Under the pieces are notes generated by a model. That model was given only the letters and a program-made list of their open reading frames with translations, was not told the DNA's origin and did no database searches. The position numbers were made by a program, and so were the translations under genes. From Meridianimarinicoccus zhengii (GTDB taxonomy: Bacteria > Pseudomonadota > Alphaproteobacteria > Rhodobacterales > Rhodobacteraceae), in assembly GCF_003254465.1 (NCBI RefSeq), contig NZ_QDFI01000040.1, positions 1-38,832 on the forward strand: a DNA stretch of 38,832 nt, given 5' to 3'. This document shows, in pieces, positions 1-38,832 of the stretch (its first letter is position 1; each line of letters starts with the position of its first letter).

Positions 1-716
1 GCCCAGGCCTCTGCCGCCGCCTGCGCCTCGGCCAGCACGACGGCGGTGTCCGGACCGGGGTAGAACGTCAGCGTCGCGGTGATCGCGTAGGTCTGGATCG
101 CCGCGGACTGCACGTTGACGGTGTCGCACAGCGGGCGGATGTCCTCGGCGTTCAGCGCCAGCGCGACGGTGTCGATCAGACCCGCATCCGCCGCGCCGCC
201 GCCGGTGCGCGACAGGACCGCCACGCGGACCACGCCCGGATCGGGGCTGGTGACGCTGACGTCCTTCACGTCGCCGGATGCGGACAACGCGTGGAAGCGG
301 TACGCGCCGACGGGACCGGCGGCGGCCCAGCCTTCCGGCGCCTGCTGGACGCGCGCGCGGAATATGGTGTCGCTTTCCAGCGTGGGCGGCACGGGCGGGA
401 TCGCGTCCGGATCGCCCGCGTCGATCACCAGCCGTTCGATCCCGTAGAGCGCGGCCAGGTTGTCGAGGTCCGCCCCCGTCGCGCGCGCCAGTGTGACCGC
501 GCGCACCCCGTCGTTGACCCGCGCGCGGAGCAGCATCTCGCGGAACGCCACAACCTGCAGCACGATCGACGGCATGCTGCTTTCGCGCGCCAGGTCATCG
601 GCCAGGTCCGGCGCCGCGGCGGTCACGGCGGCGGCCATTTCCGACAGGATCGTTTCGAAATCCAGCGTTTCGATGGCGTCGGGGACGGCGATCTGCGACA
701 GGTCGATCGTGCTCAT
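1..716 (-). CDS. Baseplate assembly protein J (partial, C-terminus cut by the window edge)
   Basis: This encodes a P2 gpJ/Mu gp47-type baseplate wedge protein, which helps build the baseplate of a contractile tail. About 238 codons are readable from the ATG at 716 and the frame is open through base 1, so the C-terminus is missing. The N-terminus (MSTIDLSQIAVPDAIETLDF) and the segment around LARATGADLDNLAALYGIER are typical of the family, where the protein normally runs to about 300 residues. The start overlaps the end of the W gene by 4 bases, giving a V-W-J order as in P2. I see no oddity in the readable part. Confidence 0.9.
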   Translation of the reverse strand, partial: MSTIDLSQIAVPDAIETLDFETILSEMAAAVTAAAPDLADDLARESSMPSIVLQVVAFREMLLRARVNDGVRAVTLARATGADLDNLAALYGIERLVIDAGDPDAIPPVPPTLESDTIFRARVQQAPEGWAAAGPVGAYRFHALSASGDVKDVSVTSPDPGVVRVAVLSRTGGGAADAGLIDTVALALNAEDIRPLCDTVNVQSAAIQTYAITATLTFYPGPDTAVVLAEAQAAAEAW

Positions 717-1084
717 GCGACGGCTCCCATGACGGCCCCCGCCCCCACGACGGCCCCCGCCCCCGCGATATCGAGCGTGACTGGCCCCGCGACCGTGTCC
801 GCGTCGATGGCGAAGCTTATCTGCCCGGCACGCGCGTCCACCAGTTGCACACGGCGCAGGGTGATCCGCGGCTCCCACCGCGCCAGCGCCTCGGCCACGG
901 CAGCGTACAGATCCACGAGCGTCTCGCCATTGATCGGCGCGTCGATGAGTCGGGGCAGGTCCGAGCCGAAGTCGCGACGCATCACGCGGCTGCCCTTCGG
1001 CGTGGTCAGGATCGTCGTGATCGCCTCGGACAGTTCCTGCGCGTCCGTGATCTCGGTTCCTGTGAAACGGCTGATCCCGGTCAT
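713..1084 (-). CDS. Baseplate protein W (GPW/gp25 family)
   Basis: A 123-residue protein of the gpW/T4 gp25 family, a small baseplate wedge component thought to initiate sheath assembly. The stretch with ITTILTTPKGSRVMRRDFGSDL is the family's conserved core (about residues 24-45), and length and composition fit. The C-terminal tail is rich in Ala, Gly and Val (AGAGAVVGAGAVMGAVA), encoded by an imperfect repeat near 730-765. It overlaps both neighbours (V upstream, J downstream) by 4 bases, so translation is probably coupled. Confidence 0.92.
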   Translation of the reverse strand: MTGISRFTGTEITDAQELSEAITTILTTPKGSRVMRRDFGSDLPRLIDAPINGETLVDLYAAVAEALARWEPRITLRRVQLVDARAGQISFAIDADTVAGPVTLDIAGAGAVVGAGAVMGAVA

Positions 1085-1659
1085 GACGGTTCTCCGGTGT
1101 TGCCGCCGCTGTCGCCGGGGTGGGTGTGCGTCTTCAGGCTGACCGCGCCCGCCTTCACGTCGCCCGTGGTCTCGATGTCGCCTGTCGCGGTCATCTTGCC
1201 GGTCTGCGCCGCGGTGCCGCCCGCCGCGATGCCGCCTGCCGCGGTGATGTCCGCCTCGGACGCGATGTTGCCCGTGATCTCCAGCTTTCCGACGATGTCG
1301 AGATCGGCCTCGATCCGGATCGTGCCGCCCTTGATGACCATGTCGCCGCCGCGCAGGTCGATCGTCGGCACGGACGGGTCGTCCGACGGCGCGTTGCCCG
1401 CGAAGATCGACGCGATCACGACGCCGCGCGCCAGGTCACCGGACGGGGCCAGGACCACGACCTGCTCGCCCACGGTGGGCATCCACCACACCTGCATGCC
1501 GCCTGCGCGCAGGGCGGCGACCGGGATCGCGGCGGTGCCCAGCTCGCCGATCTGCACGCGCGCGGTGCCGTCGCCGTTCACGGCCGTCACGACGCCGATG
1601 TTCACCAGGCCCGCGATGCGGCGGTCGGCCTCGGCGACGGCAAAGGTGGCATCGCTCAT
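1081..1659 (-). CDS. Baseplate assembly protein V (tail spike/hub type)
   Basis: 192 residues, comparable with P2 gpV (about 211), the trimeric membrane-piercing spike at the tip of contractile tails. The N-terminal half has an OB-fold pattern (GLVNIGVVTAVNGDGTARVQ, about residues 17-36, then WWMPTVGEQVVVLAPSGD). The C-terminal half is a repetitive beta-rich region (DLRGGDMVIKGGTIRIEADL and following GxIxTxGDI repeats) expected for the beta-helix needle. It ends in KTHTHPGDSGGNTGEPS; the H-x-H element is characteristic of spike tips that bind an iron ion. The ATG at 1659 is chosen because upstream codons in this frame overlap gp37 and do not look like protein. Both ends overlap neighbours by 4 bases. 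Confidence 0.9.
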   Translation of the reverse strand: MSDATFAVAEADRRIAGLVNIGVVTAVNGDGTARVQIGELGTAAIPVAALRAGGMQVWWMPTVGEQVVVLAPSGDLARGVVIASIFAGNAPSDDPSVPTIDLRGGDMVIKGGTIRIEADLDIVGKLEITGNIASEADITAAGGIAAGGTAAQTGKMTATGDIETTGDVKAGAVSLKTHTHPGDSGGNTGEPS

Positions 1660-2207
1660 GCGGCACCTCCGACGCGCGTATAGGCGTCGCGGTTGGCCTC
1701 GCCGATCTCGGGCGCGCGGCTGACATAGACGGCCGGGTCGATGGGGTCGGCGTTGGCGAAGGGGTTCAGCACCGCGGGCTGGGTCCAGGTCACGGCGGAC
1801 AGGTGCACCGCTGCGGCGCGGGTTTCGCGGGTGATCAGCACGCGCTGGCGCATCCGCGCGGCAGGCCCGCATTCCGGCAGGCCCCATGTCGCCTCGGGCA
1901 CCATCGTCGCCAGGGCTTGCGTGATCGCCCATGCGCTGGCGCGCGCCCGCAGGTCCCTGTGATCGCGGGTGACGACGAACGCCGCCATGCTCACGCCCAC
2001 CTCGCCCTGCGGCCAGGAGATTTCCAGTTCCTGGTTGAGCCCGAGTGCGGCGACCAGCACCGCGGGCGCGCGCAGCGAGATGCGCTTGAGTTCCGCGGCG
2101 TCGAAATCGCCCTCGATCGCTTCGCAGGTCACCAGCTCGGGCAGCAGGCCGTGGACGTGTTCGGCCACGATCTCGGGCAGGCGGGACAGGAAATCCGGTG
2201 CGATCAT
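1656..2207 (-). CDS. Mu gp37-like protein (DUF1834)
   Basis: A 183-residue protein in the position of Mu gp37, between the gpG-like morphogenesis gene and the tail genes. DUF1834 members are thought to help shape the neck or tail terminator region; the exact role is not established. The sequence has features usual for the family: an N-terminal helix (FLSRLPEIVAEHVHGLLPEL), a central beta segment (RAPAVLVAALGLNQE), and a later SAWAITQALATMVPEATWG. The ATG at 2207 overlaps the upstream stop by 4 bases. No membrane segment or signal is visible. Confidence 0.75.
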   Translation of the reverse strand: MIAPDFLSRLPEIVAEHVHGLLPELVTCEAIEGDFDAAELKRISLRAPAVLVAALGLNQELEISWPQGEVGVSMAAFVVTRDHRDLRARASAWAITQALATMVPEATWGLPECGPAARMRQRVLITRETRAAAVHLSAVTWTQPAVLNPFANADPIDPAVYVSRAPEIGEANRDAYTRVGGAA

Positions 2208-2659
2208 GCCAGCCCCCCGCGCAGGAAGTCGGCAGCCAGGTCGCGCACGCCGCGTTCGTCCTCGGTCGACAGCCCGAGATACGGACGCTCGGGGATGTCG
2301 ATGTCCACGTCCTCGCCGCCGAACTGGTGGATCGCGGCGTAGACCAGGTTCGATCCGGTCTGCACCTCGGCGGCGGAGGTCAGCGACTGGACGCTGTCCA
2401 GCAGATCGCCCTCGGCCTGCAGGATGGTCTGGCCGGTGCGGCGGGTGGCGCCGTGGCGTTCCGACCAGGGCGCCCAGGGCGTGCCGTCGGGGGCTTCCTT
2501 TTCCTCGGCGATGCGGCGCTTCACGCTGCTTTCCAGCAGCGCGCCGATGGCGTCGGCCAGTCGCAGCCGCCGCTGCGCGACGGATCCCGACCAGCGGGCC
2601 AGACCGTCGAGCGCCTGGTCGAGGCTGCGGCTTTCGAGCGTGTACGCGACGCCGACCAT
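2204..2659 (-). CDS. Phage virion morphogenesis protein (Mu gpG-like)
   Basis: A 151-residue protein of the phage virion morphogenesis family (Mu gpG, P2 gpS-like), which acts in head-tail joining or tail completion. Recognisable segments are TPWAPWSERHGATRRTGQTI (about 60-80), LLDSVQSLTSAAEVQTGSNLVYAAIHQFGG (about 86-115) and the C-terminal IPERPYLGLSTEDERGVRDL; the AAIHQFGG and RPYLGLS elements are hallmarks of the family. The ATG at 2659 shares one base with the stop of gp36 (TGATG); a GTG three bases upstream is an alternative. Confidence 0.9.
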   Translation of the reverse strand: MVGVAYTLESRSLDQALDGLARWSGSVAQRRLRLADAIGALLESSVKRRIAEEKEAPDGTPWAPWSERHGATRRTGQTILQAEGDLLDSVQSLTSAAEVQTGSNLVYAAIHQFGGEDVDIDIPERPYLGLSTEDERGVRDLAADFLRGGLA

Positions 2660-3090
2660 CACAGGCCGTCCAGCTTGTCGCGGGTGAACTGCTTGACCGG
2701 GCCGGTCTGCACGATCGGGCGCGGGCCGTCATGCGCGGGCGGATCGCCGGGTTCGCGCGATACGGGCAGCGCCATGTCGCCTTTCCCGATGCGCTTGAGC
2801 TGCCCGATCGCGTCCTCGTACCGGACGCGGTGTTCTTCCGACCGCACGTCGGCGGTGTTCGCGAGCCGGTAGAGCGCGATGTCGACGCAAAGCTGCGTCA
2901 GCAGGAACGGCACCGGCACGACGGGCGTTTCGTATCGCACGCGCAGGTAGGCGTCGATCTCGTCGGTGGCCTGCTCCAGCGCGCGGTTGATCGCGGCCCC
3001 GGTCTGCGCCGCATCGCCGCCGCGCTCGGCGACGTAGAGCGCGTCGGCCGAGTAGAGCGTCTCGATGTCGTGGCGCGTGGCGTAGGCCAT
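2659..3090 (-). CDS. Mu gp36-like protein (DUF1320)
   Basis: 143 residues; DUF1320 (Mu gp36) is a small virion-assembly protein encoded just after the major head gene cluster and probably forms part of the head-tail connector. The N-terminus AYATRHDIETLYSADALYVA and the core INRALEQATDEIDAYLRVRYETPV followed by LTQLCVDIALYRLA are typical. The ATG at 3090 follows a GGAGAG ribosome-binding site 4-5 bases upstream; the 12 extra upstream codons (Pro-rich) are unlikely to be translated. There is an 87-base gap to gp35. Confidence 0.9.
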   Translation of the reverse strand: MAYATRHDIETLYSADALYVAERGGDAAQTGAAINRALEQATDEIDAYLRVRYETPVVPVPFLLTQLCVDIALYRLANTADVRSEEHRVRYEDAIGQLKRIGKGDMALPVSREPGDPPAHDGPRPIVQTGPVKQFTRDKLDGL

Positions 3091-3177
3091 GGGGCTCTCC
3101 GGTGGGTGCGGGCTCGGCGGGGGCATCGCTGCCCCCGCCTGGTTGACCGGGTCGTGCCCGGCCCTCGCGGCGGGGGG

Positions 3178-3597
3178 TTATTCCGCGTCGGTGGTGTCGG
3201 TTTCGGGGGCGGGGTCGCCGTTGGCGTTGGCCTTCACGTCTTCCCAGACCTCGTCGCGCAGCGCGGCCGTGATCGCCTTGGCGTCATCGGGCAGCGCGGC
3301 GCGCAACGCGCCCAGGTCGGGCGCGCCGGAGGCGATGAACTCGTCCGCCGACAGGTTCGCGATCGCGGCGATGATCCGCTGGCGCAGGTCCAGATCGGCG
3401 CCCTCGGGCGTAGCAATCTTGGCCGCGCCCTCGTCGATGACCGCCAGCATCGGGTCGGCCTCGATCTGCGCCCATTCGCGTGGCGTGAACCGGTCCTCGG
3501 GGAAGGCCGCGGCGGTGGCATCGAACTGTACGCCGCAGCGGAACCGGCGGGTGAGCCTGGCCGCCTTCGCGGCCTTCGACAGGGTGATCGTGCGCAT
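3178..3597 (-). CDS. Mu gp35-like small structural protein
   Basis: 139 residues, placed exactly where Mu gp35 lies, between the major head protein and gp36. The N-terminal part (KAARLTRRFRCGVQF then FTPREWAQIEADPMLAVID) matches the short domain shared by gp35/HI1506-type proteins. A helical middle (LRQRIIAAIANLSADEFI) and an acidic tail (APETDTTDAE) follow. Its role is not well defined; head decoration or connector function has been suggested for relatives. The start has an AAGGGGG ribosome-binding site. Moderate confidence rests on position plus the N-terminal pattern. Confidence 0.65.
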   Translation of the reverse strand: MRTITLSKAAKAARLTRRFRCGVQFDATAAAFPEDRFTPREWAQIEADPMLAVIDEGAAKIATPEGADLDLRQRIIAAIANLSADEFIASGAPDLGALRAALPDDAKAITAALRDEVWEDVKANANGDPAPETDTTDAE

Positions 3598-3609
3598 GAA
3601 CCGGCCCCC

Positions 3610-4536
3610 TTACGCGAGCCAGGGCGTGACGATGACTTCGACCGCCTCGTAGTTGGCGTTCGACGCGCCGCCCGTGGTCAGCATGACCTTGACGGTCTGG
3701 TTGGCCGCGGCGCGCAGCTGTGGTGGTACCACCAGGTGCGTCGGCGTGATGCCCAGCGGGCGGCCACCGTCGCCGGTCAGCGACATCATGCCCGCGATCG
3801 CGGCATCCAGGCTGTCGCCATCCAGCGCCGCGTGCGACTTGTACGCGAGATGCGGGAAGCCGTACCCGGCATTGCAGCGGTAGCGCACGCCGTAGAGGTA
3901 CTGATCCTTGATGAACACGTGATCCGACGAGCCGGGGTTTTCCTTGCTCTCGAATTCGGGGCGGGTGCGTTCCTGGAAGATCAGGCCCTTCGCCTCGGTC
4001 CGCGCGTCGAGCAGGTACCAGGCCGGGGTCGTGGTCACGCCGCCGTTGTCGTCGTAGTTCGACCAGGTCGTGACGGCGCCGGTACCATCGTGGTTCGCGG
4101 CGACCGGGTGATCGGTGTCGAAGAAGTTCTGCCCATCGAAGCAGAGAGCTGCCTGCCCGTTCTTCAGCAGCTCGGCGATCAGCCGGTCGGGATGCTCCGC
4201 CGCCGACTGCGCCATGCGCCGCACCCGCGCCGCCGAGGTTCCGACATTGTCGTCCTCGATATGCGACCGCCCGATCCCGACCGTGCCCTCGAAGGTGCGG
4301 TTCGTGATCTGGTAGCCGTTTTCCTTCATGTCCTTGATGACGCGGTCGCCGACCCATTCGATCAGCTCGGGAAAATCGCCCAGCCAGTCATAGGTGTTCG
4401 ACTGCGTCGTGGACGGCACGATCATCGCCACGTCGCGGTAGAAGCTGTTCGCGCGCATCTTCTCGTAGGCGGTGGAGAACTCGCGCCGCAGCTCCGTGCG
4501 GAGCGCCTGAAGCAGGGCGTTGGTGATCATGGCCAT
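3610..4536 (-). CDS. Major head subunit (Mu gpT-like capsid protein)
   Basis: 308 residues, the major capsid protein of Mu-type heads. The N-terminus ITNALLQALRTELRREFSTAYE, the segment YDWLGDFPELIEWVGDRVI (about 48-66) and GQNFFDTDHPV (about 135-145) are diagnostic of gpT. The C-terminus ends in ASNANYEAVEVIVTPWLA, again as in relatives. The ATG at 4536 lies 8 bases after AGGAGG; a second Met two codons later is possible. Length equals Mu gpT (about 305), so no truncation. It is immediately downstream of the protease/scaffold gene, with only 3 bases between. Confidence 0.97.
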   Translation of the reverse strand: MAMITNALLQALRTELRREFSTAYEKMRANSFYRDVAMIVPSTTQSNTYDWLGDFPELIEWVGDRVIKDMKENGYQITNRTFEGTVGIGRSHIEDDNVGTSAARVRRMAQSAAEHPDRLIAELLKNGQAALCFDGQNFFDTDHPVAANHDGTGAVTTWSNYDDNGGVTTTPAWYLLDARTEAKGLIFQERTRPEFESKENPGSSDHVFIKDQYLYGVRYRCNAGYGFPHLAYKSHAALDGDSLDAAIAGMMSLTGDGGRPLGITPTHLVVPPQLRAAANQTVKVMLTTGGASNANYEAVEVIVTPWLA

Positions 4537-4539
4537 GGA

Positions 4540-5043
4540 TCAGGCCTCCTTGTCTTTGGCGGCGAACGCCATGTGAACTTCGGGGTCGGTGCCGAACATC
4601 CGGCAGACCTCCAGCACGGCGGCATCGGGCGCGGCCTTGTCGCCGGCCTTCTTCGTCGGCGCGGTCTTGCCGGGCTCGATGGCGCGGGGCTGCAGGTCCC
4701 AGAGCTTCTGGAACTTCTCGACGCCGATCTGCTTGCAGGTCTCGATCTGCAGCTCGCGCGAAGCGGGCGCGATCTTGCCGGCTTCGACCAGCGCATCGAC
4801 AGTGGCCTCGGCCGACGTGTTCAGCGCGGCCTCTTCGGAGTCCTTCAGCTTGCCCTCGGCGGTCTCGGCCCGGTTCAGCACGAGGTCGTAATCGGCCTTC
4901 GGCACGAACTGCTCGGGGTCCGGGTGCTTGGCGGAATTCAGCGCGGTCTCCTGCGCCTCCTTCATGCGGTTGATCGCCACCACCGCGTCAGCGGCCGTGG
5001 CGTCGGCCTTGAGGCCCAGCGCCTCGAGGATCGCCGTATCCAT
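4540..5043 (-). CDS. Nested scaffold protein (Mu gpZ-like), in frame within the gpI gene
   Basis: An internal ATG at 5043 starts MDTAILEALGLKADATAADA right after the protease domain and has its own ribosome-binding site (GAGGAG about 9 bases upstream). The product would be the 167-residue C-terminal scaffold alone: helical, highly charged, with KEAQETALNSAKHPDPEQ and a coiled-coil-like KLKDSEEAALNTSAEATV. In Mu the scaffold Z is made from exactly such a nested start inside gene I, so the arrangement seems conserved here. The internal start is seen; its use is inferred. Confidence 0.72.
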   Translation of the reverse strand: MDTAILEALGLKADATAADAVVAINRMKEAQETALNSAKHPDPEQFVPKADYDLVLNRAETAEGKLKDSEEAALNTSAEATVDALVEAGKIAPASRELQIETCKQIGVEKFQKLWDLQPRAIEPGKTAPTKKAGDKAAPDAAVLEVCRMFGTDPEVHMAFAAKDKEA

Positions 5044-5514
5044 CCTGTCAGTCTCCTCGGAATTGAGCGCCTGAAGCGCGAGGTTCGGTTTGTGCACCAG
5101 CCCGACGCTGGTCAGGCGCGCGACCACGCGGCTCACGCGGTTCACGACCAGCGCGGGCGACACGAAGCGGTATGCCTTCTGCGACATCAGCTCGCGGCCA
5201 AGGTCGGACCAACGCACTTGCCCCCAGATCGCACCGTCGCGGACCTCCAGCCGGTCGACCCAGCCGATGGCAGGCACGATGGTGCCGGGGCGGGCCTCCT
5301 CGGACGCGTGATCGATGTCGATCACCACGGGCTGGTTCGCGCCGTTGAACGCCGCCACCAGCGCGTCGGGGTCCGGCACGACGAATTCCCGCCCGTCGCG
5401 GCCGACGAAGCGCGGGCCGCGTGGCAGGATCTCGATCGTGTCGGGCACGGCGCCGTCGCCGCTGAAGTTCAGCTCGACCAGATGCGAGATGTGGGTGGTG
5501 TCATGCAGCGTCAT
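4540..5514 (-). CDS. Head maturation protease/scaffold fusion (Mu gpI-like)
   Basis: 324 residues: an N-terminal protease domain (about 1-155) followed by a scaffold domain. The stretch QPVVIDIDHASE (about residues 55-66) holds the His expected at the active site of Mu gpI-type proteases, and AYRFVSPALVV plus TSVGLVHKPNLAL form the end of the protease domain. The C-terminal half is helical and charged, as scaffolds are. The ATG at 5514 gives the family's usual N-terminus, although its ribosome-binding site is poor. The frame is open further upstream to 5637 through a Pro/Ser-rich stretch that does not look like the family. It lies directly upstream of the capsid gene. Confidence 0.88.
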   Translation of the reverse strand: MTLHDTTHISHLVELNFSGDGAVPDTIEILPRGPRFVGRDGREFVVPDPDALVAAFNGANQPVVIDIDHASEEARPGTIVPAIGWVDRLEVRDGAIWGQVRWSDLGRELMSQKAYRFVSPALVVNRVSRVVARLTSVGLVHKPNLALQALNSEETDRMDTAILEALGLKADATAADAVVAINRMKEAQETALNSAKHPDPEQFVPKADYDLVLNRAETAEGKLKDSEEAALNTSAEATVDALVEAGKIAPASRELQIETCKQIGVEKFQKLWDLQPRAIEPGKTAPTKKAGDKAAPDAAVLEVCRMFGTDPEVHMAFAAKDKEA

Positions 5515-5611
5515 GGGGGCACAATCGCACCCGCGCGGCAGGCAATCGCCCTCGAACGAATTCGGGGGTGACGGCGGCGATTTCAGGGGATCGGGCCGGG
5601 GCGCGTGAGAG

Positions 5612-5635
5612 CCGCTGAGCGGCCCGCTGAGCGGC
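5612..5635. repeat. Tandem 12-bp near-palindrome CCGCTGAGCGGC
   Basis: Two adjacent identical copies of CCGCTGAGCGGC (5612-5623 and 5624-5635), each nearly self-complementary, lie in the 239-base gap between gpF and gpI. They can pair with each other or fold singly. Being downstream of gpF and about 100 bases upstream of gpI, they could act as a weak terminator/attenuator or as a binding site before the capsid genes. No T-run follows. The rest of the gap (5515-5753) contains a short ACCC/GGGT inverted repeat at 5687-5701 and no gene I can support. Confidence 0.4.
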
Positions 5636-5753
5636 ATCCTGTTCGGACCCTGCCACGCCTCGCGAAATCCCGCAACGCCCGTGCTGACCCGTTTAATGGG
5701 TATTCAAAAACGATCCTCGCCGCGCGGCGTGGCGGTCACGCCCGCCCGCGGGG

Positions 5754-6656
5754 TCATTCGGCCCGGAACCAAGCCGCGATGGCGGCGATCTGCGACAGGA
5801 TCGGGGTGTCCGTGTCGATCACCCCGGCCTCCGCCAGGCGCGCGGCGTACCAGCTCGTGGCGATGTCGCGTTCGACCTGGGCGCGCACGCCCGCGGGGGC
5901 ATCGCGCAGCTTGCCCGCCAGCATGTCATGCATCCGGCTGACCCGCAGCGCGCCGGGGTTGCCGACCCACGCGGGATCGATGCCCTCGGGCACGCGGCGG
6001 ACCTCGCCGGTGCGGCGGTTGCGGATCTCCTTCTGGGGCACGGCGGGGGCAACGTTGATGCCCCGGCTTTCCGCCTCGGCGCGGGTGATCTGGCGGACCC
6101 AGCATTTGCAGCCCCAGCCGTTCGGCGGATACCACTGCTGCCAGAACGGATCGTCGGCCGGCAGCACCAGCCCGTTCTTCTCCTTGTGCTCGGGGCGGTG
6201 CCGCTCCGACGGGCCAAGCTGGTACAGCAGGTACGGCAGTGCTGCCTTCGTGCGCTGGATGCGCTCCCACTGCCCGGCGGCACGGGCAGAGCGCAGGTTG
6301 CTGCGATAGATCGTGCGCAGCCGCCGGGGGCTGCCCAGCTGCACCTCGCGGACCTCGCCGGTCAGCGGATCGGTCATCTCGGTGCGGCCCCACCAGCCCT
6401 TCGCGGCCAGCTTCGGTTTCAGGTCGCGCTGGAACTGCGCCAGCGTGCGCCCCTCGTCCAGCGCGCGCTGCACCTCTGTCCGGATGTCCTCCAGCACGTC
6501 GGCCTGCATGGCCTTGGCGACGGTGAAGGCTGTCGCGTGTTCCTCGGGCTCGACATCGTCCCAGGCGAAGGACGGGGTCAGCCCCTTGTTGCGCAGGAAC
6601 GCGGACGCCTCGGGCGGCGGGCCGGGGTCGAAACTGTAGCCGGGGCGGTCACGCAT
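5754..6656 (-). CDS. Head morphogenesis protein (Mu gpF/SPP1 gp7-like)
   Basis: 300 residues of the Mu F-like family, a minor head protein associated with the portal and needed for head assembly. The conserved block TIYRSNLRSARAAGQWERI (about 115-133) and the Cys pair GWGCKCWVRQ (Cys183 and Cys185) are diagnostic, with GPSERHRPEHKEKNGLVLP in between. The ATG at 6656 overlaps the upstream ASCH gene by 8 bases. There is no extra C-terminal toxin domain of the kind sometimes fused to this family. Confidence 0.95.
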   Translation of the reverse strand: MRDRPGYSFDPGPPPEASAFLRNKGLTPSFAWDDVEPEEHATAFTVAKAMQADVLEDIRTEVQRALDEGRTLAQFQRDLKPKLAAKGWWGRTEMTDPLTGEVREVQLGSPRRLRTIYRSNLRSARAAGQWERIQRTKAALPYLLYQLGPSERHRPEHKEKNGLVLPADDPFWQQWYPPNGWGCKCWVRQITRAEAESRGINVAPAVPQKEIRNRRTGEVRRVPEGIDPAWVGNPGALRVSRMHDMLAGKLRDAPAGVRAQVERDIATSWYAARLAEAGVIDTDTPILSQIAAIAAWFRAE

Positions 6657-7035
6657 GGGGTGCCCATTCGATCAGCATGCCCGAGAAATTGCCCGCGCCG
6701 TGGGTGTCGCGCCAGAACAGAGTGAAGTCGGCCCATCCCCAGAAGCCATCGGCGATTGCGAAAGCATCGTCGACGTGCCGGAACGGAGCGCCTTCCAAAG
6801 ACACCAGCGCAGGCTCGCCGCCATGTTGTGGCACACCGATCTTGATCGGCACGACCGCCGTGCAGATCGGGTCGGGACCGATCAGCTTGCGGCAGGCCCG
6901 CGTCCGCATTCCGAAGTAAAGCTGTACCGGCTCGCCCACCCGCGCGTGGCGCTTGCGATGGCCGCGGATCGTCTGTCGCTTGCGCCCCGCGGCGATGTCG
7001 TCGCAGAAGCGCTGCTTGAAGCTGTAGGCGACCAT
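6649..7035 (-). CDS. ASCH-domain protein inside the head operon
   Basis: 128 residues with an ASCH/PUA-like fold signature at the N-terminus: YSFKQRFCDDIAAGRKRQTI (about 4-23), then RARVGEPVQLYFGMRTRAC-type text and a later FWGWADFTLFW. ASCH proteins are thought to bind RNA or modified nucleotides, and phage members are common but unassigned. It is wedged between the portal and gpF genes and overlaps both neighbours (ATGA upstream, 8 bases downstream), so it is translated with the head genes but is probably not a virion part. A role in RNA or nucleotide modification is inference. Confidence 0.75.
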   Translation of the reverse strand: MVAYSFKQRFCDDIAAGRKRQTIRGHRKRHARVGEPVQLYFGMRTRACRKLIGPDPICTAVVPIKIGVPQHGGEPALVSLEGAPFRHVDDAFAIADGFWGWADFTLFWRDTHGAGNFSGMLIEWAPHA

Positions 7036-7274
7036 CAGACGGCACCCCCGTCCGGATCATCATCCAGCAAGAAGGCAAACGCGGCGACGCGCGTGGCCTC
7101 GCCAAACTGAAAAATCAGAGCCTCCAGCGCCGCGGCATCTTTCTGCCGCGCGCAGCGGAATGCGTCTGACGGATCCTGCTGCCAATGCCAGAGACCGTTC
7201 TCCAGCGTCAGATATTCGGTCGCGTCCGTCGGGCCGCGTTCGACCAACCATACGTGCTGTACTCTGTAACTCAT
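7035..7274 (-). CDS. Small phage protein of unknown function
   Basis: 79 residues starting MSYRVQHVWLVERGPTDATE. I do not recognise a domain. A middle section (LTLENGLWHWQQDPSDAFRC) is rich in Trp and may form a small beta sheet, and the C-terminus is acidic (LLDDDPDGG). The ATG at 7274 is chosen as the first Met with plausible protein behind it; the frame continues upstream into a non-coding-looking gap. Its stop overlaps the start of the ASCH gene by 4 bases, so the two are probably a coupled accessory pair within the head operon. Confidence 0.6.
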   Translation of the reverse strand: MSYRVQHVWLVERGPTDATEYLTLENGLWHWQQDPSDAFRCARQKDAAALEALIFQFGEATRVAAFAFLLDDDPDGGAV

Positions 7275-7388
7275 GACGTCGCCTTCTGACTCGCGAAGGT
7301 TAGGATAGTGCGAACCGTGCGCATAGCGCGGGTGACCGCATGGGGACTGTTTCCCATCGCCATGTTGCCGGGGCGATATCCATGGCAC

Positions 7389-8909
7389 TCAGTCATCCCT
7401 CACATCCCCCAGTGCACGGGCCTTGAAGCCCCCCTTCACGAGCATGTCGATCAGCCGCGCCGCAGGCAGCGGGTCGAGATCGTCGAGGATCGGGACCACG
7501 TCCTCCAGCGTCTCGGCACGTGCGATCGCGTCGATGATCGGCTGCAGCGTCTCGTCCATCACCGGCTCCCACTCGGCGATCATCTCGGCCTCGATCTCGT
7601 CCAGATCGTCGGTCGGGTCATTGTTGCGTTCGCGGTTCAGATCGGGCGGCGGCACTGCGGGCGCGCCCATGATCTCGTCATCGTCGTCGGGGTCGCTGTA
7701 GCGCAGGCGACGCCGCACCTCGGACGCCTTCACGCGCAGCCCGGCCTGCACCGCGGCCGTCGTGTGCTTCATCAGCGTGTCGACGTCCTCGGGCTCCTCG
7801 ATCGCGATGTGCAGCTTCGGGTATCGCGCCTGCGGGCCGAAGTTCAGATCGACGAAAGCGCGCACCAGGTCGCGGTTCAACGTGCCGGTGACCGCGCGGG
7901 CGTCGGCGGCGGCGATGTCGTGGCGGACCTCGTTGTGGACCTTGGCCTGCGCCTGGCTCGACCCGTCGTCGCTGGTCATCGTCTGGCCCAGCACCGCCTT
8001 GCTGACCTGTTCGTCGATGAACCGCGCGAGGTTCTCGAACACCGCCTCGGATTGCGTGCCCGCGACCTGTTCGAAATCGATGCGCATGCTGTCGGGCAGC
8101 ACGGCGGCCGCGTCCGACCCGATATTCGCCACGGCCGTGAACAGCTTCTCGACATCGTCGGGCGATGCCCCCGGCCCGTAGCGGCCCAGACGCAGCGGCA
8201 TGCCGTAGGTCTCGGCGAAGGCCATCCAGTCCTTCAGCGTGTAGGACTTGCACATCCACGAGAACGCCACGAGCCGCGCCAGCCCGCCCCGCGCCGGGTG
8301 GCCCGTCTTCAGCCGGGGGATGTGCGCGACGAACTTGTACGGCGCGAGCGGAATTCCCTCGACGGGCGCGGTGTCGTCGAGCAGGCGCAGCTCGCGCGCG
8401 GTCTCGCGGTCCCAGCGCAGGAACCGCTGGTGGACCGGCTCGAACCCGTCGGGATACCAGCCGCGCGCTTCGGTCCGCCAGTCGATCTCGATGACCGCGA
8501 ACCCCTTGCCGAGCGCGTCGAGGCAATCCTCCACGAGGTCGGCGAACCCGTCATGTTCGGCGATATGTTCGCGCACCGCGTCGGCGATCCGCACGTCCGC
8601 CGCGTCCTCGGTCGCGGGCTTCACGACCGGCTCGACGCCCGACACCGCGCGCTTGCGGGTACCCAGCACGCTGGCGTAGTGGGGATCGCGCTCCTCCATC
8701 TCCTCGGCCAGCACGGCATAGTCGTACACGTCGCCGTCGTCGGCATTGCGCAGGATCGTCGCCAGCCGCGGCGGCGTGAGCCCCGACGCGACCGTGCCCG
8801 GCCAGACCTGCCGGATCCCGGTGATCCCCGCGCGCGCCTGCGGCTGGGTCAGTTCGGCCTTTCGGACGGGCCGGCCGTAGGCGTCGAGCAGGGTTGGTGT
8901 GCGGGCCAT
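7389..8909 (-). CDS. Portal protein (DUF935, Mu gp29-like)
   Basis: 506 residues, the Mu-type portal through which DNA is packaged. Conserved segments include VYDYAVLAEEMEERDPHYAS (about 60-80), GKGFAVIEIDWR, GLARLVAFSWMCKSYTLKDW (the classic DUF935 block) and AETYGMPLRLGRYG. The C-terminus carries a long acidic region. Length equals Mu gp29 (about 512). The ATG at 8909 follows AGGA by 6 bases. It sits directly after the terminase cluster, as in Mu, and has a 114-base gap before the next gene in which I see no feature. Confidence 0.95.
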   Translation of the reverse strand: MARTPTLLDAYGRPVRKAELTQPQARAGITGIRQVWPGTVASGLTPPRLATILRNADDGDVYDYAVLAEEMEERDPHYASVLGTRKRAVSGVEPVVKPATEDAADVRIADAVREHIAEHDGFADLVEDCLDALGKGFAVIEIDWRTEARGWYPDGFEPVHQRFLRWDRETARELRLLDDTAPVEGIPLAPYKFVAHIPRLKTGHPARGGLARLVAFSWMCKSYTLKDWMAFAETYGMPLRLGRYGPGASPDDVEKLFTAVANIGSDAAAVLPDSMRIDFEQVAGTQSEAVFENLARFIDEQVSKAVLGQTMTSDDGSSQAQAKVHNEVRHDIAAADARAVTGTLNRDLVRAFVDLNFGPQARYPKLHIAIEEPEDVDTLMKHTTAAVQAGLRVKASEVRRRLRYSDPDDDDEIMGAPAVPPPDLNRERNNDPTDDLDEIEAEMIAEWEPVMDETLQPIIDAIARAETLEDVVPILDDLDPLPAARLIDMLVKGGFKARALGDVRDD

Positions 8910-8917
8910 TGGCGTTC

Positions 8918-9145
8918 CTATTCCACGATGTTCAGCGGCTCGAACCGGCCGTCGAGGAACTCCTCACGGTCGCGGACGATCGGGCCGACGGGCTGAATTT
9001 CATCCGCGTTGTTGATGCGGCGGTAAAGCACGCCGGGGCGCCACGTCGCCTCGATCTGGCACGGCCCGACGACGACGTAGACATGCCCCGTCTGACGGTG
9101 GCGCCAGATCGTTCCGGGTTCGCACCGATCGTGCTTTGATCGCAT
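8918..9145 (-). CDS. Small beta-rich phage protein between terminase and portal
   Basis: 75 residues, MRSKHDRCEPGTIWRHRQTG onward. The pattern G-T-I-W-R-H-x-x-T-G-x-x-Y-V-V-V-G followed by VLYRR and a later EEFLDGRFEPL recalls small one-domain proteins of the DUF1653 kind, but I hold this only loosely. The ATG at 9145 shares ATGA with the terminase stop and lies 8 bases after AGGA; two in-frame GTG codons just upstream are alternatives. It is co-transcribed with terminase and portal. Confidence 0.6.
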   Translation of the reverse strand: MRSKHDRCEPGTIWRHRQTGHVYVVVGPCQIEATWRPGVLYRRINNADEIQPVGPIVRDREEFLDGRFEPLNIVE

Positions 9146-10536
9146 CACCACAATCCTTTCCGTGCGCCGAACCCGGCGGTGGTCCGCACGGGCCGGTCGG
9201 TGTCGCGCCCGCCGCCGCGCGGCACGGGCCGGTAGGCGAAGGGCTGGTAGTCCGTCTCGGCCGCGCCCACCGCCAGCGCCAGCGCCCAGAACCGGTCGGC
9301 ATGGCCGTCGGTTTCGCCCTCCGCCACCAGGCGGCGGATGCCGGTCGGGCCGACGCGGGACTTGATCGCGTGCAGGTCGGCGCGCAGCACGGGGTCACCG
9401 GCGGGGACCAGGACGGTGCGGTCCTGCATCGCTTCCTTCAGGCCGGTCGCCAGGTGCAGTTTCGAGGCGCTGGAAAACAGCACGCCCTCGACGCGGCTTT
9501 CGCCGTGGTTGCGCTTGGCGTCCTCGACCGGTTTCTCGCCCATGCCGGTCTGGTCGATCTGGCAGCGCACGACGCGGTAGCGGGTGAACACATCGGCCAG
9601 CAGCCGGTCCTGTTCGGCGAAGGTGGCGCGCTTGCGGGCGATGACCTCGCGCGTGATCAGGCGGCCGTCGACCAGCTCCAGCACCCAGATCACGAACAGG
9701 TCGTTGCGTGCGGCGATGTCCACGCCGACGAAACACATGCCGTCGGAATAGCGCGCGGGCTGTCCTGCAAACGGGTGCTCGACGCTGGCGATCAGGTCGT
9801 AGTCCAGCCAGCTTGATGCCTCGTCCAGCCATTTCAGTTCGTATTCCTGCGCCCAGGCGTCCTCGTCGGCGATGCCGGCGCGCAGTTCGTCCGCGTCGCG
9901 GGGGCAGCCCTCGGCAACGGCCTGGTAGATGTCGACGCTGTGGCGCGACCAGACGCTGTCCTCGGCGGTCATCAGCTCGAAGAACTTGTTGCCCTTGCCG
10001 TTCGGGGTCGAGATCACGCGCAGCTTCTGCCCGCCCTTCGAGATCACCGGGAACAGCGCCGCCCAGATGTCGCGGGACTTCGCATGGAAGGCGAACTCGT
10101 CCAGGATCACGTTGGCCGAAAAGCCGCGCGCGGTGTCGGGGTTGGCGGGCAGGGCCGTGATGCGCGACCCGCCGGGGTATTTCACCTCCAGCGACTTGTA
10201 GATCGCGTCGGGTCCCTTTTCCTGCGGGGCGCGGAACTCGCCCTCCACGTACTCCGGCTGCCCGCCCTTCAACAGCGTGTTGTAGGCCCCGTAAAACGCC
10301 CGCGTGATGGGCTGGATCGCCTCGACCATCGCCTCCGCCGCTTGCCGTTCCCCGCGCGACAGGATCACCCAGCGCGCGCGCCGTCCGTCGATCTCGGCCT
10401 GGATGCAGTCGTCGACGCACTCGCCGCAGGTCGTGAACGTCTTGCCGATCTGGCGCGACATCATCCCGATCTTGAACCGGGCGTCGTCCTGCAGCCAGCG
10501 TTTCTGATAGGGGTAGAACTCGATGACGGGTTTCAT
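9145..10536 (-). CDS. Terminase large subunit (Mu gp28-like)
   Basis: 463 residues; the packaging motor ATPase and headful nuclease. Walker A is SRQIGKT (27-33, Lys32), Walker B VILDEF (143-148, Asp146 and catalytic Glu147), and the coupling motif is STPNG (176-180). The RNase H-like nuclease domain starts at GVDIAARNDLFV (Asp273 as a metal ligand), with CQIDQTGMGEKPVED as the next acidic motif. The ATG at 10536 overlaps the upstream small gene by 4 bases; longer upstream reading does not look like protein. Motifs are complete, so it should be active. Confidence 0.95.
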   Translation of the reverse strand: MKPVIEFYPYQKRWLQDDARFKIGMMSRQIGKTFTTCGECVDDCIQAEIDGRRARWVILSRGERQAAEAMVEAIQPITRAFYGAYNTLLKGGQPEYVEGEFRAPQEKGPDAIYKSLEVKYPGGSRITALPANPDTARGFSANVILDEFAFHAKSRDIWAALFPVISKGGQKLRVISTPNGKGNKFFELMTAEDSVWSRHSVDIYQAVAEGCPRDADELRAGIADEDAWAQEYELKWLDEASSWLDYDLIASVEHPFAGQPARYSDGMCFVGVDIAARNDLFVIWVLELVDGRLITREVIARKRATFAEQDRLLADVFTRYRVVRCQIDQTGMGEKPVEDAKRNHGESRVEGVLFSSASKLHLATGLKEAMQDRTVLVPAGDPVLRADLHAIKSRVGPTGIRRLVAEGETDGHADRFWALALAVGAAETDYQPFAYRPVPRGGGRDTDRPVRTTAGFGARKGLW

Positions 10537-10730
10537 GCGCGCACCTCGACCGGCTGTGGCCGGTGCGCCCACGCGTCGTCGACCCGCACCCAGCCCATCG
10601 CCAGCTTCACGCGACGTTCCTCCACCCGCCACACGGCGGCGATCAGCGACACCGGCCAGCCCATGTCGCGCAGGACCAGCCAGTTCAGCAGGTCCTCGTC
10701 ATCGGCGCGTTTGGGCTGGCGGGGGGTCAT
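10533..10730 (-). CDS. Small helix-turn-helix-like phage protein
   Basis: 65 residues (MTPRQPKRADDEDLLNWLVL onward) with a compact helical pattern: WLVLRDMGWPVSLIAAVWRVEE could form a helix-turn-helix at about 17-38. It resembles the small proteins encoded next to large terminases that bind DNA, but Mu gp27 (the likely small terminase) is separately present at 11568-12107. It overlaps the terminase by 4 bases and the upstream 170-aa gene by one (TAATG). Function is not assigned. Confidence 0.6.
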   Translation of the reverse strand: MTPRQPKRADDEDLLNWLVLRDMGWPVSLIAAVWRVEERRVKLAMGWVRVDDAWAHRPQPVEVRA

Positions 10731-11242
10731 TAGAGTTCATACCTCCGCACGATAAATCCCATTTGCCGCATAAAGGTATGGACGTCGTGGCGGACGTCAG
10801 CATCGATAGCCTGCGTTTCGCCGGAGGCTTGACACAGAATTTTGTAGTGCAGGCACTCTAGAAAATTAAAGAACTCTGCCGCGAACGTGCCATGGGTTGC
10901 CTCAATGATCATCGCTGGGAACTTGAGTGCCGCCATTCGCATTTCCAGCACGTTGAGACGCACAAGTTTGCCGCCGCTCTCTAAACGCGCGCGAACAACT
11001 TTCCGGTCCTCAAAGGCGTGCTGAAGGGACATCCAGAAGGTTACATCTTCGGGCCACGCAGGGGGGCAGATGAAGAAGTGATATAACAGGAGGTCATGAT
11101 CATAGCTGTGTTGATACAAGTCGCCGTTGGGTGCTTTCAGCCGAAAGCAAAGAAGGCCCGGCTGGGTTTCCGGGTTCTGAACGTTGTCGGCCACGGCGTT
11201 AATTCGATCGGCATCGCGATGCTCATCTGCCAACTTCATCAT
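10730..11242 (-). CDS. Unknown protein, A+T-richer than its neighbours (possible cargo gene)
   Basis: 170 residues starting MMKLADEHRDADRINAVADN. I recognise no family. It appears soluble, with a Tyr/His/Phe-rich patch LYQHSYDHDLLLYHFFICPP (about 42-61), several Cys, and helical C-terminal half ending in GFIVRRYEL. By eye its base composition is clearly lower in GC than the genes on both sides, including third positions, which suggests recent acquisition. It overlaps its neighbours by 4 bases upstream and 1 base downstream, so it is fully embedded in the terminase operon. Confidence 0.7.
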   Translation of the reverse strand: MMKLADEHRDADRINAVADNVQNPETQPGLLCFRLKAPNGDLYQHSYDHDLLLYHFFICPPAWPEDVTFWMSLQHAFEDRKVVRARLESGGKLVRLNVLEMRMAALKFPAMIIEATHGTFAAEFFNFLECLHYKILCQASGETQAIDADVRHDVHTFMRQMGFIVRRYEL

Positions 11243-11418
11243 TCCAGCCGCTCCCGAAAGACCGCGACCGTCCGCTCCACCGCCGCGCGCAACTCCGGCG
11301 ACACGGTGATCGTGCCGCCGTCCGGGCGCTGCGGCGTGGCGCGCGCAGGCTTACATATCTCGAAGCTCCCCCGCACACGCTTCATCGCGGCGATTGCCCG
11401 GTCCAGTGCGTCCTTCAT
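11239..11418 (-). CDS. Small helical phage protein
   Basis: 59 residues starting MKDALDRAIAAMKRVRGSFE and ending in ELRAAVERTVAVFRERLE; two amphipathic helices flank a Pro/Gly-rich loop. No family recognised. The ATG at 11418 is preceded by GGGGGAGG about 7 bases upstream, better than the Met 7 codons further up. The stop shares ATGA with the next gene, and the start shares ATGA with the 46-aa gene upstream. Confidence 0.55.
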   Translation of the reverse strand: MKDALDRAIAAMKRVRGSFEICKPARATPQRPDGGTITVSPELRAAVERTVAVFRERLE

Positions 11419-11555
11419 GTCCGTGCCTCCCCCTGCCACGCATCTGCCGTCAGCAGCAGTTCATAGGGCGTGATGGGGCGCAGCGGTTCGCGCGGGTCCA
11501 GCAGGGTCCGGGCTGGACCGCTCTTGGCGCGATCATCCAGATCTTTGTCTGTCAT
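11415..11555 (-). CDS. 46-residue small phage protein
   Basis: A short frame starting ATG at 11555, directly behind a strong GAGGAGAGAG ribosome-binding site, reads MTDKDLDDRAKSGPARTLLD and ends in YELLLTADAWQGEART. Its TGA overlaps the ATG of the 59-aa gene by 4 bases, the same coupling used throughout this operon. No domain is recognisable; it is hydrophilic with one helical segment. The strong start signal and exact tiling between neighbours are the reasons for calling it. Confidence 0.6.
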   Translation of the reverse strand: MTDKDLDDRAKSGPARTLLDPREPLRPITPYELLLTADAWQGEART

Positions 11556-11567
11556 CGTCTCTCTCCT

Positions 11568-12107
11568 CTATTTGAAACCCATGATCTCGCGGGCCTTCTG
11601 CGCCGCCGTCACGTCCAGCTCGCCCGCGTCCACCGCGCGGTCGAGCGCCTTGGCCTGAGCTTTCCGCTCCTCCTCGATCAGCTTCTCGCGAAGCCCCGAG
11701 GACGCCATGATGTCTTTCAGCATCCGCCCGATGAAATGCAGCTCCTTCGGGTCGATCTCGTCCCCATCCTTCTCCATCTGCGCCTTCATCTGCTTGAAGG
11801 CGAGCGTGCTGACCATCTGGAACAGCACGTTATGGCGCTGGGCTTCACCGGCCAGCCCGTTCTCGGTCAGCCAGCCCTCGGCCCAGCCCGCGGCCTCCTC
11901 CTGGATCTTCGCGAACTCCCGGTATTCCTGCCCGTAGGCGTGCAGCGCGGACTTGCCGATGCGCAGTTCCTGCCCCTCGGCCTCCAGCCGGTCGTTCAGC
12001 GCGTCGGCCAGCGCCTCGTAATCGCCGAAACCGCGCGCCTTCAGCTCCGCCTGCAGCCAGCCGCGCAGTTCGGGCGGCAGCAGGTCCACCTTGCGGGGCG
12101 GCGGCAT
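11568..12107 (-). CDS. Mu gp27-like protein (DUF3486), probable small terminase
   Basis: 179 residues. The N-terminus PPRKVDLLPPELRGWLQAEL followed by GFGDYEALADALNDRLEAEG and GKSALHAYGQEYREF is the DUF3486 signature; this family is thought to be the Mu small terminase that recognises phage DNA. The rest is helical with many Glu and Lys, suiting oligomerisation. The ATG at 12107 overlaps the gp26-like stop by one base (TGATG). The stop at 11568 is followed 12 bases later by the start of the 46-aa gene. Confidence 0.92.
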   Translation of the reverse strand: MPPPRKVDLLPPELRGWLQAELKARGFGDYEALADALNDRLEAEGQELRIGKSALHAYGQEYREFAKIQEEAAGWAEGWLTENGLAGEAQRHNVLFQMVSTLAFKQMKAQMEKDGDEIDPKELHFIGRMLKDIMASSGLREKLIEEERKAQAKALDRAVDAGELDVTAAQKAREIMGFK

Positions 12108-12403
12108 CAGACCCTCGGCCGCGGGCGCTGGATGTCGGGATGCACGGACAGACCCCGCGCGACCTCGACGCCGTCCTGCGTGGCAGTGGCGACGACGAAT
12201 TCGCCGTGGTCGGTCAGCCGCACGAAGCCGTTGTCCTGCAGCCAGATCAGCTCGGTCGTGACCTGCGCGCGGGTGGAATGCACGCCGACCCCCGCCAGCA
12301 CGTCGGTCAGGATCGACGCGTTGCTGGTGTATTCGCCGCACTGTTCGAGGTGACGCAGGATCGCCAGGCGGCGGTGTTTGCGGACGGTGTCGTGGTAGCT
12401 CAT
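12107..12403 (-). CDS. Mu gp26-like protein (VpaChn25_0724 family), winged-helix type
   Basis: 98 residues starting MSYHDTVRKHRRLAILRHLE. The pattern RHLEQCGEYTSNASILTDVL, then THELI-like TTELIWLQDNGFVRLTDHGE, reads as a winged helix. It corresponds to Mu gp26, encoded between gp25 (DUF2730) and gp27. Its role is unknown; DNA binding during packaging or late regulation is plausible. The start overlaps the DUF2730 stop by 4 bases. Confidence 0.8.
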   Translation of the reverse strand: MSYHDTVRKHRRLAILRHLEQCGEYTSNASILTDVLAGVGVHSTRAQVTTELIWLQDNGFVRLTDHGEFVVATATQDGVEVARGLSVHPDIQRPRPRV

Positions 12404-12768
12404 GACCGGCGGTCTCCCAGCAGGTGGTCCTCGTGGCGGGTGACGATGTTTTCCAGCCGCTTCATGATTTCGCGCTGGCCATTCATGCTCTCGGAAATCG
12501 TGCTCAGGTTGCCCGCCATCTGCGTCAGCGTCAGTTCCAGCCGGTGCAGCTCGCCCCGGCCGGGCATGCTTTCGACCTGCTGCTCGACGCGGCTCAGGCG
12601 CGCTTCGGCCGCCTCGATGCGTGCGCGCTGGCTCTCGATCTTCTCCGCCAGCCCGTCGAACCGGACGTCCACGTCCTTTCGGCGGGTGGCGATCCAGGCG
12701 GCGACCATCGCGCCCACGGACATCACGAACGTGGCGATGCGGATGAAGGTATCGAGATCGAGCGTCAC
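12400..12768 (-). CDS. Mu gp25-like membrane/coiled-coil protein (DUF2730)
   Basis: 122 residues with one N-terminal membrane helix (TFIRIATFVMSVGAMVAAWI, about 7-26) and a long coiled coil (DGLAEKIESQRARIEAAEAR, then RLSRVEQQVES and further heptads to the end). This is the DUF2730/Mu gp25 layout; the position beside lysis genes suggests a role like a spanin or lysis accessory, but that is not proven. Start is GTG at 12768, sharing GTGA with the holin-like stop; there is no strong ribosome-binding site, so translational coupling is likely. Confidence 0.8.
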   Translation of the reverse strand: MTLDLDTFIRIATFVMSVGAMVAAWIATRRKDVDVRFDGLAEKIESQRARIEAAEARLSRVEQQVESMPGRGELHRLELTLTQMAGNLSTISESMNGQREIMKRLENIVTRHEDHLLGDRRS

Positions 12769-13088
12769 CGGAACACCCGCGCCACGCTCCGCGCTTCTTT
12801 GCCAACGCTCCGCGCAGCGCTGCCAACGCTCCGCGCCGCATCGGCCCAGTCGATCGACCGCTGCGGATTTGCACGTTCGGCATAGGCCCAGAGGCCCGTG
12901 ACCACGGGGGCGAGTGCAGTCAGCTTGTCCGCCGCCGGGGTGATCTCGGCCTCGGATGGCAGCTGCGCCAGCAGTCCCAGCAGATCGACCCCGAACAGGC
13001 TGGCGACCGGCACCGCGATGGTCAGCGCGATGGCATAGGTCGAGCGCGCGTGCAGGGCGTTGAGCGGCGGCAGGGTCCGGTCGGTCAT
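12765..13088 (-). CDS. Holin-like membrane protein
   Basis: 107 residues with two hydrophobic stretches (STYAIALTIAVPVASLFGVD, about 16-35, and TALAPVVTGLWAYAERANP, about 57-75). It lies next to the amidase, so a holin role is the natural reading; I do not place it in a named family. The C-terminus has a short heptad-like repeat, ARSVG repeated three times, encoded by a 21-base DNA repeat at about 12781-12840, giving a basic amphipathic tail. The ATG at 13088 overlaps the amidase stop by 4 bases. Confidence 0.65.
   Translation of the reverse strand: MTDRTLPPLNALHARSTYAIALTIAVPVASLFGVDLLGLLAQLPSEAEITPAADKLTALAPVVTGLWAYAERANPQRSIDWADAARSVGSAARSVGKEARSVARVFR
12781..12840. repeat. Three imperfect 21-bp repeats within the holin-like gene
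   Basis: The motif GCCAACGCTCCGCG recurs at a 21-base period (a first diverged copy GCCACGCTCCGCG, then two near-identical ones). In protein it encodes the ARSVG-containing seven-residue repeat of the holin-like tail. It could expand or contract by slippage, changing tail length without breaking the frame. Confidence 0.7.
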
Positions 13089-13612
13089 GCGCGGCCTCCG
13101 GTGAAAAGGGCGATGATGCGGCGCAGCCAGCGCGGGGCGTCGAACGGGTCCTCGGGGACGGGTGCGGTGATACGTGCTGTCTCGAATTCGGACAGCCACG
13201 CCGCCACGTCGAACTGCGGGCAGGCCGTGGCGGCGTGGTCATTGTGCCCGCGCACCGCCATCGCCCCGTGATCGTCCTGCAGATCGTCGATCAGGTTGCG
13301 CAGTGCGGTGTCCTGGTCGGCCGTGTAGTGGGTTTCGAACACGTCGTCGCCGACGCCGCCGCGCCCGCCCAGCAGGCAGATGTGGATTTTGCCGGTGTTC
13401 TGGCCTGCGACGCCCGCGCCGAGCCGTTCGACCGCCCGCCCGGCCGCCACTTCGCCGTCCCGGTCGACGACGAAGTGATAGCCGATGTCGTTGAACCCGC
13501 GGTTCAGGTGCCAGCGCCGGATCTCGGCGACCTTTTCGGCCAGCGGACGACCGGCCATCCAGTCCGGGTCCGTGACCGACCCGTGGATGGTGATCTCGTT
13601 GAGCATGCGCAT
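13085..13612 (-). CDS. Endolysin: N-acetylmuramoyl-L-alanine amidase (Amidase_2)
   Basis: 175 residues, a T7-lysozyme-type zinc amidase that cuts the bond between muramic acid and the stem peptide during lysis. Likely zinc ligands are His10 (in EITIHGSV), His123 (in RGHNDH) and Cys131 (in TACPQF); Tyr45 in GYHFVVDRDG fits the catalytic Tyr. There is no signal peptide, so export depends on the holin. The C-terminal 35 residues form a basic, hydrophobic tail (WLRRIIALFTGGRA) that may contact membrane. The start could be the ATG at 13612 or the one at 13606. Confidence 0.93.
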   Translation of the reverse strand: MRMLNEITIHGSVTDPDWMAGRPLAEKVAEIRRWHLNRGFNDIGYHFVVDRDGEVAAGRAVERLGAGVAGQNTGKIHICLLGGRGGVGDDVFETHYTADQDTALRNLIDDLQDDHGAMAVRGHNDHAATACPQFDVAAWLSEFETARITAPVPEDPFDAPRWLRRIIALFTGGRA

Positions 13613-13754
13613 GGCGGTGACCCCTGTTCGTTCGGGGCCACCGTGCCACGCGCGCGGGGGGCGGTTCGCCCTAGACGGTTTTCGGGGGTCTGTGGATCAG
13701 GGGGATGCGGCAGGCTGCGCGAGGGGTGGTGCAGCTGTCAAGACGATGCGGCTT

Positions 13755-14339
13755 TCAGTCTCCAAGCGGAACTTTCGCCCCGAACTCCTTGGGTGTTGGA
13801 AAACTCGCCTTTAACACCTCAGGTGTCGGTGCATTGGCAATAGTCCGGCGGCGGCTGTCGGCCAAAGCCAACTCGTAGCGCGCCGAAAGAACCCGTTTGA
13901 TGGCCCTAGAGACATGGGGAACGTGGTCGATACACAGCCCAAGGCTGAGAACGACAAGCCCTTGAACAACTCGTTGCGGTCCCTCGGCGACCCAAGTCAG
14001 GGGCCATGTTGAAGGAAGCCAAAGAGGTAGGATGCTCGCATCGAACGCAAGGACCTCGCTTCTATGAACAATCACGATGACCGATCCCAAGACCAGGATG
14101 AAGAGCGTTTTTGTCATCCTCGCCACAAGCCTGTCGAGTTCTGCCTTGAGGCTGATAAGCTTTGAAACGGTCCAAGCCGAGGACAAAACGTTCCCGACCA
14201 GCAGGGAAAGCGCCGCAAGTATCGCTGTTGCGAGCAGCCCGAAGAAAGTTACTATCAGTGAGGCAACCCCATCAGAGATCGCGGTCAGGGGCAGCATGGC
14301 CCCGACCCCGAACAAGACTGATGAGAAGACCCATTTCAT
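13755..14339 (-). CDS. Four-helix membrane protein of a two-gene cargo cassette
   Basis: 194 residues, no recognised family. Four hydrophobic stretches are visible: about 1-20 (KWVFSSVLFGVGAMLPLTAI), 24-50 (VASLIVTFFGLLATAILAAL), 78-95 (LFILVLGSVIVIVH) and 118-138 (VVQGLVVLSLGLCIDHV), with a Lys-rich linker and a 50-residue cytosolic tail ending in PKEFGAKVPLGD. Its ATG overlaps the stop of the upstream 335-aa gene by 4 bases, so the two are translated together. Composition is more A+T-rich than the phage genes. It is not a recognisable holin, since the lysis genes follow separately. A membrane effector partner for the soluble protein is inference. Confidence 0.8.
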   Translation of the reverse strand: MKWVFSSVLFGVGAMLPLTAISDGVASLIVTFFGLLATAILAALSLLVGNVLSSAWTVSKLISLKAELDRLVARMTKTLFILVLGSVIVIVHRSEVLAFDASILPLWLPSTWPLTWVAEGPQRVVQGLVVLSLGLCIDHVPHVSRAIKRVLSARYELALADSRRRTIANAPTPEVLKASFPTPKEFGAKVPLGD

Positions 14340-15343
14340 GCTTGAAAGTCGCAGTCGATTTTGCCTGTTGACGCCCACTCTCGTAGCAGATCTACGATGA
14401 CTCGCATAGCGTCCGAGGGGTCAAGAAACTCGCCAACTTCGTCGACCTCTCGGCGCTCTGCAAGTCGAGAGATGCCTTTTTTTTCCGTTGAACCGGATTC
14501 ATCACGGATGCCGAAGGCGCCTGGATGGTGATTGCGGAGCGCTTCCTCAAGGAACCTCTTGGCAATTATTGCCTTTTTGGCACGCTTGTTCTCGCGTCGC
14601 TTGAAAACCATCTTGAAGGTGCCTTCGATCCAACCTTCTTCTGGCAGGCTGGACTGCAGCGACAAGATTTCATCGGTGCTCCAACCCAAGGTCTCGAGAA
14701 CATCGAATACAGTTTTGCCTTGCCCCTCGGCAGTTCCGGCCCCCTCCTCGGTCGTTGTCTCCAGGACGTCGTCACGCGTGCTCCGCTCGGGAGCAACCAG
14801 TATCTCGCTGACGTTGTTTACCGTGGATACGCCCTCTAACTTCGCATTGAGAACAATGGGCTGCCCAACCTCCAACTCACCTGCGTCTTGCAAGATACTT
14901 GTAAGATAGCGCTCGAGGGTACGAGACCTCGCGCGTTGTCCTTCGATCAGCCCGATATGGTTGCCCGCTATCGCGAAATACATCACGCCGTCGACGACAC
15001 GCTGATCTTCGCCCATCGTGATACTCTTCAGTTCAAGCACCGGTATATTGTCTTCCATCGATTGATTTATCGCAGCGACATCTGCGCCTGCCCGGATGTG
15101 AAGAAGTTGCCCGCAAAACACCGGCCCGGACCATGAAGACTGGTCGCTCATCTGGTTGAGAACGACGAAACTGCCGTCTTGATCAAGATCCACCCTTCGA
15201 TGTCGGACCAGATCGCAGCGTGCTTCACTCGCACCTTTCGCAGTTCGCTGCAGCACATCGACAACCGTACGCTTTAGGTCGAACCGATTGCCGAGGCTAT
15301 CCAGGTTTACGTAGCGGTACTGGACGGTCGCTTTCTTTCCCAC
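14336..15343 (-). CDS. 335-aa soluble protein of a two-gene cargo cassette, unknown function
   Basis: Starts at GTG 15343, seven bases after AAGGAG. The N-terminal two thirds look like a folded alpha/beta domain (VQYRYVNLDSLGNRFDLKRT; CGQLLHIRAGADVAAINQ; VMYFAIAGNHIGLIEGQRAR then LERYLTSIL). A linker rich in Glu/Thr (about 205-220) precedes a basic helical C-terminus (FKRRENKRAKKAIIAKRFLE). No catalytic motif of a nuclease, ATPase or NTP-transferase is evident. The N-terminal part may belong to the uncharacterised DUF6731 type, but this is from memory and untested. Gene is A+T-richer than its surroundings and sits between the Mor activator and lysis genes, a common place for prophage cargo. 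Confidence 0.8.
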   Translation of the reverse strand: MGKKATVQYRYVNLDSLGNRFDLKRTVVDVLQRTAKGASEARCDLVRHRRVDLDQDGSFVVLNQMSDQSSWSGPVFCGQLLHIRAGADVAAINQSMEDNIPVLELKSITMGEDQRVVDGVMYFAIAGNHIGLIEGQRARSRTLERYLTSILQDAGELEVGQPIVLNAKLEGVSTVNNVSEILVAPERSTRDDVLETTTEEGAGTAEGQGKTVFDVLETLGWSTDEILSLQSSLPEEGWIEGTFKMVFKRRENKRAKKAIIAKRFLEEALRNHHPGAFGIRDESGSTEKKGISRLAERREVDEVGEFLDPSDAMRVIVDLLREWASTGKIDCDFQA

Positions 15344-15463
15344 GAATCAACTCCTTGCATGAAATGCACCTCGCATACTCGGTCTGATACCCAGGGATTG
15401 CCAAGGCCGATGGCCCAAAAAAGGGCAGCATCCAGCAAGAACACCGAGTAAATCTGTTGCGCC

Positions 15464-15841
15464 TCAGAACTCCCACCGTCCTTGCCGCGCGTCGTCGCCG
15501 ACGCGCATCTGGCGGCGATAGTTCGTGATCGTGCGGGTGTGCAGGCCGCAGGCCAGGGCCACCTCGCTCAGGCTGTGACCCTTCTTAAGAAGGCGCATCG
15601 CCTCGGCCCGCCGCCCGCCGGCCCCACGCGCGGATCCTGTCGGCAGCACCAGCTTGCCCGCCCCGAAATGCTCCGCCATGCGCATCGCCGCGTCGTGCCC
15701 GACGATGCCTGCCAGCTGGCTGCCGCCGATCCGCTGAGGGATCGTGATCTCGGTGCCGCCGCGTGCCGCCAGCAGCTTCATGGTCGCGGGTTCGCCGATC
15801 AGGTCGACCAGCTCCGCCGCAAGGCCGAACCATTCAGTCAT
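15464..15841 (-). CDS. Mor-family transcriptional activator
   Basis: 125 residues of the Mor/C family, which in Mu activates middle or late promoters. The N-terminal dimerisation part (WFGLAAELVDLIGEPATMKL) is followed by the helix-turn-helix region AEAMRLLKKGHSLSEVALAC and GLHTRTITNYRRQ near the C-terminus. The ATG at 15841 overlaps the upstream 76-aa gene by 8 bases. Only this one Mor/C-type gene is visible, so it probably drives the late operon alone. A 120-base gap separates it from the cargo cassette. Confidence 0.92.
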   Translation of the reverse strand: MTEWFGLAAELVDLIGEPATMKLLAARGGTEITIPQRIGGSQLAGIVGHDAAMRMAEHFGAGKLVLPTGSARGAGGRRAEAMRLLKKGHSLSEVALACGLHTRTITNYRRQMRVGDDARQGRWEF

Positions 15842-16064
15842 CGCAGATCCTCCGCGGGTCGCTGTGGGTGCGGTAAACGGTGACGACGTTCTCCCCCTCC
15901 AGCCGGAAGGTGAAACCGTCCTTCTTCAGCCCGCAGGCACCGACCGCGACCGCGGTCTCCACCTGCGTGGCGATCAGCGCGCGCACGGCCTCGATGTCGT
16001 AGCCCATCACGCGCTCCATGTAGCGCAGCACGGCGTGGTCGGTGACATGCGGGCGGCGCGGCAT
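15834..16064 (-). CDS. Small conserved phage protein upstream of Mor
   Basis: 76 residues (MPRRPHVTDHAVLRYMERVM onward). The segment HVTDHAVLRYMERVMGYDIE and the beta-rich CGLKKDGFTFRLEGENVVTV form a pattern I recall in proteins beside Mor in alphaproteobacterial Mu-like phages, but no function is known to me. The His-x-Ala-x-x-R-Y motif could be a small RNase or nucleic-acid binding element; that is speculation. It overlaps Mor by 8 bases and follows GemA by 3 bases. Confidence 0.65.
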   Translation of the reverse strand: MPRRPHVTDHAVLRYMERVMGYDIEAVRALIATQVETAVAVGACGLKKDGFTFRLEGENVVTVYRTHSDPRRICDD

Positions 16065-16067
16065 CGC

Positions 16068-16520
16068 TCACACCTTGTGCGTCGGCACGCCCTCGCGGGC
16101 ACACCAGGACTTCAGGGCCTCGATCACGGCGGCGATCTGGTCGGCCTCGCGCAGCATGTCGATATCGGCGGGCACCGATCCCCAGACGTCACCGAACCGC
16201 CGCCGCACGAACGCGTTCAGCCCGGCCCGGCCGGGCGTGTCGAGCTTGCCCGCGCGCCCCAGGGCGCCCCACAGGGCATGCACGAGGCGCAGGTCGGCAC
16301 GCGGGGCGCGGGGGTGGCGCTGCGGCGCGCCCTTGCCCGCGTGGGGCTGGAAACCACGGGCCTTCAGCGCATCGACCACCGCTGCCAGCTCCACCTCCGT
16401 CATCTCGGACATGGACGCCTTGCCGGTGGCCACCAGCTGCAGGTCGCGCCGCGTGTCGGCATCGATGCCCAGCTCGCGGCAGCCGACATGGATCAGCTTC
16501 TGCAGGTCGCGCGCGCCCAT
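16068..16520 (-). CDS. GemA-like regulatory protein (Mu gp16)
   Basis: 150 residues. The N-terminus LQKLIHVGCRELGIDADTRR followed by LVATGKASMSEMTEVELAAV and a later LRLVHALWGALGRAGKLD is the GemA/DUF1018 signature. In Mu this protein modulates host gene expression and DNA topology early in infection. The ATG at 16520 is one base after the TGA of DUF3164 (TGACATG). Intact by length. Confidence 0.9.
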   Translation of the reverse strand: MGARDLQKLIHVGCRELGIDADTRRDLQLVATGKASMSEMTEVELAAVVDALKARGFQPHAGKGAPQRHPRAPRADLRLVHALWGALGRAGKLDTPGRAGLNAFVRRRFGDVWGSVPADIDMLREADQIAAVIEALKSWCAREGVPTHKV

Positions 16521-16521
16521 G

Positions 16522-17136
16522 TCACACCTTCGCCAGGTCGAGCGGGATGGCGTCGCGCCGCCCGGTCTCGGGGTTGCGGCGGTAGAAGCGGACATAGGTC
16601 GTGCTGTCATGCACGCGCAGCGCGTCGCCGATCGCGTCCATCGCGCGCTTCCATTCCGCATCCTCGATCGCCAGCCGTCGCAGGGACAGCACGCGGTGCG
16701 TGTCGATCCGGCCCGCCTTGTTGACCTGGAACGCGTGTTCGACCAGCACCCGGATGTTGTCGCTCGCCCCCGCGGCCCAGCGTTCGATGCAGGCGTCCAC
16801 CAGCGCCTTCGCGTTCTGCAGCTCGGGACCGAAGGACAGGCTTTCCGACACCGCGATCTGCATCTCGACCGTTCCGTCATAGCTGCGGAACGACACGTTG
16901 CCCTTCCGCCCGCCGCGCGTGCTTTCGTATTCCTGCGCCAGCAGATCGAGGAACGCGCCCGCTTCGTCCATGGCCTCCTTCTTGAACTGCGCCAGCGTGG
17001 CATTCAGGTTCTCCGCCAGGCTGGCGTAGCGGCGCACCATCTCGTCCTCCAGCTTGTGCTGGGGCTTCACCTTGGCCTCCGGCACCAGCGTGCCGTCGGG
17101 GCCTTTCATGTACCCTGCCGGGATCTCGGTCTGCAT
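16522..17136 (-). CDS. DUF3164 phage protein
   Basis: 204 residues; DUF3164 members are frequent in Mu-like phages between the transposition and Mor regions, with no settled function (a nucleoid- or sulfate-related role has been mentioned, unproven). The N-terminal tag IPAGYMKGPDGTLVPEAKVK and the core VRRYASLAENLNATLAQFKK with YDGTVEMQIAVSESLSFG are typical. The ATG at 17136 lies behind AGGAGA. Its start is only two bases from the stop of the broken regulator upstream. Confidence 0.85.
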   Translation of the reverse strand: MQTEIPAGYMKGPDGTLVPEAKVKPQHKLEDEMVRRYASLAENLNATLAQFKKEAMDEAGAFLDLLAQEYESTRGGRKGNVSFRSYDGTVEMQIAVSESLSFGPELQNAKALVDACIERWAAGASDNIRVLVEHAFQVNKAGRIDTHRVLSLRRLAIEDAEWKRAMDAIGDALRVHDSTTYVRFYRRNPETGRRDAIPLDLAKV

Positions 17137-17138
17137 GC

Positions 17139-17476
17139 TCAGTCTCCTTTCGGGTTGACGGGTTCGCCCAGCACGGCCGCGATCAGCCGTGGGCTTGTGG
17201 CCAGGCGCGACAGCATCGCGTCGGCCAGGTCGTTCACGTTGTCCCCGCGCAGGTCGGCCTGCCGCTCCAATGCGGTGCGGGTGTCCCTTGCGACCCACGG
17301 CCGGCCCATGTACGGCCCCGCTCGAAGGACGGCACGTCGTGCCCCTGCCGCCGCAGCACCTTGAGCTGGTGGTAGACGGTGTCGACCTTGACCCCGAGCA
17401 TCCTGGCGATCACCGGGGGGCGTCGGCCTTCGCGCGCCAGACGCAGGTAATCGGCCAGCCGGTTGTAGCGGTTCAT
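17139..17476 (-). pseudogene. Frame-shifted paralogue of the neighbouring HTH protein
   Basis: The N-terminal half (MNRYNRLADYLRLAREGRRP, HTH at ARMLGVKVDTVYHQLKVL) is in one frame from ATG 17476, and the matching C-terminal half (ALERQADLRGDNVNDLADAM to the stop at 17139) is in another. The break falls at the C-run 17316-17319 (a G-run in the sense strand): one additional G would restore an unbroken protein of about 112 residues aligning along its full length with the 109-aa protein encoded next door. It is either a real mutation, a sequencing error in the homopolymer, or a programmed shift. Starting frame ends at 17234 after 80 residues. Confidence 0.75.
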
Positions 17477-17802
17477 GGCTCATCTCCGTCCAGCAGCACG
17501 GCCAGCACCCGGTCGCTGGCCACGATCTTCGCCAGCAGCCGCTCGGCCAGCATGTGCGGGTCGCCACCGCGCCGCATGGCCTGCAACGCCAGCAGGCTGC
17601 GCGTCTTGCGCGACACCCGCACCGTGGCCGACAGCGGGCCGGGGACAGGGCCGGTCGAGAAGCGGGGCACGTCGATGCCCCGCTTGCGCGCCCGGGACAG
17701 CGCCTCGTGGACCATGTGGGGCGTGCACCCCAGCATCCCGGCGATGACGGCGGGACGGTGCCCCTTGCGGGCCTCGGCGATGATCTTCTCAGCTCTGCTC
17801 AC
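17473..17802 (-). CDS. Small helix-turn-helix regulator (intact paralogue)
   Basis: 109 residues from GTG 17802, six bases after AAGGAGG. The N-terminal HTH is IIAEARKGHRPAVIAGMLGC followed by TPHMVHEALSRARKRG; the C-terminal part (SLLALQAMRRGGDPHMLAER) is helical. It is a homologue of the broken gene downstream, so the two come from a tandem duplication. It overlaps the 130-aa gene by 14 bases and shares ATGA with the pseudogene. Likely an early regulator or DNA-binding accessory protein. Confidence 0.75.
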   Translation of the reverse strand: MSRAEKIIAEARKGHRPAVIAGMLGCTPHMVHEALSRARKRGIDVPRFSTGPVPGPLSATVRVSRKTRSLLALQAMRRGGDPHMLAERLLAKIVASDRVLAVLLDGDEP

Positions 17803-18181
17803 GGGACACCTCCTTCGCGTTGCGCGGGCAGGCGCGGCAGGCCCGGAACATCTGCGCACGCTGCGCGTTGTGGCCCGAGAATGTCCGGGACCGGGCGCGC
17901 CAGTCCTGGCAGACCTGCGCCGGGATGGTGCCCAGCTGCGGGCATTCGACCACCGACCGCATCAGTACGCCGCGCACGCGCTGTTCCACCGCGTCCATGT
18001 CGCCGGTGTATTTCCGGCGCAGCACGTTGCTCACCAGCGACGGCGACCGGTCGAGCCGCCTGGCCACCTGGTTCTGGCTGGTCTGCGCGCAGGCCGCGGC
18101 CAGTTCGGCGATCCAGTCGGGCATGTCCGCGCCCCACGCCCTGCGGGCGATCTCCATAGGTCCCATCATCGGCGGCGTCAT
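17789..18181 (-). CDS. HTH protein with a Cys-rich C-terminus
   Basis: 130 residues. A helix-turn-helix (TSQNQVARRLDRSPSLVSNV, about 34-53, then LRRKYTGDMDAVEQRVRG) resembles the Cro/XRE class. The C-terminal half contains Cys in VECPQLGTIPAQVCQDW and RACRACPRN: four or five Cys that could bind a metal or an iron-sulfur cluster, giving a redox- or metal-responsive regulator; this is inference. The ATG at 18181 shares ATGA with the upstream gene. It and the two neighbouring genes make an array of three HTH proteins. Confidence 0.75.
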   Translation of the reverse strand: MTPPMMGPMEIARRAWGADMPDWIAELAAACAQTSQNQVARRLDRSPSLVSNVLRRKYTGDMDAVEQRVRGVLMRSVVECPQLGTIPAQVCQDWRARSRTFSGHNAQRAQMFRACRACPRNAKEVSREQS

Positions 18182-18720
18182 GACGTCGGCTCCGGCACAT
18201 GGGGATATGTTCGGGTGTTCGGGTCCCACACCGCGCGCACGCGCCGCTCGACGGGCGCGCGCGGCCCGGTGTTCCGCGCCAGCGCGTACAGGGCCGGTGC
18301 ACGGCCCGGCTGGGCGGGGCGCAGCACCCGCAGATAGCCCGCGCGCATCAGCATCCGGCAATAGGCGTGGGCGTCCTCGGCCGTCACGGGGGCATCGGGC
18401 GTGCAGCTATGCATCTGGACGTCCGCGGCCGAGAAGCTCGCCAGGTGCCGGATCGTCCGCCACATGTTCTCGGTGGGGCTGTGCGTCATCGCGGGCATCC
18501 GGCGCCCGCCGGCGATGCGCCAGACGTGGCGGCGCCGGGCCCCCTTGCCCTCGCACACGGCGCGGCCTTCCCGGCCCCAGGCCGGCACCATCTTGCGCAC
18601 CAGGCCGACGCGGACCTGCGATTTCGCCGACAGCGAATACACCGTGAACGTGCCCATGGCGCAGGCGACGGACCACGCCCGGCGTTCCTGCTCGGCGACC
18701 GACAGACGCGGGGCGATCAT
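18178..18720 (-). CDS. Phage protein with probable winged-helix segment
   Basis: 180 residues (MIAPRLSVAEQERRAWSVAC onward). The N-terminal region looks like a small DNA-binding or swapped-helix part (SAKSQVRVGLVRKMVPAWGR), and a second segment (MWRTIRHLASFSAADVQMHS, then AHAYCRMLMRAGYLRVLRPA) reads as a winged helix. No named family. It sits directly behind MuB, overlapping it by 4 bases, and is common in position to unannotated genes of Mu-like phages in this group. Probably early-expressed. Confidence 0.65.
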   Translation of the reverse strand: MIAPRLSVAEQERRAWSVACAMGTFTVYSLSAKSQVRVGLVRKMVPAWGREGRAVCEGKGARRRHVWRIAGGRRMPAMTHSPTENMWRTIRHLASFSAADVQMHSCTPDAPVTAEDAHAYCRMLMRAGYLRVLRPAQPGRAPALYALARNTGPRAPVERRVRAVWDPNTRTYPHVPEPTS

Positions 18721-19460
18721 GCCAGCCCCCGCCGCGGGATCGGGGCCTCGCCCGTGTAGAACGCGCGCCCTTTCCAGTCCCCGGTCCCGACGGTGTCGAG
18801 CCCGTTCAGCTCGGCATGCTCGCGCACCAGATCGAGGTTGATGCACATCCGCCGCACGGATCCCGCGGACTGCTTCATCAACAGGTCCTTCAACGGCTCT
18901 TCAATGGCGATGTCCGGGCAGCGCATCTTCTGCAGGAGCGCCAGGTCCTGCGCGGTGCCGGGCTCGGCGGGCGTCCAGCGCAGCATGCGCCCGTGCACCC
19001 GTTCCCAGCGCCGCAGCTTCTGCGGCAGCAGTTCCTCGCCGATCAGGATGACCGGCGAGAAGCTGCTCTCGTAGATGTCGCGGACGATCTCGACCATCTT
19101 CTTCTGCACCAGGACGTCGGCCTCGTCGATCAGCAGGGCCATGCCCGTCACCGCGAGCTGCTCGGCGATCTGGTCGACCATTCCCGCGACGGTATTGGCC
19201 GCGGGCACCCCGAGATCGGCGAGGATCGCCTCGCACAGCTTCTTGCGGGTCCAGACGGATTTCATCTGCACGAGGCACGCGGTTTCGGCGTTCGCGGCAT
19301 AGATCGCCGCGGTGGATTTCCCGTAGCCGGACGGGCCATAGAACGTCCCCATGCCGGGCAGCCCGTGGCCGCGGTTCTGCACCTGCTTGAGCAGCGTCAG
19401 GAACGCCTGCACGTTCCGGATCGGCGCGAAACTGTTGTAGAGCGTCATGGGTTCTGTCAT
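18717..19460 (-). CDS. MuB-like transposition ATPase
   Basis: 247 residues of the AAA+ family; MuB binds target DNA, delivers it to the MuA transpososome and enforces target immunity. Walker A is GPSGYGKS (42-49) and Walker B MALLIDEAD (107-115). It is shorter than Mu gpB (312) and lacks its N-terminal extension, as in BcepMu-type phages. The ATG at 19460 lies 8 bases after GGAGG. It follows the transposase with a 58-base gap. Confidence 0.93.
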   Translation of the reverse strand: MTEPMTLYNSFAPIRNVQAFLTLLKQVQNRGHGLPGMGTFYGPSGYGKSTAAIYAANAETACLVQMKSVWTRKKLCEAILADLGVPAANTVAGMVDQIAEQLAVTGMALLIDEADVLVQKKMVEIVRDIYESSFSPVILIGEELLPQKLRRWERVHGRMLRWTPAEPGTAQDLALLQKMRCPDIAIEEPLKDLLMKQSAGSVRRMCINLDLVREHAELNGLDTVGTGDWKGRAFYTGEAPIPRRGLA

Positions 19461-19518
19461 CTTTCAGTCCTCCAAGTGAGGGTGCCGTCGGGGGTGCTGG
19501 TCCCCGGCGGCACCATGT

Positions 19519-21642
19519 TCAGCCGAGCCATTCGGCCCCGTAGTGATCCACCATCTGTTCGAACGCGGCGTACTCCGCCTGCCGTTGGTAGGCGTCGAGC
19601 CAGCGTTGCTGCGTCGGCTTCACGGCCTCGCCATCGGCGATGCGCCGCTCCAGTTCCTTGGCCTGCAGGTACCGCTCCCGCGCCTCGTCCTTCTGGACGG
19701 GCGTCTTGCCCCGCGCGGCGGCGATCTGCGTCACCGGCGCCGGGGCCGCGCGACGCTGCGTCGGCAACTCGGGCTGGGGCGCCGGGGCAGGGCGCTTCGC
19801 GAACTCGGGCTTGATCAGCTTCGCTTCCGGGATCTCGGCCGGGGCAGGGGCGCTCGCATCCAGTGCCGCACCCAGTTCCACGGTGCGCAGGCGCTTGTGC
19901 GCCTTCGCCGCGGCCTTCTCCGCCGACATCCAGCGCTTGCGGGCACTGTTGTGCAGCCGCGCCTCGTCGAGGTCGAAGAACCCGCCGCGCTCGTGGCAGG
20001 CGGCAAGGCCCAGATACGCACCGTCCAGGGCATAGACATGCAGGCCCGACCACAGGTCCGCCGGGTCGAACCGCGCGATCACCCGCTCGCCCGCGATCCC
20101 GTGCATCCAGTCCGACCAGTACCGGTTGTCCATGAAAGCGATCTGCCCGGTGCTGCGATCCGCGCGCACACCCTCGGCCCCCATCAGCCACAACCGGCGC
20201 TGCTCGGCGGTGGCCTTGCGGATGGGCGCCTGCGGATAGGCGGCATCGAATGTTTCGATGAAACTGCGGCCCCGCGCGGTGTCCGTGCGCCGCCCGTCGC
20301 GGGCGTTGTGCTCTTCGATCCCCTCGGCCAGCACGCCCATGAACGCTTCGATGTCGATGGCGCGGCTGCCGTAATTCTCGGGCTTCGCGTCCGGGCGGTT
20401 GCCGGTATAGGCGCCTGCGAAACGCGGATCCTTGGCGATCCCGTCGCACATGTCGCGGAACGCGCGCTCGATCGGCTTCGACTGCCCGGCATAGGGCGTC
20501 GCCCAGTGGATATCGACATCGAGCGCACGCAATACGCCCTGGATGTCGTCATCCTTGATCTTGAACCGGTGCCGCGTCTGCGCCTGGCCTGTCAGGAACT
20601 TGTTCGCGAACTCCCGCCCGTTATCCAGCAACATGTGATCCGGGATCCCGAACCGCTCGATCATGTCGCCGATGCACAGGCTGACATCCGTCTTGTTCGG
20701 GTTCCGCGACAGCCGCCACGACACGATCCGGCCCGAATAGATGTCCTGCATCGCACACATCTGCGGGCGCAGGATCTCCGGCTCCGGGTCGCCCTCGAAC
20801 CGCGGCCAGCGCACGAACACGTCGAACTTGTGATAGTCCGCGTTCACGGCTTCCATCGGGTGCAGCGACCGCTTGTCCCGGCGCTGCGGCGGATAGAGCC
20901 GCTTCAGCGCGTCCACGCCCTTGCGCATGTAGATCTGCGCGCTCCGGCTCACCTCTGCGTTCAGCCGCCGCCGGGCCGTCTGCTCGGTCAGCGCCTCGAT
21001 GCCCTCGGCGCGTGCGATGCGCACCGCCCGGCGATACGCCGTCGAAAACGACGGGGCCTCCAGCCGCAGGAAATCGGACTTCAGCAGGTCCATGAACCGC
21101 GGGTCGGCCTCGGCGCGGCGTGTCTTGCGCCGCGCCATCCGGTGGCGCGGGGCAAGATACGCCAGCCGGTCGTCGGCCCGCACGCCCTCGACCAGCGCGA
21201 ACCATGTCCAGATCGTGCGATGCCCGACGCCGCGCAGCCGGGCGATCTCGTGCACCGCGTGATCGCGGCTCGCCCCGCCGGTTTCCAGCATTTCCACCGC
21301 CTGGATGATCTCCAGCCGCGCCCGCGCCTTGTCGCGCACGGCCTCGGGCAACGCCTCGAACGCCACCCACGCCGCGTCGCGATCCGCGTGGGCCGGGGCA
21401 GGCTCGGCCACGGGCGTGCGCGCAGCCAGCAGCGCCTGCTGCGCGCGCTGCGGGAACAGCGACCAGTGATACTCCCACCCGCCCCCGCGCCCCGTGCGCC
21501 GCCGCGCGAAACCGCGCTGCGCCCGCCACGCGAACCGGTCGGCCATCGCGTTCACGTTCCGCTTCGTCGTGGGCATGTCTGGCAGCGCCGCGGCGGCGAT
21601 CTCTGCGGCGGTCCACCATGTCTGGTCGGGCGCGTCGCTCAT
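19519..21642 (-). CDS. MuA-like DDE transposase
   Basis: 707 residues, the enzyme that cuts and joins the prophage ends. N-terminal Mu DNA-binding domain: TWWTAAEIAAAALPDMPTTK then WRAQRGFARRRTGRG (about 8-52). The catalytic triad is complete: Asp269 in AVNADYHKFDVFV, Asp340 in HMLLDNGREFANK, Glu392 in QSKPIERAFRDM, nearly the same numbering as MuA (269/336/392). A C-terminal basic linker and helical tail (DEARERYLQAKELERRIADG) resemble MuA domain III, which contacts MuB. The ATG at 21642 shares ATGA with the ParB-like stop; the longer upstream reading overlaps that gene. Confidence 0.96.
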   Translation of the reverse strand: MSDAPDQTWWTAAEIAAAALPDMPTTKRNVNAMADRFAWRAQRGFARRRTGRGGGWEYHWSLFPQRAQQALLAARTPVAEPAPAHADRDAAWVAFEALPEAVRDKARARLEIIQAVEMLETGGASRDHAVHEIARLRGVGHRTIWTWFALVEGVRADDRLAYLAPRHRMARRKTRRAEADPRFMDLLKSDFLRLEAPSFSTAYRRAVRIARAEGIEALTEQTARRRLNAEVSRSAQIYMRKGVDALKRLYPPQRRDKRSLHPMEAVNADYHKFDVFVRWPRFEGDPEPEILRPQMCAMQDIYSGRIVSWRLSRNPNKTDVSLCIGDMIERFGIPDHMLLDNGREFANKFLTGQAQTRHRFKIKDDDIQGVLRALDVDIHWATPYAGQSKPIERAFRDMCDGIAKDPRFAGAYTGNRPDAKPENYGSRAIDIEAFMGVLAEGIEEHNARDGRRTDTARGRSFIETFDAAYPQAPIRKATAEQRRLWLMGAEGVRADRSTGQIAFMDNRYWSDWMHGIAGERVIARFDPADLWSGLHVYALDGAYLGLAACHERGGFFDLDEARLHNSARKRWMSAEKAAAKAHKRLRTVELGAALDASAPAPAEIPEAKLIKPEFAKRPAPAPQPELPTQRRAAPAPVTQIAAARGKTPVQKDEARERYLQAKELERRIADGEAVKPTQQRWLDAYQRQAEYAAFEQMVDHYGAEWLG

Positions 21643-22460
21643 ACGGCACCGCCCTTCGGCAGGCTCTTCGCGAGGTCCTTCGGCAGCCGCGCGACGAACC
21701 GCTTGCGCGCGGCCAGCGGCGCGCGGTCCCAGGCCTTGCACAGGGCCGTATAGGCCGCATCGATCGGGTCGGGCTGCGCGGCCGGGGTCTTGCGCGCGGC
21801 GATGGCCTGCGCCGCGGTCCTGGCCCGCCCCTCCGCCAGCGCATCGACCACGTCGTAGCGCGTCACCGTGTCGGGGATCTTGGAAATCGCCTGCAGGTCC
21901 TTCAGGTTGACCGGCCTCGGCGCAAGGCGCAGCTTGGCGATCTCGTCGGGCTGCAGTGCATCGCCTGCCGCCATGATGCGCGAGACGTGGCGCACCGATA
22001 TGCCGCGCGCCTCCGCCAGCGTCGATGCAAGTGACTTCGATGTCTCTTGCATCCAGCGACCGGCAGCGCCAGCCGCCCCCTGCTTGGTTTCGGGGTGCAT
22101 CTCCTGGTAGACCCGACGCCGCGCCGACAGGAAAACCGCAAGATCGAGCGGCGTCAGATCGGCCCCGACCAGGTTCGCATCGGCTTCCAGAAGCCGCGCC
22201 TCGTCATCCCTGCACATCACGACGACAGCCGGGATCTCTGCCCGCTCGAGCCGCCGCATCGCTTCAAGGCGATGCGCGCCGTCCAGCAGAACATCCCCGC
22301 CGGGCGTGCGCCGCACGAGGATCCGGGTCAGAAACCCGTGCGCGCCGATCGCATCCACCAGCGCCGACACCGCATCCTCGGACACGGGCCGCAGCCGCGA
22401 AGTCTCGCGGACATCTGCGACGGGCAGAACGTGGATCGTGGTCAGGAATTCAACGGCCAT
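21639..22460 (-). CDS. ParB-like nuclease-fold/partition protein
   Basis: 273 residues with the ParB N-terminal domain: VADVRETSRLRPVSEDAVSA, LVDAIGAHGFLTRILVRRTP, DVLLDGAHRLEAMRRLERAE and DEARLLEADANLVGADLTPL (about 15-105); GAHR is the family's CTP/phosphate-binding arginine motif. A helix-turn-helix (LASTLAEARGISVRHVSRIM) follows at about 145-165. It lies immediately before the transposase, an arrangement frequent in Mu-like phages of alphaproteobacteria. It may act in replication or in binding phage DNA rather than plasmid-type partition; no ParA is present. Confidence 0.88.
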   Translation of the reverse strand: MAVEFLTTIHVLPVADVRETSRLRPVSEDAVSALVDAIGAHGFLTRILVRRTPGGDVLLDGAHRLEAMRRLERAEIPAVVVMCRDDEARLLEADANLVGADLTPLDLAVFLSARRRVYQEMHPETKQGAAGAAGRWMQETSKSLASTLAEARGISVRHVSRIMAAGDALQPDEIAKLRLAPRPVNLKDLQAISKIPDTVTRYDVVDALAEGRARTAAQAIAARKTPAAQPDPIDAAYTALCKAWDRAPLAARKRFVARLPKDLAKSLPKGGAV

Positions 22461-22464
22461 TCAT

Positions 22465-22731
22465 TCACCCGTAAAACTGTGCGCAAAGGGTCGCGCGGGG
22501 GCGGCAGTTCCTGCACATCCGGTGCCCCGCATGTTCGCTCTGGAACGTCTCACCGCAGCTGATGCAGGCCCGCTCCTTGCGTTTGGGGCGTTCCCGCACG
22601 ACTAGCTGGTCGAGCCCGATCTCGGCACTGGACCGCGTCGCATACCGCCGCAGGATCCGGCCTTCGCGCACGACGGCCCAGAACGCGCCATCGTCGTCGG
22701 CCATGCGCATCACGCGGGCCGGCGCGCTCAT
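22465..22731 (-). CDS. Small zinc-ribbon phage protein
   Basis: 88 residues. A four-Cys ribbon is visible at the C-terminus: CISCGETFQSEHAGHRMCRNC (Cys-x2-Cys, then a His/Gly-rich loop, then Cys-x2-Cys, about 57-77). The N-terminal half (VMRMADDDGAFWAVVREGRI) may form a small beta sheet. The ATG at 22731 shares ATGA with the next gene upstream, and 4 bases separate its stop from ParB. A nucleic-acid-binding role is inferred from the ribbon only. Confidence 0.7.
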   Translation of the reverse strand: MSAPARVMRMADDDGAFWAVVREGRILRRYATRSSAEIGLDQLVVRERPKRKERACISCGETFQSEHAGHRMCRNCRPRATLCAQFYG

Positions 22732-23084
22732 GACGCGTCCCCGGCATCGAACCCGCGATCGTCCGCGCTATCACCGGTCATGCCGCGCTCGATCAGCACG
22801 TCCTCGAAGAACCCGATCAAGCCGCGGTTTGTCAGGTCGGAATAGGCTTCAAGCACCGTGTCGACCTCCCGGTCGAACGCCGCGCAGGCGCTGTCGCCAC
22901 GGCCTGTGCCGCCATGCTCCGCGATCTCGCGGTCAAGCTGCAGGCAGCGGTGCAGCCCGTCCCGCAGGGCCTGCCAGACCTGCACATCGCTGGGTGCCGC
23001 GGTGTCGGGTGGGGCCTCGGTCTCGGGCGGTGCTGCGCCATGTGTCGGGCCATGTGTCGGGGCTGTCTCGGCGATGCTGGTCAT
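22728..23084 (-). CDS. Small phage protein with acidic C-terminus
   Basis: 118 residues (MTSIAETAPTHGPTHGAAPP onward). The first 30 residues are Pro/Thr/His-rich with short repeats (THGPTHG) and look disordered. The rest (VQVWQALRDGLHRCLQLDRE, VDTVLEAYSDLTNRGLIGFF) is helical and acidic. No family recognised. It is tiled between neighbours by 4-base overlaps on both sides, which supports that it is a gene. Confidence 0.6.
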   Translation of the reverse strand: MTSIAETAPTHGPTHGAAPPETEAPPDTAAPSDVQVWQALRDGLHRCLQLDREIAEHGGTGRGDSACAAFDREVDTVLEAYSDLTNRGLIGFFEDVLIERGMTGDSADDRGFDAGDAS

Positions 23085-23380
23085 CCGAAAGCTACTCCTG
23101 CCAGAAGGAAGATGATGACGATCGCGACCAGGCTCCCCAGCGCGATCACGTCGCCGATCACGCTGTCCTGAACCCTGTCGCTGACCGCGACGATCGCGCG
23201 CCAGGCGGAACGGAGGGAGGAGGACCCGCCCCGCCCGGCGCGCACCCCGGCAGGCTGAACCGCCGGGATCTCGGAAACGAAAGGCGCATCGGCATCGCGG
23301 ATCGGCCCGCGGATGATGCGCGTGCTGCGGTGCGGCGCACGACGCGCGCGCGGCATCACGGGATCGAGCGGCCCGCCCAT
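23081..23380 (-). CDS. Small single-pass membrane protein (start uncertain)
   Basis: About 99 residues from ATG 23380; alternatives are GTG 23392 and ATG 23356. None has a convincing ribosome-binding site. The N-terminus is basic and Pro-rich (MPRARRAPHRSTRIIRGPIR), and the C-terminus is one hydrophobic helix (VIALGSLVAIVIIFLLAGVA) ending right at the membrane. It is the first leftward gene beyond the inserted rightward cassette, and a hairpin (23398-23438) covers its upstream region. Function unknown. Confidence 0.6.
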   Translation of the reverse strand: MGGPLDPVMPRARRAPHRSTRIIRGPIRDADAPFVSEIPAVQPAGVRAGRGGSSSLRSAWRAIVAVSDRVQDSVIGDVIALGSLVAIVIIFLLAGVAFG

Positions 23381-23397
23381 CACGAGGCCCACGCGTC

Positions 23398-23438
23398 GCG
23401 CATCTGGTAAGGGCGTGTGTGCGCGCCACCAGATGTGC
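23398..23438. promoter_or_regulatory. Strong imperfect inverted repeat, possible terminator or operator
   Basis: An 11-base arm (GCGCATCTGGT, 23398-23408) faces its near-complement (ACCAGATGTGC, 23428-23438, one mismatch), with inner GGCG/CGCC pairing extending the stem. It lies between the leftward membrane-protein gene and the rightward cassette start at 23525. It could end leaky leftward transcription, or be a binding site controlling the divergent genes; no T-run favours the second. Confidence 0.45.
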
Positions 23439-23524
23439 TACCTTGGCGGCACCGGAGAGAGTCGCACCTCCCCCCGGCGCCTGGCACCCTCATGTGCAGG
23501 ATGAAACACACAAGGATGATCTGA

Positions 23525-23692
23525 ATGTCGAAGAAGAACGAAACCGGCACGCAACGCCCGCCGTCTGGCGCTAAGGTAGAAATTAATTCGATGGGACCGC
23601 GGCAGCCCGCGAACTCGAAAACGTTCGAGAAGACAATGGGACCGCGCCAGCCGACGCCGCCGAAGCCGCCAACGCCACCAAAGGAAAAGTGA
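23525..23692 (+). CDS. 55-residue Pro-rich peptide, first gene of a rightward cassette
   Basis: ATG at 23525 follows AAGGA by 8 bases; the frame reads MSKKNETGTQRPPSGAKVEI and ends in PTPPKPPTPPKEK before TGA at 23692. It is basic, Pro-rich, probably unstructured, and contains MGPRQP twice, encoded by a 45-base-spaced DNA repeat (23591-23606 and 23636-23651). The stop lies only 2 bases from the ATG of the SLATT-like gene. It is one of only four rightward genes in the prophage. A role as a regulator, cap or activator of the membrane protein is inference. Confidence 0.7.
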   Translation: MSKKNETGTQRPPSGAKVEINSMGPRQPANSKTFEKTMGPRQPTPPKPPTPPKEK

Positions 23693-23694
23693 CA

Positions 23695-24249
23695 ATGACC
23701 CCGGATCGCGACAACATCAGGTTCAACGTTCTGCGCAACGCGCTCTACCACACGGCCCGTCGGCGCTGGTTCGAGAGCTGGAACCGTCGGTTCAACTTCC
23801 TCGTGATCCTTCTTGGCGCCGCGGCCGTCGGCGATCTGGCGACGCGCGCGGGTTTCGATCCGATCTCGATCGGTGTGGCCGTGGCCACCATTGGTGCGCT
23901 CCAGCTCGTGTTCGACTTCAGCGGGCAGGCGCGCGACCACCAGACGCTGCAGCGCGCTTACTACCACCTGCTGGCAGACATCGAGGCCACCCTGAATGAC
24001 ACAGACGAGGATCGCGCCCGCTGGTATGGCGACATGATCCGCATCACCGCCGATGAAGCCCCCACCATGCGCGCTGCCGACGCCCGGGCCTACAACGATG
24101 CAATTGATGCCACAGAAATGGATCCCGATCAGCGCCTGATCGTGCCCCTTCTCCACCAGTTGCTTGCACATTTCGTGGCGTTTGAAGGTCGGAACTATCC
24201 GAAGCTGTGCGAACGCAGCGGCGCGCACCGGACCGGCCAGGAAGCCTGA
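23695..24249 (+). CDS. Two-helix SLATT-like membrane protein
   Basis: 184 residues. Basic N-terminus (NALYHTARRRWFESWNRRFN), two adjacent membrane helices (FNFLVILLGAAAVGDLATRA, about 35-54, and ISIGVAVATIGALQLVFDF, about 59-77), then a cytosolic helical region with ARDHQTLQRAYYHLLADIEA and ADARAYNDAIDA. The order (R/K-rich helix, two TM helices, long amphipathic helices with L-x-x-x-Y-x-x-L) is that of SLATT-type effector domains, which accompany nucleotide-signalling anti-phage systems. Here there is no nucleotidyltransferase beside it, so a superinfection-exclusion role is inferred from fold pattern and place. The ATG at 23695 is 9 bases after AAGGA. Confidence 0.7.
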   Translation: MTPDRDNIRFNVLRNALYHTARRRWFESWNRRFNFLVILLGAAAVGDLATRAGFDPISIGVAVATIGALQLVFDFSGQARDHQTLQRAYYHLLADIEATLNDTDEDRARWYGDMIRITADEAPTMRAADARAYNDAIDATEMDPDQRLIVPLLHQLLAHFVAFEGRNYPKLCERSGAHRTGQEA

Positions 24250-24260
24250 CAGGTTGCCCA

Positions 24261-24473
24261 TCACGCGCCCCCCTTCCAGCCTGCGATAGAGCGGGCGGTG
24301 GCGCGGTGGCAGATACGGCGGGCGCGCATCAGCAGCGCCTGGCCATGATCCCAGGCCAGTTCACGCAGCAACTCGGGCAGCCAGCGCCAGCCGACCATTC
24401 TACACAGACCGAGCCCGGCCTGCCGCAGCAGGTACAGCACGATCTCCTCGCGCCGCGTGTAGAACCGGGCCAT
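24261..24473 (-). CDS. Small early phage protein
   Basis: 70 residues (MARFYTRREEIVLYLLRQAG onward), one amphipathic or weakly hydrophobic helix at about 9-30 (VLYLLRQAGLGLCRMVGWRW) and a basic tail ARRICHRATARSIAGWKGGA. No family recognised. Its start shares a base with the stop of the 46-aa gene (TGATG), and its stop faces the stop of the SLATT-like gene 11 bases away. It probably ends the short leader part of the early operon. Confidence 0.6.
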   Translation of the reverse strand: MARFYTRREEIVLYLLRQAGLGLCRMVGWRWLPELLRELAWDHGQALLMRARRICHRATARSIAGWKGGA

Positions 24474-24613
24474 CACGCGGTCCGCCGCATCGGGGGCACG
24501 TACCGCCCCACATGAACCCGCCCGCGGATGGCGATCCGCGCCATCCCGCCCGGCAGAATGCGCATCAGCACACCCTGCAGGGATACCGTCCCGATGGTGA
24601 TCGTCGCGATCAT
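24473..24613 (-). CDS. 46-residue early phage protein
   Basis: From ATG 24613, six bases after GGAG: MIATITIGTVSLQGVLMRIL then GGMARIAIRGRVHVGRYVPP. It is beta-prone and basic with no recognised domain. The start shares TGATG with the Cro-like gene stop, and the stop shares TGATG with the next gene, so it belongs to the same operon. Small size limits what can be said. Confidence 0.6.
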   Translation of the reverse strand: MIATITIGTVSLQGVLMRILPGGMARIAIRGRVHVGRYVPPMRRTA

Positions 24614-24879
24614 CACGCACTCCTTACGTCTTGAGTGGGGGTGTCCGGAGCCGGACGGGGAATGTCCGCAGGCCATTCCAGGTCCGCAGGCCAGCGCTCC
24701 GAAAACTTTCGGAGCAGACGATCATACGTCCCGAAGCGAATATCCCGCCCAGGCTTGCGCAGGTGCTTGAAGAAGTCGCCGCGGCCCAGAAGCCGCTGCG
24801 AAATGGCAAAATGCGTCACGCCGTCATGCGACGCGAGCGTGTCCGCGAGGACGGTGAGTTGCTGCTGCGGTGTCATCAT
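24613..24879 (-). CDS. Cro/Ner-like early regulator (candidate)
   Basis: 88 residues from ATG 24879 (a second ATG at 24876). The core GVTHFAISQRLLGRGDFFKH with RDIRFGTYDRLLRKFSERWP could form a helix-turn-helix (about 27-60), though it does not match a named family. It is the first leftward gene, divergent from the repressor across 92 bases, exactly where Mu keeps Ner. An early negative regulator is therefore the natural reading. The C-terminus is Pro-rich (ADIPRPAPDTPTQDVRSA). Confidence 0.6.
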   Translation of the reverse strand: MMTPQQQLTVLADTLASHDGVTHFAISQRLLGRGDFFKHLRKPGRDIRFGTYDRLLRKFSERWPADLEWPADIPRPAPDTPTQDVRSA

Positions 24880-24971
24880 GGCGCAATCTGGCCTTATAGA
24901 GCCATTCCTGTCAAGCGCTCTAAAGCTACAGGCTTTCCAGACTATGCATTTTGGCTTTAAGGAGCCAACCA
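24880..24971. promoter_or_regulatory. Divergent immunity promoter/operator region
   Basis: This gap separates the leftward Cro-like gene from the rightward repressor. It contains an inverted repeat TAGAGC (24897-24902) / GCTCTA (24917-24922), and on the minus strand a TTGACA hexamer at 24911-24916 region facing the Cro-like start. Rightward, AAGGAG lies 7 bases before the repressor ATG. These are the expected sites for repressor and Cro-like binding, but no -10 box is convincing on either strand. Confidence 0.45.
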
Positions 24972-25640
24972 ATGGACATGGAACAGATCCTCGTAACGAT
25001 TGACCAAACCCTTGCAGAGAAGGGCCTTTCGCGCGCTTTTGTGTCCGAGCAGGCAACAGGCAGCACGTCCACGCTCAAGAACCTGTGGGCCTCTCTAGAA
25101 GCCAAGCGAGAACGTCGATTAGGTATTGAAAACGTAAAGTTAATCGCGGATTTTCTTGGCCTTGAGTTCTACGTTGGACCACCCCGCTATCCCTCGTCGA
25201 ACCATGCCATTCTCAACCAACTCGCCGAGCGTGTTGCGGAGTTCCGGACTGATCGTCGGATAGTCCCACTGGATGGGCTGGAGCCCGCGCCGCCTATCTC
25301 GCGCCTCGCATTGCCCGAAGAGTGGTTCATTGACCACGGCATCGCCCCGTCACATGCCGCACTGGTCGGCCAGCATGACGACGCGATGCTTCCCAGTATT
25401 CCGCCGGGTGCAACGGTAGTTATCGACACCTCGATCATCGATCCCGGCACCGCACCTGGGAAGATCTATGCCCTCCGTATCGGCTCTGCTACGCTTCTTA
25501 GGCGATGCGATCCGACCAACCTCGGGCTTGTTGCACGACCCGACAACCCGGCGCACGCGGTCAACACGATATTGCGCCAACACCTCTCCAATGCCCCCGT
25601 TCTCGGCCGGGTGCGGGCGGTAATTTCAGGACTGGACTAG
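24972..25640 (+). CDS. Prophage repressor, S24 fold without the cleavage residues
   Basis: 222 residues. N-terminal helix-turn-helix (LSRAFVSEQATGSTSTLKNL, about 19-38) and C-terminal S24/LexA-like domain (LVGQHDDAMLPSIPPGATVV, then GKIYALRIGSATLLRRCDP). In active members the motif is GDSM with catalytic Ser; here it is DDAM (Ala138). The catalytic Lys of the V-K-R-L motif is replaced by Arg177 (L-L-R-R). The protein therefore keeps the dimerisation fold but probably cannot cleave itself. The ATG at 24972 has AAGGAG 7 bases upstream; an earlier Met at 24951 has none. The lipoprotein gene follows with no gap. Confidence 0.88.
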   Translation: MDMEQILVTIDQTLAEKGLSRAFVSEQATGSTSTLKNLWASLEAKRERRLGIENVKLIADFLGLEFYVGPPRYPSSNHAILNQLAERVAEFRTDRRIVPLDGLEPAPPISRLALPEEWFIDHGIAPSHAALVGQHDDAMLPSIPPGATVVIDTSIIDPGTAPGKIYALRIGSATLLRRCDPTNLGLVARPDNPAHAVNTILRQHLSNAPVLGRVRAVISGLD

Positions 25641-26384
25641 ATGTTTAAGGCACGAAAATCATACATTTTTTTGGCAATTTCCACTCTTGCGCTTGGGGGC
25701 TGCCAAGTGCAATCGAAATCCGAAATATACCTGTCCGACGTCAAAAGGGTTGCTATGGAGGATGTTGAGCTTTCAACGCCGCTTACCTTCAGGTTTGAAA
25801 TCGCATCTTCCAGCGAGTGCCAATCAGCTATCGCAGCGTTGGAACCAGCGCTCGGACAATACTATCAATCAGTTGATATGAGGGGCTGCGAGAACGAAGG
25901 TGTGTATAGCTTTGTGGTGGCTCGTGTCATGGCATCAATGGTTCGCCTTGACAGCGAGAAAGCGGAGACCATCGACCAACCTGTCTACCTTACTGTCATG
26001 CAATGGGATGACGTAGAAGCCTTGGCAGTCGGTTTTGCTTCGACACCTGCTTCAATCGTTGACTTTCAAGCTGCGCTACCAGAACGCGCAACTGACTTCG
26101 TACGAAAAGAACCAGATATCAGGCTCAGCGCTACCGTGCACAATGACATGTCTGGCGTCGTAGATATCATCGTTCAATCTGCGATTGTGAATCAGTATCC
26201 TGTCGCTCCACCCTTTTCCGTAACCTACAAGGTTTCCCGTCGCGACAAGCTTGAGGTTGTTCTTTCAGATGTAGCAAACGCCGCTTTTGTACGTCATGAC
26301 CAACCTGGATTGATCGCCACTTTGCCGTTTGCAGCACTTGGCCTGTCAACGGAGGCACCTGGTAGCGATCCCCAATCACCGTAG
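25641..26384 (+). CDS. Lysogen-expressed lipoprotein (possible exclusion factor)
   Basis: 247 residues with a lipoprotein signal: basic start FKARKSYIFLAISTLALGGC, where the Cys at 21 would be lipidated. The mature part (VQSKSEIYLSDVKRVAMEDV, then two further Cys in SSECQSA and MRGCENEG) is soluble and beta-rich. A resemblance to phage DUF7424-type lipoproteins is from memory and untested. ATG abuts the repressor stop, so both come from the same transcript and the protein should be made in the lysogen. Composition is A+T-richer than the phage core. Lipoproteins in this position often block superinfection. Confidence 0.75.
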   Translation: MFKARKSYIFLAISTLALGGCQVQSKSEIYLSDVKRVAMEDVELSTPLTFRFEIASSSECQSAIAALEPALGQYYQSVDMRGCENEGVYSFVVARVMASMVRLDSEKAETIDQPVYLTVMQWDDVEALAVGFASTPASIVDFQAALPERATDFVRKEPDIRLSATVHNDMSGVVDIIVQSAIVNQYPVAPPFSVTYKVSRRDKLEVVLSDVANAAFVRHDQPGLIATLPFAALGLSTEAPGSDPQSP

Positions 26385-26408
26385 TCGCTCTTGAAAAACT
26401 CACGGAAA

Positions 26409-26684
26409 CCCCAAAATCGCGTCCCAGTTCGAAGCGCCGTCCTGAAGGCGGCGCTGTAGCTATCTGGATGTTTTTGCAAGTTTAATCGCTATCTGGGACG
26501 CTTGAAGGGAACTGGGACGGCGACGTCCCAGTTCGGCGCCTCCATTCTGCCCGGAAACACCCCGTCACGCGCCCCTGAAACCCGGATTAAACACGGATTG
26601 AACGGCACTTAGCGCGATCCTTGACCACACCGCCCCACGGCGCCACACTCGCCCCGCACGGCCCCAAAATCGCCCCGTTCGGCC
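26409..26684. repeat. Probable right-end transposase binding sites of the prophage
   Basis: The core CGTCCCAG occurs four times: direct at 26420-26431 (CGTCCCAGTTCG) and 26524-26535, and inverted at 26491-26500 (ATCTGGGACG) and 26510-26519 (AACTGGGACG). The last two form a perfect inverted repeat, 10-base arms with a GCGA loop (26510-26533). CCCCAAAATCGC occurs at 26409-26420 and again at 26662-26673. Clustered repeats at the phage-host border are what MuA-bound ends look like. The rest of the 509-base gap 26385-26893 carries no gene I can support; a TAAGG/CCTTA palindrome lies at 26734-26745. The exact end base is not determined. Confidence 0.55.
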
Positions 26685-26893
26685 ATCACTGCAGATCTTG
26701 CGCACCCCCACCACGATCCCCCGCCGAACGCCCTAAGGCCCCTTATGTCAAAGGCAGTTGTGCTTCTTCCGGCATCCTCGCCGGTCTTCCGGCTTCACTG
26801 CAGGTATCGGTGTCAACTTACATGCGGCTCGATTTTCCCGTCGTGCTGCCGAATGCGGTTTCGCTGCCCCCGGCCCCCGGCACGGTCCGCCGG

Positions 26894-27892
26894 TCAACTC
26901 TCGGGCTTCGGTTCCTCCAGCAGCGCGGCGGCGCTGCGTTCGTCGGTGATGAATGTGCTCGGCCGCAACGACCTCAGCGTCCCGTGCAACATGGTGATCT
27001 TTTCAGGCCCGCCCGAAATCAGCACCTTGTTGGGCACCCGCGCCAGCCGATCCAGCGGCATGGAGATCGCGCGCGCGTTCACGGGATGGTCGATGGGCCG
27101 CCCATCGCGGTCGAGGAAGTTGTAAAGGATATCGCCCACGGCCCCCGCCTCGATCATGGATAGGCGTTCGGCCTCGGACACGTGGCCCAGCCGGTAGGAT
27201 GTCGTCAGGGTCGAGATTCCGCCGCAGGACAGCAGCGCCACGTCGCAGGTCTCGGCCATCTGGAACACCTGCTCCAGCCCGCAATGCTCCAGCAGCGCAT
27301 GCTTGGTGCGCGGCGAATCGACGATGGCCGGCGCGGTGACGAGGAACCCTTCGGCCTGGAACAGTTCCGCAAACTGCCAAGCGAATTCGGCAGGGTTGAA
27401 ACGCCGCGCCTGGCTGATCCCGCCCAGCAGCGACACGACCCGCACGCCGTCAAGCTGGCGGCCTTCCACGAAGGGCAGCATGGCGTGGAGCGTTCGGCCC
27501 CAACCCACGCCCACCGTGATGTTGGGGCGCATGATCTCGCCCAGATGGGCCCCGGCAGCCGCGGCGATCACGCGCGTCGGGTCGCCATCGGGGTCCGAAA
27601 AGGGCGCCACGATGGCGCGGGTCAGCCCGAAGCGGTCTTCCAGCCGCGATTGCAGTTCCGTCAGGGGCGCGAGATCGGACTTGATGCGGATGACCACCTC
27701 GCCCCGGCGACGGGCCTCGGACAGAAGCCGTGTGATCATGATCCGGTTCACGCCCAGTGACTTGGCGACTTCGGACTGGGTCATGCCCTCGATGTAATAG
27801 AGCCACGCCGCCCGGATGCGCGTCTGGCTTTGCGGGTCGCGCGCGCCCCGGCTCTGCGGGATATGGGGGTCCGCGGCGGAATCCTCGGGCAT
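26894..27892 (-). CDS. SorC-family transcriptional regulator
   Basis: 332 residues. An N-terminal HTH (GMTQSEVAKSLGVNRIMITR, about 35-54) is followed by the SorC sugar-binding domain with VGVGWGRTLHAMLPFV, VVSLLGGISQARRFNPAEFA and CDVALLSCGGI. Such regulators respond to phosphorylated sugars. The ATG at 27892 leaves a 32-base gap behind the E2-like gene, so it is the last gene of the leftward operon and probably autoregulated through the TGAACA/TGTTCA sites in the divergent intergenic region. The prophage lies just beyond its stop. Confidence 0.92.
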   Translation of the reverse strand: MPEDSAADPHIPQSRGARDPQSQTRIRAAWLYYIEGMTQSEVAKSLGVNRIMITRLLSEARRRGEVVIRIKSDLAPLTELQSRLEDRFGLTRAIVAPFSDPDGDPTRVIAAAAGAHLGEIMRPNITVGVGWGRTLHAMLPFVEGRQLDGVRVVSLLGGISQARRFNPAEFAWQFAELFQAEGFLVTAPAIVDSPRTKHALLEHCGLEQVFQMAETCDVALLSCGGISTLTTSYRLGHVSEAERLSMIEAGAVGDILYNFLDRDGRPIDHPVNARAISMPLDRLARVPNKVLISGGPEKITMLHGTLRSLRPSTFITDERSAAALLEEPKPES

Positions 27893-27924
27893 GGGTTCGG
27901 TCCTGAAAAGTGTCTGACCGGGGC

Positions 27925-29322
27925 TTATAGCGGCTGCCCGACAATCTTTCCAACCTCTTCGGGGCATTCGATCTGTGGCATGTGGCCGATATGGTCGAAC
28001 AGGTGCAGTCCGACGCGACCCGGCGCGCGCAGGGCGTGCTGCCACGGGATGATGGCGTCGGCCTTGCCCCAGACGATCCGCGCGGGCGGCACCAGCCGGT
28101 CCAGCGCCGCGGTCAGGTCGAAGCCCTGCGTGCCATCGGGAAAGATTGCGTCGGCCAGCGCCGTCTGCGCGGCGCGCAGGGCCGGGTCCGCGCGGGCGTC
28201 CATGGCAAGGCGCGCGTAGCTGTCCGTGATCCGGCGTGGATCGGCGACCAGCGTCCGCAGCCAGGGCGCAAGGCTGTCGGCGCGGGTCGCCCGGCAGATG
28301 CCCGCCAGGGCCGGGCCGTTGACCTGCGGACCCAGCCCTGCCGGGGCGATCAGCGTCAGGGCGGCGATCTGCCGGGGCCGCGTGTCCGCCAGTGCCAGCG
28401 CCAGCGCGCCGCCCAGCGAGTGGCCCACGAGATGCGCCCGCGCGAGCCCGAGATCGTCGAAGGCTGCACGGACCGCAGCGGCAAGCGCCGCGAAATCCGG
28501 CATGGCATCAGGTGCGGACCGGCCATGCCCCGGCAGGTCGATGCGGATCAGCGGGCGGTCGCCCAGATGCGGCTCCAGCGGCGTCCATGACGTCATGTCC
28601 GAACCGAACCCGTGCAGCAGGACCACGGGCAGGCCCGATCCGCCGCCGCGCCGGGACACCGCCAAACTGCCGCTGCGCTGGGGCTGCGCCGGGGTGGCGG
28701 TCGTCAGCAGGGCATCGATATCGGCCCGTTGAACCCGCCCGCGGGGCCCCGAGCCCGCGATGCCTGCCAGATCGATCCCGGCGTCCCGCGCCCGTGCCCG
28801 CGCGGCGGGGGTCGCCCGTGGTCGATCGCCGCATTCCGGATCGGAGTCGCCGGCACGAGGGGCCAAGGCGTCGGCCTGTTCCTGAGGTGCCGCTCCTGCC
28901 CGCGCCAGGGGGGCGTGCGCGCCGCGGTCCGGATGGAGGGGCCCGCCCCGTGCGTCGCGCCGTCCCGCGTCGTCCGCCGCATGTGCGCTTGCCCGCCCGT
29001 CTTCCCCAGGCGCCCCGGACCCGGCATTGCCGGGCGCCGGGGCCTCCGACGCACCGATCTCTGCCGGGGACGGGCCGACCGCCTCATCCGCCGCGTAGAG
29101 CCACGCGACCGGCTTGCCGATGGGCACTTCGGTCCCTTCCGCGGCACGGTGGTGCAGGATGCCCGCGGCTTGGGCCTCGACCTCCATAGCGGCCTTGTCG
29201 GTTTCGATGTCGAACAGCGGGTCGCCCTTGGCGACCTGTGTCCCCTCGGCCACGTGCCACGCGACGATGCGACCCCGGTCCATGTCCATGTCGACCTTGG
29301 GCATGATGACCTCGACGGGCAT
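27925..29322 (-). CDS. acoC: E2-like lipoyl/alpha-beta-hydrolase protein (AcoC type)
   Basis: 465 residues in three parts: a lipoyl domain (about 1-78, Lys43 in DIETDKAAME), a Pro/Ala-rich linker, an E3/E1-binding-like segment (ATPAARARARDAGIDLAGIA, about 170-206), and an alpha/beta-hydrolase fold (LPVVLLHGFGSDMTSW; Ser302 in VGHSLGG, Asp422 in GKADAI, His447 in HIGHMPQ). This replaces the usual acyltransferase domain, as in acetoin dehydrogenase E2. It would take the acyl group from E1 via lipoamide to CoA; how the hydrolase domain helps is not settled. It is longer than Pseudomonas AcoC (about 370) because of the added binding segment. Overlaps acoB by one base. Confidence 0.88.
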   Translation of the reverse strand: MPVEVIMPKVDMDMDRGRIVAWHVAEGTQVAKGDPLFDIETDKAAMEVEAQAAGILHHRAAEGTEVPIGKPVAWLYAADEAVGPSPAEIGASEAPAPGNAGSGAPGEDGRASAHAADDAGRRDARGGPLHPDRGAHAPLARAGAAPQEQADALAPRAGDSDPECGDRPRATPAARARARDAGIDLAGIAGSGPRGRVQRADIDALLTTATPAQPQRSGSLAVSRRGGGSGLPVVLLHGFGSDMTSWTPLEPHLGDRPLIRIDLPGHGRSAPDAMPDFAALAAAVRAAFDDLGLARAHLVGHSLGGALALALADTRPRQIAALTLIAPAGLGPQVNGPALAGICRATRADSLAPWLRTLVADPRRITDSYARLAMDARADPALRAAQTALADAIFPDGTQGFDLTAALDRLVPPARIVWGKADAIIPWQHALRAPGRVGLHLFDHIGHMPQIECPEEVGKIVGQPL

Positions 29323-30329
29323 CAGACGCGGCCCTTCGCCAGATCCCGCGCCGCCGAAAGGATACCCGGCACCTGCGGCACCGCGGCCTTTTCCAGTTCC
29401 GGGTTGTAGGGGATCGGGCATTCCGCCCCCCCGAGCCGGATGATCGGCGAATCAAGGTAATCGAACGCGTCGCTTTCGGCGACCATCGCGCTGATCTCGG
29501 CGCCGATCCCAAGCGTTTTCACGGCCTCGTGGACGATCATCAGCCGCCCGGTCTTCCGCGCGCTGCCCAGGATCGTGTCGCGGTCGATGGGCCGGACGCT
29601 GCGCAGGTCGATCACCTCCGCGTCGATCCCGTCTGCCTCCATCTCGCGGGCCGCCTCCAGCGCCTTGTGCACCATGATGCCGCTCGCGACGATGGTCAGG
29701 TCGCGCCCGGTCCGCCGGATCGCGGCGGTGCCGATGGGGGTCGTGTAGTGCCCTTCCGGCACCGGCCCCTTCATCTTGTACAGAATCTTGTGCTCGAAGA
29801 TCATCACCGGGTCGGGATCGTCGAGGGCTGCCAGCAACAGGCCCTTGGCGTCCTCCGGCGTGGTGGGCTGCACCACCTTCAGCCCCGGCACATGGGCCAG
29901 CCATGCCTCCAGGCTTTGCGAATGCTGCGCCGCCGCCCCGGTGCCCGACCCCGCCGGGAACCGCATCACCAGTGGCACGGACACGGCCCCGCCCAGCATG
30001 TAGCGCAGCTTGGCCGCCTGGTTGACGATCTGCTCCATCGCCAGCGTGGCGAAATCCGAGAACTGGAATTCGAAGATGGGCCGCAGCCCGGTCAGCGCGG
30101 CCCCTACGGCAACCCCCGCGCCGCCCAGTTCGGATATCGGCGTGTCCATCACCCGGTCGGTGCCGTACTTGTGCACCAGGTCCCCGGTCACCTGGAACGC
30201 GCCGCCATAGACGCCGATATCCTCGCCCATCAGCACGACGCGCGGATCGCGGTCCAGGGCGATGTCCATCGCCTCGCGCAGCGCCTCGGCGTAAGACAAT
30301 TCGCGGACGGCTTCAGTCACGGCGTTCAT
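29322..30329 (-). CDS. acoB: Acetoin-dehydrogenase-type E1 beta subunit
   Basis: 335 residues, transketolase-like beta chain of a TPP enzyme: [60 protein letters not shown], then [20 protein letters not shown] and the C-terminal [20 protein letters not shown]. With E1 alpha it forms the heterotetramer that cleaves the methyl-ketone substrate and loads the acyl group on lipoamide. The sequence does not itself say whether acetoin, pyruvate or a ketose phosphate is the substrate. ATG at 30329 has AAAGGA upstream; the 28-base gap to acoA is short. Confidence 0.93.
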
Positions 30330-30357
30330 GCGGGCTGTCCTTTGGTCTCCGTGCCGG

Positions 30358-31371
30358 TCATGCCGCCGCCGGGTTGTAAACGTCGCGCGCGACATCGGCG
30401 GGATCGGGGTCGGCACTGTCCGCGGCAAAGGCGATGGCGTCGGCGATCACCTGCTCGGTTTCCGCCTCGATGTCCGCCACGTCCGCATCGGTCAGCACGC
30501 CGTGATCCACCAGCAGCCGCGCGAAGGCCGGGATCGGGTCGCGCGCCATCCAGTCGGCGATTTCCTCCTTTGTGCGATACCGGTTGCGGTCCGACTTGGA
30601 ATGACCGCGCCAGCGGTAGGTGACGTTCTCCACAAGGCTGGGTCCGTCCCCCGCCCGCGCCCGCGCGACAGCCGCGTCCACCGCCTCGGCCACCGCCGAG
30701 AAATCGTTACCGTCCACGGTCACGCCCGGCATGGCATATGCCGCCGCGCGTTCGGCGATGTTCTTGACGGCCGTCGAGCGTTCGGTCGACGTGGACATGC
30801 CGTACTTGTTGTTCTCGCACACGAAGACCACCGGCAGCTTCCAGACCGCGGCCATGTTCAGCGCCTCGTGGAACGCGCCCTCGTTATTGGCCCCGTCCCC
30901 GAAGAAGCACACCGTCACGGCACCCGTGCCCAGCCGCTTGGCCGACAGCGCGGCGCCGACGGCGATGGGCAGCCCGCCGCCCACGATGCCGTTCGCGCCC
31001 AGATTGCCTTTGGTCGGGTCGGCGATATGCATGGACCCGCCCCGCCCCCGGCAATAGCCGGTTTCCTTGCCGAAGAACTCCGCGAACATGCGCCCCAGAT
31101 CGGCGCCCTTGGCCACGCAATGCCCGTGCCCGCGATGGGTCGACGTGATCTTGTCGTCATCCGACAGCGCCATGCAGGAGGCCACCGCCGACGCTTCCTG
31201 CCCGATGGACAGGTGCATCGTGCCGTGGATCAGGCCGCGGGTATAGCTGTTCTCGGCCCCTTCCTCGAACTTGCGGATCAGGTACATCTTGCGCAGCGCC
31301 GCGCGCAGGGTGTCGGCGTCATAGGCGCGGATGGCATAGGGCAGGTTGCCGTCGCGGTATCCGTCAGGCAT
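30358..31371 (-). CDS. acoA: Acetoin-dehydrogenase-type E1 alpha subunit
   Basis: 337 residues. TPP-binding motif from [13 protein letters not shown] (158-170) to VCENN (about 184-188), conserved [13 protein letters not shown] and [12 protein letters not shown] typical of E1 alpha. ATG at 31371 lies 7 bases after AAGGAG; another Met 6 codons upstream is less supported. It overlaps the DRL-like gene by 8 bases, binding the oxidoreductase and TPP enzyme into one transcript. No E3 (dihydrolipoamide dehydrogenase) gene is in the window, so a housekeeping E3 must serve. Confidence 0.93.
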
Positions 31372-32695
31372 GGACGGGCTCCTTGCCATGGATCGCCGCG
31401 TCCTGCCGCGCGCGCAATTCCACGATGCGGGACGCGGGCAGGCGGGTGTTCGCCGCGGTGATGAGATCGCCCTTCGCGATGGGCGCGGTCACGACAGCCC
31501 CGGTCAACAGCCCCGCCGGATGCGCGCCCATGGCGCGGGCGCGGGGGGCGGTCATGGCCCAGGCGCGATAGGTGTATTCGCCGATCTGGTCGAGCACCTC
31601 GCCGGGTTTCAGGGCACGCTTGGCCACCGCCGCAACCTCGGCCACGGGGCGATCCAGCGGAACCATGTCCGCCTTGCCATAAAGGACGGCGCGCGCGCAG
31701 GTCAGCGGTACCTCCAGCGAGGTCAGGTGATAGGGCCGCAGGAACGTGAAATAGGGTCCGTCGCCCATCTTCAGGTCGGTCATGCGCTCGCGCACGCGGG
31801 GGTGCTCCGCCTCCACGATGCAGAACACGCCGGGCGCCACGCCTTGCCCGACCGAGAAGTCCACCCGGCCTGCGCCCGACAGGACACCGCCATCGGCCTG
31901 CGGCACCAGCACCTTCGCCAGTTCCTTGGGCCCGGCGGCAGGCCCGTGCATCCCGTCGCAATCGGGGATCAGGCCTGTGGCATTGGCGATGGCGCACATT
32001 TCCACCATGGTCTTGGACCCGTCCACGAATTCGACCAGCAGACGGGGGTTCATGTGCCGCGCCCTTGCTTCGGCTTCGTAGGCATCGGGGGTGGCGTCGA
32101 TGTTCAGCGGGTTGTTCTTGCCCTTGCCCGCGCAGACAATCCGGTGCCCCATGGCCGAGGCGAACTCGATCAGCTCCATGCAGGCGGACGGCTCGTCCCC
32201 CGCGCCAAGGCTGTAGACCACGCCCAGCCGGTCCGCCTCCCGCCGCAGGTAGGCGCCGATTGTCACGTCGGCTTCCACGTTCATCATCACGAGATGCTTG
32301 CCGGCCTCCATCGCGCGCAGGCCGATGTCGGCGCCGACCGACGGCACCCCGGTCGCATCGATCATCACGTCGATCAACCCGCAGCCGATCAGCGCGTCGG
32401 CGCTATCGGCGATGGCGGTGCGGCCCTGTTCGATGGCGGCGGCCACGGCGTCGGGCGTGTTCGCGTCGGTGCTGTGGCCGGGCTCGCGGTGCGCGATCTC
32501 GACGGCGCGATGCGCCGCTGCGGGATCGATTTCGGATATCGCCGCAAGCTCGACCCCGTCCATCATCGCCGCGCGGGTGACGATATCGGTCCCCATCTCG
32601 CCCGCGCCCACGAGCCCGATGCGGACCGGGCGCCCGGCATCGGCGCGCGCCGCCAGGTCCCGTGCAAGCCCGGTCAGTGCGATATTCGATGCCAT
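31364..32695 (-). CDS. NAD(P) oxidoreductase, homoserine-dehydrogenase-like with SAF domain (DRL-like family)
   Basis: 443 residues. Rossmann motif RIGLVGAGEMG (Gly30, Gly32, Gly35), then GVPSVGADIGLRAMEAGKHL and VMMNVEADVTIGAYLRREAD; the C-terminus is a SAF domain (GAVVTAPIAKGDLITAANTR). This is the COG4091 family. One member, DRL of Brucella, replaces DXP reductoisomerase in isoprenoid synthesis, but most members have unknown substrates. Here it heads an operon with acetoin-type E1/E2 genes, so a catabolic role on a sugar phosphate is more likely. ATG at 32695 has AAGGGG upstream. Which substrate it uses cannot be told from the sequence. Confidence 0.85.
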   Translation of the reverse strand: MASNIALTGLARDLAARADAGRPVRIGLVGAGEMGTDIVTRAAMMDGVELAAISEIDPAAAHRAVEIAHREPGHSTDANTPDAVAAAIEQGRTAIADSADALIGCGLIDVMIDATGVPSVGADIGLRAMEAGKHLVMMNVEADVTIGAYLRREADRLGVVYSLGAGDEPSACMELIEFASAMGHRIVCAGKGKNNPLNIDATPDAYEAEARARHMNPRLLVEFVDGSKTMVEMCAIANATGLIPDCDGMHGPAAGPKELAKVLVPQADGGVLSGAGRVDFSVGQGVAPGVFCIVEAEHPRVRERMTDLKMGDGPYFTFLRPYHLTSLEVPLTCARAVLYGKADMVPLDRPVAEVAAVAKRALKPGEVLDQIGEYTYRAWAMTAPRARAMGAHPAGLLTGAVVTAPIAKGDLITAANTRLPASRIVELRARQDAAIHGKEPVHA

Positions 32696-32726
32696 GCTGG
32701 TACGCCCCTTCGTGCCGTGTGTCGCG

Positions 32727-32755
32727 ATGATTGTGAACTTTCGTTGCAGTGTCAA
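32727..32755 (-). promoter_or_regulatory. Probable promoter of the oxidoreductase-aco operon
   Basis: On the minus strand a perfect TTGACA (32750-32755) is separated by 17 bases from AATCAT (32727-32732, four of six consensus positions), upstream of the ATG at 32695. A TGAACT half-site (32734-32739) lies inside the spacer and TGTTCA (32762-32767) just upstream, so SorC binding could control it directly. Confidence 0.6.
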
Positions 32756-32904
32756 ATCATTTGTTCAAGCCAGTGGGTGCATCCACATTATTTACTTGTC
32801 ACATTTTGCCGCATTGCGGCATGGAATTGTGTGACTGCGCATCATTATTCTGTTGACACACAGGGGCATGTGAACAACGGTTGAGATGAACAATCAAATG
32901 TTCA
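32734..32904. promoter_or_regulatory. Array of probable SorC operators in the divergent region
   Basis: Half-sites: TGAACT 32734-32739, TGTTCA 32762-32767, TGAACA 32871-32876, TGAACA 32887-32892 and TGTTCA 32899-32904. The last two form an inverted repeat with a 6-base spacer. A separate perfect 7-1-7 palindrome (TGCCGCA T TGCGGCA) lies at 32807-32821 and may bind another regulator. A TTGACA at 32853-32858 could serve the rightward operon, but no good -10 follows. The region is A+T-rich for this genome. Confidence 0.6.
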
Positions 32905-32978
32905 CGGGATCATGACCCGCCCGCGCGCCGGACGATGTGGCCGAAGGACGGGCAGGCAATGTCAACTGGGAGGATACG

Positions 32979-34532
32979 ATGGGTAAGGCTGGATCACTTT
33001 CGCGGCGTTCGTTTCTGAAATCCACCTCTGCGGCGGGGTTTGCCGCGGCGGGGGGCGGATTCGCGCTGCCCGCGCTGGCGCAGGCGGGGCTTCCGGACCC
33101 GCAATCGGTGCTCGACGGTATCGCGATCTCGAAATACGTCCGCGCGGATTACCGCGACCTCTATGGCATGTCCGACGACAAGCCGATCTGGGACAATTCC
33201 AAGGACTGGATCCGCACCGTGGACTGGGAAAAGGTCCGCAGCGAGCTTTCCGGCACAACCGTGCGGTTCGCCGTGGGTGCCGCCGACGCTGAATCCGCGG
33301 CCGAAGGTCTTGCCCCGTTCGAAGCGCTCTCGGGCATTTCGGTCGAACTGGTCCCGATCCCGGACGACAGCATGTACGACAAGGTGCTGGCCGAGTTCAT
33401 CTCCGGCAATGCGTCGTTCGACGCGCTGCAGTTCTTCTCGCCGTGGATGGGGGATTTCGCGGCACCGGGGTTCCTGTACCCGCTCGACGAGTTCGCCGAG
33501 AAATGGTCGTTGCCGCTGGATGACTTCTACGACACCTACCGTCTGAACTACGGCTTCTTCAACGGCAAGATGTACGGTATCCCGTTCGATTGCGACGTGC
33601 AGATGGTGCACCTGCGCAAGGGCTACATGGAGCAGATCCTTGGCGGGCCGGTGGACCGGGTGACGTCCGTGCCGACATACGACGAACTGATCCGCGTGTC
33701 GGGTGAACTGAACCGGATCGAACCGGGCGTGTCCGGCGTGGGCCTGATGGCGGCGCCGGGATTCTGGTCCACCTACACGTGGGAACATATCGCGGCGCAG
33801 GCCGGCATGATGCTGTTCGACGAGAACTGGGAGCCGATCTTCAACGGCGACGCAGGCATGAAGGGGCTGGAAATCATGCTGGCCCTGTCCAAGAACGCCA
33901 ACGAAGGCCACGCGGGCGCCGGCTGGCCGGAAAACCGCGCGGCATGGCTGGGCGGACAGGTCGCCACCAATATCAGCTGGCAGGACAGCGGCACCCAGGC
34001 GATGCGCCCGGACCAGAGCCAGATCGTGGACGATTTCGTCACCATCTACGAGCCGCGGATCGAGGGCGGGCGGTTCGCGCCGCCGAACATCGCCGGGTCC
34101 ACGTCCTGCGTGTCGGCCTCGGCCCAGAATCCGGAAGGCGCGTTCCTGATGCTCGGGTTCCTCACGACCGCGTCGATCATGGCTATGAACGAGGCGAACG
34201 CGAACGGCGTGGCGCCGGGCTACAAGTCCGTGCTGACCAACCCGAACCTTCAGGCCGTGTCCCAGCCCGCCAAGGTCTGGTCGGAAAGCCTCGAACATGC
34301 GTGGTGCGCGCCGCGCCTGCCGGGGGCCTTCCCGATCGAGCAAGCCATCGGCAACGAGATCAACCGCGCCGTCGTCGGCCAGATCACCGCGAAGGAGGCG
34401 CTGGACAACGCCGCGTCCGCGGTGCGCCGGATCATGGAATCGAACGGCTTCTACCAGGGCCGTGACCCAGTGGACTACGCGGCCGCCGCGCCGGGGCTCT
34501 ACGTGGGCGAGGGGCGTCCGCTGCCCTTCTGA
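32979..34532 (+). CDS. ABC sugar-type solute-binding protein, Tat-exported
   Basis: 517 residues of the family 1 extracellular binding proteins. The signal has a twin-arginine motif SRRSFLKST (about 8-16) followed by a hydrophobic Ala/Gly run and LPALAQAG cleavage region. Core segments include ALQFFSPWMGDFAAPGFLYP and YGIPFDCDVQMVHLRKGYME (open/close domains). Tat export suggests folding before transport. ATG at 32979 follows GGGAGG by 5 bases; upstream reading is not supported. It leads the transporter operon, so its ligand is probably the substrate of the divergently encoded enzymes. Confidence 0.93.
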   Translation: MGKAGSLSRRSFLKSTSAAGFAAAGGGFALPALAQAGLPDPQSVLDGIAISKYVRADYRDLYGMSDDKPIWDNSKDWIRTVDWEKVRSELSGTTVRFAVGAADAESAAEGLAPFEALSGISVELVPIPDDSMYDKVLAEFISGNASFDALQFFSPWMGDFAAPGFLYPLDEFAEKWSLPLDDFYDTYRLNYGFFNGKMYGIPFDCDVQMVHLRKGYMEQILGGPVDRVTSVPTYDELIRVSGELNRIEPGVSGVGLMAAPGFWSTYTWEHIAAQAGMMLFDENWEPIFNGDAGMKGLEIMLALSKNANEGHAGAGWPENRAAWLGGQVATNISWQDSGTQAMRPDQSQIVDDFVTIYEPRIEGGRFAPPNIAGSTSCVSASAQNPEGAFLMLGFLTTASIMAMNEANANGVAPGYKSVLTNPNLQAVSQPAKVWSESLEHAWCAPRLPGAFPIEQAIGNEINRAVVGQITAKEALDNAASAVRRIMESNGFYQGRDPVDYAAAAPGLYVGEGRPLPF

Positions 34533-34571
34533 TCCCCGCAGACGACGACACGACAACGACAGGATATCCGC

Positions 34572-35516
34572 ATGGGCGAGACTTCCCTGTCGGGCACCGG
34601 GGCGGCGCGATCCGCCCCGGCACGTCCGGCCACCAGCCGCCTTCGCCGCCGCCCGCGCTGGCTGAAGACGGCGTTCCCCTATCTGCTGGTGGCACCGGCC
34701 GTCATCTACCTGATGCTGATCACGCTCTATCCCGGCATCTACGCGATCATCCAGAGCTTTTACGCCGTCAAGTTCGGGCCATGGCAGCCCGTGGGCTTTG
34801 CCAATTACGTCCGGCTCTGGGGCGACTACCAGTTCTGGGGTGCGCTGTGGAACACGCTGGTGATCGGGTCCATCGCACTGACACTGCAATGCGTGCTGGC
34901 GCTGCTGCTCGCGTTCTTCGCCTATCGCGATCCGTGGGTGCGCGGCTGGCGGATCGTGTTCCTGCTGCCGATGCTGTTCATGCCCTCGGCGGTGGCGTTC
35001 ATCTTCAAGCTGTCGTTTCTCGACGCCCGCGTGGTGTCGGACCTGCTGATCCGTGTCGGACTGATCGACGGCAATCTCGCCATCCAGTCTTCGGTCTGGA
35101 TGAGCCGGGGCCTGCTGATCCTTGCCGACGTGTGGCAATGGACGCCGTTCCTGTTCATCATCTTCGTCGCCGCCCTTCAGGGCCAGGACGAGGAGGTCGA
35201 GGAGGCCGCGCGGCTCGACGGTGCGTCATGGCCCGCGATCTTCTGGAACATATCCCTGCCGATGATGAAGCCGGTGATCGCCGTAGCGCTGATCCTGCGC
35301 GGCATCGACATCACCACCATGTTCACCAACGTCTTCATCATCACCAAGGGCGGCCCGGCCTTCGGCACCGAAACCATCAGCTATTTCATCTACCGCACGG
35401 GGTTCCGGTTCTTCGACTTCGGCTATGCCTCGGCGGCGTCGGTGATCATGCTGATCCTCACCATCCTGATCGCGCAATTCGTCGTGAAACGCGCCTTCGT
35501 GTCGGCACGGAGCTGA
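34572..35516 (+). CDS. ABC permease (MalF-type)
   Basis: 314 residues, about six membrane helices (AFPYLLVAPAVIYLMLITLY near 35; LWNTLVIGSIALTLQCVLAL near 95; others to the C-terminus). The cytoplasmic EAA loop is EEAARLDGASWPAIFWNISL (about 212-231), which contacts the ATPase. The N-terminus carries a basic RLRRRPRWLK anchor. ATG at 34572 follows AGGA; a 39-base gap separates it from the binding protein gene. Confidence 0.94.
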   Translation: MGETSLSGTGAARSAPARPATSRLRRRPRWLKTAFPYLLVAPAVIYLMLITLYPGIYAIIQSFYAVKFGPWQPVGFANYVRLWGDYQFWGALWNTLVIGSIALTLQCVLALLLAFFAYRDPWVRGWRIVFLLPMLFMPSAVAFIFKLSFLDARVVSDLLIRVGLIDGNLAIQSSVWMSRGLLILADVWQWTPFLFIIFVAALQGQDEEVEEAARLDGASWPAIFWNISLPMMKPVIAVALILRGIDITTMFTNVFIITKGGPAFGTETISYFIYRTGFRFFDFGYASAASVIMLILTILIAQFVVKRAFVSARS

Positions 35517-35519
35517 GCC

Positions 35520-36365
35520 ATGGCCTCGATGCGCAAGAAATCCCGCGGCGACAACCTGGTGCTGCGCTATGCCATCCTCGGGGCCTGGGCGCTGGTTTGC
35601 CTGCTGCCGGTGCTGTGGTTCCTGTCCATCGGCCTGCGCCCGCGGACTGAAATCATCACCCCCCAGCCGATCTACTGGCCGACCTTCTCGCTCGATGCGT
35701 GGCACATGATCTGGTCGGACTGGCCGATGGCGCGCTACCTGCGCAACTCGGTGCTGGCGATCATCGGGTCGGTGCTGATCGATCTGGTGCTGGCGATCCC
35801 GGCGGCCTATTCGCTGTCGCGCTACACCTATCGCGGGCGGGACGATATCGGGTTCTACATCCTGTCCACGCGGATGATGGCGCCCGCCATCGTGGCGATC
35901 CCGATCTTCTTCCTGTTCCGCAACGCGGGGCTTCTGGACACGATCTGGGCCTTGATGCTGATCTACGCCGCGATCAACCTGTCCTTCGTGACGTGGATCA
36001 TCCGGTCCTACATGCTCGACATTCCCAAGGAACTGGAGGACGCGGCCCGCACCGACGGCGCCAGCGACCTGCGCATCCTGTGGGAAATCATCATCCCCGC
36101 GATTCTGCCCGGCATCATCACCGCGTCGGTCATCGCCATGATCTTCGCGATCAACGAATTCCTGTTCACGCTGCTCATCGCCTCCACCTCGCAGGCCTAC
36201 ACCATGTCGGTCGCGCTGGCGAATTTCACCGGCGGCTCGGACGGGGTGATCTACAACGCCATCGCACTTGTGGCCTTCCTCGCCTTCGTGCCGGTGTTCA
36301 TCGTGGTGGTCGCCATCCAGAAACACCTGAGCCGCGGTCTGACCATGGGCGCGGTAAAAGGCTGA
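35520..36365 (+). CDS. ABC permease (MalG-type)
   Basis: 281 residues, about six membrane helices, with the EAA loop LEDAARTDGASDLRILWEII (about 176-195). It pairs with the preceding permease to form the channel. The ATG at 35520 is 3 bases after the previous stop, so translation is coupled. The C-terminus KHLSRGLTMGAVKG is typical of the family. Confidence 0.94.
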   Translation: MASMRKKSRGDNLVLRYAILGAWALVCLLPVLWFLSIGLRPRTEIITPQPIYWPTFSLDAWHMIWSDWPMARYLRNSVLAIIGSVLIDLVLAIPAAYSLSRYTYRGRDDIGFYILSTRMMAPAIVAIPIFFLFRNAGLLDTIWALMLIYAAINLSFVTWIIRSYMLDIPKELEDAARTDGASDLRILWEIIIPAILPGIITASVIAMIFAINEFLFTLLIASTSQAYTMSVALANFTGGSDGVIYNAIALVAFLAFVPVFIVVVAIQKHLSRGLTMGAVKG

Positions 36366-36458
36366 CACGCCGAACGCGCAGCGGGGCGAGTCTTGCTGCG
36401 CCGTTGGCATCACAACCACCAAGCCGCCGAACGCGGCACGACAAGGACAAGAACGCCC

Positions 36459-37508
36459 ATGGCACGGATCGAGCTGGCCGACATACAGAAGAAATTCGGA
36501 CTGGTCTGGGGCGTGCGCGATGTGAACATCGACATCGCCGATGAGGAATTCATCGTCTTCCTCGGCCCTTCGGGCTGCGGCAAGACCACCACGATGCGCA
36601 TGATCGCGGGGCTGGAAGAGCCGACCGAGGGCGAGATCCGCATGGATGGCGAGGTGATGAACGACATCGACGCGCGCGACCGCGACGTGGCGATGGTGTT
36701 CCAAGGCTACGCGCTTTACCCCAACATGACGATCTACGAAAACATCCGCTTTCCGCTGCGGATGCGGGGCGTGCCGCGGGCGGAACAGGACGCGCTGGTG
36801 CGGCAGGCCGCGGGGCTGGTGGAACTGACTGATTACCTCGACCGCAAGCCGCAGGCCCTGTCGGGCGGGCAACGGCAGCGTGCGGCGCTGGCCCGCGCCA
36901 TCGTGCGCCAGCCGCAGGTTTTCCTGATGGACGAGCCGCTTTCCAACCTCGACGCCAAGCTGCGGCAGGCGATGCGGGTGCAGATCAAGCATATCCAGCG
37001 CCAGTTGCGCATCACCACCGTCTACGTGACCCACGACCAGATCGAGGCGATGACGCTCGCCGACCGGATCGTCATCATGCAGTCGGGCGCGGTTCAGCAG
37101 ATCGGCACGCCCGACCAGATCTACAACGATCCGGCGAACACATTCGTGGCGGGTTTCATCGGTGCGCCGCCCATGAACCTGATCGCCGGGCGGCTGGCGG
37201 ACGGCACCTTCACCGCGCCCGGTCTGCGCGTCACGGGCCTGCCAGAACGGCGCGGCGGAAAGGTGACGCTCGGCATCCGCCCCGAGGATTGCCACGTCAC
37301 CGTGGGCGCGGATCACCTGCAGGGCATCGTCTTCGGCGTGGAGCCGACGGGCGAGACGACCTACCTGACCGTGAAGGCCGGCGAGAAGCTGGTGGAGGTC
37401 AAGGCCGACCGGGATTTCCGCGCGGATCTGGACACGCCCGTCGCCGTGGGCTTCGATACGACCCGGCTATACCTGTTCGACACGGCCAGCGGCGACCGGC
37501 TGCGTTGA
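36459..37508 (+). CDS. ABC sugar importer ATPase (UgpC/MsmK-type)
   Basis: 349 residues. Walker A GPSGCGKT (36-43), Q-loop FQGYALYP (about 81-88), signature LSGGQ (134-138), Walker B VFLMDEP (154-160), H-loop VTHDQIEA. The C-terminal TOBE/regulatory domain (LGIRPEDCHV and VEPTGETTYLTVKAGEK) matches sugar importers. ATG at 36459 is chosen because the upstream stretch is basic and unlike the family. The 93-base gap before it is larger than the others in the operon but shows no clear terminator. Confidence 0.95.
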   Translation: MARIELADIQKKFGLVWGVRDVNIDIADEEFIVFLGPSGCGKTTTMRMIAGLEEPTEGEIRMDGEVMNDIDARDRDVAMVFQGYALYPNMTIYENIRFPLRMRGVPRAEQDALVRQAAGLVELTDYLDRKPQALSGGQRQRAALARAIVRQPQVFLMDEPLSNLDAKLRQAMRVQIKHIQRQLRITTVYVTHDQIEAMTLADRIVIMQSGAVQQIGTPDQIYNDPANTFVAGFIGAPPMNLIAGRLADGTFTAPGLRVTGLPERRGGKVTLGIRPEDCHVTVGADHLQGIVFGVEPTGETTYLTVKAGEKLVEVKADRDFRADLDTPVAVGFDTTRLYLFDTASGDRLR

Positions 37509-37536
37509 GGACTGCCAGCCGCGGAGAGGAGGGACC

Positions 37537-38493
37537 ATGACATTCGACTACACCTCGATGGGGTTCTACACGTTCGACGCGCTCTGCCGCCCCGTCACCG
37601 ACCTGCCGCCGGGCGGGGGCACGTTCTTCGTGGACGACTTCGCGCTGGCGGTGTCCGGGGCGGCCGGGTCGGCGGCCATCGTGGCGGCCAAGCACGGGCT
37701 GCGGGTGCAGGCCGTGGGCGGCGTGGGCCATGACCTGATGGGCGACTGGGTGCTGCGGCGGCTGGACGATTTCGGGGTGGACCGGGGGATGATGCAGCGC
37801 TGCGACGGCTTCACCACCTCATCCAGCATCGTCACGACCCGCCCCGATGGCGCGCGCCCCGCGCTGCACAAACGCGGTGCGACCGCCGGGTTCTACATCG
37901 ACGATACGCAGGCCGACAGGGTGCTGGATACGAAAATCCTGCATGTCGGCGGCGTCGGGCTGATGGACGCCATGGACCGCGGGCGCAATGCAGAACTGTT
38001 GCAGGCGGCGCGCGCGCGCGGTGCCACCACCACGCTCGATGTCTTCGCCTCCACCGCCGACGATCTGCCGCTGGTCCGCCCGCTCCTCGCCCATACCGAC
38101 TTTTTCATGCCCTCGGAGGAAGAGGCGATGGCCCTGTCCGGCCTGACGGATTTCGAGGATATCGCTTCCTTCCTGCTGGATCAGGGCGTGGGGGCCGTGA
38201 TCCTGACGCTGGGCGAAAAGGGGGCGATGTACCGCGACCGGGACGGGCAGCGCATCGACCTGCCCGCCTATGCGGTGGACGTCGTGTGCACCTGCGGCTG
38301 CGGGGACTGCTTCAACGCGGGCTTCGCCACCGGGCTGCATCTGGGCCGCCCGATCGCGGACTGCATCCGGATGGGCCAGGCGGCGTCGGCGCAGAACGCC
38401 ACCGGGCTCGGATCGCAGGCCGGGGTCGTCGATCTGGACCACACGCTCAAGTTCATGGCGGAGACACCGACGCGGTGCTATGCTGACGCGTGA
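37537..38493 (+). CDS. PfkB/ribokinase-family sugar kinase
   Basis: 318 residues. Motif 1 region FALAVSGAAGSAAIVAAKHG (about 35-54) and motif 2 VVCTCGCGDCFNAGF (249-263) with the catalytic Asp257 in GCGD. It phosphorylates a sugar or polyol with ATP. The unusual Cys-rich C-T-C-G-C-G-D in place of D-T-T-G-A-G-D keeps the Gly and Asp of the anion hole. As the last characterised gene of the transporter operon it should act on the imported substrate, which would supply the phosphorylated ligand for SorC. Confidence 0.9.
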   Translation: MTFDYTSMGFYTFDALCRPVTDLPPGGGTFFVDDFALAVSGAAGSAAIVAAKHGLRVQAVGGVGHDLMGDWVLRRLDDFGVDRGMMQRCDGFTTSSSIVTTRPDGARPALHKRGATAGFYIDDTQADRVLDTKILHVGGVGLMDAMDRGRNAELLQAARARGATTTLDVFASTADDLPLVRPLLAHTDFFMPSEEEAMALSGLTDFEDIASFLLDQGVGAVILTLGEKGAMYRDRDGQRIDLPAYAVDVVCTCGCGDCFNAGFATGLHLGRPIADCIRMGQAASAQNATGLGSQAGVVDLDHTLKFMAETPTRCYADA

Positions 38494-38832
38494 TGACGCA
38501 ATCCCGCGAGCCGCTTGACGAATCCATGCCCCAGACATCCGCCAGCCCCGCCATCGTCCGGGCCCTCAAGGGTCCGTTCCGCGACATCCTGCGAGGGATG
38601 ACCAGCATGGCGGGCGCGACGGAGGACATGCTCCAACCCGCCGCACGCGCGCTGCCCGGCCCCCTGCGGGACGCCGTCAAACAGGCGCTGCGCACGCTCG
38701 AAGGGCAGGGCGACCGGCTGCTGACCCCCGACATCACGCAGGACGATATCCGCCGCGCCGCGGCCTTCCTGCGCGGCGACGTGCACGGGCGCGGCGACGC
38801 GGCCGGCTGCGCGCGCGTGCTGGCCTTCGCCT
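38493..38832 (+). CDS. Unknown protein, C-terminus beyond the window
   Basis: ATG at 38493 shares a base with the kinase stop (TGATG). The open frame reads MTQSREPLDESMPQTSASPA and continues through AIVRALKGPFRDILRGMTSM, helical and Pro-poor later, to the last base. No family recognised. Tight coupling to the kinase suggests a related role, but only 113 codons are visible. Confidence 0.6.
   Translation, partial: MTQSREPLDESMPQTSASPAIVRALKGPFRDILRGMTSMAGATEDMLQPAARALPGPLRDAVKQALRTLEGQGDRLLTPDITQDDIRRAAAFLRGDVHGRGDAAGCARVLAFA

Follow-up and report, generated by a model that had tools for sequence, protein, structure and literature searches.

The closest described relative of the oxidoreductase considered here is the DXR-II (DRL) enzyme of Brucella, from a 53-member family which the 2013 family paper treats as biosynthetic (PMC3847144). 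As presented there, the redundancy of DXR-II is puzzling and the question is raised why bacteria with DXR-I retain it. The enzyme is further described there from Finegoldia, where its activity was confirmed, and from Anaerococcus, with no methylerythritol 4-phosphate (MEP) pathway found in either, as well as from Chloroflexus, a mevalonate user; neither "catabol" nor "acetoin" was matched when the main text of the paper was searched for these terms. The acetoin dehydrogenase complex (AcoABC) resembles the locus described below in its two-subunit ThDP E1, in its E2 with an α/β-hydrolase domain and in the acyloin cleavage that is predicted for our locus. The glucitol/sorbitol PTS operons (GutM-SrlAEB) have sorbitol-6-phosphate dehydrogenase as the usual partner of the transporter. 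In the MTA-isoprenoid shunt of Rhodospirillum rubrum, a salvage product is likewise said to be fed into 1-deoxy-D-xylulose 5-phosphate (DXP); DXP goes on to isoprenoids there, whereas in our case it is predicted to be degraded.

We analysed a stretch of 38,832 nucleotides from Meridianimarinicoccus zhengii (the window), in which an earlier note had recognised a set of genes that might import methylerythritol, oxidise MEP to DXP and split the latter. Evidence on DXR-II itself, its linkage, the uptake modules, the cofactor site and the DXR-I pattern supports this reading, and the operons probably serve the breakdown of 2-C-methyl-D-erythritol or of a closely related 2-methyltetrol. The DXR-II of the window shares key active-site residues with the described family but differs in its sugar-uptake and E1/E2 operon, its NAD-type residues and the retention of DXR-I by the host.

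Organisation of the divergent operons

Ten genes were verified in the order and on the strands claimed previously (Table 1). DXR-II, E1α, E1β, E2 and SorC diverge from the genes of a binding protein, two permeases, an ATPase and a PfkB kinase across a single intergenic region, which bears out the divergon of the earlier note, and the twin-arginine leader of the CUT1-type binding protein is in line with its Tat sugar importer. The extent had to be corrected: the plus-strand set does not end at the kinase, since a further ORF runs past the contig end. For DXR-II, E1β, E2, SorC and the binding protein, start codons were chosen within longer mechanical ORFs; these ATGs were checked.

Table 1. Features of the divergent operons, in positions of the window
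Feature	Position	Strand	Evidence
DXR-II (DRL) oxidoreductase, predicted NAD-dependent MEP-to-DXP	31364..32695	-	PF21135 DRL_cat, 224 bits vs cut-off 27
E1 alpha subunit, ThDP dehydrogenase complex, predicted DXP-cleaving	30358..31389	-	PF00676, 309 bits
E1 beta subunit	29322..30329	-	PF02779 + PF02780
E2: lipoyl, E3-binding, alpha/beta-hydrolase domains	27925..29322	-	PF00364, PF02817, PF12697
SorC-family regulator with sugar-binding domain	26894..27892	-	PF04198, 168 bits
Inverted repeat TGAACA-N6-TGTTCA, candidate SorC operator	32887..32904	.	exact site, divergent promoter region
Sugar-binding protein, CUT1 type, twin-arginine leader SRRSFLK	32979..34532	+	PF01547, 93 bits
ABC permease 1	34572..35516	+	PF00528
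ABC permease 2	35520..36365	+	PF00528
ABC ATPase, UgpC/MalK type	36393..37508	+	PF00005 + MalK OB fold
PfkB-family sugar kinase, predicted to phosphorylate imported polyol	37537..38493	+	PF00294, 132 bits
Start of small conserved gene, cut by contig end	38490..38831	+	30-49% identity to stretch in 13 fetched loci

The cut ORF had a weak likeness to the fam50 protein of locus L116 (E 0.003). The window and contig C54 overlap at their ends, with 32 bases matching exactly, and on this contig the ORF is followed by a further conserved small gene, fam5. No NCBIfam model scored above its own cut-off for the PfkB kinase, and the specificity of kinase and importer is not readable from sequence. The divergent intergenic region (about 32696-32978) contains an 18-bp inverted repeat with 6-bp arms and a 6-bp spacer. 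Half-sites TGAAC/GTTCA were enriched in 76 regions upstream of DXR-II (167 vs a mean of 54 in shuffles); the whole inverted repeat was present in only 7 of the 76.

DXR-II, its cofactor site and DXR-I

The oxidoreductase of the window was 62.0% identical to Brucella DRL (3upl) and lacked PF13288, the canonical DXR-I domain. It retained G121, E174, F178, K191, K193, T229, H250, R320 and Y322 in the alignments, and V351 in one alignment. K191, K193, T229, H250 and R320, given as diagnostic or active-site residues of DXR-II in PMC3847144, were present in all DXR-II rows with letters there except L158; T229 was retained in 0 of 26 DLO loci. L158 is a damaged DXR-II copy in a MAG. The phylogenetic tree was a quick one based on 93 of 139 extracted rows, with near-copies, fragments and most DLO rows excluded. 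It placed the window enzyme within an 80-row branch (support 98) containing Brucella DRL, with all DLO rows outside, and the support for the deep DXR-II/DLO split was only 56. The assignment to the DRL family made earlier thus agreed with the residue signature, the identity and the tree. Both sequence checks suggested in the earlier note, the placement of the oxidoreductase and the look for a canonical dxr (see below), turned out in favour of its reading.

At positions 54-57 the window enzyme had S-E-I-D instead of S-A-R-R, with an acidic residue at the site of Brucella A55-R56; this is predicted to be an NAD-type site, whereas the known biosynthetic enzyme depends on NADPH. D or E at position 55 and no R56 were found in 83/83 E1-linked enzymes, and the NAD-type pattern in 11/11 E1-linked copies of the host-family sample. 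The pattern is not exclusive to E1-linked copies: 14 of the 24 copies without E1 linkage were NAD-type too, and 8 of these 14 adjoined an importer or a PTS. The assumption that unlinked DXR-IIs are uniformly NADPH-type did not hold, with R56 in only 10 of 16 copies adjoining neither E1 nor a sugar importer (absent in L103-L106, L150 and L151). When cofactor residue and linkage were compared by independent pairs, only two pairs, too few, lay on starred branches, and p was 1.

Canonical DXR-I (PF13288) is encoded elsewhere in the host genome, so the operon DXR-II is not needed for isoprenoids; dxs-type genes (PF13292) are present as well. Within the host-family sample, DXR-I occurred in 10/10 genomes whose sole DXR-II is E1-linked and was absent from 5/5 genomes with only unlinked DXR-II (Fisher p 0.0003). 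Among 45 chosen genomes with E1-linked DXR-II, 29 had DXR-I and 12 a second DXR-II. The E1-linked enzyme was the sole DXR found in 4 of 49 chosen genomes and may therefore serve isoprenoid synthesis there. In two genomes without DXR-I, the E1-linked and unlinked copies were 99.1% and 98.9% identical, which points to the same chemistry in both; since these genomes possess IspG, at least one of the copies should make MEP. Oceaniradius had one DXR-II copy in this type of cluster and a second beside dxs.

These data bear on two other interpretations. The set could be anabolic, with E1 making DXP and DXR-II making MEP, so that isoprenoid synthesis is boosted. Unlinked DXR-II does substitute for DXR-I in several genomes, and mutants of E. 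coli PDH E1 (aceE) are reported to permit DXP production (PMC3424233). However, nothing in such a route calls for E2, E3, importer, kinase and SorC, dxs-type genes and DXR-I are already present in the host, and E1-linked copies are found where DXR-I is retained, which makes this role very unlikely. It is even harder to believe that DXR-II is an ordinary polyol-phosphate dehydrogenase acting on the phosphate of a tetritol such as erythritol. According to PMC3847144, homoserine dehydrogenase is a relative of the wider family, and PTS-linked Firmicute copies without E1 nearby would suit such a function, but the residues marking MEP-forming enzymes are retained, and the near-identical copies described above argue for MEP formation by at least one of them.

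The E1/E2 complex and gene linkage across genomes

The E2 passed the acetoin-dehydrogenase E2 model NF011457 (358 bits vs a cut-off of 307) because of its α/β-hydrolase domain. For both E1 subunits the best-scoring models were PDH-type, E1α being under and E1β over the cut-off. The acetoin-type designation in the earlier note therefore held for E2, while the names acoA and acoB are only approximate for E1. In the E1β tree, the window E1β grouped with E1β of other DXR-II clusters. It stood apart from two other host E1s and from Enterococcus and Acinetobacter E1s, which are presumed, not named in their records, to be acetoin-type (93/83, not starred, long branches). Among relatives of the cluster, three records contained an E3 gene in the operon and two contained lipoyl synthase; some had a classical E2.

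DXR-II adjoined the same E1 in 72 of the 80 fetched loci (the best 80 of 547 related stretches), so chance is not at issue, and it lies directly before E1α in E1-linked loci. A plasmid search with E1α at 1e-50 matched 253 records, 33 of them at 60-80% identity and 220 below 60%; DXR-II lay within about 170 bases of E1α in 32 of the 33 records with at least 60% identity. A plasmid of Priestia, a Firmicute, carried E1/E2/E3, SorC, an MFS carrier, DXR-II and an FGGY kinase, and in the E1β tree its E1β branched together with the DXR-II clusters (91/80). S. fredii NGR234 is among the DXR-II strains of PMC3847144, and its pNGR234b copy, which may be the one listed there, sits in this cluster type.

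A plain acetoin or 2-oxo-acid dehydrogenase that merely neighbours an unrelated sugar system would account for the E2 model and the PDH-type E1 models. Against this stand the E1β tree and the 32 of 33 plasmid records in which E1 is tied to DXR-II, and we regard such a coincidence as highly improbable. Linkage to DXR-II, separation from the presumed acetoin E1s and the adjoining sugar kinase, importer and SorC also distinguish the locus from AcoABC.

Within 12 kb of 83 E1-linked loci, the uptake genes found were PfkB (34), CUT1 (22), CUT2 (21), glucitol-type PTS (20) and PhnU-type ABC (11). The uptake and phosphorylation modules thus appear interchangeable, with ABC importers and PfkB in some loci and a glucitol-type (polyol) PTS in others. 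This PTS is of the same type as in the GutM-SrlAEB operons, but is coupled here to DXR-II and E1/E2, not to sorbitol-6-phosphate dehydrogenase. Several observations weigh against the proposed route. Importer, PfkB and SorC were all absent from 14 of the 83 loci within the stretches examined, several of which were short. Within the stretches examined, Rhizobium SSA_523 had an E1 cluster without DXR-II, Listeria innocua, Enterococcus raffinosus and L. salivarius had DXR-II with a PTS and no E1, and in Pararhizobium (L168) DXR-II was accompanied by a XylB-like kinase but not by E1.

Some partners could point to another branched polyol, 2-methylthreitol or apiitol for instance, whose phosphate DXR-II would rearrange to another ketose phosphate, with E1/E2 yielding acetyl-CoA or glycolyl-CoA. 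In L. salivarius, the DXR-II-like protein and PTS occur alongside fsa and transketolase, and some clusters include GlpD-like and Zn-dependent dehydrogenases. However, an ordinary ketose phosphate would presumably enter the pentose phosphate pathway, with no need of a dedicated E1/E2, and T229 and other substrate residues are as in Brucella DRL. We consider this substrate range quite unlikely.

Proposed degradation of methylerythritol

In the methylerythritol route, the ABC importer would take the polyol into the cell and the PfkB kinase would phosphorylate it to MEP; the glucitol-type PTS of relatives would perform both steps in one. DXR-II would then oxidise MEP to DXP in an NAD-linked reaction. 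DXP is an acyloin (CH3-CO-CHOH-R) and hence a suitable type of substrate for E1/E2, which together with E3 would cleave it at C2-C3, as acetoin dehydrogenase does, to acetyl-CoA, NADH and glyceraldehyde 3-phosphate. The E. coli aceE mutants that permit DXP production (PMC3424233) also speak for the route. E3 would come from the operon in some relatives and from elsewhere in the genome in the host, and SorC may sense a sugar phosphate and control both operons. The equilibrium of DXR probably favours MEP, so the oxidation would need the pull of DXP cleavage.

The imported sugar could instead be 1-deoxy-D-xylulose, which the kinase would convert to DXP; E1/E2 would degrade DXP, while DXR-II would divert some of it to MEP for isoprenoids. 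DXP is a node shared with the methylerythritol route, E. coli xylulokinase is able to phosphorylate deoxyxylulose, and the E1-free Pararhizobium cluster has its XylB-like kinase, although below the XylB cut-off, beside DXR-II. DXR-II would, however, be dispensable for growth on deoxyxylulose, yet it directly precedes E1α, and most of the 45 genomes mentioned above have DXR-I or a second DXR-II. Moreover, glucitol-type PTSs take up polyols, and the NAD-type site fits oxidation. Deoxyxylulose is therefore an unlikely substrate; a glucitol-type PTS and a requirement for DXR-II both favour methylerythritol over it.

Among the matches listed in full-text searches (DXR-II; methylerythritol, deoxyxylulose or methyltetrol catabolism; Listeria genes), such a pathway was undescribed, and we know of no earlier case of sugar-phosphate cleavage by a PDH-type complex. 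If the proposal is true, it describes a new food pathway in which the first committed step of isoprenoid synthesis runs backwards, and it extends the known activities of PDH-type complexes to the cleavage of sugar phosphates. A catabolic role would also answer why bacteria with DXR-I retain a redundant DXR-II. More tentatively, and with somewhat less than even confidence, we suggest that DXR-II originated in, or is mainly maintained by, a widespread methylerythritol/2-methyltetrol pathway, in which it is an NAD-linked enzyme of catabolism and which includes a PDH-type complex cleaving a sugar phosphate. Its use in place of DXR-I for making isoprenoids would then go back to repeated recruitment, accompanied by a switch to R56. 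Since 2-methyltetrols arise via atmospheric oxidation of isoprene, as stated in PMC12177631, bacterial consumption of these compounds would, if the proposal is true, tie the pathway to the global isoprene carbon cycle. Methylerythritol and related 2-methyltetrols comprise plant products and isoprene-aerosol tetrols.

The divergent operon pair and its oxidoreductase

The 4.6-Mb genome of the host carries a divergent operon pair at the right end of the 38,832-base contig. The oxidoreductase-E1-E2-SorC operon lying opposite a binding protein-permeases-ATPase-kinase operon, as described in the earlier note, was present in full and in divergent orientation. At the end of the window, 32 exact bases are common with the end of contig C54, where the frame of the truncated small gene carries on and is followed by a gene of the fam5 family of small conserved proteins. 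This family also occurs near related clusters, within 12 kb in 49 of the 83 E1-linked loci (DXR-II near E1 of a ThDP dehydrogenase complex: the window, 72 loci from the scan described below, and ten others; neighbours were counted up to 12 kb). Scanned small proteins of the fam5 type gave no Pfam family above the cut-off. The cluster is built from known protein families, except for two small partners without a family.

Features of the window and of the compared loci
Feature	Record	Position	Content
Mu-like prophage	window	about 1-22460	transposase, portal, terminase, gpT head protein, protease, F-like and baseplate proteins
Leftward operon	window		DXR-II oxidoreductase, E1α, E1β, E2, SorC regulator
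DXR-II	window	31364-32695 (-)	
Inverted repeat	window	32887-32904	
Rightward operon	window		binding protein (twin-arginine leader), two permeases, ATPase, PfkB kinase, partial small gene
Small conserved gene (start)	window	38490-38831	cut by contig end
Small-gene continuation and fam5	C54 (L186)	2441-3515	
E1 cluster	L177	2696-14342	E1/E2 of the same kind, SorC, galactitol-type PTS, without DXR-II
E1 cluster, C. difficile	L184	12995-25894	E1/E2 of the same kind, SorC, untyped PTS IIA/IIB/IIC, class II aldolase; DXR-II absent from annotation
Dehydrogenase partners	L116	18675-21251	GlpD-like FAD dehydrogenase, Zn-dependent dehydrogenase
Dehydrogenase partners	L117	16152-18855	GlpD-like FAD dehydrogenase, Zn-dependent dehydrogenase
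DXR-II cluster, Pararhizobium plasmid	L168	7497-16476	DXR-II, XylB-like kinase, SorC, CUT2 importer, SDR; no E1 in the stretch examined

The window oxidoreductase contains the DRL catalytic domain PF21135 and is 62% identical to Brucella DRL. In a 2013 study of the family (PMC3847144), true DXR-II is told from the look-alike clades DLO1 and DLO2 by a tree and by residues including G121, T229, H250, R320, and V351. A first alignment showed all five in the window protein, together with K191, K193, E174, F178, and Y322. In a larger alignment, K191, K193, T229, H250, and R320 were invariant in the DXR-II rows with letters there, the sole exception being a damaged MAG copy (L158); other signature sites varied (four second copies, for example, have A at position 121, and position 351 is mixed). 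T229 was present in none of the 26 DLO loci. The tree of the oxidoreductase against DRL called for in the earlier note (93 rows from 139 extracted; quick method, long branches flagged) placed the window DXR-II together with Brucella DRL in an 80-row branch with support 98; the deeper DXR-II/DLO split had support 56. Among 384 other genomes, an even draw across the class, matches of 50–59% occurred in three, two of them from one genus, and the remaining matching genomes reached at most 42%.

Where the second Rossmann strand ends, an acidic residue usually indicates NAD and an arginine NADP. Brucella DRL has S54-A55-R56-R57 at this site. In every one of the 83 E1-linked DXR-IIs, position 55 is D or E and position 56 is not R. 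Of the remaining rows with letters at the site (n = 27), 10 carry R56; they include Brucella, four second copies from Mesorhizobium, and a dxs-adjoining copy. Counting Priestia among the E1-linked copies, and grouping separately the copies that neighbour a sugar importer or PTS, gave R56 in 0 of 91 copies vs. 10 of 16 copies with neither E1 nor a sugar importer/PTS. The distribution of R56 on the tree would require a minimum of five changes; an independent-pairs test, with too few pairs, was not significant. In the sample of the host's family, an acidic residue followed by I/L at 56 was present in 11/11 E1-linked copies and in a contig-edge copy, and in none of the copies from five unlinked genomes.

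Linkage to E1 and redundancy with DXR-I

In a single genome-collection scan, which yielded 547 related stretches, E1α or E1β (>150 bits) was located within 5 kb of DXR-II in 72 of the best 80 loci, some of which come from one genome or species. The eight loci without E1 linkage were L037 (contig edge), L049, L050, L051, and L103–L106. DLO loci showed E1 linkage in 0 of 26 cases, within flanks of 1.5 kb only. Among 33 plasmid records with E1α at 60–80%, 32 had DXR-II (≥54%) within about 170 bases; the exception, Rhizobium SSA_523, carries E1/E2/SorC and a galactitol-type PTS, with no DXR-II within 10-kb flanks of the E1 cluster. Starting from DXR-II, 32 of the best 38 plasmid records adjoin E1, the others being five Phyllobacterium records and Pararhizobium A13. 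In the Phyllobacterium loci L051 and L167, E1 is absent and DXR-II immediately follows genes for a CUT2 sugar importer and an aldose 1-epimerase.

The check for a canonical dxr proposed in the earlier note was positive: the host possesses canonical DXR (DXR-I) along with two strong PF13292 (dxs-type) matches, and the window DXR-II is therefore not required for MEP synthesis. The first genome set comprised 49 genomes, from 50 loci chosen among the best 80 of 547 with every unlinked locus included. DXR-I was present in 29 of these, all bearing E1-linked DXR-II. When second DXR-II copies were counted, the 45 genomes with E1-linked DXR-II divided into 29 with DXR-I, 12 with a second DXR-II, and 4 with neither; the genomes with only unlinked DXR-II (n = 4) all lacked DXR-I. 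IspG was found in 12/12 DXR-I-less genomes examined (20 such genomes in total).

In the family sample, 17 of 295 genomes, host included, had a DXR-II match (threshold 1e-100); at least 4 of the 16 besides the host are common to the first set. DXR-I was present in 10/10 genomes with only E1-linked DXR-II (one match, in genome G588, being a short piece) vs. 0/5 genomes with only DXR-II lacking E1 within 1.5 kb (Fisher p 0.0003). The 16th genome had one E1-linked and one contig-edge copy, without DXR-I. E1-linked and unlinked copies are 99.1% identical in Aminobacter ciceronei and 98.9% identical in Phyllobacterium onerii; since neither has DXR-I, at least one copy should produce MEP. These near-identical copies make it very likely that E1-linked DXR-II interconverts MEP and DXP. 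In Oceaniradius, an E1-linked copy lies within this type of cluster, and a second DXR-II copy adjoins dxs.

E1 grouping and the uptake modules

In the E1β tree (34 rows, careful method; four rows long), E1βs from DXR-II clusters, Priestia, and the DXR-II-less Rhizobium SSA_523 fell on one side of a branch with support 91/80 (not starred). This group and the neighbouring C. difficile SorC-linked E1 were split (93/83, not starred) from two other host E1s and from those of Enterococcus and Acinetobacter, which we read as acetoin-type. Group-specific E1α residues include H55, T57, and K265, which align in human PDH E1α with R, with F of RGFCH, and with M of GHSMSD, respectively, positions close to the active site and within the loop at its entrance. 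Such residues would fit a more polar, phosphorylated substrate.

Neighbours of the 83 E1-linked loci were SorC (53), PfkB (34), CUT1 ABC (22), CUT2 ABC (21), glucitol-type PTS (20), GlpD-like (17), and PhnU-type ABC (11) genes. Some importer was present in 66 loci; importer, PfkB, and SorC were all absent from 14 in the stretches examined. Part of the counted ABC genes may be chance neighbours, and the PhnU-type set, found in L088 together with metallo-beta-lactamase-fold and SurE-family proteins, may be unconnected with the cluster. The PTS parts GutM, IIC, IIB, IIA, and HPr-EI were recognised with Pfam, and IIC, IIB, and HPr-EI were additionally above the cut-off of NCBIfam models. The operons of S. 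meliloti Rm41 and Agrobacterium CFBP7129 include E3 and lipoyl synthase, and that of Shinella includes E3. A plasmid of the Firmicute Priestia carries E1/E2/E3, SorC, an MFS carrier, SorC, DXR-II, and an FGGY kinase. L. salivarius, Enterococcus raffinosus, and Listeria innocua have DXR-II with glucitol-type PTS and SorC-type genes, and E1 was not found in the stretches examined. The variety of import and phosphorylation modules beside a constant DXR-II/E1 core is, in our view, the strongest indication that the pathway is catabolic, and a PTS of this type suggests a polyol.

The L. salivarius DXR-II-like gene (L114; S at 174, F at 322) has fructose-6-phosphate aldolase and transketolase nearby in addition to the PTS, and this set perhaps acts on another branched polyol. 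GlpD-like and Zn-dependent dehydrogenases are frequent cluster partners and perhaps broaden the substrate range.

Proposed pathway and promoter repeat

In the proposed pathway, a 2-methyltetrol would be imported and phosphorylated to MEP, DXR-II would convert MEP to DXP by NAD-linked rearranging oxidation, and E1/E2 would cleave the acyloin DXP in a lipoamide-linked reaction to acetyl-CoA and glyceraldehyde 3-phosphate. This cleavage would mirror the reaction of DXP synthase. E. coli PDH E1 mutants permit DXP production (PMC3424233). Were deoxyxylulose the substrate, DXR-II would be superfluous; were the product an ordinary ketose phosphate, transketolase would be enough and E1/E2 superfluous. 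Methylerythritol would account for the need of both and is our best reading, the substrate and activities being predictions. No description of the DXR-II/E1/importer combination was found in the open-licence papers searched, so one may exist elsewhere.

Upstream of DXR-II, TGAAC/GTTCA half-sites were threefold enriched (167 across 76 regions, against 54 ± 7 after shuffling); the regions are mutually related, so the enrichment reflects conservation, not independent origin. The whole inverted repeat, a copy of which is present in the window, occurred in 7 of the 76 regions vs. a mean of 0.15.
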